From contig JAMOQI010000044.1 of the NCBI GenBank assembly GCA_027064095.1, positions 1 to 43,051 on the forward strand: a DNA stretch of 43,051 nucleotides. The letters run 5' to 3'. A program made the position numbers and the translations under genes. Within the stretch, counting starts at the first letter, position 1, and each line of letters starts with the position of its first letter. Below, in pieces: positions 1 to 43,051 of this stretch. The notes below the pieces were generated by a model that did no database searches, was not told the DNA's origin, and saw only the letters and a list, made by a program, of their open reading frames with translations. The stretch comes from Bacteroidales bacterium (GTDB taxonomy: Bacteria; Bacteroidota; Bacteroidia; Bacteroidales; UBA1556).

Positions 1-320
1 CCAGCATAAAATGGTTTTCTCCACATTTTGTATATCTGTTTCAGCGTTAAATCTATATCTCGATTACTTAATCGTTTAAGTATTGTATAATCTCGTTCTC
101 CCCTAAGTTTCCATTTCCAAGCCTCTTTTAACACCTCTCCCTTTTCGTTTATTTCTATACGAGTTCTAGCAGCAAATCTATTTTCATCTTTAACATAAGG
201 TCCAAATTTTGTATATCCAAATGGTACAGTACCTAGCCACTTACCATTTCTAAGAGCAGTTTTCATTCCTGGAGTTATAGAAATTAAACGCTCCATTGTT
301 TCCTTTTTGGCATTAATTAG
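1..320 (-). pseudogene. Serine site-specific recombinase fragment, cut by an IS
   Basis: The minus strand is open from 320 out of the left edge. The translation (from M at 296: MERLISITPGMKTALRNGKW, then LGTVPFGYTKFGP) resembles the PF07508 recombinase domain that follows the catalytic domain in large serine recombinases of Bacteroidota mobile elements; it continues into a part resembling the region before the zinc-ribbon (KRLSNRDIDLTLKQIYKMWR). The N-terminal resolvase catalytic domain, roughly 140 residues, is missing: the frame meets TAA at 321-323 inside the terminal repeat of the adjoining IS, and nothing resolvase-like appears on the IS far side at 1782-1995. It is therefore a 5'-truncated remnant, also cut by the window edge. 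ATG 296 is only an internal Met. Family assignment is from motif recognition. Confidence 0.7.
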
Positions 321-1781
321 TTAACCCTGAAAAACACCCATATTTTGAACATTTGATTTTTTAAAAATATTATCAAGAATAATATTCACCAATCTAAAAA
401 TGGCAAAAAGAATCTGCTCTTTGATTCTGTTGAGCATTTTCTTTAAGTTGAAGGCTGTTCCTGCTAAAATTGTATTCATCATATCGCCTTTTGTACCTTT
501 TAGGTAATTCCTTAACATTCTATGGTCGTGTTTTATATGCCCAATTACAGGCTCTATTCCTGCTCTTGCTCTAAAACGTTTTCTTGCTTTTTGTTTTTGG
601 TATTGCCTCGTTCCTTTTTTTGGAACCGAGGGTAAAACAATTTCTGTTCCTTCAATTCTCTTCTTGCCTTTATACCCTCTATCTACAATGCCAACTTTTG
701 GTCTTTTGCCTACTAAAAACTCCGTTTGCTTTAAGTGTTCTTCTAATGTATGTCCATCATAAGGATTATCCTCAAAGGCTAATGCGCCTACAACTATTTT
801 GCTCGTTTTTGTCACTACAAAACCTGATTTGTTGCCAAATTCAAATTTCTTAGCTTCCTTACCCTTTGCCAAACATCTTACCTCTGGTTCATGAAGACTG
901 TAGATTTTATTCTTATCTCCTCGTTGTTGTACTAGTATTTTGTTAATGGTGATGAATAATTCCTGATATTTTTCTTTTTGCTCTGGTGTAAACTTCCTTT
1001 CGATATCTCTTGCTTGGCGACCTGCAATAGTCTTGATTTTCTTTAATGCTGCTTTTGCTTTTTTTCGACGCTTAGGATGTTGATGAAAGCGTTGATCTAT
1101 CATCAATTGCTTTAGCGTTCTGGTGTAAGTTTAACGTAATTTGATACCTTCTTGTTTTGCTATATTGTTAATCCGCTCAATTATCTTTTTGTGAAGCTTA
1201 GCATCTGTAGGGTAAGTAATATTCTTTTCCTGGGCTGTACTATCAACTAAGACTTCTGTTTCTTCTGCTTCTTTACCGAATAGTTGAATTGATATTTTTA
1301 ACAATTTCTCTGCTCCTTCCTTTCCAATTCTATTTCTAAAATAAACAAAGTCTGTGGGGTCAAAAGGCTTATTTGTTTGAAAAATAACTTCTCCTGTAAA
1401 ATACTGCCAATAGGGATTTTCAATCCACCTCTCAACTATAGCTTCATCACTCAAATTATACATGTATTTAAGCAATATCAGACCAACCATTCTTCGAATA
1501 GGTACACTTGGACGCCCTATATCTGAATAATAATTTGAAAAGTCTTTTTCTATTGTTTCCCAGTCGATTCTATGGGATAGTTCACATAATTCGTGCTCTA
1601 AATTTATGAAGTTTTTGATAGGTGTATCAAAAATCTTCAACTGTGGTGTTTTGTTCTGTTTTCCAATCATATCTGCAAGATTATGTGCTAAGATAGCTAT
1701 TTCCTTGTAGTTATGCACCAAAATTTATTAACATTAAATGCTGTTTATCAACATCTTAAGTGGTTTTTCAGGATTAACTAA
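317..1781 (-). mobile_element. IS5-like insertion sequence, 1465 bp
   Basis: Near-identical 19-bp inverted repeats bound the element: TTAGTTAACCCTGAAAAAC at 317-335 and the complement of TTAGTTAATCCTGAAAAAC at 1763-1781 (18/19 match). Between them lies one transposase frame on the minus strand, 1721-321, with DUF772-like N-terminal and DDE C-terminal parts as in IS5-family elements (family knowledge). No matching target duplication is visible: reading the ends as TTAACCC, the left flank is TTAG and the right flank CTAA. Each fits the YTAR target of some IS5 groups but they are not copies of each other. The outer boundary is uncertain by about 4 bp. Confidence 0.85.
321..1721 (-). pseudogene. 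IS5-family DDE transposase, split by an in-frame TAA
   Basis: Two reading frames (1721-1131, 196 aa; 1106-321, 261 aa) are in the same frame. Between KQEGIKLR and the following TYTRTLKQLMIDQ only one codon is bad: TAA at 1133-1131 where relatives would have an amino acid, probably Gln (CAA). The full frame would be 466 aa, normal for this group. Residues 49-140 form the DUF772-like DNA-binding part; D160 (VLVDSTAQE) is the first acidic residue, D347 (VGIVDRGYKG) the second and E390 (ARAGIEPVIGH) the third, so the triad is intact but split. TTG/ATG codons just after the stop could restart the second half. It is probably inactive in cis unless the stop is read through or complemented by another copy. 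A sequencing error cannot be excluded. Confidence 0.85.
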
Positions 1782-1942
1782 CTACAAAACCTTCAGGACA
1801 ATTATTGCTTTTTGATGGCTAAGGGGCTTCTGTTTTGCATTCTTAATGCATGTTCAATAAAATCAATGCATGTAGCTCCTGTTTTTGTTATCTTTGTTTT
1901 TTATCGGACAACAATGATAAAATATAAAATTAATATAAAGAT

Positions 1943-1974
1943 AAAAGGCTGCCCGGTTTATGGAGCAGCCTTTT
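1943..1974 (-). terminator. Rho-independent terminator (bidirectional shape)
   Basis: AAAAGGCTGC at 1943-1952 pairs perfectly with GCAGCCTTTT at 1965-1974 around a 12-nt loop. It lies just past the stop of the PLD-like T9SS gene and ends its transcript; the A/T tracts on both sides would also stop plus-strand transcripts coming from the IS. The same stem core occurs in the terminator at 22158-22188. Confidence 0.85.
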
Positions 1975-1995
1975 ATATGATTATAGTTTTATGCT

Positions 1996-4215
1996 TTAGT
2001 AAATTACTAAAGTATTTACAAATCTTTTCCCTGATTTATTAATCATTTGAAGAACATAGGTTCCTTTTGCTAAATTGCTTGCGTCAATTGTTAAATTATT
2101 GCTACCGGCATTTGAACTCTGATTTTCTGTCATTACAATTTTACCACTAAGGTCATAAATATTGATTTGATAATAGTCAGCATGTTCAGCATTTATCTCT
2201 ATTGTAAACTGTCCTTTAGAAGGATTTGGATAAAGAGCCACTTTATTTGCAAAACCGACTTCTGCTATTCCGATATAGTTTTGATCAAAACGATATTTAA
2301 AGAATTGATAATATACATTTGTAAGTTCAGCATTATCGTAGAATATTAGAGTATTTTCATCATTTTTATTATTTGCTGCATTACTCCAATTATGACTACC
2401 AACAAGTAGAGTTGGATTTGAAGTAGTTCCTTCGTCAGCTATCATAAATTTATGGTGCATTATTCCTGTTCCTATATTGTCTTCTACCAAATCATCTCCT
2501 ATAAGAGCTTTCAATATTGCCCATACAGTAGAAGAACATCCTGATTCATTATTTACAAGAACCTTTAAATCAACAGAATTGTTATTTACTGCATCTTGCA
2601 AGGCATATGCAATATCAGAACGAGTAATTAGCATTGTAGCAATATCAATATTGTCATCAGCGCTATTTATCACACTTAATATTTTATCATTAGTACCATC
2701 AGAAGGACTAAAATAGCATTCTACATCTTTTCCGCCAATAATAAATTTGTGAGGTGTATTATCCATTTTATCAGGTCCAAACTTAATATTATTCATATCA
2801 GGAATTGCAGTTGCAGAACCAAACATTTCATTAAATTCTAAAGTATAAGCGATGGCTAAACTTTTATCTTGAATAATAACAACGCTATTTGGGTCAGTAT
2901 TAATTTGACCGTCAGTTAAATTTGTGCTACCTGTCCATACCAAAGGTACATTAGGGTCGGTATCATAAGCATCAATAACGATAAATTTGTTATGCATTAT
3001 ACCATAAGCAGCACCGGTTGGACTACCAACTTTTTTAACTCCGGCAACAACATTCTGAACACCAGTATTATTTGCGCTACCGTCGAATATCATTCTAACA
3101 GTTACACCACGATTATAAGCAGCATTTAATGCTGAAGACACACTGGAAATACCGGATTCGGTAAAATTATACATAGTGAAATCAATACTAGATTTAGCTC
3201 TATTAATATATGCTATAAGTGTGTCATCAATTGCATTTTGAAGATAAACAGCATCAGTTCCTGTACTTACACTATTGTCAACAGGTGTATTAAAGTAGGT
3301 GATAACATTTCCAGTAGAAGCAGATTGGGTAATAGTTGTTTTAATTGTTGAGAAAGCAGTATCAGTACCATCCACACTAAAAGCTTTTACATAAGTCAAT
3401 TCTGAAGCTGTTAATCCGGTAATACTAACACTATGAGAAGTGCTGTTACCACTAGCAGAGGCTGTGTTGCCAAGAGATGGAGTGTCTCCATACATTAATT
3501 CACTTGTACCACTTACATTTGTTGTCCAGCTAATTGTTAAACCTGTTTGGTTAATATTACTAACATCAAGAGGAGAAGTAAAAGTAATACTATTGTTCAT
3601 AATGATATCGTTAGTATCGCGACAAAGAAGTTGATAACCACTTGTTGGGCTAGTATAAGAATACTGCGAAGTAATACCTATTAAATCAACCATTCCCATT
3701 GGAATTATTGTTCCAATAAGTGGGTGGTTGGAACGAACATATATTGATGATGTTTGACCATTGGCAGTAAAATTATAAGATGTATTACTGCTAAAAGTTC
3801 CACCAGGATTAGTAGTAAATGTTGCTCCGTTAATTCTCACCAACTCACCTTCACGATTTTCATTAAGTGAATCTGGGACAATCACTTCAGGATTTGGTAA
3901 AGCGTTGCCAGTGCTCAAAACAGTAAAGCTACTAACAGGATCCATCTCCAATAGTTGGTTATAGTCTTTTAATGTACCGGTAAGTTCTATCGAGTCTCCT
4001 CTATTAACATTTGCCAGAGAAGAGCTATAAGCCGCAATACCAGCAGTTGTGTCTTGTAGATATCGTATTCCTCCCAATTCGCCTCCATTAGTTACTATTC
4101 CTCTAATAGTAACAGTTGCACCGGCACCAAGGGTTCTTGCTGCTGAAATGGTAATTTGCGAGTAAGCATATGATGATGCAAGAAGCATCAAAATAAGTAT
4201 TAATTTTTGTTTCAT
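1996..4215 (-). CDS. Secreted phospholipase D/nuclease-like protein with T9SS sorting domain
   Basis: A 739-aa exported protein. A signal peptide (MKQKLILILMLLASSYAYSQ) is followed by an OB-fold/DUF5689-like segment (about 20-205), a fibronectin-III-like domain (about 212-295, WTTNVSGTSELMYGDT...), then two PLD-type HKD modules: H408-N-K410 in HNKFIVID with GSTNLTDGQ, and H587-H-K589 in HHKFMIAD with GSHNWSNAANNKNDEN. Two HKD motifs make one active site that acts by a phospho-histidine intermediate on phosphodiesters (family knowledge). The last ~80 residues (VALYPNPSKGQFTIEI...) are a T9SS type A sorting domain, so the protein is likely cell-surface or released. The substrate could be DNA/RNA or phospholipid; the HKD-GSxN pattern without other lipase features suggests a nuclease, as inference. 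It lies downstream of the TonB receptor in the same orientation, 65 bp away. Confidence 0.88.
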   Translation of the reverse strand: MKQKLILILMLLASSYAYSQITISAARTLGAGATVTIRGIVTNGGELGGIRYLQDTTAGIAAYSSSLANVNRGDSIELTGTLKDYNQLLEMDPVSSFTVLSTGNALPNPEVIVPDSLNENREGELVRINGATFTTNPGGTFSSNTSYNFTANGQTSSIYVRSNHPLIGTIIPMGMVDLIGITSQYSYTSPTSGYQLLCRDTNDIIMNNSITFTSPLDVSNINQTGLTISWTTNVSGTSELMYGDTPSLGNTASASGNSTSHSVSITGLTASELTYVKAFSVDGTDTAFSTIKTTITQSASTGNVITYFNTPVDNSVSTGTDAVYLQNAIDDTLIAYINRAKSSIDFTMYNFTESGISSVSSALNAAYNRGVTVRMIFDGSANNTGVQNVVAGVKKVGSPTGAAYGIMHNKFIVIDAYDTDPNVPLVWTGSTNLTDGQINTDPNSVVIIQDKSLAIAYTLEFNEMFGSATAIPDMNNIKFGPDKMDNTPHKFIIGGKDVECYFSPSDGTNDKILSVINSADDNIDIATMLITRSDIAYALQDAVNNNSVDLKVLVNNESGCSSTVWAILKALIGDDLVEDNIGTGIMHHKFMIADEGTTSNPTLLVGSHNWSNAANNKNDENTLIFYDNAELTNVYYQFFKYRFDQNYIGIAEVGFANKVALYPNPSKGQFTIEINAEHADYYQINIYDLSGKIVMTENQSSNAGSNNLTIDASNLAKGTYVLQMINKSGKRFVNTLVIY

Positions 4216-4280
4216 AATTGGATGTATTTATAAATATTTATTCTAATATGTTTAATGATTATTTTAAATTATTCTATTTC

Positions 4281-7112
4281 TTAAATTTTAATAGCTAATG
4301 AAGTCATAAAACGTCTTCCCATTCCAAAAAATACAGTTGCAGAGCGTGCGCTTGAGTCATTCCATCCTTGATCTCCATAAGGGTCATTATTCTGTGCATC
4401 AGATACATATACATTATCCAATGCATTAAGAACAATAAATCTTAAGTCGAAACGCATTTTTTTGATTTTAAAATGATATCCTGCAAAAATGTCAACGGTA
4501 TAATAGTTTGGAATTTTCCAACTTTGCTTTGGAGTGCCATCAGGGTTAAATGCATTAACATTATCAGAATTATTAGGGTCAAGTGAAATTGGGTCAAATT
4601 GTGAGTAGTTTTTACCAAAATATGTAATAGCACCTTTTATATAAGTTCCTTTTACTGCTTTCCAAGGGAGCTGCCAACGTAAACTCTCACGAATTTGAGT
4701 TTGAGCGGCATCACCAACATATAATCCTTTAGCTACATAGTATGCAGTTCCTACTACATTACCGGTATTTTCATCAGTAACTTCAGCAGAATCTGTTGAT
4801 AGCCATTTCCAATCTCCTAATGAAATAACAGTCTCCGAAATAAAATCTTTTGTAATTCTATAGCCAAATTCTGCTTCAACACCTAAGTGCAGTGCATCCA
4901 TACCATTAATATTTACGCTATAGGTATTATCTTCATTATCTCTAAAAGTAAAGGCTCTATCAGCTGGTTTGTTTTGCCAATATGTTGCGTATGAATTGAA
5001 ATTAAATGTAAATTTTTCGTTATAAAAACTATATCCCAATTCTCCGGAAAGAATCTTTTCATTTTTAATATCACGATATAGTCTATTGTTATTATCATAA
5101 ACATTCTGAAAACGAGGAGCCTTATTTAAGTATCCGGCATTGAAAAAAACATTTTGAGTTTCACTAATATTATAGTTAGCTCCTATTTTAAAAGTAAAAC
5201 CGGGAAGATATTTCCAGCCTGTTTCTGAATATCTTGCTTCAGGACTATTAATATCATACTTCTTACCATTAATTGATACGGTATCTGAATATACTGTTGT
5301 AACGTTTCCAATAGGATAAACAAATCTTGTACTATCGTGATAACCTACTGCTTGAGGATAAACAACTCCATCAATAACCAAGTCTTTCTTTTTGAAATAA
5401 TCCACTCTATTATATCCGGTATATGCAAATGTAAGATTAGCAAATAATGACCAGTTTCCTTCTATATATTTAAGCTGACCAAACAGACCGCCCCAACGAA
5501 CATTTCCGTCATTATGATATAAGATTTTATCACCTTCAGATTTTAAATAATTAGGATTTGTATAATCGTTTCTGTGATTATATTTAGCATTGTAATCGTA
5601 ATATTTATCAGCGCCAAGCATATCATAAGCTTGTCTATAATGCTGTCCGGTATAAGTCCTTAAATCAATACCTCCGGAGAAATTAAGTCTATTATTAATT
5701 TTATAGTCAATAGTTGATAATGCTCCCAACCAAAAATGATTATTAATAGAGCTTCTGAGAATATCATTAGTACTATTTATTGTCGGGTCGGCAGCACCTT
5801 TTATATTTGCATCGTAAATAGATTGAAAGTCAATAGTTCCATCACTTAGTGGATTAGGAGTATGAGTTAAGCCCGTACCTCCTCCACTACCAATAGATAG
5901 ATATACTATGTTCGACCAATATGTTTTAGGATTAATATTCCAATAATCACGAATACTGAACATTGGTTTAAAGTAATAATTTTTTCTTTCTGTCATTACA
6001 GAAGGGCTTGTTTCACCTAAAGCAGTTCTTGTAAGATATCCCCAATGAGCATTATATCTCAATCCTAAGTTTGTAGGTAATCCTGAAATATAGTCTTCAG
6101 GGTTTTTCATACCTATTTCATCTGCATAGTCGGTATCATACATTGTAATAGGTTTTTTGTAAGAACGCTGACCATGAGACTGTGGTGCTCCCATACCTGA
6201 GAAGCTAATAAGATGATTCCCTATTTTTTTATCAACTCTTAAATAGAAGAAATATCCTTTTGTCCATGTTTGATCCACCCAGCCATTTCCTCGTTTATAA
6301 GAACCGGCAAAAGTTACTCCCCAGCCATTTTTCATTCTACCAGTAGTTATTCCCAGTGAGGTTCGTGCAAAACCATCACTTCCTATTTCTTGCTTTACTT
6401 GTAAACCTTTTTTAGATTCAATACCTTTGGTGACAATATTCATTGTACCACCAATAGAAGGTAATGCTAATTTTGAAGCTCCCAATCCTCTCTGTACTTG
6501 AATAGAGCGTGTTACCACATCAAGTCCAAACCAGTTAGACCAGTAAACCCAACCATTCTCCATATCGTTAACAGGAATACCATCAAGCATTACAGCAATA
6601 TTTCTTTGGTTAAAACCACGAATATTTATTCTGGCATCACCATCACCACCTCCTTGTTGTGTAGCATAAACCCCTGGTGTAGAATTTAGTACCATTGGAA
6701 TATCTTGTGATGCAAGTTCTTCATCCAGCTTAGCTGGCTTTATTGTTGAGAAAGCAACAGGAGTTTCCCGCGAACGAGCGACATCTGCTACTACTTCTAC
6801 TGCTTTTAGAGTAGTGTTTTGTAATTTAATATTTATTGAAACACTTGGTTTATTTAGTTTTACTTTTTTAACAACTTGATTATACCCAACATAAGAGAAT
6901 GTAAGTTCATATTCTCCATAAGGAAGGTTAAATTCAAAATTCCCATCTACATCAGAGACAGCGCCTTTTCCCGGAGCATACATAATATTTACTCCTATTA
7001 ATGTTTCTCCATTTGAACCATCTGATACGGTTCCTTTAATAATACCATTCTGAGCAAATGAGCTAAGACTTAATAGCATTATTGCTACAATAATATATAT
7101 TCCTTTATTCAT
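4281..7112 (-). CDS. TonB-dependent outer-membrane receptor
   Basis: A 943-aa receptor. The signal peptide MNKGIYIIVAIMLLSLSSFAQ is followed by a carboxypeptidase-regulatory-like beta-sandwich (about 22-105, IKGTVSDGSNGETLIGVNI), a plug (about 115-235, with TPGVYATQQGGGDGDARINIRGFNQR and DGIPVND) and a ~700-residue beta-barrel ending in an aromatic/hydrophobic strand (FFGMGRRFMTSLAIKI). It takes up a substrate across the outer membrane using TonB/ExbBD energy. There is no SusD-type lipoprotein beside it, so it is not a standard SusCD pair. Its neighbours are two T9SS proteins: a lamin-tail-domain protein upstream and a PLD-like enzyme downstream. The substrate cannot be read from sequence. 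A terminator at 7148-7169 sits upstream, so it may have its own weak promoter or rely on read-through. Confidence 0.93.
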   Translation of the reverse strand: MNKGIYIIVAIMLLSLSSFAQNGIIKGTVSDGSNGETLIGVNIMYAPGKGAVSDVDGNFEFNLPYGEYELTFSYVGYNQVVKKVKLNKPSVSINIKLQNTTLKAVEVVADVARSRETPVAFSTIKPAKLDEELASQDIPMVLNSTPGVYATQQGGGDGDARINIRGFNQRNIAVMLDGIPVNDMENGWVYWSNWFGLDVVTRSIQVQRGLGASKLALPSIGGTMNIVTKGIESKKGLQVKQEIGSDGFARTSLGITTGRMKNGWGVTFAGSYKRGNGWVDQTWTKGYFFYLRVDKKIGNHLISFSGMGAPQSHGQRSYKKPITMYDTDYADEIGMKNPEDYISGLPTNLGLRYNAHWGYLTRTALGETSPSVMTERKNYYFKPMFSIRDYWNINPKTYWSNIVYLSIGSGGGTGLTHTPNPLSDGTIDFQSIYDANIKGAADPTINSTNDILRSSINNHFWLGALSTIDYKINNRLNFSGGIDLRTYTGQHYRQAYDMLGADKYYDYNAKYNHRNDYTNPNYLKSEGDKILYHNDGNVRWGGLFGQLKYIEGNWSLFANLTFAYTGYNRVDYFKKKDLVIDGVVYPQAVGYHDSTRFVYPIGNVTTVYSDTVSINGKKYDINSPEARYSETGWKYLPGFTFKIGANYNISETQNVFFNAGYLNKAPRFQNVYDNNNRLYRDIKNEKILSGELGYSFYNEKFTFNFNSYATYWQNKPADRAFTFRDNEDNTYSVNINGMDALHLGVEAEFGYRITKDFISETVISLGDWKWLSTDSAEVTDENTGNVVGTAYYVAKGLYVGDAAQTQIRESLRWQLPWKAVKGTYIKGAITYFGKNYSQFDPISLDPNNSDNVNAFNPDGTPKQSWKIPNYYTVDIFAGYHFKIKKMRFDLRFIVLNALDNVYVSDAQNNDPYGDQGWNDSSARSATVFFGMGRRFMTSLAIKI

Positions 7113-7147
7113 GATTATAGCGATTTTTGTTGGGTGATAAGCTAAAA

Positions 7148-7169
7148 AAACCCTCTGTATAGAGGGTTT
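7148..7169 (-). terminator. Rho-independent terminator after the LTD gene
   Basis: AAACCCTCT (7148-7156) pairs with AGAGGGTTT (7161-7169) around a GTAT loop. On the minus strand the stem is followed by a run of seven T, so it ends the transcript of the gene at 8118-7192, perhaps only partly, since the receptor gene follows 36 bp later. Confidence 0.88.
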
Positions 7170-7191
7170 AAATTTCTTTAATTGTTAATTA

Positions 7192-8118
7192 TTATCGAAT
7201 AATAATCTTTTTCGTTGTAGTTGTATTATCAGCAAAATAAACATTTACAATATACATCCCTGCTTCAATATTTTCAGTAGTAATTTTCATATCACCTCTG
7301 GCAACATCATTTTTCTTTGAAATAACTACTTGTCCAACAGAATTGATAATTTCAACAGATGAAATAATTTCTGTACCTTTTACCATAAACCAACCATTAG
7401 TAGCAGGATTTGGGTAGAAGAAACAATCGTTTGTCTTTTTGGCAGTGTTCTTTATTGAGTTTGGTTGACAAGTATTTTGATGCCATCCTAAATGATCAAA
7501 AGTTTGGTTTCCAATAGAATCCCATTCTGTTGTTGGGTTAAAAAATGTTGGATTAGTAATAACACCTTGTTGCACATCATATTTTCTAATAAGTGTATTT
7601 CTTCTTGTCCACCAACGAGCACCACCTGCACTAGTAAAGCCATTTAATGTATCAGCAGTCCAGGCAATACCTGGGTCTTCACCAATTTTTCCAATAATAT
7701 CAACGTAAGTACCATTTAGTTTCTCAAGAGTAATAGCATCATTACCATTGAAATACATCATTTTATTTTGATTGTAAACAGGGCATAAGAAAGTGTCGGC
7801 AGCAGCTATTAAAGCAGCATCTACTATAGTATCGTATCCTGTTCCATTTGGATCTCTTTTGTCTGATACAACAACCCAACACTCAGCAGGTGCTAATGTA
7901 TTAGAAAGTCCAACTGCATATGGAGTTGTTCCTCCGTTTGAATAGCGAACTAATTGATACTGTGATAAATCAACAGCGGTATTAGTAGGATTGTAAATCT
8001 CTAAAGCTCTATTGTTTCCGTAGCCGTGAACATATTCTGAAATGAAAAGTTCATTGCATTGAGCAAAGCTTGTTGCACTTATTAAAAGTACTAGTACTGA
8101 AAGTAAAATTTGTTTCAT
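7192..8118 (-). CDS. Lamin-tail-domain (LTD) exported protein with T9SS sorting domain
   Basis: A 308-aa protein. The signal peptide is MKQILLSVLVLLISATSFAQ. Residues ~21-150 match the lamin tail domain pattern (LFISEYVHGYGNNRALEIYNPT, AVDLSQYQLVRYSNG, LAPAECWVVVSDK), an Ig-like fold common in secreted bacterial nucleases and adhesins. Residues ~230-308 (CFFYPNPATNGWFMV ... GMYIVNVYFADNTTTTKKIIIR) are a T9SS type A sorting domain. No catalytic motif is visible, so a binding or surface-display role is more likely than enzymatic activity. A promoter with good spacing is at 8177-8206. It is first of three same-strand genes with the TonB receptor and the PLD-like protein. Confidence 0.87.
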   Translation of the reverse strand: MKQILLSVLVLLISATSFAQCNELFISEYVHGYGNNRALEIYNPTNTAVDLSQYQLVRYSNGGTTPYAVGLSNTLAPAECWVVVSDKRDPNGTGYDTIVDAALIAAADTFLCPVYNQNKMMYFNGNDAITLEKLNGTYVDIIGKIGEDPGIAWTADTLNGFTSAGGARWWTRRNTLIRKYDVQQGVITNPTFFNPTTEWDSIGNQTFDHLGWHQNTCQPNSIKNTAKKTNDCFFYPNPATNGWFMVKGTEIISSVEIINSVGQVVISKKNDVARGDMKITTENIEAGMYIVNVYFADNTTTTKKIIIR

Positions 8119-8176
8119 AATTATAAAAATTTAAATAAATGTTTTGTCAATTAACTCATTAAAAATAAAGGGATAG

Positions 8177-8206
8177 CAAAAATACTGTTTTTTTTTATTC
8201 ACACAA
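8177..8206 (-). promoter_or_regulatory. Bacteroidota-type promoter for the LTD gene
   Basis: On the minus strand TTG (complement of 8204-8206) is followed after 19 nt by TATTTTTG (complement of 8177-8184). This matches the TTTG-N19-TAnnTTTG promoter of this phylum and lies about 60 bp upstream of the start at 8118. Confidence 0.6.
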
Positions 8207-8415
8207 TTTTTATATTGTTAATTTTTTTAGGATTTCTTAATGATACTGTAACCTTAGTTGTGATGCCTTTAGAAAAATATAAGTAGAATAAAATACAGAT
8301 ATTATTATTTGTCTTATAAAAACAGAAATAAATAAAGGAAATGCGTATTTGTTTGACAATTAAGAATTGCGACATTATAACAAAGCGTATATCAATAGGG
8401 TAACAGCTGATTGGT

Positions 8416-8460
8416 CCGCATTATTCATCCAAAAGTATAGAGAATTGTATGAATAAGCCA
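8416..8460. repeat. Short palindromic repeat, copy 1 (imperfect)
   Basis: The left arm CCGCATTATTCATCC (8416-8430) and right arm AATTGTATGAATAAGCC (8443-8459) form an imperfect inverted repeat. The right arm matches AATTGTATGAATAATGC at 12694 and 31861. It resembles a REP-like dispersed element. Confidence 0.6.
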
Positions 8461-8515
8461 TTAATAGTGGTATGCAATGTGGGGAAATCTTATCGAAACA
8501 AGTTCAGGGCAGGTT

Positions 8516-8537
8516 GATTATTTGTGGATAATGCGGG
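8516..8537. repeat. Short palindromic repeat, second half-site type
   Basis: The complement of 8516-8534, GCATTATCCACAAATAATC, matches 12668-12686 (GGATTATTCACAAATAATC) at 17 of 19 positions. As at 12.7 kb, the ATGCGGG end is soon followed by GTTAATAATAA, supporting common descent of the two loci. Confidence 0.55.
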
Positions 8538-8582
8538 CTTGTTAATAATAAAACATGATAGTTTATTATTAGTAAAACAATG

Positions 8583-8602
8583 GTTACAATGTTGTAACTT
8601 TG
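8583..8602 (+). promoter_or_regulatory. -7 element with overlapping inverted-repeat operator
   Basis: TAACTTTG (8595-8602) is a TAnnTTTG -7 element 24 bp before the start at 8627. Overlapping it, GTTACAA-TG-TTGTAAC (8583-8598) is a 7-bp inverted repeat with a 2-bp spacer, the shape of a dimeric repressor site. The -33 box is weak, which fits a regulated promoter. The regulator is unknown. Confidence 0.55.
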
Positions 8603-8626
8603 TTCATTAATTTGAAATAATAAATT

Positions 8627-9004
8627 ATGGATTACAAAAACTATTATATCATTAAGTCAACACCTGACCAAGTTTATTTAGGTTTGACAAACCCTCTAAC
8701 AATACACCTTTGGTCTGGTGAAGAGGCAGAAATGGAAGACAAAGAAGGAAGTGAATTTTCATTATTCGAAGGAAGTATTGTTGGGAGAAATATTGAATTG
8801 GTTCCCGGCAAAAAGATTGTTCAACAGTGGTATTTTGGAGATGACGGTCCGGAATCAATAGTTACTATACTTCTGCATCCCAAAGGGGAATATACTTCTT
8901 TAGAACTAAGGCATAAGAATATTCCGGAACAAGATTATGATGATATTGTAGAAGGATGGAACGAAGTCTATATGGAGCGACTAATAGAATTTTACGATGA
9001 ATAA
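8627..9004 (+). CDS. SRPBCC/AHSA1-type START-fold protein
   Basis: A 125-aa soluble protein with the start-domain pattern of the AHSA1/SRPBCC superfamily: an early beta strand and helix (ADYKNYYI-like start, STPDQVYLGLTNPLTIHLW), a central strand pair (FSLFEGSIVGRNIELVPGKKIVQQWYFG) and a C-terminal helix (DYDDIVEGWNEVYMERLIEFYDE). These proteins bind hydrophobic ligands or act as Hsp90 co-chaperone-like factors; the exact role is unknown. Its stop overlaps the start of the next gene by 8 bp, so the two are translationally coupled. A -7 box and inverted repeat lie just upstream. Confidence 0.75.
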   Translation: MDYKNYYIIKSTPDQVYLGLTNPLTIHLWSGEEAEMEDKEGSEFSLFEGSIVGRNIELVPGKKIVQQWYFGDDGPESIVTILLHPKGEYTSLELRHKNIPEQDYDDIVEGWNEVYMERLIEFYDE

Positions 9005-10022
9005 CAAGTCTTTTGCTAGTGATAATTGGGCTCCTGCATGTTCTGAAGTAATGCATGCTTTAAATAAGGCAAATAATTGGCACGCCGGAGCATATGGAGA
9101 TGATAAATATACCAAACAGGCAGAGGAGCTTTTTAAGAGAATATTTGGAGAACATACAAAAACATATTTTGTATATAACGGTACAGCAGCTAATATTTTA
9201 TCACTATCAGTTATAAACGATTCCTTTAATGCGGTTATTTGCAGTGAACATGCTCATATTAATGTTGACGAATGTGGTGCTGTAGAGAAAATTGTTGGGA
9301 CAAAAATTATCAGCCTTCCAAGTGAAAACGGCAAAATCACTATTGACCAAATAGAGCCTCACATAAAGGCTTTAAGAATGCCACATCAGGTTGTTCCAAA
9401 GGTTATTAGCATAAGTCAGCCCACAGAATTAGGCACAATTTATTCTATAAATGAAATAAAAGCATTGGCAGAATTTGCTCATAATAACGATGTTTTTCTA
9501 CATGTTGATGGTGCACGTATTTCAAATGCTGTTGTTGCTTTAAATAGTGATTTTAAAACTTTAATTACTGACACCGGCGTTGATATTCTATCTTTTGGAG
9601 GTACTAAAAATGGAATGATGTTCGGTGAAGCTGTGGTAGTACTAAATACTCATTTGCAAAAAAAAATTGAATTTTATAGAAAGCAATTTCTTCAACTAGC
9701 TTCTAAAATGCGATTTATCTCAGCACAATTTTTAGCCTTAATGAATGATGATGTTTGGAAGCGTAATGCAGAAAACTCTAATAAAATGGCTATGCTATTA
9801 GCTAAAGGCTTGTCTAAATATCCTGAGGTAAAGATATCTCAAGTTGTTGAAACAAATGGGGTCTGGGCTATATTACCGGATAATTTTGCTGATAAACTTA
9901 TGAAAAAAAGTTTTTTTCATCCCTGGGATTTAGAAAGAAAGGAGTATAGAATAATGACAGCTTTCGATACTACTAAAGAGGAGGTTGATTCTTTTCTATC
10001 AGCATTGGATACTGCTAAATAA
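8997..10022 (+). CDS. ltaE: Low-specificity L-threonine aldolase / beta-eliminating lyase
   Basis: A 341-aa fold-type I PLP enzyme that splits L-threonine or L-allo-threonine to glycine and acetaldehyde. Visible family features are SDNWAPACSEVMHAL at the N-terminus, NGTAANILSL (cofactor phosphate loop), HAHINVDECGA, HVDGARISNA with D171 contacting the pyridine nitrogen and R174, and the Schiff-base lysine K204 in SFGGTKNGMMFGEA. Length is normal. The start overlaps the previous gene (ATGAATAA). The family also contains other beta-eliminating lyases, so the substrate is not certain. It belongs to a plus-strand group with the SRPBCC gene and possibly the downstream aromatic-acid and aldehyde dehydrogenase genes; an aldehyde dehydrogenase could oxidise the acetaldehyde, but this is inference. 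Confidence 0.85.
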   Translation: MNNKSFASDNWAPACSEVMHALNKANNWHAGAYGDDKYTKQAEELFKRIFGEHTKTYFVYNGTAANILSLSVINDSFNAVICSEHAHINVDECGAVEKIVGTKIISLPSENGKITIDQIEPHIKALRMPHQVVPKVISISQPTELGTIYSINEIKALAEFAHNNDVFLHVDGARISNAVVALNSDFKTLITDTGVDILSFGGTKNGMMFGEAVVVLNTHLQKKIEFYRKQFLQLASKMRFISAQFLALMNDDVWKRNAENSNKMAMLLAKGLSKYPEVKISQVVETNGVWAILPDNFADKLMKKSFFHPWDLERKEYRIMTAFDTTKEEVDSFLSALDTAK

Positions 10023-10035
10023 TTTTCTACTTTTG
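10005..10035 (+). promoter_or_regulatory. Promoter for DAHP synthase/chorismate mutase
   Basis: TTGG (10005-10008, inside the end of the lyase gene) is followed by 19 nt and TACTTTTG (10028-10035), a good TAnnTTTG -7 element 23 bp before the ATG at 10059. Confidence 0.6.
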
Positions 10036-10058
10036 TAATTATAAATTATCGATTAATT

Positions 10059-11147
10059 ATGGGTACAACACTTCAGATTGCAAAACAAGGAAATTGGTTA
10101 TGGCAAGGTAAAGAACCATTTGTAATTTCGGGTCCTTGCAGTGCAGAGAATCGCAATCAGCTGTTAGAAACAGGGCGATTATTAGCAAAAATTTCTCAAG
10201 TTAACATGCTAAGAGCGGGAATATGGAAGCCTCGTACTCGTCCTGATATATTCGAAGGAATTGGGGAGCCGGCACTCGATTGGTTATTAGAACTAAAAAA
10301 AGAAACAGGTTTAAAAACCTGCGTTGAAGTAGCCACTCCTGAACACGTAAATTTGGCATTAAAATATGATGTAGATGTTCTTTGGATAGGTGCTCGTACA
10401 ACTGTAAATCCTTTCTCAGTTCAAACTATTGCTGATAGTCTCAAAGGTGTTGACATTCCTGTAATGATAAAAAATCCACTTCATCCTGATTTAAAGCTTT
10501 GGATTGGCGCTTTGGAGAGAATTAATAATGCAGGAATTAACAAATTAGCAGCCATACATCGAGGTTTTTATACGTATGATAACAAGCCATTTAGAAACCT
10601 TCCTATGTGGGAAATTCCGATAGAATTAAAGAGAATTATTCCTGAGTTGCCACTTATTTGTGACCCTTCTCACATTAGTGGTAATAGGTCATTGATAAAA
10701 AGCGTTGCTCAGCGAGCTTTAGACCTTAGTTTTGATGGTCTCATGATAGAATCTCACTATGATCCTAGTATAGCTCTTACCGATGCTGCACAGCAACTTA
10801 GCCCACAAGCACTGAGGGAAATGATTGACAGCTTGGTTATTAGAAAGGAATATGGCTCCTCTGATTTCGAAAACCTTTTGGAAAAATTGAGATTCGAGGT
10901 CGATAATCTTGATCACGAATTATTAAATATTTTAAGCCAAAGAAACGAAAAAACAAAGCAAATTGGAGAATACAAAAAGCAAAATAATATTACCGTATTA
11001 CAAATTTCTCGTTTAAGAAAAATGATACAAGAAAGACTTGATTACGGAAACAACTTAGAATTAGATAATAATTTTATTTTAAAATTGCTTCAGTTAATAC
11101 ATAAGGAATCTATTAGAGTTCAAACAGATATTATGCAAGAGAAATAA
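10059..11147 (+). CDS. Bifunctional DAHP synthase / chorismate mutase
   Basis: A 362-aa fusion. Residues ~1-255 are a type I-beta (KDO8P-synthase-like) DAHP synthase: GPCSAEN (25-31), KPRTRPD (57-63), KNPLHPD and DPSHISGNR (202-210). It condenses phosphoenolpyruvate with erythrose 4-phosphate, the first shikimate step. Residues ~270-355 are an AroQ-type all-helical chorismate mutase (LLEKLRFEVDNLDHELLNIL ... RNEKTKQIGEYKK), making prephenate for Phe/Tyr. The order synthase-then-mutase is standard in Bacteroidota, where the mutase part often mediates feedback control (family knowledge). It has its own likely promoter at 10005-10035. Other aro genes are not in the window. Confidence 0.93.
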   Translation: MGTTLQIAKQGNWLWQGKEPFVISGPCSAENRNQLLETGRLLAKISQVNMLRAGIWKPRTRPDIFEGIGEPALDWLLELKKETGLKTCVEVATPEHVNLALKYDVDVLWIGARTTVNPFSVQTIADSLKGVDIPVMIKNPLHPDLKLWIGALERINNAGINKLAAIHRGFYTYDNKPFRNLPMWEIPIELKRIIPELPLICDPSHISGNRSLIKSVAQRALDLSFDGLMIESHYDPSIALTDAAQQLSPQALREMIDSLVIRKEYGSSDFENLLEKLRFEVDNLDHELLNILSQRNEKTKQIGEYKKQNNITVLQISRLRKMIQERLDYGNNLELDNNFILKLLQLIHKESIRVQTDIMQEK

Positions 11148-11166
11148 TCTTTAAATATAAAGAATT

Positions 11167-12582
11167 ATGAAGAATTATAAAATCTACTGTGGAGGAGAAT
11201 TTATTGACACTCCAAATAAACTAAAAGTTGTAAATCCATATACTAATAATGTTTTTGCAGAAACATATCTTGCTACAAAAGATATTCTTGAAACTGCAAT
11301 AAAAGCAGCGGAAGGAGTTAAGGAAGAAATGCAGAGTTTACCTTCGTATGTAAAGTATAAAGCTCTCATGCACATATCTAATACATTAAAAGAGCGTAAG
11401 GAGTATTTTTCTGAGATTCTGTGCCAAGAATCGGGAAAGCCAATGGTATATTCTCGTGGAGAAATTGACAGGGCTATACAAACTTTTAGTATTGCTGCCG
11501 AGGAAAGTAAAAGATTTCCGGGAGAGGTAATTAGTCTGGACTGGACACCTGCAGGTAAAGGTAGGCAAGGAATAGTAAAATACTTTCCTGTAGGATTAGT
11601 TGCCGGGATATCTCCTTTTAATTTTCCGATGAACTTGGCTGTACATAAAATAGCACCGGCTATAGCAGCTGGTTGTCCTATTATCCTTAAACCATCGACA
11701 AACACTCCACTTTCTACTCTTGCTTTAGCAGAAATTATTGCTGAAACAGAATTGCCAAAGGGTGCTGTTTCTATTTTACCTATGGACAGAACTACAGGAA
11801 ACCAACTTGTTACCGATGATAGATTTAAGCTTCTTAGTTTTACCGGTTCTCCACATGTGGGATGGATGATGAAAGCACAGGCTGGTAGAAAAAAAGTAGT
11901 TTTGGAGTTAGGAGGTAATGCGGGTCTTATAATTACAAAATCGGCAGATTTAGATTTGGCTGTAAAAAAAGCCGTTATTGGAGGTTTTGCTTATTCGGGA
12001 CAAGTATGTATTCATGCTCAAAGAATATATGTTGCAAAAGAAATTTTTGAAGAATTCTCAAATAAATTTGTAGAGCAGGTGAAAAACCTTCATCTTGGAA
12101 ATCCAATGGATGATAATACTCAAATCTCTTCAATGATAGATGAAAATAATGCTATTAGAGTTGAGAACTGGGTTAAAGAAGCTGTGGAGGATGGGGCTAA
12201 AATAATCTGTGGAGGAAAACGTAATGGAACATATTATGAGCCTACAGTACTAGTGGATACCAAACCTAAAATGAAAGTTTGTGCATTAGAAGTCTTTGGT
12301 CCTGTGGTAACTCTTGAACCTTTTGACGATTTTAAAATAGCTATTGATGAGGTAAACCAAAGTGAGTTTGGATTGCAAGCCGGTATTTTTACCAATCAAA
12401 TTGATGAAATGGATTTTGCTTTCGCAAAATTAGAGGTCGGAGGTGTTATTATTAACGATTCTCCTATTTTTAGAGTTGATCACATGCCTTATGGTGGAGT
12501 GAAAGATTCCGGTCTTGGCAGAGAAGGTTTAAAATATGCAATGATGGATATGTTGGAAGCTAGAATTTTGGTTAAAAATTAA
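11167..12582 (+). CDS. NAD(P)-dependent aldehyde dehydrogenase
   Basis: A 471-aa ALDH-superfamily enzyme with all catalytic parts: N152 in SPFNFP, K175 in ILKPS, FTGSPHVG cofactor loop (225-232), E247 in LELGG, nucleophile C281 in YSGQVCIHAQR, and EVFGPVV (near 380). It oxidises an aldehyde to an acid. The sequence resembles non-phosphorylating glyceraldehyde-3-phosphate, lactaldehyde and sulfo-sugar-type dehydrogenases more than betaine aldehyde enzymes, but the substrate cannot be fixed. It starts 19 bp after the DAHP synthase stop with no clear promoter between, so likely co-transcribed. Its neighbourhood with a threonine-aldolase-type enzyme would fit acetaldehyde removal (inference). Confidence 0.9.
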   Translation: MKNYKIYCGGEFIDTPNKLKVVNPYTNNVFAETYLATKDILETAIKAAEGVKEEMQSLPSYVKYKALMHISNTLKERKEYFSEILCQESGKPMVYSRGEIDRAIQTFSIAAEESKRFPGEVISLDWTPAGKGRQGIVKYFPVGLVAGISPFNFPMNLAVHKIAPAIAAGCPIILKPSTNTPLSTLALAEIIAETELPKGAVSILPMDRTTGNQLVTDDRFKLLSFTGSPHVGWMMKAQAGRKKVVLELGGNAGLIITKSADLDLAVKKAVIGGFAYSGQVCIHAQRIYVAKEIFEEFSNKFVEQVKNLHLGNPMDDNTQISSMIDENNAIRVENWVKEAVEDGAKIICGGKRNGTYYEPTVLVDTKPKMKVCALEVFGPVVTLEPFDDFKIAIDEVNQSEFGLQAGIFTNQIDEMDFAFAKLEVGGVIINDSPIFRVDHMPYGGVKDSGLGREGLKYAMMDMLEARILVKN

Positions 12583-12663
12583 TTAATTTATATTACAAAA
12601 CTTTATAATAAGTAGAAAAAACACCTTAAACTTTATAGTGTAAAAAACTATAATAAAAAATCA

Positions 12664-12724
12664 TTCAGGATTATTCACAAATAATCGGGGGCGAATTGTA
12701 TGAATAATGCGGGTTAATAATAAT
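12664..12724. repeat. Short palindromic repeat, copy 2
   Basis: The locus combines GATTATT-CACA-AATAATC (12669-12686, a perfect 7-bp hairpin) and AATTGTATGAATAATGCG (12694-12711), followed by GGTTAATAATAAT. Both parts recur near 8.4-8.5 kb and the second near 31.9 kb. It lies between the ALDH gene and a small membrane-protein gene. Confidence 0.65.
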
Positions 12725-12758
12725 CTGAGTTAAATATGATATTATTAAATCTTTTTTT

Positions 12759-12766
12759 TACATTTG
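12759..12766 (+). promoter_or_regulatory. -7 element of the small membrane-protein gene
   Basis: TACATTTG fits TAnnTTTG and ends 19 bp before the ATG at 12786. No convincing -33 box is seen. Confidence 0.45.
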
Positions 12767-12785
12767 TGGCTTATAAACAAGGTAT

Positions 12786-13220
12786 ATGAGTAAGCATAAA
12801 CATAAGGAATCATATATTGTTGAGTATGGTATTAAAGTTTTAATGATTTTTTACCTTGCTTCTGTTTTTTTCTATATTGAAACTTTAGATCCGGCAAATA
12901 ATTTTGACTCTAAGTTGAGTGTGATATTTGTTGTTAAATTGGTACTCTTAGTTTCGTTCTCTATTTTTATATTAGCAGTAGAGGAAAAGACATTTAAGAT
13001 TGTTGGCTTTTCAACAATTATATTGGGTGCTTTTTATAAAATACTATTATTAATTTCACAAGATAGTTTTGCTTTTCATCAAATATTATCTATAGGTGAT
13101 TCCGTAATGCTAATAGGAGTGTCCATTTACTATCTGTATCGTCATAAATTAAAGCAAAAAGTATATGATAGTAAGAAAAAGCGAAGGTCAAAATCAATAA
13201 ACCATAATGTTTTAGACTAG
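12786..13220 (+). CDS. Small four-helix inner-membrane protein of unknown function
   Basis: 144 aa with about four hydrophobic segments (residues ~15-31, 46-64, 69-88 and 100-117), a short charged N-terminus (MSKHKHKESY) and a lysine/arginine-rich cytoplasmic tail (KLKQKVYDSKKKRRSKS), which by the positive-inside rule puts the C-terminus in the cytoplasm. No known family is recognised. It has its own -7 element and overlaps the end of the convergent dCMP deaminase gene by 4 bp, so the two transcripts share 3' ends. Confidence 0.6.
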   Translation: MSKHKHKESYIVEYGIKVLMIFYLASVFFYIETLDPANNFDSKLSVIFVVKLVLLVSFSIFILAVEEKTFKIVGFSTIILGAFYKILLLISQDSFAFHQILSIGDSVMLIGVSIYYLYRHKLKQKVYDSKKKRRSKSINHNVLD

Positions 13221-13753
13221 AAATCTCTATCTTTAAAGGTGTCTGTATTATCGATAGTCTGTCCGGAATATTTCTCAGTTTCTTCTGTCATATATTTTAA
13301 TTCAATATTTACTTCTTTAAACATTGCTTCTGATTCTTCACCGGCATGATATTTTTTTTCACAAACAACTCTTTTTATACCACAGTTAATTATTAACATA
13401 GCACATGTTCTGCAGGGTGTCATTCTACAATAAAGAGTTCCCCCTTCGAGGGCAATACCTCTACGTGCAGCTTGTGTGATAGCGTTTTGTTCGGCATGGA
13501 CAGTCCTAACACAATGTTGTGTTACATGTCCGTCTTCATGAATTACTTTTTTAAACAAATGACCAACATCATCACAATGGTCTAAACCTTTTGGCGCACC
13601 TACATATCCTGTTACAAGTATTTGTTTGTTTTTAGTAATTACACATCCACTTCGTCCTCTATCGCATGTTGCTCTCTTTGCTACTGTATCAGCTAGTTCT
13701 ATAAAGTATTCGTCCCATGATGGACGAACATATTTTGTTTTAGACTTATCCAT
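13217..13753 (-). CDS. dCMP deaminase (zinc-dependent)
   Basis: A 178-aa member of the deoxycytidylate deaminase family, which converts dCMP to dUMP for thymidylate synthesis. The zinc ligands and catalytic acid are present: HAE (86-88) and PCRTC (113-117); TVHAEQNAITQAARRG and TLYCRMTPCRTCAMLIINCGIKRVV are typical. The insertion between residues 57 and 85 (LDHCDDVGHLFKKVIHEDGHVTQHC) holds extra Cys/His residues, as in the ComEB/dCMP deaminase type. Its start overlaps the end of the upstream kinase-like gene by 8 bp, so it is last in a three-gene operon with the LOG and kinase genes. dUTPase, encoded at 20.3 kb, also makes dUMP. Confidence 0.9.
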   Translation of the reverse strand: MDKSKTKYVRPSWDEYFIELADTVAKRATCDRGRSGCVITKNKQILVTGYVGAPKGLDHCDDVGHLFKKVIHEDGHVTQHCVRTVHAEQNAITQAARRGIALEGGTLYCRMTPCRTCAMLIINCGIKRVVCEKKYHAGEESEAMFKEVNIELKYMTEETEKYSGQTIDNTDTFKDRDF

Positions 13754-14309
13754 TGTTGTTTATTTTATTAAGAACTTTGTCAATTTCTATATTTAAACTT
13801 TGCAAATCGCCATTATTATTGAATTTGAAATCAGCCATTTCAATACATTTGCTAAGGTTCTGTTTATTAGGATCAGTGGTATTCATTTCTCTGGCTTCAT
13901 TGGCCAAAAAAGTATCAAAATCTATATTATCAGTACTAGAATTTCGAATTTTAATTCTCTCATATCTAAGTTTAGGGTCTGCATCTACTGCAAAAAGATA
14001 AAAGTTAGATTTTGATTTTAATGAATCTATTTCACCGGGAGTTCTAATACTCTCAATTATACAATTTTTAGAGTGTTTAGCAGCTTCTTTATATATTTCG
14101 TCTATAATAAAACTAGGAGAATGATTATTTCTTAAATCATTAGCAACTAATGTCATACTATCTCTATTTACTTCTAGTCCTCGTGATTTAATTTCATTAA
14201 TTAAATAAGCTCTAACAGAGTAGTGAGCAAAATCATATTTCTTTTTTAAGAACTCAACGATAGTTCCTTTTCCTGCTCCTAGTGTACCTGTAATTCCTAT
14301 AACTATCAT
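13746..14309 (-). CDS. P-loop nucleotide kinase-like protein
   Basis: 187 aa from the ATG at 14309, preferred to the upstream ATG at 14357 because the fold begins directly with MIVIGITGTLGAGKGT (Walker A at 8-16) and the longer form would overlap the preceding gene by 44 bp. The overall shape is that of the dephospho-CoA kinase/adenylate kinase-like group: P-loop, a helical lid (LINEIKSRGLEVNR), IIESIRTPGEI, and a DADPKLRYERIKIR arginine-rich segment. A true dephospho-CoA kinase is unlikely without closer match; this may be a dNMP kinase-like enzyme, which its coupling (8-bp overlap) to dCMP deaminase would support as inference. Confidence 0.75.
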   Translation of the reverse strand: MIVIGITGTLGAGKGTIVEFLKKKYDFAHYSVRAYLINEIKSRGLEVNRDSMTLVANDLRNNHSPSFIIDEIYKEAAKHSKNCIIESIRTPGEIDSLKSKSNFYLFAVDADPKLRYERIKIRNSSTDNIDFDTFLANEAREMNTTDPNKQNLSKCIEMADFKFNNNGDLQSLNIEIDKVLNKINNNG

Positions 14310-14313
14310 CAAA

Positions 14314-14916
14314 TTAATATGTTTTTTTTTCTTTAAGCTTGGCAATCCATTTTTCATCTATTGCAATAGGTTTAAAATTCATCATTGCTTGAAGTAATTT
14401 TTTTGGATCTGATTCAACAATTACGTTATGTCGATGTTCGTATTTCATAAATTTCTCTTCCATAATATGGTCTAAAAATTTTATTAAATGGTCGTAATAT
14501 CCATCAACATTAAGAAACCCAACAGGTTTTTCACTCCATCCCAGTTGAAAATATGTTAATACTTCCATCACTTCATCAAGGGTGCCAAAACCACCCGGCA
14601 TAGCAATAAAAGCATCAGATAGATCATTGATTTTATTTTTTCTGGTACTCATATTGTCAACAACAATCATTTCGTTAAGTCCATCATGTCCTACTTCTTT
14701 TTCTAATAAAGCTGTAGGCATCACGCCAATGGCTTTTCCACCTTTTGCCATTATACTATTGGCTATAACACCCATTAGTCCAACTTTTCCTCCCCCAAAA
14801 ATAAGCTTTATTTTTTCCTCTGCCATAAGTTTGCCCAGCTTCTCGGCTTCCTGCGAATAAATTTCTCTTGCTCCAATACTTGAACCACAAAATACTCCAA
14901 TGCTTTTTATTTTCAT
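14314..14916 (-). CDS. LOG-family nucleotide 5'-monophosphate phosphoribohydrolase (TIGR00730)
   Basis: 200 aa with the Rossmann-fold lysine-decarboxylase-like signature of the LOG family: GVFCGSS (7-13), IFGGGKVGLMG (39-49), and the PGGFGTLDE motif (107-115) with the catalytic glutamate of PGGxGTxxE. Despite old labels these enzymes split nucleoside monophosphates into a free base and ribose 5-phosphate (family knowledge). It starts a compact operon with the kinase-like and dCMP deaminase genes (5 bp and -8 bp spacing), suggesting nucleotide salvage or cleaning. Confidence 0.9.
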   Translation of the reverse strand: MKIKSIGVFCGSSIGAREIYSQEAEKLGKLMAEEKIKLIFGGGKVGLMGVIANSIMAKGGKAIGVMPTALLEKEVGHDGLNEMIVVDNMSTRKNKINDLSDAFIAMPGGFGTLDEVMEVLTYFQLGWSEKPVGFLNVDGYYDHLIKFLDHIMEEKFMKYEHRHNVIVESDPKKLLQAMMNFKPIAIDEKWIAKLKEKKTY

Positions 14917-14998
14917 AAAATTAATATTATAATAATATTATAAATAATAGTGCTAAATTAATGAAAATATTGATTTTTATTTAGGATTAATGAAATCA

Positions 14999-17764
14999 TT
15001 ATCCTACTACAATATTTACAATTCGTTTAGGAACAACAATTACCTTTCTAATGGTTTTTCCTTCTAACCACTTTTGGGCTTCTTTTGATTCTAATACAGC
15101 TGTTTCAACTTCTTTTGGGTTATAACTTATAGGAAGCTGTATTTTGAAACGCATTTTACCATTAAAAGAAACAGGATAAGAAAAGTCATTCTCTTTTACA
15201 AACTCTTCTTTAAAAATAGGAAATTCTGCTTTAGTAACACTTTCCTTATGTCCTAATAATGACCATAGTTCTTCAGCAATATGCGGTGCATATGGTGAAA
15301 TAAGAATGCATAATGGCTCAAGAATTTCACGTTTATTGCATTTAAGATCAGTAAGTTCATTAGTTGCAATCATAAATGCACTTACGCCTGTATTAAAACT
15401 AAATCTTTCTATATCGCTTTCAATTTTGGCAATAGTTTTATGAAGTACTTTCAATTCTTTAGCAGAGGCTTTATCATCACTTATATTCAAGTTGTCATTA
15501 TTGTCGTGATAAAGTCTCCAGAATTTTCTGATAAAACGAAAAACACCTTCTATTCCTTTAGTATCCCATGGTTTTGATTGCTCAATAGGTCCTAGGAACA
15601 TTTCATATAGGCGTAATGTGTCGGCACCGTATTTTTCTATTAAATCATCAGGATTTTGTACGTTATACAAACTCTTTGACATTTTTTCTATTTCGTAACC
15701 ACAAATATATTGATTGTTTTCCAGAACAAATTCGGCGTCAGTAAATTCAGATTGCCATTTTTTAAATGCTTCGATATCAAGGATGTCATTATTTACAATA
15801 TTAATATCCACATGGATTCTTTGAGTATCATATTGTTTACGAAGTCCGTAACTAACAAATTTATTTTCACCTTTTATTCTATAAACAAAATTAGAACGTC
15901 CTTGAATCATACCTTGGTTAATGAGTTTTTTAAAAGGCTCTTCTTTTACTACCATTCCTAAATCATAAAGAAATTTGTTCCAGAAACGGCTATAAATTAA
16001 GTGCCCCGTAGCGTGCTCTGCCCCACCGATATATAAATCAACATCTTGCCAATAGTTTACAGCTTCCGGAGAGAAATACTGTTCGTTATTATTAGGATCC
16101 ATATATCGTAAATAATACCCACTGGAGCCGGCAAAACCCGGCATAGTATCGACTTCAAGAGGATATCCCTCTTTTGTTTTCCAGTTTTTAGCTCTTGCCA
16201 ATGGCGGTTCACCTTTTTCTGTTGGTAAATATTTATCTACCTCAGGAAGTTCAAGTGGTAAATCTTTTATTGAAAGCACTTGTGGCATTCCATCTTTATA
16301 ATAAACAGGGAATGGTTCTCCCCAATATCTTTGACGAGAGAAAGTAGCATCACGTAGTTTGAAATTTATTTGTTTTTCGCCAATTCCTAATTTTTTTAAT
16401 TTATTGATAGCGGCACCAATAGCTTTTTTTACCTCAAGTCCATTGAGAAAATCAGAATTTATTAATTTACCTTCTTTTGCATCGTATGATTCTTCAGAGA
16501 TGTCTCCTCCTGAAACCACTTGAACAATTGGTATATTAAATTTCTTAGCAAATGCATAATCGCGACTATCATGAGCAGGAACAGCCATTATTGCACCTGT
16601 TCCGTATCCTGTTAATACATAATCTGCAATCCAAATAGGGATTTTTTCCCCGGAGAATGGATGAATAGCATAAGAGCCAGTAAATACTCCACTAACTTTT
16701 TTAACTTCAGTCATTCTTTCTCTTTCTGACCTGTTTTTAGCCCAGACTACATACTCTTCTACTTCTGCTTTATGTTCTTCTGTAGTAAGTTTCTCTACCC
16801 AATTATGCTCAGGAGCAATAACCATAAAAGTAGCTCCGTAAAGTGTATCAGGACGAGTGGTGAAAACTTCTAAAGATTCATCGTTTTTTTCTAGTTTAAA
16901 AAATACTTTTGCTCCGACAGATTTTCCTATCCAATTTTTCTGCATTTCTTTAAGAGCATCACTCCAGTCAACTTTCTCCAACCCATCTAAAAGTCTTTGT
17001 GCATAAGCTGTTACCCTAAGGCTCCACTGTTTCATTACTTTGCGTTCAACGGCATAACCTCCTCTTACAGAAAGACCATCTTTTACTTCGTCATTTGCAA
17101 GTACAGTTCCTAATTCAGGACACCAATTAACAGCAGTTTCACTTTGGTAAGCAAGTCTATATTGCATTAATATTTCTTGCTTAGCTTTATCTTCCATTGC
17201 TTTCCACTCATTAGCTGTAAAATTAGGCACGTCTCCACAAGCAGCATCAATCTTTAAATTTCCATTAATATTAAAAATTTGCTCTAATAAATGAATAGGC
17301 TCAGCTTTTTTACTTGCATTATTATACCAATATGTAAATAGTTTTGTAAATACCCATTGTGTCCATTTATAGTATTTGGGGTCAGAGGTTCTTATCTCTC
17401 GGTTCCAATCAAATGAAAAACCAATCTTCCCAAGCTGTTCCTTATATCTTTTAATATTAATTTCAGTGGTAATAGCAGGATGCTGACCTGTCTTTATAGC
17501 ATATTGTTCTGCCGGTAAACCATAAGCATCAAAGCCCATAGGATGAAGCACATTAAATCCTTTGTGTCGCTTATAACGTGAATATATATCCGATGCAATA
17601 TAACCCAGCGGATGACCAACATGAAGCCCTGCTCCTGAAGGGTATGGGAACATGTCTAATACGTAAAACTTTGGTTTGGTTTTGTCTATTTCTGCTTGAT
17701 AGGTGTTATTATTAGTCCAGTATTGTTGCCACTTTTTTTCTATATCTACAAAACTATATTCCAT
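14999..17764 (-). CDS. leuS: Leucyl-tRNA synthetase
   Basis: 921 aa, a normal length for Bacteroidota. The class I signatures are [17 protein letters not shown] with HVGH at 48-51, and KMSKS at 694-698 in [17 protein letters not shown]. The CP1 editing domain (about 235-440) shows the T-rich [15 protein letters not shown] and the conserved [15 protein letters not shown]. The C-terminal anticodon-binding helical domain ends with [19 protein letters not shown]. It charges tRNA-Leu. It sits alone on the minus strand; an inverted repeat at 17821-17909 lies 57-145 bp upstream of the start. Confidence 0.97.
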
Positions 17765-17820
17765 CGAAAATTAAATTTAAAATTAATGCGCGAAATTAAG
17801 AAAAAAAGCGGCCTAAATTA

Positions 17821-17909
17821 AGTGGGTTTTCCTTTGCCTTGCTTCGATACTATTTTATTCTTTTTGGTGAAGAAAATTACTGTGCAAGACAAAGGAAAAC
17901 TATACCACT
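17821..17909. repeat. Long inverted repeat upstream of leuS
   Basis: The left arm, AGTGGGTTTTCCTTTGCCTTGC (22 bp) at 17821-17842, is complementary with few mismatches and a 4-nt bulge to 17884-17909 (GCAAGACAAAGGAAAAC, then TATACCACT). The spacer is 41 bp. It could form a stem-loop in the leuS leader or be a decayed MITE; no strong T-run follows on either strand. Confidence 0.7.
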
Positions 17910-17944
17910 ACCTAAACATTTGTTATGCTAAGTAATTTATTTTA

Positions 17945-18232
17945 TCATGATTTTTTATGAAGAAGTTCTTCTCTAATCATTGTTTTGCCACATTTAGGAC
18001 ATTTTAAAGTAGTACATTTTACGCCTCTCTCATGTGGTATTTTTTCTCCACATTTAGCACAAACACAATAACCCCCTTGTCCATATCCTCCTCCATTATT
18101 TTTAAATCTTCCACTACCTTTACCCGTTCCTTTGCCTTGTCCCATACTATCTCCCCTACCATCGTAGTGTTGTGTGCCATGATGCTCATGTTTTCCTGTT
18201 CCTCTATGCAATTCTTTTCCTTTATAATCCAT
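17945..18232 (-). CDS. Gly-rich zinc-ribbon protein, DUF5320-associated
   Basis: 95 aa. The N-terminal half is Gly/His/Lys-rich and likely disordered (GKHEHHGTQHYDGRGDSMGQ...). The C-terminal half has a two-CxxC ribbon: C58xC-x-x-C and CxxC in VCAKCGEKIPHERGVKCTTLKCPKCGKTMIREE. The same CVCPKCG-IPHERG-KCPxCG pattern is common in small proteins encoded beside DUF5320 and NifX/NifB-type cofactor proteins in anaerobic bacteria and archaea (recalled family knowledge). Its job is unknown; metal or Fe-S related handling is plausible. It follows the DUF5320 gene by 11 bp on the same strand, hence one operon. Confidence 0.75.
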   Translation of the reverse strand: MDYKGKELHRGTGKHEHHGTQHYDGRGDSMGQGKGTGKGSGRFKNNGGGYGQGGYCVCAKCGEKIPHERGVKCTTLKCPKCGKTMIREELLHKKS

Positions 18233-18243
18233 AGCTTAGTTTA

Positions 18244-18561
18244 TTATTTATTTTTTAAACCGGAAATTAAACTATCAATCTTACTTTCCAAAATAGAAAT
18301 TCGTTTTTCTATATTGGAATTATCGGTTGTATCGCGTTCTGCAAAATATCTATACCCCATACCTCTTCCATTTCCATATCCTCCACCAAAGTGTCTGCTT
18401 CTCCTACCAAATCCACTACCTTGCCTAAAGCCATTTCCTGCACCCATATTAACAAACTCTTCATTTTCATATCCAGCAGTATTATATCCTGCACAATATC
18501 CTGCTCTTCGACCAGTCATTTTACCCAATCCATTTGGACCTGTTTTATCTCCTCTTGGCAT
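18244..18561 (-). CDS. DUF5320 family protein
   Basis: 105 aa. It opens with the hallmark MPRGDKTGPNGLGKMTGRRAGYCAGY of DUF5320, continues with Gly/Arg-rich low-complexity sequence (GAGNGFRQGSGFGRRSRHFGGGYGNGRGMGYRYF) and ends in a short coiled coil (IEKRISILESKIDSLISGLKN). DUF5320 genes are typically found in strict anaerobes next to NifX/NifB-like and Mrp ATPase genes; none of these is adjacent here. The start has a strong AGGAGG Shine-Dalgarno (complement of 18567-18572), unusual for this phylum and for the rest of the window. Transcription is likely controlled by the palindrome at 18621-18636. Confidence 0.85.
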   Translation of the reverse strand: MPRGDKTGPNGLGKMTGRRAGYCAGYNTAGYENEEFVNMGAGNGFRQGSGFGRRSRHFGGGYGNGRGMGYRYFAERDTTDNSNIEKRISILESKIDSLISGLKNK

Positions 18562-18612
18562 ATTTACCTCCTATTTTAAATATTATTATTAAAAATTAAA
18601 TTATTGACGGCA

Positions 18613-18643
18613 CAAAGATAATGAACATATGTTCATTTGTCAA
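18613..18643 (-). promoter_or_regulatory. Promoter with perfect 16-bp palindromic operator
   Basis: On the minus strand TTG (complement of 18641-18643) and TATCTTTG (complement of 18613-18620) are 20 nt apart, a canonical phylum promoter. The spacer holds ATGAACATATGTTCAT (18621-18636), a perfect palindrome. A dimeric repressor bound here would block RNA polymerase. The regulator is not encoded nearby. Confidence 0.8.
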
Positions 18644-18658
18644 GTTTTTAACATAAAA

Positions 18659-18694
18659 AAACAGATAACTAAAATTAATTATAATTATCTGTTT
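18659..18694 (-). terminator. Rho-independent terminator after the nucleotidyltransferase gene
   Basis: AAACAGATAA (18659-18668) pairs with TTATCTGTTT (18685-18694). On the minus strand the stem is followed by a T-run (TTTTTTT), 23 bp beyond the stop at 18717. It also insulates the DUF5320 promoter. Confidence 0.85.
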
Positions 18695-18716
18695 AGCAAT
18701 ATGTTATTTATAGTAC

Positions 18717-19718
18717 TTAATCCAAAGTAGTAAAATCACCTATACTTACACTACGAGAATGTCCTTTGTAATGAACATAATTACCAATCATAGATTGTAG
18801 TAAAGCAGCATTATCAATATTACAATTTGTTTGAATAATGCTATTTTTAATAATGGAATTAGTAATCTTACTTCCCTCACCTATTGACACATGTGGTCCA
18901 ATAATAGAATTTTCAATAACAACATCATTACCAATAAAACAGGGTTCTATTATCAGCGAATTGTCAGTTTTAACATTATCAGCAATTAACTTTTCAATTC
19001 CATTAAGTTCCAGAATTCGTTGATTAGTATAAACTGTAGCGTCTTTATTACCACAATCTAACCATTCTTTAACTTGGCCACTATAAAATTTCAATCCTTT
19101 TAGTTTCATATTTTCCAAAGCATCAGTAAGCTGATATTCACCACTTTTTACAATATTGTTATCCATTAAGTATTGAAGTTCACTCTGTAGATTTTCACCA
19201 TCCTTAAAATAGTAAATACCAATAATTGCTTCATTAGAAACAAACTTGGCTGGTTTCTCCACAAAATCAGTGATAATACCATTAGTATCTTTTTTTACAA
19301 CACCAAAAGCAGAAGGATCTTCTACTTTATGTGTCCAAATAATGCCATCTTTGTCTAAATCTAACTGAAAATCGGCGTCGAATAATGTATCGGCAAAGGC
19401 AACAATAACATTACCTTTAAGCGAATCTGCTGCACAATTAATAGCATGAGCTGTGCCCAAAGCTTTTGTTTGATAATAGATACTTCCTTTTGCTCCGAGA
19501 TTCTCAGCGATTTTTATTAATTCTTTTTCTACTTCATCACCAAAATCACCAATAATGAAGGCAATCTCATCAACATCATGGCCAGCAACTTTAACAATCC
19601 CTTCTGCAAGGCGTTGAACGATTGGTTTACCGGCAATTCTAATAAGGGGTTTAGGAATAGTAAGAGTATGAGGTCTCATTCTTTTACCCATTCCTGCCAT
19701 TGGTATAATTATTTTCAT
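18717..19718 (-). CDS. Sugar-phosphate nucleotidyltransferase with left-handed beta-helix tail
   Basis: 333 aa. Residues 1-235 are a GT-A nucleotidyltransferase: MKIIIPMAGMGKRMRPHT (GxGxRxxP), IPKPLIRIAGKPI, ALGTAHAI, AFADTLFD (metal-binding D), FVEKP. The rest has hexapeptide-type repeats (IEPCFIGNDVVIENSIIGPHVSIGEGSKITNSIIKNSIIQ). It makes an NDP-sugar (glucose-1-phosphate thymidylyl/uridylyl-type) for surface glycans. The substrate is undetermined. Its 5' region carries a 22-bp element almost identical to one upstream of the M23 peptidase gene at 25.7 kb. A strong terminator follows. Confidence 0.88.
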   Translation of the reverse strand: MKIIIPMAGMGKRMRPHTLTIPKPLIRIAGKPIVQRLAEGIVKVAGHDVDEIAFIIGDFGDEVEKELIKIAENLGAKGSIYYQTKALGTAHAINCAADSLKGNVIVAFADTLFDADFQLDLDKDGIIWTHKVEDPSAFGVVKKDTNGIITDFVEKPAKFVSNEAIIGIYYFKDGENLQSELQYLMDNNIVKSGEYQLTDALENMKLKGLKFYSGQVKEWLDCGNKDATVYTNQRILELNGIEKLIADNVKTDNSLIIEPCFIGNDVVIENSIIGPHVSIGEGSKITNSIIKNSIIQTNCNIDNAALLQSMIGNYVHYKGHSRSVSIGDFTTLD

Positions 19719-19743
19719 ATGTTTAAAATTTATTAATATGTAT

Positions 19744-19765
19744 GTGATATGGAGTCACATAACAA
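19744..19765 (-). promoter_or_regulatory. Shared upstream element, copy 1
   Basis: GTGATATGGAGTCACATAAC and the next AA (19744-19765) lie 26-47 bp upstream of the nucleotidyltransferase start. The same 22 bp, one mismatch, lie 23-44 bp upstream of the M23 peptidase start (25760-25781). GTGA...TCAC forms a small inverted repeat. No other copy was seen in the window. Confidence 0.5.
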
Positions 19766-19889
19766 TATTTTAATCATGCCTCTGTGGGGCAATTTACGAT
19801 TAAAAATTGTTATGTTCGTTGCATATGATTAAATATTTTCTATAGGAGAAATCGATCTTTGCCGATTTTCATTTTGTTATAATTAGTTT

Positions 19890-20321
19890 TTACACTCCGG
19901 TACTTCCAAATCCTCCACTACCTCTCTCAGTAGATGATAAGTCCTCAACCAATTCCCATTCTGCTTGTTCGTGAGATGCAAATACCATTTGGGCAATTCT
20001 ATCACCGTGTTTAATAGTAAAAGATTCGTTGGAGAGATTTATAAGAATTACCATTATTTCACCCCTATAATCGGCATCAATAGTCCCAGGAGTGTTTAGG
20101 ACAGTAATGCCCTTTTTTATTGCCAATCCACTTCTAGGACGAACTTGTGCTTCATAGCCTATAGGAATTTCAATAAAAATACCTGTTGGTACAATTGTTC
20201 TTTCAAGTGGCTTCATTATAATATCAGCCTTTAAGTTGGCCCGTAAATCCACTCCAGCACTTGCTTTAGTGCCATAATGAGGTAAATCATTATTAGATTT
20301 ATTTACAATTCTTATTTGCAT
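19890..20321 (-). CDS. dut: dUTP diphosphatase (trimeric dUTPase)
   Basis: 143 aa from the ATG at 20321. The upstream-extended frame from 20381 is rejected because the likely promoter -7 element (20342-20349) lies inside it and families begin MQIRIVNKS. All five dUTPase motifs are present: 1 ASAGVDLRA, 2 [11 protein letters not shown], 3 [14 protein letters not shown] with the catalytic Asp, 4 GDRIAQMVF, 5 [11 protein letters not shown]. It hydrolyses dUTP to dUMP and PPi, keeping uracil out of DNA and feeding thymidylate. It is followed by the nucleotidyltransferase gene after a 171-bp gap. Confidence 0.95.
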
Positions 20322-20341
20322 ACCTTTTGTATTTATTTTGG

Positions 20342-20349
20342 CAAAGATA
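20342..20349 (-). promoter_or_regulatory. -7 element of dut
   Basis: The complement of CAAAGATA is TATCTTTG, a perfect TAnnTTTG, 21 bp upstream of the dut ATG at 20321. No -33 box at the usual distance is seen. Confidence 0.5.
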
Positions 20350-20431
20350 AGATTTTTAGATAAGTATATACTCTTTTTCAAGAAATCAATAAATAGATAA
20401 AAAACATAATAAAATACCTGCTATTTTTCTC

Positions 20432-20439
20432 TATATTTG
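20432..20439 (+). promoter_or_regulatory. -7 element of the peptide transporter gene
   Basis: TATATTTG fits TAnnTTTG and lies 55 bp before the ATG at 20495. It is divergent from the dut promoter; the -33 region is not convincing. Confidence 0.45.
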
Positions 20440-20494
20440 CCAATTCAGATTTTTATAGGAATTTTATTTTCATTATTAACCAATAATTTACAAT

Positions 20495-22135
20495 ATGTTT
20501 AAAGGACACCCTAAAGGACTATATGTCGCTTTTTTTGCCAATATGGGCGAGCGTTTTGGTTTCTATACTATGATGGGAGTTTTGGTTTATTACCTAACTG
20601 CTAAATATGGATTAACAGGAACTAATGCAGGTTTTATTTACAGTACCTTTTACTTTCTAATTTACGGATTAGCTCTTGTTGGAGGTTTAGTTGCAGATAA
20701 AACTCAAAATTATAAAGGAGTTATTTTTGTTGGATTAATTACCATGCTAGCCGGCTATATTCTTATGTCAATACCTGGTTTTGGCTTAGGTTTTACGCTT
20801 TTTGCATTATTTACTATTGCATTTGGTAATGGTCTTTTCAAAGGAAATTTACAAGCTGTAGTGGGTCAATTGTATGATGACCCTAAGTACTCACATCTTA
20901 GAGATTCTGCATTTAGTGTTTTCTATATGGGGATAAATGTGGGAGCACTTTATGCACCACATGCTGCTTCAGGCATTATTAGTTGGTTTATAAGAAGCCA
21001 AGGATATGAAAGAAATGATCTTCTTCCCGGATTAATTCATAAATTTAATAACGGAACTTTATCAGCAGTAGAATCTACTGATTTTCAAAAACTTGCAGAT
21101 AGTGTTACGGGTACAACAGTGAGTGATTTAACAGCCTTTGCGCATGATTATTTAACTGCATATAGTACTGGTTTTAACTATGCCTTTGCTGCTGCAGGAG
21201 CAACAATGGTTGTTTCATTTATAGTATATTTATTATTTAAAAATATGCTTCCTGATGTAAAGAAAAAGCAAGAAGAAGGTACTGCTGTAGTAGAAATGAG
21301 TAAAGAAGAGACAAAGCAAAGAATGACAGCTCTATTTCTTGTATTTGGAGTAGTAATATTCTTTTGGATGGCATTTCATCAAAATGGACTTACTATGAGT
21401 CTGTTTGCTAGAGATTATACAGTTCAAGAAGTTGGACCTAGCGCAAATATATTCTTTAATGTTTGGTCGTTGACGGCGGTAATAGTTGGCTTCTTTGGCT
21501 TCCTGACATTAATAAAGAAAGAAGCTAGTATGATTAACCGCGTTATTGGTGGTGGTATTACTGTAGTGGGAGCCTATGCTGTTTACTATATGTATGGAAC
21601 TTTTGCAGAATCTACTCCTTTTTCACCAGAGTTATTCCAACCTTTTAATCCTTCATTTATAGTAATTCTTACTCCTATTATCTTGGGTATTTTTGCTTGG
21701 TTGAATAAAAGAGGTAAAGAACCTTCTGCTCCTCGTAAAATTGGTATGGGAATGATTATTACTTCCGTTGCATTTTTAATTTTATTAATAGGCTCCATTG
21801 GTTTAGATCCATTTAGTGCACTAACACCGGAATCTCCAAGAGTTGGCGTGGGTTGGTTAATAGGAACATATTTCACCCTTACTATTGCTGAGCTATTCCT
21901 AAGCCCAATGGGTATATCGTTTGTTTCGAAAGTGTCTCCTCCAAAATATCAGGGATTGATGCAAGGTGGATGGCTTGGAGCTACAGCTCTTGGAAATCAA
22001 ATGTTATGGATTGGAAGTTATCTTTATGAAAGAATTGCAATTTGGCAAGTCTGGCTAGTTTTCATTGTTCTAACCTTAATTGCTGCAGCATTTATATTCT
22101 CTATAATGAAAAAATTAGAAAAAGTATCGAAATAA
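20495..22135 (+). CDS. POT-family proton-dependent oligopeptide transporter
   Basis: 546-aa multi-spanning inner-membrane transporter of the PTR2/POT family (about 14 helices). The family ExxER region appears as ANMGERFGFYTMMGVLVYYL in TM1, followed by GGLVADKTQNYKGVIF (the MFS loop), and late helices contain AELFLSPMGISFVSKVSPPKYQG, the FFxPVG/SELxxSPxG-type signature. It imports di- and tripeptides with protons (family knowledge), fitting a peptide-using organism. It has its own -7 element upstream and a strong terminator downstream, so it is probably monocistronic. Confidence 0.93.
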   Translation: MFKGHPKGLYVAFFANMGERFGFYTMMGVLVYYLTAKYGLTGTNAGFIYSTFYFLIYGLALVGGLVADKTQNYKGVIFVGLITMLAGYILMSIPGFGLGFTLFALFTIAFGNGLFKGNLQAVVGQLYDDPKYSHLRDSAFSVFYMGINVGALYAPHAASGIISWFIRSQGYERNDLLPGLIHKFNNGTLSAVESTDFQKLADSVTGTTVSDLTAFAHDYLTAYSTGFNYAFAAAGATMVVSFIVYLLFKNMLPDVKKKQEEGTAVVEMSKEETKQRMTALFLVFGVVIFFWMAFHQNGLTMSLFARDYTVQEVGPSANIFFNVWSLTAVIVGFFGFLTLIKKEASMINRVIGGGITVVGAYAVYYMYGTFAESTPFSPELFQPFNPSFIVILTPIILGIFAWLNKRGKEPSAPRKIGMGMIITSVAFLILLIGSIGLDPFSALTPESPRVGVGWLIGTYFTLTIAELFLSPMGISFVSKVSPPKYQGLMQGGWLGATALGNQMLWIGSYLYERIAIWQVWLVFIVLTLIAAAFIFSIMKKLEKVSK

Positions 22136-22157
22136 TAATTCTATAATATATTAGGTT

Positions 22158-22188
22158 AAAGGCTGCTATGAACTACATGGCAGCCTTT
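22158..22188 (+). terminator. Rho-independent terminator after the peptide transporter gene
   Basis: AAAGGCTGCTATG (22158-22170) pairs with CATGGCAGCCTTT (22176-22188) with one G-T pair, then TTATTTTT. The stem core is the same as in the terminator at 1943-1974. Confidence 0.9.
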
Positions 22189-22218
22189 TATTTTTCTCAT
22201 TCATCACAATACATTATG

Positions 22219-22226
22219 TACTTTTG
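22219..22226 (+). promoter_or_regulatory. -7 element of the 5'-nucleotidase gene
   Basis: TACTTTTG fits TAnnTTTG, 20 bp before the ATG at 22247. The -33 region falls on the T-tract of the preceding terminator. Confidence 0.5.
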
Positions 22227-22246
22227 CAATACTAAAATTTACAGAT

Positions 22247-23953
22247 ATGAAAAACATCATTTTAATTTTAGGTTTATTTATAATAATCCTTAGCTCATGC
22301 CAACAAATGGATAAAAAAGAAAACCTTAAAATAGCATTCATTGAAACTACAGATGTGCATGGAAGCTTTTTTCCCTACGATTTGATTAATAAGACAGATG
22401 CTAATGGTAGTTTAGCACAAGTTTACACTTATGTGAAACAGCTGCGCCAACAGGATAGTTTAGAAGTGGTGTTGTTGGATAATGGTGATATTTTGCAAGG
22501 TACTCCTGTAATTTATTATGCAAATTATGTAGATAAAAGTAAGATTCACCCTTTAGCTCAAATGATGAACTTTATGAATTATGACGCTCAAACTATTGGC
22601 AATCACGATATTGAAGCAGGTCATAATGTATATGATAAATATGCCCAAGAAATAAAATTCCCATTATTAGCTGCAAATGCCATTGACTCCAATACATCTC
22701 AACCATATTTTAAACCATATTATATTATTGAAAAACAGGGTGTTAAGATAGTAGTTCTGGGATTAATAACTCCATCAATCCCCAATTGGTTACCAGAGTA
22801 TCTTTGGTCAGGAATGTATTTTGAAGATATGATAGAAAGTGCCAGATTTTGGGTAAAAACTATCAAAGAAGTTGAAAAACCAGATTTATTAATAGGGCTT
22901 TTTCATTCTGGGCTTGATGCAAATTATGGAGGTGCAAATTCTCTATCAAGGTTTAATGAGAATGCCAGTCTCCTTGTAGCAAAAGAAGTTCCCGGTTTTG
23001 ATGCAGTATTTAGCGGTCACGATCATCGCAAACAAGTTTATACAATTAAAGATAACGACAGCAATGAGGTGGTAATATTAAATGGAGGTTCTCATGCACA
23101 TAATGTAGCCCAAGTAGAATTTAATCTGCATTGGAATAATGAAAAGAAAGCTTATGACAAAACAGCATCTGCTTCATTAATAGAAATAAAAGATTTCGCT
23201 GCCGACTCAAGTTTTATGGCTAAGTTCTCTCCATGGTTTACTGCTGCAAAGGAATATACTAGTGAAGTTATTACTACTATGGCAGATACTATTTTTGCGA
23301 AGAACGCATTATATGGGCCATCAGAATTTGTCGATATGATTCACAAGGCTCAATTAGAAATTTCTGGTGATGAGATATCTTTTGCAGCACCATTTTCTAT
23401 TAATGCGATTATCCCACAAGGAAATTTTACAAGAGCAAATTTATTCAATCTGTATCGTTTTGAAAACTTCCTTTGTACTGTTGTATTAAAGGGCTATGAA
23501 GTGAAAAATTATCTTGAATATTCTACTGACCTATGGTTTGACACTACAATGAATGCACAAGGAAATTATTTATTATTAAATAGTGAAGCCCCATCGCCTT
23601 ATCATAAAGTAAATCTTAAAAATCCATATTATAATTTTGATTCTGCTGCAGGCATAAAATACGAGATAGACCCAACAGCGGAGCGAGGTCATAGAGTGCG
23701 AATAATATCAATGGCCAACGGTGATAAGTTTGACCATCAAAAGACATATAAAGTAGTTATGAATTCGTATAGGGCAAATGGTGGCGGAGGGTATCTAACA
23801 GAAGGCCTTGGAATAGACAAAAGAGCTATTAATCATAGAATAGTTAGCACATCAAAAAAAGGCTTTAGAGACCTACTGGGAGAATGGCTAAAGAAACAGG
23901 GAAAATATTTTAAAGCTGTAAAACTTAATTCGTGGACTATTAACACCTATTAA
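22247..23953 (+). CDS. Lipoprotein 5'-nucleotidase / metallophosphatase (UshA-type)
   Basis: 568 aa. A lipoprotein signal peptide with lipobox LSSC (lipidated C18) anchors it in an envelope membrane. The calcineurin-like metallophosphatase domain shows all metal-binding blocks: TTDVHGS, DNGDILQGTP, GNHDIEAG, GLFHSG and SGHDHRKQ. The C-terminal half is the 5'-nucleotidase substrate domain (FAAPFSINAIIPQGNFTRANLFNLYRFEN..., VMNSYRANGGGGYLTEG). It dephosphorylates nucleotides or cyclic 2',3'-nucleotides outside the cytoplasm, supplying nucleosides and phosphate. Its stop overlaps the next start by one base (TAATG), so it is coupled to the DMT exporter gene. Confidence 0.93.
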   Translation: MKNIILILGLFIIILSSCQQMDKKENLKIAFIETTDVHGSFFPYDLINKTDANGSLAQVYTYVKQLRQQDSLEVVLLDNGDILQGTPVIYYANYVDKSKIHPLAQMMNFMNYDAQTIGNHDIEAGHNVYDKYAQEIKFPLLAANAIDSNTSQPYFKPYYIIEKQGVKIVVLGLITPSIPNWLPEYLWSGMYFEDMIESARFWVKTIKEVEKPDLLIGLFHSGLDANYGGANSLSRFNENASLLVAKEVPGFDAVFSGHDHRKQVYTIKDNDSNEVVILNGGSHAHNVAQVEFNLHWNNEKKAYDKTASASLIEIKDFAADSSFMAKFSPWFTAAKEYTSEVITTMADTIFAKNALYGPSEFVDMIHKAQLEISGDEISFAAPFSINAIIPQGNFTRANLFNLYRFENFLCTVVLKGYEVKNYLEYSTDLWFDTTMNAQGNYLLLNSEAPSPYHKVNLKNPYYNFDSAAGIKYEIDPTAERGHRVRIISMANGDKFDHQKTYKVVMNSYRANGGGGYLTEGLGIDKRAINHRIVSTSKKGFRDLLGEWLKKQGKYFKAVKLNSWTINTY

Positions 23954-24843
23954 TGGAGAAACAAAACAAAGCTTATATTTTTGCTATTTCGGCTGTAATA
24001 TTATGGTCAACAGTAGCAACAGCTTTTAAGATAGCTCTGGTAAAATTAGACTTTGTCCAGCTGCTTTTCGTTTCTTCAGCTGTAGCAAGTATAGTTTTAT
24101 TTTTTATTCTTACACTAGAATCTAAACTCAAAATAGCCTTTTCCATTAGTAAAAAAGAGCTTTTACAAGCAGTATTTCGGGGTGCATTGAATCCTTTTCT
24201 TTATTATTTAATCCTTTTTAAAGCTTATGCTATTCTTCCTGCTCAGGAAGCAATGACACTGAATTATATTTGGCCCATAATGCTGGTTTTGTTGGCAGTT
24301 CCATTATTAAAACAGAAACTAAAGATAAAGGGATTATTATCGGTGCTTATTAGTTTTTTCGGTGTTATTATTATTGCAACTAAAGGAGATTTTATAAATC
24401 TAAAACTAAGTAATTTGTATGGTGATATACTTGCAATTTCAACTTCTATAGTTTGGGCTTATTTTTGGATAGTAAATATAAAATCTAAGATTGATGAAAG
24501 TATTAAACTTTTTTACAGTTTTCTGTTTGGATTTATCTTTACAATTCCTGTTGTATTTCTTTTTTCAGACTTTAATATTGAATTCACAGCTAGTCTGGGA
24601 GCTGCGGTATATGTTGGTGTTGCAGAAATGGGAATTACATTTTTCTTTTGGCTATATGCTTTAAAACTCTCAAATAGAACTGATAGTGTAAGCCAATTAA
24701 TATTTCTTTCTCCTTTTCTTTCTTTAATATTTATAAGCACAATTCTACAAGAAGAAATTCATCGAAGTACTTTGTTGGGGTTAGCATTTATTTTGGGAGG
24801 AATTTTTCTTAATAAAATGAAAACGAAGAAAAAGATTAAATAA
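23953..24843 (+). CDS. EamA/DMT-family membrane transporter
   Basis: 296 aa with two EamA repeats, about ten transmembrane helices (AYIFAISAVILWSTVATAFKIAL opens repeat 1; YGDILAISTSIVWAYFWIV opens repeat 2) and a lysine-rich C-terminus (NKMKTKKKIK). Such drug/metabolite transporters move small metabolites or amino acids; the substrate is unknown. The TAATG overlap with the nucleotidase gene suggests co-expression, so nucleoside or base transport is conceivable (inference). It is convergent with the M23 peptidase gene, 21 bp between stops. Confidence 0.88.
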   Translation: MEKQNKAYIFAISAVILWSTVATAFKIALVKLDFVQLLFVSSAVASIVLFFILTLESKLKIAFSISKKELLQAVFRGALNPFLYYLILFKAYAILPAQEAMTLNYIWPIMLVLLAVPLLKQKLKIKGLLSVLISFFGVIIIATKGDFINLKLSNLYGDILAISTSIVWAYFWIVNIKSKIDESIKLFYSFLFGFIFTIPVVFLFSDFNIEFTASLGAAVYVGVAEMGITFFFWLYALKLSNRTDSVSQLIFLSPFLSLIFISTILQEEIHRSTLLGLAFILGGIFLNKMKTKKKIK

Positions 24844-24864
24844 AATAAATAAACGATTAGATAT

Positions 24865-25737
24865 CTACCGAACTCTAATTCTTTGCCCTATTTGTAGTAT
24901 TGCATTTTGATTAATACCATTATAATAACAAAGTTTACTAACAGTAGTGTGGTATCTACGCGCTATTGCAGACAGCGTATCGCCTTTTTTAACATAACAA
25001 ACTTTGGCATTTTTATCTGCTTTTATTCTTTTTATATAATCAAAGTTTTCATCAGTAAGAACTACCTTATTGGAGATAAGTTTAGCATTTTCGAAATCAA
25101 TAATACTCTCCGGGTCGATAGCTTTGCCCAGATATCGTACTTCAAAATGTAGATGGCTTCCTGTTGACCTACCAGTATTACCACCAAGAGCTATTCTTTC
25201 TCCGGCTTTTACAATCTGATTTGTATCAACTAAAATTTTAGACAAATGACCATATATTGTCTCCAGTCCATTAGCATGCCTTAGCACTATCACTTTTCCA
25301 AAACCTCTTTCATAGGTGGTTATTCGCACCATTCCATCAAAAGCAGCAACTACAGGATCTCCTGTTATTAAATCTATATCAGTACCATAGTGATAGCGAT
25401 ATCTTCTGTATCCAAAATGTGAAGTGATGGGACCAATAACTGGTTGTACAAAGTAGATTTCTTTAATTGAATCTTGTAAAATTAATGGAATAGAATCAAA
25501 TTCTATTTTTTCGTTTTCCTGTACATAATGTATTTTATTATTATCCCAATTCTTATAAATATCAGCTGCAGGATAAAGATATTTAGAAAGTGAATCGTAT
25601 AAATTATAAAAGTTAGAGCTTATATCCGTGCTGTCATTTTTACTTTCTATAATTGGTTTTTTATTAGTGGTATTTTGAGCAAAAACATTATAAAAAGATA
25701 TTATGATTAACAGAATAAATACAACTCTAACTTTCAT
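24865..25737 (-). CDS. M23 metallopeptidase with C-terminal LysM domain
   Basis: 290 aa from the ATG at 25737, chosen over 25773 because a signal peptide (MKVRVVFILLIIISFYNVFA) starts there. The peptidase domain (about 103-215) has HYGTDID with H116 and D120, and HLHFEVR with H195 and H197, the LytM zinc ligands, plus GSHLHFE context; it should be an active peptidoglycan DD-endopeptidase type. A single LysM domain (about 247-290, YVKKGDTLSAIARRYHTTVSKL) binds glycan. The active domain placed before LysM suggests cell-wall remodelling in the periplasm. An element shared with the nucleotidyltransferase gene lies upstream. Confidence 0.92.
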   Translation of the reverse strand: MKVRVVFILLIIISFYNVFAQNTTNKKPIIESKNDSTDISSNFYNLYDSLSKYLYPAADIYKNWDNNKIHYVQENEKIEFDSIPLILQDSIKEIYFVQPVIGPITSHFGYRRYRYHYGTDIDLITGDPVVAAFDGMVRITTYERGFGKVIVLRHANGLETIYGHLSKILVDTNQIVKAGERIALGGNTGRSTGSHLHFEVRYLGKAIDPESIIDFENAKLISNKVVLTDENFDYIKRIKADKNAKVCYVKKGDTLSAIARRYHTTVSKLCYYNGINQNAILQIGQRIRVR

Positions 25738-25759
25738 ATGTTTAGTTTTATTAATTTGG

Positions 25760-25781
25760 TGATATGGAGTCATATAACAAA
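25760..25781 (-). promoter_or_regulatory. Shared upstream element, copy 2
   Basis: GTGATATGGAGTCATATAAC and the next AA, 23-44 bp upstream of the M23 gene start, match 19744-19765 at 21 of 22 bases, and both are placed similarly before ATATG-type starts. Confidence 0.5.
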
Positions 25782-25802
25782 TTAATATTATCGAAGGCTT
25801 AA

Positions 25803-27983
25803 CTATCTCTTAAGAATTGACCTGGAAATTTGGCTATTGCCGGAGTTAATAATAATAAAATACAGACCATTTGTAAGTTCTGATATATCAATAATATTAT
25901 TAGAAATTAAAGTTTCTTTAACCAATTTACCTGATGTGCTATAAATTGATACTGTAGAATTGTTTAATATAGAACTATTAATATAAGCAATACCCGTAGT
26001 AGGATTAGGATAAATAGATATATCATTTGTATTTATTGCGTTTTCAATTCCGGCACAATAAATAAAATTAACCAAAACAGAGTCGCTGATACTGCATGAA
26101 TTTGATGTTACATTTACGCTAAAGTACCTAGCCCCAAAACCTATTCCTGAAGAATCTACTGTAATAGTCTGAGAAGTTGCTCCTGTTGACCAAAGATAAC
26201 TATCCATTCCGGCTCCAGCATCTAGTATAATTGAATTATTGGCACAAACAACAGTGTCAAGAGGCCAGTTAATTATAGGAGTTTGTTTTACCAAAATTGT
26301 ATTTGTTCTTTCATCATTAGAAGTGTTCTGGTCACTGGTAAGCAAATGTTTAACGCTAAGAGTTGTATTTCCTATAATATTTAAATTAAGAGGAGTGGTA
26401 AATGTAACTAGCTGAGAATCTCCAGCATTTAAATTAAGTGCCATAGACTCCACAATATCAGGATTTGAACCAAATTTATATCTAAAATCAACATTTGTAT
26501 TGAAAGGAATATTACCATGATTAGTTACATAAGCACTAATGGTTTCACTCTCACCACTACAATAGCTAGTGTTTACGTTAATAGAGCTTATTCCTAAATC
26601 TTCAAAACTAAATTCGTCAGCACCAATATCCGGGGTAATACTATTTCGAGAAATACCATCAATATCAATACTTACATTTGGAGTAGTAAGCGAACTTGTT
26701 CCTTTCTTGCTAATAGAGCTATATCCATTTATATGCAAATCAGTATTGCTAACAAAGTTAGGGTCATAATTTACAGAATAATAATCCCAATTAGAAGCTG
26801 TTCGCCATGCAGATAAGCTTGAAATATTACTGTTATTTTTCCATTTTCCCAAATATCCTAAAGGAAAATAATAGTCATTATTATCAGAAATTAAGAAAGG
26901 AAAATTTGTAGACTGATCAATATTCATACAATTTCCTGTACTGGAAATCTTAACAATATTATTTTGGAAGCGAATATTACTAGAGGTTTGTCCATTAATA
27001 AACATTCCTGTAGAAGAGCCTCCGGCAAGGTTTATACTGTTGTAATAAATGTTGTGAGAACCAGAGTTACTATAATGAAAAGCATAAGCTCCACTACCCG
27101 TAAAACTAATAAAGTTATTAGTTATTAGTCCTGCAAAATTACTACCAATACAGCTTTCCATTCTAATACCAAATCCTTTGACTGCATAAATCTTATTATT
27201 CTGTACTTGCAATCCATTTTTTGAATACAGGTTATAAATAGCTCTGAAATCATAATATGATGAACTTGTGCTTATAATATTTCCATTAATAATAGGAGCA
27301 TTTTGATAATAAAGTGCTATAGTCCAGCGATATTGGTTTGTAAATGTATTGTTTGTAATTACAGCTCCGGCATTTAAACTTGTAGAAGAAGCTCCTTGCA
27401 TATAAATACCCATACTTCCGTTCTGAAAGACATTATTGTTAAAAGTAATATAAGAAATATTATTTCCTGTATTAGTTCCATAAACTAATGCTGTTGAAAA
27501 AGCAGATGAAGAAGTTGAATTATTTTTTATTACGCAATGCTCAAAAGAATTATGATTGCAAACGCCAGCCAACTCTACTACTGTTGAGTTATTGTCGATT
27601 CCTGTTCTTTCAAAAGTAATCCATTTAAAACTAATATATTTAGCTGCATTAAGTTTTACTAAATAATTGTTTGATGAAGAGCTGCTTGATGCAGATTGTA
27701 CTATCACTAAAGAGCTATCATGACTAGCTGATACAAAGCTAATAGTGTTTATTGAGTCAGCGCCACTAATATCATTAATAATAAAATTACCAGTGTAAGT
27801 TCCTGAAGCAACATTAAAAATTACAGGACCATTAACTCCACTGGAGTTAAGAGCAGCAACAGCAGCATTAATACTTGCATAATCTGCTCCAGAACCTCCA
27901 ATTGTCTTTATACCACTGATTTGAGCTAAGGACGTCAATTGTAAAAGAATTAAAATAGAAGAATAGAATAGTTTTTTGTACAT
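25803..27983 (-). CDS. Exported beta-helix / CARDB protein with T9SS sorting domain
   Basis: 726 aa from the ATG at 27983, chosen over 28037 because a signal peptide (MYKKLFYSSILILLQLTSLAQ) starts there. Residues ~25-420 contain GSGADYASINAAVAALNSSG and repeated Asn/Ser/Ile-rich rungs (NNTFTNQ, NGNIISTS, QNNKIYAVKGFGI, ITNNFISFTG), typical of a right-handed parallel beta-helix. A CARDB-like Ig module follows (about 475-560), then a PKD/Ig-like part (LDAGAGMDSYLWSTGATSQTITVDSSG), and a T9SS sorting domain at the end (ISIYPNPTTGIAYINSS). Surface polysaccharide-binding or adhesin role is likely; no catalytic site is identified. The true promoter may be near 28035-28042. Confidence 0.85.
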   Translation of the reverse strand: MYKKLFYSSILILLQLTSLAQISGIKTIGGSGADYASINAAVAALNSSGVNGPVIFNVASGTYTGNFIINDISGADSINTISFVSASHDSSLVIVQSASSSSSSNNYLVKLNAAKYISFKWITFERTGIDNNSTVVELAGVCNHNSFEHCVIKNNSTSSSAFSTALVYGTNTGNNISYITFNNNVFQNGSMGIYMQGASSTSLNAGAVITNNTFTNQYRWTIALYYQNAPIINGNIISTSSSYYDFRAIYNLYSKNGLQVQNNKIYAVKGFGIRMESCIGSNFAGLITNNFISFTGSGAYAFHYSNSGSHNIYYNSINLAGGSSTGMFINGQTSSNIRFQNNIVKISSTGNCMNIDQSTNFPFLISDNNDYYFPLGYLGKWKNNSNISSLSAWRTASNWDYYSVNYDPNFVSNTDLHINGYSSISKKGTSSLTTPNVSIDIDGISRNSITPDIGADEFSFEDLGISSINVNTSYCSGESETISAYVTNHGNIPFNTNVDFRYKFGSNPDIVESMALNLNAGDSQLVTFTTPLNLNIIGNTTLSVKHLLTSDQNTSNDERTNTILVKQTPIINWPLDTVVCANNSIILDAGAGMDSYLWSTGATSQTITVDSSGIGFGARYFSVNVTSNSCSISDSVLVNFIYCAGIENAINTNDISIYPNPTTGIAYINSSILNNSTVSIYSTSGKLVKETLISNNIIDISELTNGLYFIIINSGNSQISRSILKR

Positions 27984-28034
27984 AATAATTGAAATTAATT
28001 TATAGATAATAAATTTTGTATTTTTATAAAACGA

Positions 28035-28042
28035 CAAAAATA
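28035..28042 (-). promoter_or_regulatory. Candidate -7 element of the beta-helix gene
   Basis: The complement of CAAAAATA is TATTTTTG, 52 bp upstream of the ATG at 27983. No -33 box at 19-21 nt is seen, and the region is very AT-rich. Confidence 0.35.
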
Positions 28043-28249
28043 ATAAATAAACTGAAAGTAGATTTTATAAAAATTACGAATAATATATTGCCAAAAATAA
28101 TGTAACTAAAAAACAAAAAGAGGGTATAAAACAGTCTTTAACTTTCAAAAAATAGCTTTAATTAGATTTTTTATTTGTTGTGTTAATGAAAAATTATTGT
28201 AATTTTACGGCCTCTGCATTGAGGGTTCGTTTGTTTATTATTATAATAT

Positions 28250-28510
28250 ATGTCGCTTAAAAATTATCGTATAAAAAGATTATCTTGGTTACTTGGACTA
28301 TTTATAGTACTTGGGTTATTTGCCGGTTCTTGTACTAGAGCAAGGTACCGTAGAATGATTAAAAAGCGTAGAACAGGTCATATAAAGAGAAAATCTCATC
28401 ATAGTACTTATCAGAAGAAACTTCGAAAAAGTACAATTTCTACAAGCTCTAAGTATTATATCAAAAAGCAAAACAAGAACTATCGCCGTAGACCGTGGTA
28501 CGATAATTAA
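28250..28510 (+). CDS. Small polybasic lipoprotein of unknown function
   Basis: 86 aa. The N-terminus has charged residues, a hydrophobic stretch (LSWLLGLFIVLGLFA) and AGSC, a plausible lipobox giving a mature protein starting at C28. The mature part is almost wholly Lys/Arg/Tyr/Ser/His (RARYRRMIKKRRTGHIKRKSHHS...YYIKKQNKNYRRRPWYDN), with no acidic residue until the last two (D/N). It would be a strongly positive peptide tethered to a membrane, able to bind LPS, nucleic acid or acidic glycan. No family is recognised. ATG 28250 is preceded by ATTATTATAATAT, no strong Shine-Dalgarno. The strand is opposite to both neighbours. Confidence 0.6.
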   Translation: MSLKNYRIKRLSWLLGLFIVLGLFAGSCTRARYRRMIKKRRTGHIKRKSHHSTYQKKLRKSTISTSSKYYIKKQNKNYRRRPWYDN

Positions 28511-28532
28511 ATAGTTTTTCTAGAGATTCTTC

Positions 28533-29090
28533 TTAATGTTTTTTTTTATTTTCATGTATAATACATCCCATCATGTTTGGATGATCAATTACGTAATTAT
28601 TTGAATTAAAACCTCTTAATTTCCATAAAACATAAAAGTCTCCAAATGCTCCAAGAGTAAAAATAATGCCGTAAATTAAAAGATAAAAATTACCCATAAC
28701 AAAGGATAATATTATTGGAATTATACCCAATGCCACACCAGGAAGTGTTAATGCTAGTTTGTATTTCCAAAGTTTTACTTTATTAGAATAATGACAATAA
28801 GGGCTAAAAGTATTTTTAGAAAAACCAAAACTCAAATTTTTAAATTGCCAATTGTCTAAGACTAGGTAAACAATTGCATGAAGAAGTTCATGCAGAATTA
28901 TTGAAATGATAAAAATGAATATTATTAAAAAAAGTTTTTCTTGCAAAACATTCAACTCCTCAGCGAAGTTTACACTCTGATTCCAGAAAGAATAAAAAAT
29001 AAGAATAAAAAATGACGAAAAAGGCAAGGCCCATAACAATAGCATGCGACTAGCTTTATTTGAATCATAGCTAATTTCTTTTTCAGCCAT
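28533..29090 (-). CDS. DUF3267 membrane protein, putative zincin-type metalloprotease
   Basis: 185 aa with four to five hydrophobic segments. The second carries HELLH (67-71), a HExxH zinc motif, followed by YLVLDNWQFKNLSFGF and later CHYSNKVKLWKYKLALTLPGVALGIIPII and GAFGDFYVLWKLRGF, the arrangement of DUF3267, which is related to intramembrane site-2-type proteases. The Asp in GAFGD may be the third ligand. Target unknown. The ATG is 6 bp after the stop of ruvC, so it is co-transcribed with it. Confidence 0.82.
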   Translation of the reverse strand: MAEKEISYDSNKASRMLLLWALPFSSFFILIFYSFWNQSVNFAEELNVLQEKLFLIIFIFIISIILHELLHAIVYLVLDNWQFKNLSFGFSKNTFSPYCHYSNKVKLWKYKLALTLPGVALGIIPIILSFVMGNFYLLIYGIIFTLGAFGDFYVLWKLRGFNSNNYVIDHPNMMGCIIHENKKKH

Positions 29091-29096
29091 ATGTTA

Positions 29097-29651
29097 TTAT
29101 TTTTTAAGTCTGTTCGGATTATCGGATAAAAATGCCCCCCAGCTTCCATATGATTTTTGCTCGACACCCGGTTTTCGTTGATAATAATGACAAACGGCTG
29201 TTGCTAAAGCGTCTGTTGCATCGAGAAAATCCGGTATTTCTTTTAGACCTATAGTGCTTTTTAGCATTGCTGCAACTTGCTCCTTTGATGCATTTCCGTT
29301 TCCTGTAACAGCTTTTTTAATTTTCTTTGGCTCATATTCAGTATAAGGAATATCTCTAGAGAGTGCTGCAGCTATTGCAACTCCTTGTGCTCTACCAAGT
29401 TTTAGCATAGACTGAACATTCTTGCCAAAAAACTGAGCCTCAATAGCCATTTCATCAGGGTGAAACTCTTCGATTAATGAAAGTGTACGTTTAAAAATCT
29501 TTTGCAACTTAAGCGCATGATTGCTTAGTTTGTGTAATTTTACCACCCCAAGAGCAAGCATTTCTATTTTGCTTCCCTTTTGATGAATTAATCCATAACC
29601 CATAACTGTGGTTCCAGGGTCAATTCCTAATATTATTCTATCTTTACTCAA
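29097..29651 (-). CDS. ruvC: Holliday junction resolvase RuvC
   Basis: 184 aa from a TTG start at 29651. No ATG lies near the conserved beginning (SKDRIILGIDPGTTVMGYG); the nearest upstream ATG (29711) would add 20 odd residues and overlap the divergent gene. AAAGGTAG lies 5 nt before the TTG as a possible ribosome site. The catalytic quartet is D11 (GIDPGT), E71 (AIEAQFF), D144 and D147 (DFLDATDALATA); KLGRAQGVA is also typical. It cuts Holliday junctions at the end of homologous recombination with RuvAB. It is followed by the DUF3267 gene. Confidence 0.93.
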   Translation of the reverse strand: MSKDRIILGIDPGTTVMGYGLIHQKGSKIEMLALGVVKLHKLSNHALKLQKIFKRTLSLIEEFHPDEMAIEAQFFGKNVQSMLKLGRAQGVAIAAALSRDIPYTEYEPKKIKKAVTGNGNASKEQVAAMLKSTIGLKEIPDFLDATDALATAVCHYYQRKPGVEQKSYGSWGAFLSDNPNRLKK

Positions 29652-29670
29652 TATTTCTACCTTTAGGTAT

Positions 29671-30681
29671 ATGAAGAGAACAAAATTATATAAAACATAT
29701 AACATTATCATAAGAAGTGTAATTATTATTACATCATTTACATTTCTATACTTTCAATTATTTGTTAAACAGGACTTTAATAACCTTTTAAATGACATCA
29801 GTAATATTCTAAATACTAGTAATAATTGGTGGTTAATTATTTTAAGCCTTGCTTTAATGCCGATAAATTGGTCTTTAGAGGCGCTAAAATGGAAACTATT
29901 GCTAAAAAACAAAGAAGAAATATCGTTTGGACTTTCCTTAAAAGCAATTTTCAGTGGTGCAAGTATTAGTGCAGTAAGCCCAAACAGAACAGGTGATTAT
30001 TTCGGAAGAATATTTGTATTAAAAGGAACTAAATTTTGGGAAGGTGTGTTTATTACAATTATTGGTTCATATGCCCAAACAATTACAACACTGCTTTTTG
30101 GTGGAATGGCAGTATTTGCCTTTCTGACTCCAGCTCTTGTTTCTAACGAAAATCTGGATTCTAGTCGCTTACTTATTTTTCAATATACTTATGTTATTCT
30201 GCTCTCAATTTTTATATTACTCTATTTTAGAATATCACTAATCTCTAAAATGATACCTCCTAAATGGAAAAGAATTCATAAATATGTAAATATTTTTATC
30301 AATTATAAATTCAATCAGCTTTTTACGGCGCTTTCAATTAGTATTTTACGATATATAGTTTTTAGCTTTCAGTTTTATTTATTACTTATTGCGGTGGGAA
30401 TAAATTCCTTTAGCCCATTTGAGGCTTTGCTTTTCACTTCTTCTGTTTTCTTGATAAATACTATACGACCAAGTATAGCATTATTGGAAATTGGAATAAG
30501 AGGTTCCGTTGCTATATTTGTATTAAATTTATTCTTATCAGAAACTGAAATAAATCTATATCTCGAAAATGCTGTTCTTCTTGCCTCATCGTTGCTATGG
30601 TTAATTAATATTATCCTTCCGGCTATAATTGGACTGTTTTTTATAAAAGATTTGCGTTTTTTTAAATCTAATAATCAATAA
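29671..30681 (+). CDS. LPG-synthase-TM / flippase-like integral membrane protein
   Basis: 336 aa from the ATG at 29671, chosen over 29608 because the upstream part overlaps ruvC. About eight hydrophobic segments, with ALKWKLLLKNKEEISFGLSLKAIFSGASISAVSPNRTGDYFGRI matching the lysylphosphatidylglycerol-synthase transmembrane (UPF0104/DUF2029-like flippase) family, which in many species moves or makes polar lipids. It lacks the aminoacyl-transferase domain of true MprF. TAATG joins it directly (1-base overlap) to the GT2 gene, which suggests joint handling of a glycolipid (inference). Confidence 0.8.
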   Translation: MKRTKLYKTYNIIIRSVIIITSFTFLYFQLFVKQDFNNLLNDISNILNTSNNWWLIILSLALMPINWSLEALKWKLLLKNKEEISFGLSLKAIFSGASISAVSPNRTGDYFGRIFVLKGTKFWEGVFITIIGSYAQTITTLLFGGMAVFAFLTPALVSNENLDSSRLLIFQYTYVILLSIFILLYFRISLISKMIPPKWKRIHKYVNIFINYKFNQLFTALSISILRYIVFSFQFYLLLIAVGINSFSPFEALLFTSSVFLINTIRPSIALLEIGIRGSVAIFVLNLFLSETEINLYLENAVLLASSLLWLINIILPAIIGLFFIKDLRFFKSNNQ

Positions 30682-31793
30682 TGAGCCTTTTAATTTCAAT
30701 ATTAATTCTATTATCTATTGACCTGTATATTATACTTATAGTGGCAATAAGCATTGGGTGGTTCAAAATAAAAGAAACGTCAATCAATAATGATTTACAG
30801 GATATAAATACGTTTAGTATTATTATTCCTTTTAAAAATGAAGCAAGCAACTTAACTCCCTTGCTGAAGGACTTATCACAATTAAATTATTCCGTTTCAA
30901 ATTATGAGATCATTTTTGTAAATGACGATTCTGTTGATGATTCTGTTGAGCTTATCAGTAAATATATTTCTTCGAATAACCTATCTTGGCTTTTGTTATC
31001 ATCTAGTGGTGGTAAGAAAAAAGCAATAGAAAAAGCCATTAACAAAGCCCAAAATAAATATATTATTAGCATTGACGCAGATTGTAGAATTCCTGATGGT
31101 ATTCTTAAAGCATATAATACTACTTTAATAAAAAGAGAAACAAAAATGATATCCGGGCCAGTAGCGTTTTATAGTAATAACAGAATTTTCGGGCAATTAT
31201 TAGAGCTCGAATTTATTAGTTTAATAGGAAGTGGAGCAGGAAGTATTGGTATTGAAAAACCTATTATGATGAATGCTGCAAATATGTTATTCGAACGCAA
31301 ATTAGCAATTGAAGCTAGCAATAAGGTGTATAATGATAAAACAAAATCTGGTGATGATATCTTTTTAATGCATTTTTTAATTGAGAAATATGGAGCAAAC
31401 GAAATACAATTTCTAAAAAATAAGGATGCCATTATTAGTACAAAAGCACCAACAAATGTAACAGAACTTATAAAACAAAGAATAAGGTGGACAGCAAAAG
31501 CACGCCATTATAAAATCAATTTTACTAGCATTGCGGCACTTATTGTATTATTTCTAAACTTTATTTTTATGATATCTTTCTTTATGATGTTTTTACCGGA
31601 ATATAGCACATTATTTTTATTTATTTTCATTGTAAAAACCATAATAGACTTACCTTTATTATTCTCTACAGCTTCATTTCTAGGACAGAAAAACAGATTA
31701 ATATTATTACCATTATTACAATTTATTTACCCATTTTATATTGTTACAACTGCTTTTGCAGGGCTTTTATCTAAAGAAAGCTGGGAAAAATAG
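30681..31793 (+). CDS. Membrane-anchored GT2 glycosyltransferase
   Basis: 370 aa. An N-terminal transmembrane segment is followed by a GT-A domain: FSIIIPFKNEASNL, NDDSVDDS (substrate/metal region), SIDADCR (DxD-like), and a C-terminal KQRIRW (QxxRW-type) motif typical of processive-like GT2 enzymes. Three hydrophobic segments near the C-terminus (FTSIAALIVLFLNFIFMISFF etc.) hold it in the membrane. The acceptor is probably a lipid or glycolipid; sugar unknown. Coupled to the flippase-like gene by TAATG overlap. Confidence 0.88.
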   Translation: MSLLISILILLSIDLYIILIVAISIGWFKIKETSINNDLQDINTFSIIIPFKNEASNLTPLLKDLSQLNYSVSNYEIIFVNDDSVDDSVELISKYISSNNLSWLLLSSSGGKKKAIEKAINKAQNKYIISIDADCRIPDGILKAYNTTLIKRETKMISGPVAFYSNNRIFGQLLELEFISLIGSGAGSIGIEKPIMMNAANMLFERKLAIEASNKVYNDKTKSGDDIFLMHFLIEKYGANEIQFLKNKDAIISTKAPTNVTELIKQRIRWTAKARHYKINFTSIAALIVLFLNFIFMISFFMMFLPEYSTLFLFIFIVKTIIDLPLLFSTASFLGQKNRLILLPLLQFIYPFYIVTTAFAGLLSKESWEK

Positions 31794-31856
31794 AAACAGT
31801 AAAGTAAATGATAAATTTACGAATAAAGACATCTACTAATTATACTAGGTCGTGAT

Positions 31857-31888
31857 AGAAAATTGTATGAATAATGCGAATTAATATT
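31857..31888. repeat. Short palindromic repeat, copy 3 (half-site)
   Basis: AATTGTATGAATAATGCG (31861-31878) is identical to 12694-12711 and is followed by AATTAATATTA. The opposite arm seen in the other copies is not evident. It lies between the convergent GT2 and diacylglycerol kinase genes. Confidence 0.6.
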
Positions 31889-31931
31889 ACAAATTTGTCG
31901 GCTCAGTATAGTACAAAAGTATTTTTAAAAT

Positions 31932-32300
31932 CTAAAAATAAGGTATGAAAACATAAGCAGCTACAACTACAGAAGCTATAGCTAAAACTAAGACTGCTGC
32001 TGCTGACATATCCTTTATTCTGCCAATCTCAGTATTATAATTTTCATCAATAAGATTGCAAAGTTTTTCAATAGATGAATTAAATATCTCAGCAGAAATT
32101 ACTAAGGCAATCATTATCACTATTATAGCTCTTTCAATATTTGAGAGTGGATAATAATAGGCAGCAGATAATGTTACCAACATTGCCAATAAATGCACAT
32201 AAAAATTGCGTTGAGATTTCATCATCACGCTTAATCCGTTAGCTGCATTTACAAAACTCCATAAGAAGCCTTTGATACCTTTGTTACTTTTGTATTTCAA
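31932..32300 (-). CDS. dgkA: Diacylglycerol / undecaprenol kinase (DgkA type)
   Basis: 122 aa with three transmembrane helices and the DgkA signature ERAIIVIMIALVISAEIFNSSIEKLCNLIDEN, with Glu/Asn catalytic residues in the ExxNxxIE pattern, and IGRIKDMSAAAVLV in helix 3. It phosphorylates diacylglycerol or undecaprenol in the inner membrane. It starts 30 bp after the stop of the hypothetical exported protein, so it may be transcribed with it. Confidence 0.92.
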   Translation of the reverse strand: MKYKSNKGIKGFLWSFVNAANGLSVMMKSQRNFYVHLLAMLVTLSAAYYYPLSNIERAIIVIMIALVISAEIFNSSIEKLCNLIDENYNTEIGRIKDMSAAAVLVLAIASVVVAAYVFIPYF

Positions 32301-32329
32301 TTTTATATTTTTTATCTAATAAAAATATA

Positions 32330-32788
32330 TTACGGATAATATACTTTAGGAAGTTTCTTAATCTCTTTTATAACACGATATTTAGTCTTTCCTTTATAAA
32401 GATATTTTAGCAATCCTAATCCAGAGTATTCTATTGGAGGAGGTGTTGTAGTAAGTCCATCGGAAACTAAGTTCCCATTTTCATCAGGTCTTGAATGTAT
32501 ATATGCTTCTATATAAATAGTATCTCCTTTTTCAAAAGTGTTTTTTCGCATTCTTTCAGTATCCAAAGAATATGTTTTGAATTCCAACTTATTAATGCCA
32601 ATCCATAAATCTTCGAATTTCAATTTCTCTGATGAGACTTTGGATACCATTTTAAAACTATAGTGTATTGTACTACCACTTTTTGCTCTTCCCCCATACG
32701 ACTTCTGTTGAGTAGCTTCAAAATTACTGAACGGAACGCTTATAAACCATCCAAAAAGGAATAAAAATATAACGGCTGTAATTTTCAT
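32330..32788 (-). CDS. Hypothetical exported protein
   Basis: 152 aa. MKITAVIFLFLFGWFISVPFS is a signal peptide or anchor; no lipobox. The rest is beta-rich (GGRAKSGSTIHYSFKMVSKVSS, LWIGINKLEFKTYSL, GDTIYIEAYIHS) and ends with RVIKEIKKLPKVYYP. No known domain is recognised. It starts 25 bp after the MacB-like permease stop and 30 bp before dgkA, within a four-gene minus-strand group. Confidence 0.65.
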   Translation of the reverse strand: MKITAVIFLFLFGWFISVPFSNFEATQQKSYGGRAKSGSTIHYSFKMVSKVSSEKLKFEDLWIGINKLEFKTYSLDTERMRKNTFEKGDTIYIEAYIHSRPDENGNLVSDGLTTTPPPIEYSGLGLLKYLYKGKTKYRVIKEIKKLPKVYYP

Positions 32789-32812
32789 AAAAAATATTTT
32801 AAAAAATTTATA

Positions 32813-34054
32813 CTAATTTGAACGTATGGCTTCCACCGGACTCAATCTTGAAGCCAAATATGCAGGAATCATTCCTGCTACAAGACCTATCAAAAGTGAT
32901 ACCATTATACCTAGCACAATATTACCAAAAGACATTATGAGCTCAAAATGAAAACCATAAGTTGCAATTAATACTGCGGCATAAACGATCACCAAACCTA
33001 TTACCCCCCCAAATAGAGAAAGAAAAACAGATTCGAAAAGAAATTGAAGAAGAATAAAAAAGTTTTTAGCACCAATGGCTTTTTGTATTCCAATTTGATT
33101 GGTACGTTCGCGTACACTTACAAACATAATGTTTGCAATGCCAAAACCTCCTACCAGCAAACTAAGACCGCCAATAAACCAGCCTGCAATACCTATTGTT
33201 TTAAATATCCCATCAAAATTACTATTTAATTTAGAAATTTCATTAATAGAGAAATCTTCTTCTTCCGAAGGTTTAAGTCTATGAAATGCTCTTAAGGAAG
33301 ACCTAATCTCATCAGCAATCTGTTCATTTGATATTCCTTTTTTTGCAATAACCATAATAGTTGGATTTATTCTACTGGATCTAAGATTAATAATATTCCT
33401 TGCAAAATTTATAGGAACAAGTATTCTAGCATCATGAGATTGGCCAAATAGATCTTCTCCTTGACGTTTAAAAACACCTATAACTGCCACTTTCCTCCCA
33501 AAAATCTTAAATTTCTTTCCTATAGGATCTAAATTTTTAAACAGACCTTCGGCTATGTCAATTCCGATAATGGCTACCGGCTTTCCAGATGCACTTTCTA
33601 ATGCAGAGAAATATCTTCCTTCTTGCATATCAAAATCAAATATATCTTTATATTCCTGTGACGCAGCAATAGTTACGGCATTATCAATTTTTTTATTTCC
33701 ATATTGTACAGTTTTGGGGGTGCTGACCATAAAACCAACGCTATTGGCGTATTTCATTTTTTTTCTAAGATAATCAGCATCTTTGATATTAGGTTCTGGT
33801 CGTTGGTAATATTTCCACCATGGGTAATCTCCAAAAATCCAAGGCCATTTCTGAACGTACATAATATTGTTCCCCAAACTATTAATAGAAGAACGAATCT
33901 TGAATTCTAGAGAATCTATTAATGTAAATACAGAAATAACTGAAAATATACCAATCGTAATTCCTAATAACGACAGAGTTGTTTGCAATTTATTTGATAA
34001 TAAACTATTAATAGCAAATAAATAACTTTCCCTAATTAACTTTAATAATATCAT
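32813..34054 (-). CDS. MacB/FtsX-like ABC transporter permease
   Basis: 413 aa. One N-terminal transmembrane helix (LQTTLSLLGITIGIFSVISVFTLI), a MacB-type periplasmic core domain (about 45-270, with GRYFSALESASGKPVAIIG and RVAVIGVF-like strand), then three C-terminal helices with the FtsX core (GGFGIANIMFVSVRERTNQIGIQKAIGAK). Such permeases use an ABC ATPase to drive lipoprotein or peptide export by mechanotransmission; no ATPase gene is in the window. The ATG overlaps the EEP gene stop by one base, so the two are coupled. Confidence 0.9.
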   Translation of the reverse strand: MILLKLIRESYLFAINSLLSNKLQTTLSLLGITIGIFSVISVFTLIDSLEFKIRSSINSLGNNIMYVQKWPWIFGDYPWWKYYQRPEPNIKDADYLRKKMKYANSVGFMVSTPKTVQYGNKKIDNAVTIAASQEYKDIFDFDMQEGRYFSALESASGKPVAIIGIDIAEGLFKNLDPIGKKFKIFGRKVAVIGVFKRQGEDLFGQSHDARILVPINFARNIINLRSSRINPTIMVIAKKGISNEQIADEIRSSLRAFHRLKPSEEEDFSINEISKLNSNFDGIFKTIGIAGWFIGGLSLLVGGFGIANIMFVSVRERTNQIGIQKAIGAKNFFILLQFLFESVFLSLFGGVIGLVIVYAAVLIATYGFHFELIMSFGNIVLGIMVSLLIGLVAGMIPAYLASRLSPVEAIRSN

Positions 34055-35118
34055 TAATTTTCTGGCTTTAGTTGTACTTTTGCCAATAAAGGTTGATGGT
34101 CAGAATATTTAAAACCATTAGAAATATTGTGTATTTCAAGTCCTTTTACATTTGGTGAAAGTAGAAAAAAATCTATTACTGTCGTAAGTGTTTCTCCAAC
34201 GGTATAAGATGTTGAGTCTCTTCTGTTTGTTGGCTGCTTATTATCGTAGAACCACGTCCAGCCTTTAGGCATTAAATCAGATGAAATATCCAATCTGCTA
34301 TTATTATCCATTATATCTTTATCAAAATCCGGTTTAAAATCAGGAGCACATTGATTCCAGTCACCACCAACTATTATATAATTGCCTTTATCATACTCTT
34401 TTGTTACAAATTTTTTAATCTGTTTCATTTGAGCAATACGAAGTCCGCCATCATCGTAGGCAGAGTTGTGAGTATTAATAATTAAAAGATATTTACCATT
34501 ATTCAAATTGTAACGATTAACGAGAAAACATCTATCTAACATAAATAATGATTTTGGCCAAGCGAAATTTCCAATATAAGAATGACGAACTGATTGTTGT
34601 GGGACATACTTTCCCAATGTCAGTAAGCCACTATTAACAGCACCCATGGGTTTAAAAATGGGAATAGGAACATAAGGAACAAGGTAATTAGTGCCGAAAT
34701 CAGCATGATAATCTTTAAACATATTACATAATGTATCGGCTTGGTTGGTAAAATATGAACGTGTTGAAGATTTATCCACCTCTTGAAATAGCATAAAATC
34801 CACCTTTGGCATTTTCTTAATTTCATCCTTCACGCCTTGAATATTTTTAAAAACAACTTTTGACTCAGGATAAACTTTTGTGCCTCCACTATAGAAAAAA
34901 TCCATTTCTTTATTTAGCCCGCAATAACCTAAATTCCATGAGAGAAATGATAATTCCATACTATCGCTAAGAGTGCTTGTAGTTTGATTGTCATTTTTAA
35001 AAACAAGGGTTTCAGAATCTGGACTATAGTCATTTATACTAATATAACCAACAAAAAACACAAACGCTAGAATTAATACTATAATTAACCACAAAAGGGA
35101 TTTCAAAAGTTTTTTCAT
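34054..35118 (-). CDS. Endonuclease/exonuclease/phosphatase (EEP) family exported protein
   Basis: 354 aa. The N-terminal helix (LLKSLLWLIIVLILAFVFFVGYI) is a signal anchor. The EEP fold is clear: LSFLSWNLGY, FMLFQEVDKS (metal Glu), IINTHNSAYDD, VGGDWNQ (Asp/Asn pair), VIDFFLLS and SDHQPL (catalytic Asp-His). It cleaves a phosphodiester or phosphomonoester in the envelope; substrate unknown (nuclease, sphingomyelinase-like or phosphatase are all possible). It is first in the minus-strand group with the permease, driven by the promoter at 35147-35177. Confidence 0.88.
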   Translation of the reverse strand: MKKLLKSLLWLIIVLILAFVFFVGYISINDYSPDSETLVFKNDNQTTSTLSDSMELSFLSWNLGYCGLNKEMDFFYSGGTKVYPESKVVFKNIQGVKDEIKKMPKVDFMLFQEVDKSSTRSYFTNQADTLCNMFKDYHADFGTNYLVPYVPIPIFKPMGAVNSGLLTLGKYVPQQSVRHSYIGNFAWPKSLFMLDRCFLVNRYNLNNGKYLLIINTHNSAYDDGGLRIAQMKQIKKFVTKEYDKGNYIIVGGDWNQCAPDFKPDFDKDIMDNNSRLDISSDLMPKGWTWFYDNKQPTNRRDSTSYTVGETLTTVIDFFLLSPNVKGLEIHNISNGFKYSDHQPLLAKVQLKPEN

Positions 35119-35146
35119 AATGGAAATATTTATATTAATAATGCTA

Positions 35147-35177
35147 CAAAGTTATAAATCAATTTGTAGTTGTCAAT
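35147..35177 (-). promoter_or_regulatory. Promoter of the EEP gene, overlapping the divergent Omp85 promoter
   Basis: On the minus strand ATTG (complement of 35174-35177) is 19 nt from TAACTTTG (complement of 35147-35154), a perfect-spacing Bacteroidota promoter 29 bp upstream of the start at 35118. Confidence 0.75.
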
Positions 35178-35193
35178 AAAATAATTAGTTTTG
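35163..35193 (+). promoter_or_regulatory. Promoter of the Omp85-like gene
   Basis: TTTG (35163-35166), 19 nt, TAGTTTTG (35186-35193): a consensus promoter 26 bp before the ATG at 35220. Its -33 region shares DNA with the divergent EEP promoter. Confidence 0.78.
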
Positions 35194-35219
35194 TATGATA
35201 TTTATTTAAAATCCAGGTT

Positions 35220-36581
35220 ATGAAAAGAAGTTTACTCACATTTGCTTTGCTTATTTTATTAAGCATAATTAGTATTAATACATTTGCTCAAGCTGATACA
35301 ACAAAAACTACAAAAAGGGATAAAGATTTAAAAAAAGGCTTTAGTTTTGGAGGAGTTCCTGCTCTTGCTTATGATTCTGACTTAGGATTTCTTTATGGAA
35401 TAATATTTAATTTATATCACTATGGTGATGGTTCAAATTATCCAAATTATAATCATTCATTATATATGGAGTGGAGTCGTACAACAAAGGGAAGTGGTAA
35501 GAATATTTTGGAATATGACAACAGGACATTAATTCCTAATGGTAGAATGAAGATAGAGCTAAGTTATCTTACAGAGCAGGCTTTAGACTTTTATGGTTTT
35601 AATGGGTATCATTCTTATTATAATGCTCAATATCTTGACAAAACAAGCCCGGATTATATTTCTCGGTTGTATTATCGTCATGATAGAAAGTTGTTGCGAT
35701 TTAAAACTGACTTTCAAGGAAAATTAGTAGGTAAAAATTTAAGATGGTTTGCAGGCTTTTCTTATTATAATATCAAAATAGGTTCTGTGAATATAGATAA
35801 ACTTAATGATGGAAGAGATGCCGAAGAAATGTTACCAGATACTGCTTCTCTTTACGATAAATATGTAGAATGGGGAGTTTTAAAGTCTAGCCAAGTAAAT
35901 GGAGGGAATACAAATCTATTAAAGTTCGGTGCTGTTTATGATACCAGAGATAATGAAGCTAGTCCAAATAGAGGTATTTGGTCAGAGGTCATGTTAATAA
36001 CAGCTCCCGGTTTTATAGGAAACAAATATAGTTATACTAAGATTTCTTTAACTCATCGTCAATATTTTACACTTTATCCTAAGAAAGTAGTTTTTGCATA
36101 TCGTTTAAACTATCAGGGATTAATAGGTGGTGAGATACCATTTTATATGATGCCTTTTTATTTCCGTTCTAAAGATGTTAAGGATGGTTTAGGTGGTTCT
36201 AAAACCCTAAGAGGTATTTTACGAAATAGGGTTGTCGGCGATGGTGCTATTTTGGGTAATATGGAGTTGAGATATAAGTTCCTTAATACAAGAGTATTTA
36301 ATCAAAATTTCTCAATTACTTTAAGTGCTTTTATGGACGCAGCCAGAATAATTCAATTCCATGAAGTGGACACTACTGGTGTAACGGCATCTTATGGTAA
36401 AACAAGAGAAGAAAACATTAAAGAATTAAACTATCAAGATGAATCTTTCCATGTTAGCTATGGAGGTGGCCTTCATTTTGCTATAAATCATAATTTTATT
36501 ATTGCAGTAGATTATGGATTAGCAGGTAACCCGCTGGATGGTAGTAGGGGTCTTTATATTGGTTTGAATTATATTTTCTAA
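35220..36581 (+). CDS. Omp85/BamA-like outer-membrane beta-barrel protein
   Basis: 453 aa with signal peptide (MKRSLLTFALLILLSIISINTFAQ). It is a pure 16-strand-type barrel: alternating aromatic strands, GGSKTLRGILRNR (the VRGF/Y-like L6 motif of Omp85) and a terminal strand ending in YIGLNYIF. No POTRA domains are present. Bacteroidota have several such short Omp85-like proteins (DUF5982/surface antigen family) with unclear roles, for example in outer-membrane lipid or protein assembly. It stands alone between two divergent/convergent units with promoter at 35163-35193 and terminator at 36614-36645. Confidence 0.88.
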   Translation: MKRSLLTFALLILLSIISINTFAQADTTKTTKRDKDLKKGFSFGGVPALAYDSDLGFLYGIIFNLYHYGDGSNYPNYNHSLYMEWSRTTKGSGKNILEYDNRTLIPNGRMKIELSYLTEQALDFYGFNGYHSYYNAQYLDKTSPDYISRLYYRHDRKLLRFKTDFQGKLVGKNLRWFAGFSYYNIKIGSVNIDKLNDGRDAEEMLPDTASLYDKYVEWGVLKSSQVNGGNTNLLKFGAVYDTRDNEASPNRGIWSEVMLITAPGFIGNKYSYTKISLTHRQYFTLYPKKVVFAYRLNYQGLIGGEIPFYMMPFYFRSKDVKDGLGGSKTLRGILRNRVVGDGAILGNMELRYKFLNTRVFNQNFSITLSAFMDAARIIQFHEVDTTGVTASYGKTREENIKELNYQDESFHVSYGGGLHFAINHNFIIAVDYGLAGNPLDGSRGLYIGLNYIF

Positions 36582-36613
36582 AATATTACCTTACTTAACA
36601 ATTGATGTAATAA

Positions 36614-36645
36614 AAAACCGCTTTGAAATTCTTCAAAGCGGTTTT
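36614..36645. terminator. Bidirectional rho-independent terminator
   Basis: AAAACCGCTTTGAA (36614-36627) pairs perfectly with TTCAAAGCGGTTTT (36632-36645) around ATTC. T-runs occur on both strands, so it ends the Omp85-like transcript and any minus-strand transcript passing the argF/arcB end. Confidence 0.92.
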
Positions 36646-36878
36646 TGATGTATTATAAACCCGTATTATTTGTCATTATAAATTAGCACCTCGCTTATTT
36701 GACTGTATCTCAATAAATTAATAAGTGCATATTAAATTCTTATAATACTATAATCTAGGTACTACTTGATTTTATCTTTGTACATCTGCTGTGTTGCAAA
36801 ACCTTTGAAATATAAGGATATGTTTATCGGTTTTGACTCTTAGCATTTACACAAAACTAAAACCATAAATAATCCGGA
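36646..36878. other. Intergenic stretch with a lone promoter-like site
   Basis: No gene is credible in this part of the 297-bp gap between the Omp85-like gene and argF/arcB. TATCTTTG at 36773-36780 (plus strand) is a perfect -7 element but leads only to a 7-codon reading frame (ATG at 36820) and to the antisense of argF/arcB. Confidence 0.45.
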
Positions 36879-37880
36879 TTAAGCACCTAAAGTTGCTACC
36901 ATAACAGCTTTAATAGTATGTAATCTATTTTCTGCTTCGTCGAAAACAATACTAGCTTCTGATTCAAAAACTTCTTCGGTAACTTCCATAGCATCAATTC
37001 CAAACTTTTGATAAATTTCTTCACCAACTTTGGTATCACGGTTATGGAATGCTGGTAGGCAATGCATAAATTTAGCATTTGGATTATTAGTAGCATCCAT
37101 AGCGGCTTTATTAACTTGGTAAGGCTTTAATAATTCTATACGCTCTTTCCAAACTTCATCAGGTTCGCCCATACTTACCCAAACGTCAGTATAAAGGAAA
37201 TCACAACCTTTAACACCTTCCGCTACATTATCAGTAATAGTAATTATAGCACCTGTTTCTTTAGCAATCTCTCTGGCTTGAGCAACTAATTCGTCAGAAG
37301 GTTGAACTTCTTTAGGAGCCACAGCACGGAAATCCATACCCATTTTAGCAGCTCCTATCATCAATGAATTACCCATATTATTACGAGCATCACCCAAATA
37401 AGCAAAGCTAACTTTATGTAAAGGTTTATCACTATGTTCCATCATAGTAAGGAAATCCGCTAATATTTGAGTAGGGTGAAATTCATTTGTTAAACCATTC
37501 CATACAGGTACACCAGCATAAGCTCCTAATTCTTCAACTATTTCCTGACCAAAGCCTCGATATTCAATGCCATCATACATTCTTCCAAGAACACGTGCAG
37601 TATCTTTCATAGTTTCTTTTGTTCCAATCTGAGAACCAGAAGGTCCTAAGTAAGTAACATTACCACCTTGGTCGTGTACGGCAGTTTCAAAAGCACAGCG
37701 TGTTCTAGTAGATGATTTCTCAAAAATGAGTGCAATATTCTTGCCTTTAAGCATTTGTTGCTCCGTTCCTGCATATTTAGCTTTTTTAAGATTCATTGCT
37801 AAATCCAGCATAAATTTTATTTCTTTAGGAGTGAAGTCTAATAGCTTCAAAAAATTCCTGTTTTTAATGTTGTAAGCCAT
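36879..37880 (-). CDS. Ornithine carbamoyltransferase, catabolic type
   Basis: 333 aa from the ATG at 37880; the longer frame from 37910 adds unlikely residues ([10 protein letters not shown]). The carbamoyl-phosphate site SSTRTR (56-61), HPTQ (135-138), ornithine loop [16 protein letters not shown] and HCLPA are present; thus it is the true ornithine enzyme, not the N-succinyl-ornithine type common in Bacteroides. It converts citrulline + phosphate to ornithine + carbamoyl-phosphate or the reverse. It lies 48 bp after arcC; TACTTTTG at 37915-37908 could be a second promoter. Confidence 0.93.
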
Positions 37881-37907
37881 GTCTATTAAGGGTTTTAATG
37901 TTCTACA

Positions 37908-37915
37908 CAAAAGTA
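37908..37915 (-). promoter_or_regulatory. Candidate internal -7 element before the carbamoyltransferase gene
   Basis: The complement of CAAAAGTA is TACTTTTG, 28 bp upstream of the ATG at 37880, between arcC and this gene. The -33 region is not convincing. Confidence 0.35.
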
Positions 37916-37928
37916 GATATATTTATGT

Positions 37929-38870
37929 TTATTTTAATGAAATTCTTGTTCCTGCATTTTCTTTTTTTAGTAATCTGGCATCAGTAATAACAGTTTCTTT
38001 GCCTCCATTCTCCACAAACTCAATTCCTGCTCTTACTTTCGGTGCCATGCTTCCTTCTGTAAACTGTTTATCTTCAAGATGTTTTTTCATTTCTTCAACA
38101 TTTACAAAATGTAATTTCTCCTGTTTTGATGTATTAAAATTAATATACACATAAGGAATATCCGTAAGAATAAAGAAAGCATCAGCCTTGATTGAAGTTG
38201 CTAATTTTGATGAAGCTAAATCTTTATCAATAACAGCGTCAATACCTTCCAATTTACCGTTCTTTTTATGGAATGCCGGAATTCCACCACCACCAACAGT
38301 GATAACTATATTGCCTTCACGAGCTAATTTCTCAACAATTTCCCAGTTGCTGATTTCTTTAGGTTTTGGTGATGCCACAACTCTACGGAAACCTCTTCCC
38401 CGTGGGTCTTCTTGAAACTCCCAACCTTGATCTTCCATGTGGTCTATTTCTTCTTGTGTATAATATGGGCCAACTGGTTTTGTAGGATTCTTAAATGCCG
38501 GATCATTCTCGTCAACAATAACTTGTGTAATAATAGTAATAATATTCTTTTTAATTCCTCTCTCAAAAAGTACATTTCTCATTTGTTGCTCTATCATATA
38601 ACCTATAGAACCTTGAGTTTCAGCTACGCAAATGTCCATAGGTTGTTTTGGTATATCAAATACTTTAAAACCAGCTTCATGTTGTAACATTACATTGCCT
38701 ACTTGAGGGCCATTACCGTGACCTATTACTAAATTATAACCTTGGTCTAATAAATCTGCAACATCCTCACACGCCTCAAATATATTTGCTTCTTGCTCTG
38801 AGATAGTTCCTTTCTGACCACTTTTTAAGAGGGCATTTCCTCCAAGAGCTACTACTGCTAACCTGTTCAT
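37929..38870 (-). CDS. arcC: Carbamate kinase
   Basis: 313 aa with the amino-acid-kinase pattern: VVALGGNALL (6-15), IGHGNGPQVGN, AETQGSIGYMIEQ, GGGGIPAF, DKDLASSKLATSIKADAFFILTDIPYVY. It makes ATP and carbamate from carbamoyl phosphate and ADP. It is the upstream gene of the arcC-OTC pair, but no arginine deiminase (arcA) is visible in the window. The pair would allow ATP from citrulline, which may come from a deiminase elsewhere or from outside (inference). Confidence 0.95.
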   Translation of the reverse strand: MNRLAVVALGGNALLKSGQKGTISEQEANIFEACEDVADLLDQGYNLVIGHGNGPQVGNVMLQHEAGFKVFDIPKQPMDICVAETQGSIGYMIEQQMRNVLFERGIKKNIITIITQVIVDENDPAFKNPTKPVGPYYTQEEIDHMEDQGWEFQEDPRGRGFRRVVASPKPKEISNWEIVEKLAREGNIVITVGGGGIPAFHKKNGKLEGIDAVIDKDLASSKLATSIKADAFFILTDIPYVYINFNTSKQEKLHFVNVEEMKKHLEDKQFTEGSMAPKVRAGIEFVENGGKETVITDARLLKKENAGTRISLK

Positions 38871-39246
38871 ATTAAATACTTTAAATTATTAATAATTCGA
38901 TTATATAAGGCGGATAAAAGAAAAATATTATTATTAAATAGTTTAATGAAATGTTGAAATACAATTATTATTAAATAATATTTAAACCCTTTAGCCTAAT
39001 CATTTATTATGTCAAATTTAAATGATAAATAAATAATGAGCCAAATTCATCGAAAAGGGGGGCAAAGCTAATAATATTTATTTATAAAAATGATTTATCA
39101 TTACCATAGATTTTCTACTTTTGTAGACGACAAAAATCATTATTGGAATACTATTATATATTATTGTTAATTATCTATTATATGATTTTGTACGTTAACC
39201 ATGTTCTGTCTGCGACAAACAGACGAGGAGATTTTAAATCTTACTT
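38871..39246. other. 376-bp intergenic stretch, divergent promoters region
   Basis: No gene is seen between arcC (minus) and the flippase gene (plus). Visible items are the -7 element at 39116-39123 and a small inverted repeat GTCTG-CGACAAA-CAGAC (39208-39224) in the leader of the flippase gene. The rest is AT-rich without recognisable content; no arcC promoter consensus was found. Confidence 0.5.
39116..39123 (+). promoter_or_regulatory. -7 element of the flippase gene (long leader)
   Basis: TACTTTTG matches TAnnTTTG; a TTTA at 39094-39097 lies 18 nt before it. The start codon is at 39247, giving a ~120-nt leader containing the hairpin at 39208-39224. Confidence 0.5.
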
Positions 39247-40725
39247 ATGAGAAGAAAGTTTCTTACAAACCTAATACTCTTAGTTTTCCTTAACTTCTTA
39301 ATAAAACCTTTTTGGGTTTTTGGTATTGATATGGGAGTGCAGAATAGTGTAGGTCCTTCTGAATATGGGTTTTACTTTACTATTTTAAATTTTGCTTTTA
39401 TTTTTCAAATATTATTGGATATGGGTATCACCAATTTCAATAATAGGAATATTGCTCAAAACAATCACTTATTAAGTAAGCATTTTAGTAGTATCATTAT
39501 ACTTAGATTTGTTTTTTCAATAATATATTTGTCTGTAATACTTGGTTTAGGCAAATTAATGAACTACGATTCAAGGCAGATGTATTTTTTGATGATTATT
39601 GGTTTTAATCAGTTTTTATTAAGTCTGATTTTATATCTTAGGTCAAATATCTCAGCTTTATTACTTTTTAAGGTTGATAGTTTCATTTCTGTTTTAGATC
39701 GCTTATTGATGATTATTATTTGTGCTATCCTGCTTTGGGGAGGTGTTACAAATACCAATTTTCAAATTAGCTGGTTTATTTACGCACAAACATTTTCTTA
39801 TCTGCTCACAGCATTAATAGCTTTTCTTGTGTTGCTTAAACGAATGGAATTTAAAGGTTTAAATTGGAATACTACTTTCTTTATTTTTATTATTAAAAAG
39901 AGTTTTCCATATGCCACTCTTATATTACTGATGGGCTTATATGGAAGAATTGACACCGTCCTTATAGAGAGATTGCTGCCTAATGGAGATCTACAATCCG
40001 GAATTTATGCTTCTGCTTTTCGTCTTTTGGATGTAGCAAATAATATGTCAGGGGTGTTATTTGCAGCACTATTGCTGCCTTTATTTGCTAAAATGATTAG
40101 TAAAAAAGAAGATTTAAACCGACTTGTGAAATTAGGATTTACTCTTTTATTTATTTTATCTACAGCAGTGGCAATAGCATCATTTTTCTATGGTGAAGCT
40201 ATAATGAATTTCCTGTATCATAGGCATATATCCGAAACAGAAGTGGAATATGCTATTAGGATGCAAGAAACAGCAACAATTTTCAGATTATTGATGTTTG
40301 TGTATGTTTTTACTTCATCGACTTATATTTTTGGTACTCTGCTAACTGCTAATGGAAGCATGAAAACTCTTAATATTATTGCTCTAATTGGTGTTATTAT
40401 TAGTCTAATTGTTAATTTTAGTTTAATTCCACGAATTGAAGCAATAGGCTCAGCATGGGCTAATCTTAGTGCACAGAGCATTACGGCTTTACTTCAGTTG
40501 GGCTATGCTTTTTATTTGCTTCCTATTTCTTTTGATAAAAAATATATTACTAAATTAATTCTCTATGTAGCAATAACATTTACTTTATCGTGGATTTCAA
40601 GTATTCTTCCATTTCAATGGCAAATTAATTTAGGACTATTAATAATAATGACTACTATTGTTGCCTTTTTACTTAAATTATTAGATTTGAAATCATTTTT
40701 CTTAATCATTAAAAACGAAGAGTAA
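39247..40725 (+). CDS. Polysaccharide/oligosaccharide flippase (Wzx-like, MOP superfamily)
   Basis: 492 aa with about 12-14 transmembrane helices. The N-terminus (KPFWVFGIDMGVQNSVGPSEYGFYF) and GRIDTVLIERLLPNGDLQSGIYASAFRLLDVANN in the middle are typical of Wzx-type lipid-linked sugar flippases. It moves undecaprenyl-linked glycan units to the periplasmic side (family knowledge). Only 10 bp separate it from the next gene, so both are one operon. No glycosyltransferase cluster is adjacent. Confidence 0.88.
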   Translation: MRRKFLTNLILLVFLNFLIKPFWVFGIDMGVQNSVGPSEYGFYFTILNFAFIFQILLDMGITNFNNRNIAQNNHLLSKHFSSIIILRFVFSIIYLSVILGLGKLMNYDSRQMYFLMIIGFNQFLLSLILYLRSNISALLLFKVDSFISVLDRLLMIIICAILLWGGVTNTNFQISWFIYAQTFSYLLTALIAFLVLLKRMEFKGLNWNTTFFIFIIKKSFPYATLILLMGLYGRIDTVLIERLLPNGDLQSGIYASAFRLLDVANNMSGVLFAALLLPLFAKMISKKEDLNRLVKLGFTLLFILSTAVAIASFFYGEAIMNFLYHRHISETEVEYAIRMQETATIFRLLMFVYVFTSSTYIFGTLLTANGSMKTLNIIALIGVIISLIVNFSLIPRIEAIGSAWANLSAQSITALLQLGYAFYLLPISFDKKYITKLILYVAITFTLSWISSILPFQWQINLGLLIIMTTIVAFLLKLLDLKSFFLIIKNEE

Positions 40726-40735
40726 ATAATCCTAA

Positions 40736-42475
40736 ATGACAAATTCTAGCACAAAGTTAAACGATCTGTGGTTAAAATCGGCAGCACTAGGTAGCTTATG
40801 GGCATCTAATGAAATTATTTTAGGAAGCTTTCTTCATAATATCCGCTTACCTTTGAGTGGTACTATTATGTCTTTTTTTAGTGTAGTATTTATAATTGCA
40901 TTTATTAGCAGGTGGCCGACAAAAGGACTTATAGTTCGGGCAGGACTTATTGCGGCACTTATGAAATCAATGGCTCCCAGTGCCATTATTTTGGGACCAA
41001 TGATTGGAATAATTGTAGAAGCACTAATACTGGAAGCATTTTTTAGACTATCAAAAGGAAAAACGTATTTAATGTTTATTGGTGGAAGTTTAGCTGTTTC
41101 TGAAGTCCTTTTTCAAAAAGTCGGAACATTAATTGTTTCCTTTGGCTGGGATATTGTAAAAATATTAGAGTCATTATATAACTTTGTAGATAAGCAACTT
41201 GTAGGAGTTGCAATAAATGGAAATACTGCGTTGATTTTGCTATTAGCAATATATTTTTTAATCGGTATCTTGGCGACATATATTGGTAAAAAAGCCGGGA
41301 AATTAAGTTGCAAATTAGAGCGTGATATTGCAGCAGTTCCTATCTTTATTCAAAAAAAGAATAAAGCCATATTTAATCAGGAACAAGATAATGTTTATTC
41401 TTGGTGGTTGCTATTAGCACATATTTTAGTATTTATTCTTGGGCTATATTTAATTAACTCTCTCAAATGGTATTTCGCTTTACTTTATGTAAGTATTTAT
41501 TTCATTATTATATCATTATGGTATAAAAAGGCTTTCTCTCATTTAAAAAGATTTAGTTTTTGGGTTGTTTTTATTATTATAACTTTATTAGCAGGTTTGT
41601 TGTTTAACCATCAAAGCACAGGAGAATATTTTAGTCTCGAAGGTTTGCTGATAGGTATAAAAATGAATATAAGAGCAGCTTTGGTTGTGGTTTCTTTTGC
41701 AGCTATCGGTAAGGAGTTAAAAAGTCCGGTTATTAAGGCTATACTCTACCAAAGAGGAATGCAAAATTTTTATAGAGCTTTAAGTCTTGCTTTCGGCATT
41801 CTCCCTGAAAGTTTAAAAGCTTTTCCATCAGCAAAAGAGATGCTTAGTTCTCCTGTTAATCTTATTGCTAAATTGCTTCTCTATGCTGAGAACTTAATAG
41901 CGGAGCTGGAAAGACGCGATAAAGCTCTTGTTCCTGTTATTATTATCAGTGGTAATATTCAAGAAGGAAAAACAACTTTTGTACAGAAGGTTGTTAATAG
42001 GCTCGATAGAAAGAATATTGCTTTAAATGGGTTTTTAAGTAAAGTAATATACTCTGGTAATAATAGAATTGGTTATAGATTAAAACCTATAAATTCCACT
42101 TATGAAGAAGTATTGTGTAAAATGGAAGAAGAAAAGGGCTGGATTCGTCAAGGAAAGTTTTACTTTAATCCTGAGGTAATAAATAGGGGAAATGATATTC
42201 TTAATGCTATCGATAGCACCACTCAACTTACAATAATTGATGAAATTGGTCCTTTAGAGTCTAAATCTAAAGGTTGGGCGCCGGCTATTCAACGTATTAG
42301 TGAAGAAGCTATTAGTCCTATGTTATGGGTAGTAAGAGAATCATTAGTAAAAAAAATAAGTAGAAAATGGCCTGTTGGTAATATTTATTTCTTTCGTCTT
42401 TCTGATGATTTACCTGCCTTAGATGTAGAAAATATGGTTATCCATATTATTGAAGATTGGAAAAAAAATAAATAA
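40736..42475 (+). CDS. Multi-spanning membrane protein fused to a THEP1-type NTPase
   Basis: 579 aa. Residues ~10-190 contain about six hydrophobic segments (SAALGSLWASNEIILGSFLHNIRLPLSGTI, GLIVRAGLIAALMKSMAPSAIILGPMIGIIVEALILE), reminiscent of an ECF-transporter S-component. Residues ~220-385 contain more helices and a stretch with ELKSPVIKAILYQRGMQNFYRALSLAFGI, reminiscent of the EcfT coupling region. Residues ~400-579 are an NTPase_1 (THEP1) domain: Walker A GNIQEGKTT (406-414) and IDEIGPLESKSKGW (D502, E503), the characteristic THEP1 Walker B. The NTPase resembles nucleoside-triphosphate hydrolases of archaea and bacteria. The fusion of a transporter-like membrane part with this domain is unusual; substrate unknown. 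It follows the flippase by 10 bp. Confidence 0.75.
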   Translation: MTNSSTKLNDLWLKSAALGSLWASNEIILGSFLHNIRLPLSGTIMSFFSVVFIIAFISRWPTKGLIVRAGLIAALMKSMAPSAIILGPMIGIIVEALILEAFFRLSKGKTYLMFIGGSLAVSEVLFQKVGTLIVSFGWDIVKILESLYNFVDKQLVGVAINGNTALILLLAIYFLIGILATYIGKKAGKLSCKLERDIAAVPIFIQKKNKAIFNQEQDNVYSWWLLLAHILVFILGLYLINSLKWYFALLYVSIYFIIISLWYKKAFSHLKRFSFWVVFIIITLLAGLLFNHQSTGEYFSLEGLLIGIKMNIRAALVVVSFAAIGKELKSPVIKAILYQRGMQNFYRALSLAFGILPESLKAFPSAKEMLSSPVNLIAKLLLYAENLIAELERRDKALVPVIIISGNIQEGKTTFVQKVVNRLDRKNIALNGFLSKVIYSGNNRIGYRLKPINSTYEEVLCKMEEEKGWIRQGKFYFNPEVINRGNDILNAIDSTTQLTIIDEIGPLESKSKGWAPAIQRISEEAISPMLWVVRESLVKKISRKWPVGNIYFFRLSDDLPALDVENMVIHIIEDWKKNK

Positions 42476-42476
42476 T

Positions 42477-42498
42477 ATTATTATTGTTCGATAATAAT
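42477..42498 (+). terminator. Weak AT-only hairpin after the membrane-NTPase gene
   Basis: ATTATTAT (42477-42484) pairs with ATAATAAT (42491-42498) around TGTTCG, then TTT. It has no GC pairs, so it is at best a weak terminator. Confidence 0.35.
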
Positions 42499-42528
42499 TT
42501 AAAATGAATTTCTATATTTTATAATCAA

Positions 42529-42723
42529 TTAAATATAAATACGATACGTATTTTTAAAACTTTGCTTTTCGAAAGCAAACCTTCTAACAAATAAGGAAGC
42601 TTGCATCAACTCATCATAGGTCTTCTGCTGTGTGAACTTTTTAAAAGCTTTATAGTCGTTATAGCCCTTTTCAAATCCATAAATGGTCATGGGATTTACA
42701 TAATAATCCAGGCATTGCACCAT
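42529..42723 (-). CDS. Small hypothetical protein, possibly a truncated gene
   Basis: 64 aa, basic and aromatic (MVQCLDYYVNPMTIYGFEKGYNDYKAFKKF...FKNTYRIYI). No family is recognised. It has no signal peptide or membrane segment. Its short length, YGFEKGYNDYKAFKKF helix-like content and isolation make it either a real small protein or a remnant of a longer gene. No promoter consensus was identified. Confidence 0.35.
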   Translation of the reverse strand: MVQCLDYYVNPMTIYGFEKGYNDYKAFKKFTQQKTYDELMQASLFVRRFAFEKQSFKNTYRIYI

Positions 42724-42905
42724 TTACTTCTCGCAAAGATGTGCATTTGATAAAAGAACTAAATAACATATTTATCAAATGGTTTTTAGGTTTAAACTTC
42801 TTTACATAACGGTCTGAATGGTGTTTTTTTGTGCTTGTGGTGATAATAATTTGGGCTACTCCTTGAATTTTTTTGCCATAAAAGTGTTGAAAACGAAAAA
42901 AATAC

Positions 42906-42913
42906 TACTTTTA
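42906..42913 (+). promoter_or_regulatory. Candidate -7 element for the right-edge gene
   Basis: TACTTTTA, one mismatch to TAnnTTTG, lies 71 bp upstream of the ATG at 42984. The -33 region is unclear. Confidence 0.3.
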
Positions 42914-42983
42914 CAAAATAATCTTATATAAAGAGATATATATCAGTATATATATTGGGCAGGTTTTATTTATATTGTTGATC

Positions 42984-43051
42984 ATGACAAGAAAAATATT
43001 TATAATATTATTTATAATAGCGCCTCTGTTCATAAAAGCACAATATCCGGC
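42984..43051 (+). CDS. Start of an exported protein, cut by the window edge
   Basis: ATG at 42984 opens MTRKIFIILFIIAPLFIKAQ, a clear signal peptide with an AQ cleavage end as in other exported proteins of this window, then YPA before the edge. Function cannot be read. Confidence 0.65.
   Translation, partial: MTRKIFIILFIIAPLFIKAQYP

Follow-up and report, generated by a model that had tools for sequence, protein, structure and literature searches.

A THEP1-type NTPase joined to an ECF S-component-like membrane protein in Bacteroidota: a candidate importer of preformed molybdenum or tungsten cofactor

The window, by which we mean the whole stretch of DNA analysed here (43,051 nucleotides), is an entire contig (43 kb) from a metagenome-assembled genome (MAG) of a Bacteroidales bacterium; the assembly measures 2.13 Mb and is 85.6% complete. 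On its forward strand, positions 40736 to 42475 form an intact 579-codon ORF, running from ATG to stop, whose 579-aa product is encoded in one copy in this genome. Homologues in many genomes, with ~30 to 69% identity over most of the length and an identical domain order, exclude a chance ORF. The protein combines an S-component-like half with seven helices (positions 40754 to 41326, forward strand; residues 7 to 197), a second membrane half with a weak likeness to EcfT (41399 to 41926, forward strand; residues 222 to 397), and an NTPase_1/THEP1 domain (41939 to 42367, forward strand; residues 402 to 544). Searches of Pfam with the whole chain recovered a single domain above the cut-off, namely NTPase_1 (PF03266; residues 402 to 544, E = 1.7e-23), and residues 1 to 397, which are mostly helical membrane segments, had no significant match in Pfam or NCBIfam. 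A flippase-like gene (Polysacc_synt; 39247 to 40725, forward strand) ends 10 bp before the start of the membrane gene.

The THEP1 domain scored 83.7 bits against the Pfam gathering cut-off of 23.9 and missed that of the NCBIfam equivalog PRK13695 (73.4 bits versus 156). In a Foldseek search with the whole chain, the THEP1 part alone was confidently matched, to 1ye8 (TMt 0.76) and 2i3b; MFS-type membrane matches from the same search were discarded because of their bad alignment (rmsd of ~22). The Walker A motif GNIQEGKT (41951 to 41974, forward strand; residues 406 to 413) keeps its pattern in 60 of 61 fused homologues, and the end of the Walker B motif, DEIGP, with its catalytic-type glutamate (42239 to 42253, forward strand; residues 502 to 506), is found in all 61. 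THEP1 proteins belong to the ASCE P-loop class, which has a catalytic glutamate (PMC1079890). Judged from its sequence, the domain, which is the sole NTPase within the chain and is not an ABC-type ATPase, is an intact THEP1 NTPase, with hydrolysis predicted.

We modeled the first membrane half with AlphaFold2 both alone (85 sequences; pLDDT 91.3, pTM 0.87) and as part of the full chain (26 sequences; pLDDT 84.9, pTM 0.74). A Foldseek search of the PDB with the half alone gave as its top match the ECF S-component 5edl (probability 1.00, TM 0.56/0.54), aligned with an rmsd of 5.3 over 189 columns and a poor E-value of 0.18. The second ECF match was the folate ECF chain 9kym_D (TM 0.48/0.51), and the remaining matches, of 50 listed in all, had a TM of 0.31 or less. 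Despite the E-value, the probability, the full-length coverage, and the second ECF match concur, so that the predicted structure supports an ECF S-component fold for this half. Among the positions invariant across 85 homologues are W12, E26, S31, H34, N35, R68, P81, S82, P88, and M89, and K77 is nearly invariant. Profile-profile comparison was negative for homology to CbiM, scoring no better than unrelated membrane controls, and searches of PDB sequences with a profile of each membrane half retrieved no useful match.

The second half consists of four hydrophobic helices followed by two amphipathic helices (residues 343 to 362 and 373 to 397), which run into the THEP1 domain and occupy the position of the coupling helices of EcfT; R313 is invariant across 83 homologues. 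The Pfam CbiQ model was reached by 7 of these 83 members (best E = 0.0048), and profile-profile comparison by hhalign with six local CbiQ proteins was no better than with controls. The case for an EcfT-like second half is accordingly a weak one. These results leave the architecture drawn in an earlier note on this DNA largely right. The S-component-like first part agrees with the AlphaFold2 model and its matches to 5edl and 9kym_D; the complete THEP1 domain, as opposed to an ABC ATPase, is borne out by PF03266, by 1ye8 and 2i3b, and by its two motifs, for which the note had given Walker A at residues 406 to 414 and IDEIGPLE. The EcfT-like second part drew hits from CbiQ in some members and none from the profile-profile comparison. 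The neighboring glycan flippase, which the note had offered as a clue, did not hold up: its conservation is confined to the six nearest loci (the window and five close relatives), for which reason we reject a flippase partnership as a general clue and regard this neighbor as probably lineage specific, incidental, and outside the system. Adjacent carbamoyltransferase-like and carbamate kinase-like genes (window positions 36879 to 38870) are likewise kept beside the flippase and the membrane gene in close relatives.

A peptide-pattern scan for the membrane part covered 84,980 species genomes and yielded 505 confirmed stretches encoding relatives, the best 80 of which belong, without exception, to records of Bacteroidota or Chlorobiota. 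We examined 97 loci in this family (L numbers below; G numbers denote genomes). The same fusion as in the window (at least 540 aa) recurs in 61 of them, and the other 36 encode a split form, a membrane protein of ~400 aa without THEP1, so that the neighborhood survey proposed earlier both recovered the fusion and found THEP1 as a separate unit. Splitting detaches THEP1 alone, with the two membrane halves staying joined. The separate THEP1 gene may lie directly downstream (L056, L077, L101, L111, and L113), elsewhere in the same region (e.g., L059, L076, and L092), or on a different contig (G017, L044; G024, L046). Mapped onto a membrane-part tree, the fused/split label costs 4 changes, at least 3 of them forced by well-supported branches, compared with an average of 29 in shuffles, which indicates that fusion or splitting occurred only a few times. 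A homologue of 702 aa (L024, 6456 to 8561), whose THEP1 part ends after the DE motif and continues into a Crp/Fnr-type regulator-like sequence, is either a genuine fusion or an assembly error. We found no name for the membrane part, a point on which the novelty of the arrangement had been made to depend; by sequence comparison it is an unnamed, widespread Bacteroidota family.

The commonest neighbor of the family is MobA (called by its NTP_transf_3 domain, with MobA as the top NCBIfam models), whose gene immediately precedes that of the membrane protein, in the same orientation, in 24 of the 36 split loci. Molybdopterin oxidoreductases and their DmsB/DmsC-type partners occur near the membrane gene in L037, L038, L039, and L042, and in L046 the separate THEP1 gene adjoins molybdopterin-binding (MoCoBD) subunits. 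In G030 a single run of genes encodes a TonB receptor, a DUF364/DUF4213 protein, the fused protein, MoeA, and a MogA-like protein. DUF364 is encoded directly upstream in 7 fused loci; the structural paper on this domain put forward a derivative of a flavin or a pterin and remarked on neighbors related to Mo/W transport (PMC2954201). In three loci, a joined ORF encoding both QueA and MobA precedes the membrane gene (L058, 5858 to 7732; L112, 6040 to 8001; L117, 6169 to 8001).

Several loci further carry a Moco riboswitch (RF01055; matches of 41.9 to 70 bits, gathering cut-off of 36). It precedes the membrane gene on the same strand in L056 (70 bits, gap of ~55 nt), L058 (69.7 bits, ~134 nt), and L111 (55.8 bits, with the 3' end of the match covering the start codon). 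In L113 a match of 44.4 bits heads a run of genes for a TonB receptor, the membrane protein, and THEP1; in this locus, as in L111, the 3' end of the match reaches or overlaps the start codon of the next gene. In the congeners G001, G002, G007, and G009 of the window's organism, the riboswitch precedes a TonB receptor gene whose product is 44 to 50% identical to that of L113. No riboswitch was detected for the window's own gene (positions 30000 to 43051 scanned) or, by Rfam scan, at further fused and split loci, which limits direct riboswitch control to a minority of the family; nor was a close homologue of the riboswitch-linked receptor found in the window's genome. None of the aligned aptamers from these Bacteroidota has a P3 stem. 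Regulski et al. tie the P3-less form to the tungsten cofactor (PMC2408646), so the ligand may be Tuco; the abstract of that paper names no Bacteroidetes. Taken together, the genomic context points to the molybdenum/tungsten cofactor (Moco/Tuco). Both this context and the separate THEP1 gene in about one-third of the relatives examined had escaped the earlier note.

Elsewhere in Bacteroidota, RF01055 stands ahead of genes for TauE/SafE-type permeases (L131, 718 to 1539; L132, 688 to 1413; L133 and L134, both 702 to 1430; L138, 715 to 1596; L139, 682 to 1407; L146, 1702 to 2463), often with MoeA or MoaA next, which makes the permease a candidate Mo/W-linked TSUP transporter. In L131, from a genome without MoaC (G089), the TauE gene is followed by one for a 196-aa P-loop-like protein with no Pfam match (137 to 724). 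A second type of TonB receptor (~850 aa) is encoded divergently to riboswitch-led MoeA-MoaA genes in L136 and L137. A relative of it, with 54 to 58% identity, is encoded a few genes ahead of the membrane gene in each of L102, L112, L117, and L122.

The window's genome encodes a TAT-type PsrA homologue (best PDB match, thiosulfate/polysulfide reductase 2vpw, E = 2e-190) with PsrB-like and NrfD-like partners and sulfur genes, as well as a MobA homologue. We detected no MoaC, MoeA, MoaE, ModB, or CbiQ in this 85.6% complete assembly. MoaC, MoeA, and MoaE were likewise not found in the congeners G001, G005, and G010, which are 95 to 97% complete and keep the membrane protein, so that assembly gaps are an unlikely cause of the absences; within the genus, MoeA was found only in G008.

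We compared 60 relatives for the membrane protein, MoaC, MoeA, ModB, and the molybdopterin-dinucleotide binding domain (PF01568); most of these genomes are MAGs, several of them incomplete, and absences are to be read as soft. A contig-end fragment of the membrane part in G050 was scored as positive, and G055 (THEP1 only) and G058 (degenerate matches) were scored as negative. Among the 42 relatives without MoaC, a PF01568 enzyme is present in 17 of 18 genomes carrying the membrane protein versus 6 of 24 noncarriers (Fisher p = 6e-6, a value made too optimistic by shared ancestry within the genus and by incomplete genomes); with the window's congeners removed, the counts are 9 of 10 versus 5 of 23 (p = 4e-4). 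MoeA was not found in 16 of these 18 carriers, and a MobA homologue is present in 15 of the 16 tested. The exception is G022, which has the membrane protein and in which the molybdopterin enzyme was not found. The membrane protein also coexists with MoaC in 7 of the 60 relatives, and of the 16 relatives with both MoaC and a PF01568 enzyme, 7 carry it. In a wider set of 50 other carriers, MoaC was matched in 31, with 30 matches above the family cut-off and one below. Either a strict dependence on MoaC or its exclusion is rejected by this distribution, since the family occurs with and without it; in MoaC-bearing carriers salvage would be optional, and the family would not be confined to salvage-dependent genomes. 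MoaE, present in only 4 of the 18 MoaC-bearing relatives, was uninformative as a marker of molybdopterin synthesis; on the Pfam definition of MoaE, a different molybdopterin synthase may be at work in many of the Bacteroidota that have Moco genes.

On the basis of these observations, we favor, with some confidence, the reading that the protein sits in the inner membrane and imports preformed molybdenum or tungsten cofactor, or metal-free molybdopterin, for salvage. In such a system, a TonB-dependent receptor under the Moco riboswitch would carry the cofactor over the outer membrane, and the S-like half would bind it in the inner membrane, with the conserved His, Asn, Arg, Lys, and Ser residues as candidate contacts for phosphate and pterin. 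The second half would couple to THEP1, whose nucleotide cycle might drive or gate release into the cytosol, where MobA would add GMP and thereby allow PsrA and other TAT-exported enzymes to be loaded. With cofactor plentiful, the riboswitch would lower expression of the uptake genes. The simplest form of this reading would be an ECF-like importer in which THEP1 has replaced both ABC ATPases, and THEP1 may power or gate transport or receive the cofactor. The cargo, metal-bearing cofactor or bare molybdopterin, probably differs by lineage, as MoeA was not found in the window's genus (except G008) and G030 has MoeA and a MogA-like protein encoded behind the transporter. Against an importer count G022, the riboswitch-less window gene behind a flippase, the weak EcfT homology, and the fact that free Moco is oxygen labile.

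The strongest rival is oxyanion transport, that is, that the protein imports molybdate, tungstate, or a metal chelate and not a cofactor, which we consider unlikely. The riboswitch paper (PMC2408646) and the report on DUF364 (PMC2954201) place Moco riboswitches and DUF364 homologues near Mo/W transporters elsewhere, which, with the DUF364 genes directly upstream of 7 fused genes and a TonB receptor that could transport a metal chelate, would suit such a role. However, metal alone is insufficient for the cofactor in the 17 relatives that have a molybdopterin enzyme and in which MoaC was not found. Strong ModB-like permeases track MoaC across the 60 relatives (15 of 18 with MoaC versus 0 of 18 carriers without it) and not the membrane protein family, simple oxyanions need no TonB receptors, and metal import gives no reason for genomes without MoaC or MoeA to retain this protein together with molybdopterin enzymes and MobA. 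It is improbable, too, that the protein is a nontransporting membrane station that handles cofactor from another source, with a MobB-like THEP1 passing it to MobA or to apo-enzymes: MobA as the commonest neighbor, THEP1 beside the MoCoBD subunits in L046, and the fact that MobB is also a P-loop protein speak for this, but an S-component-fold half would have no obvious purpose in a cytosolic hand-over, and the Moco riboswitch ahead of what appears to be an operon with a TonB receptor gene favors uptake. Import of a queuosine precursor or another 7-deazapurine or pterin, for which one could cite the known ECF S-components for queuosine precursors and the true QueA that recurs beside separate THEP1 genes and MobA, is very improbable, as these QueA neighbors are limited to part of the family and the Moco riboswitches, MobA, and co-occurrence with molybdopterin enzymes would be left unexplained.

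We know of no transport role for the THEP1 enzymes described to date, and our literature search, which covered subscription papers thinly, found no report of Moco or molybdopterin import by bacteria. We give about an even chance to the stronger proposal that this is the first system moving preformed Mo/W cofactor or molybdopterin, with a riboswitch-controlled TonB receptor and an ECF-like protein powered by THEP1 in place of an ABC ATPase. A survey of molybdenum use counted several hundred organisms that have Moco enzymes and an incomplete Moco pathway and, for the most part, lack any known Mo transporter; it could offer only unrecognized synthesis genes or Mo-free enzymes as explanations (PMC6147048). 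Import of the finished cofactor would be a third, testable answer for these orphan molybdoenzymes. If the importer reading is correct, it would provide an ECF-like transporter without ABC ATPases, give THEP1 NTPases a cellular role in at least one lineage, and offer an explanation for organisms with orphan molybdoenzymes and without cofactor synthesis.

Like ECF transporters, the protein has an S-component fold (5edl, TM 0.56), a second multihelix membrane half followed by an NTPase, and, by our reading, a cofactor-type substrate. Unlike them, it fuses in a single chain what are separate subunits there (S-component, EcfT, and EcfA/A'), has THEP1, a RecA-like variant of the ASCE P-loop fold, where they have ABC ATPases, and is at most weakly EcfT-like; a search of the window's genome found no protein of the CbiQ family. 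With THEP1/NTPase_1 proteins (PF03266; aaTHEP1, 1ye8; human HCR-NTPase, 2i3b) it shares a score above the Pfam cut-off, the fold, and the Walker A and DE motifs; aaTHEP1, however, a single-domain soluble enzyme, had no known function according to PMC1079890, whereas in the present family THEP1 is either part of the membrane protein chain or encoded next to it. The ModABC, WtpABC, and TupABC systems would resemble it in Mo- or W-related uptake but are ABC importers of oxyanions, for which we found no sequence relation to the membrane protein. Finally, the Moco riboswitch regulon involves the same RNA family, RF01055, and differs in its targets: PMC2408646 describes genes of Moco synthesis and molybdate transport as well as Mo enzymes, and here they are TonB receptors and a new membrane family.
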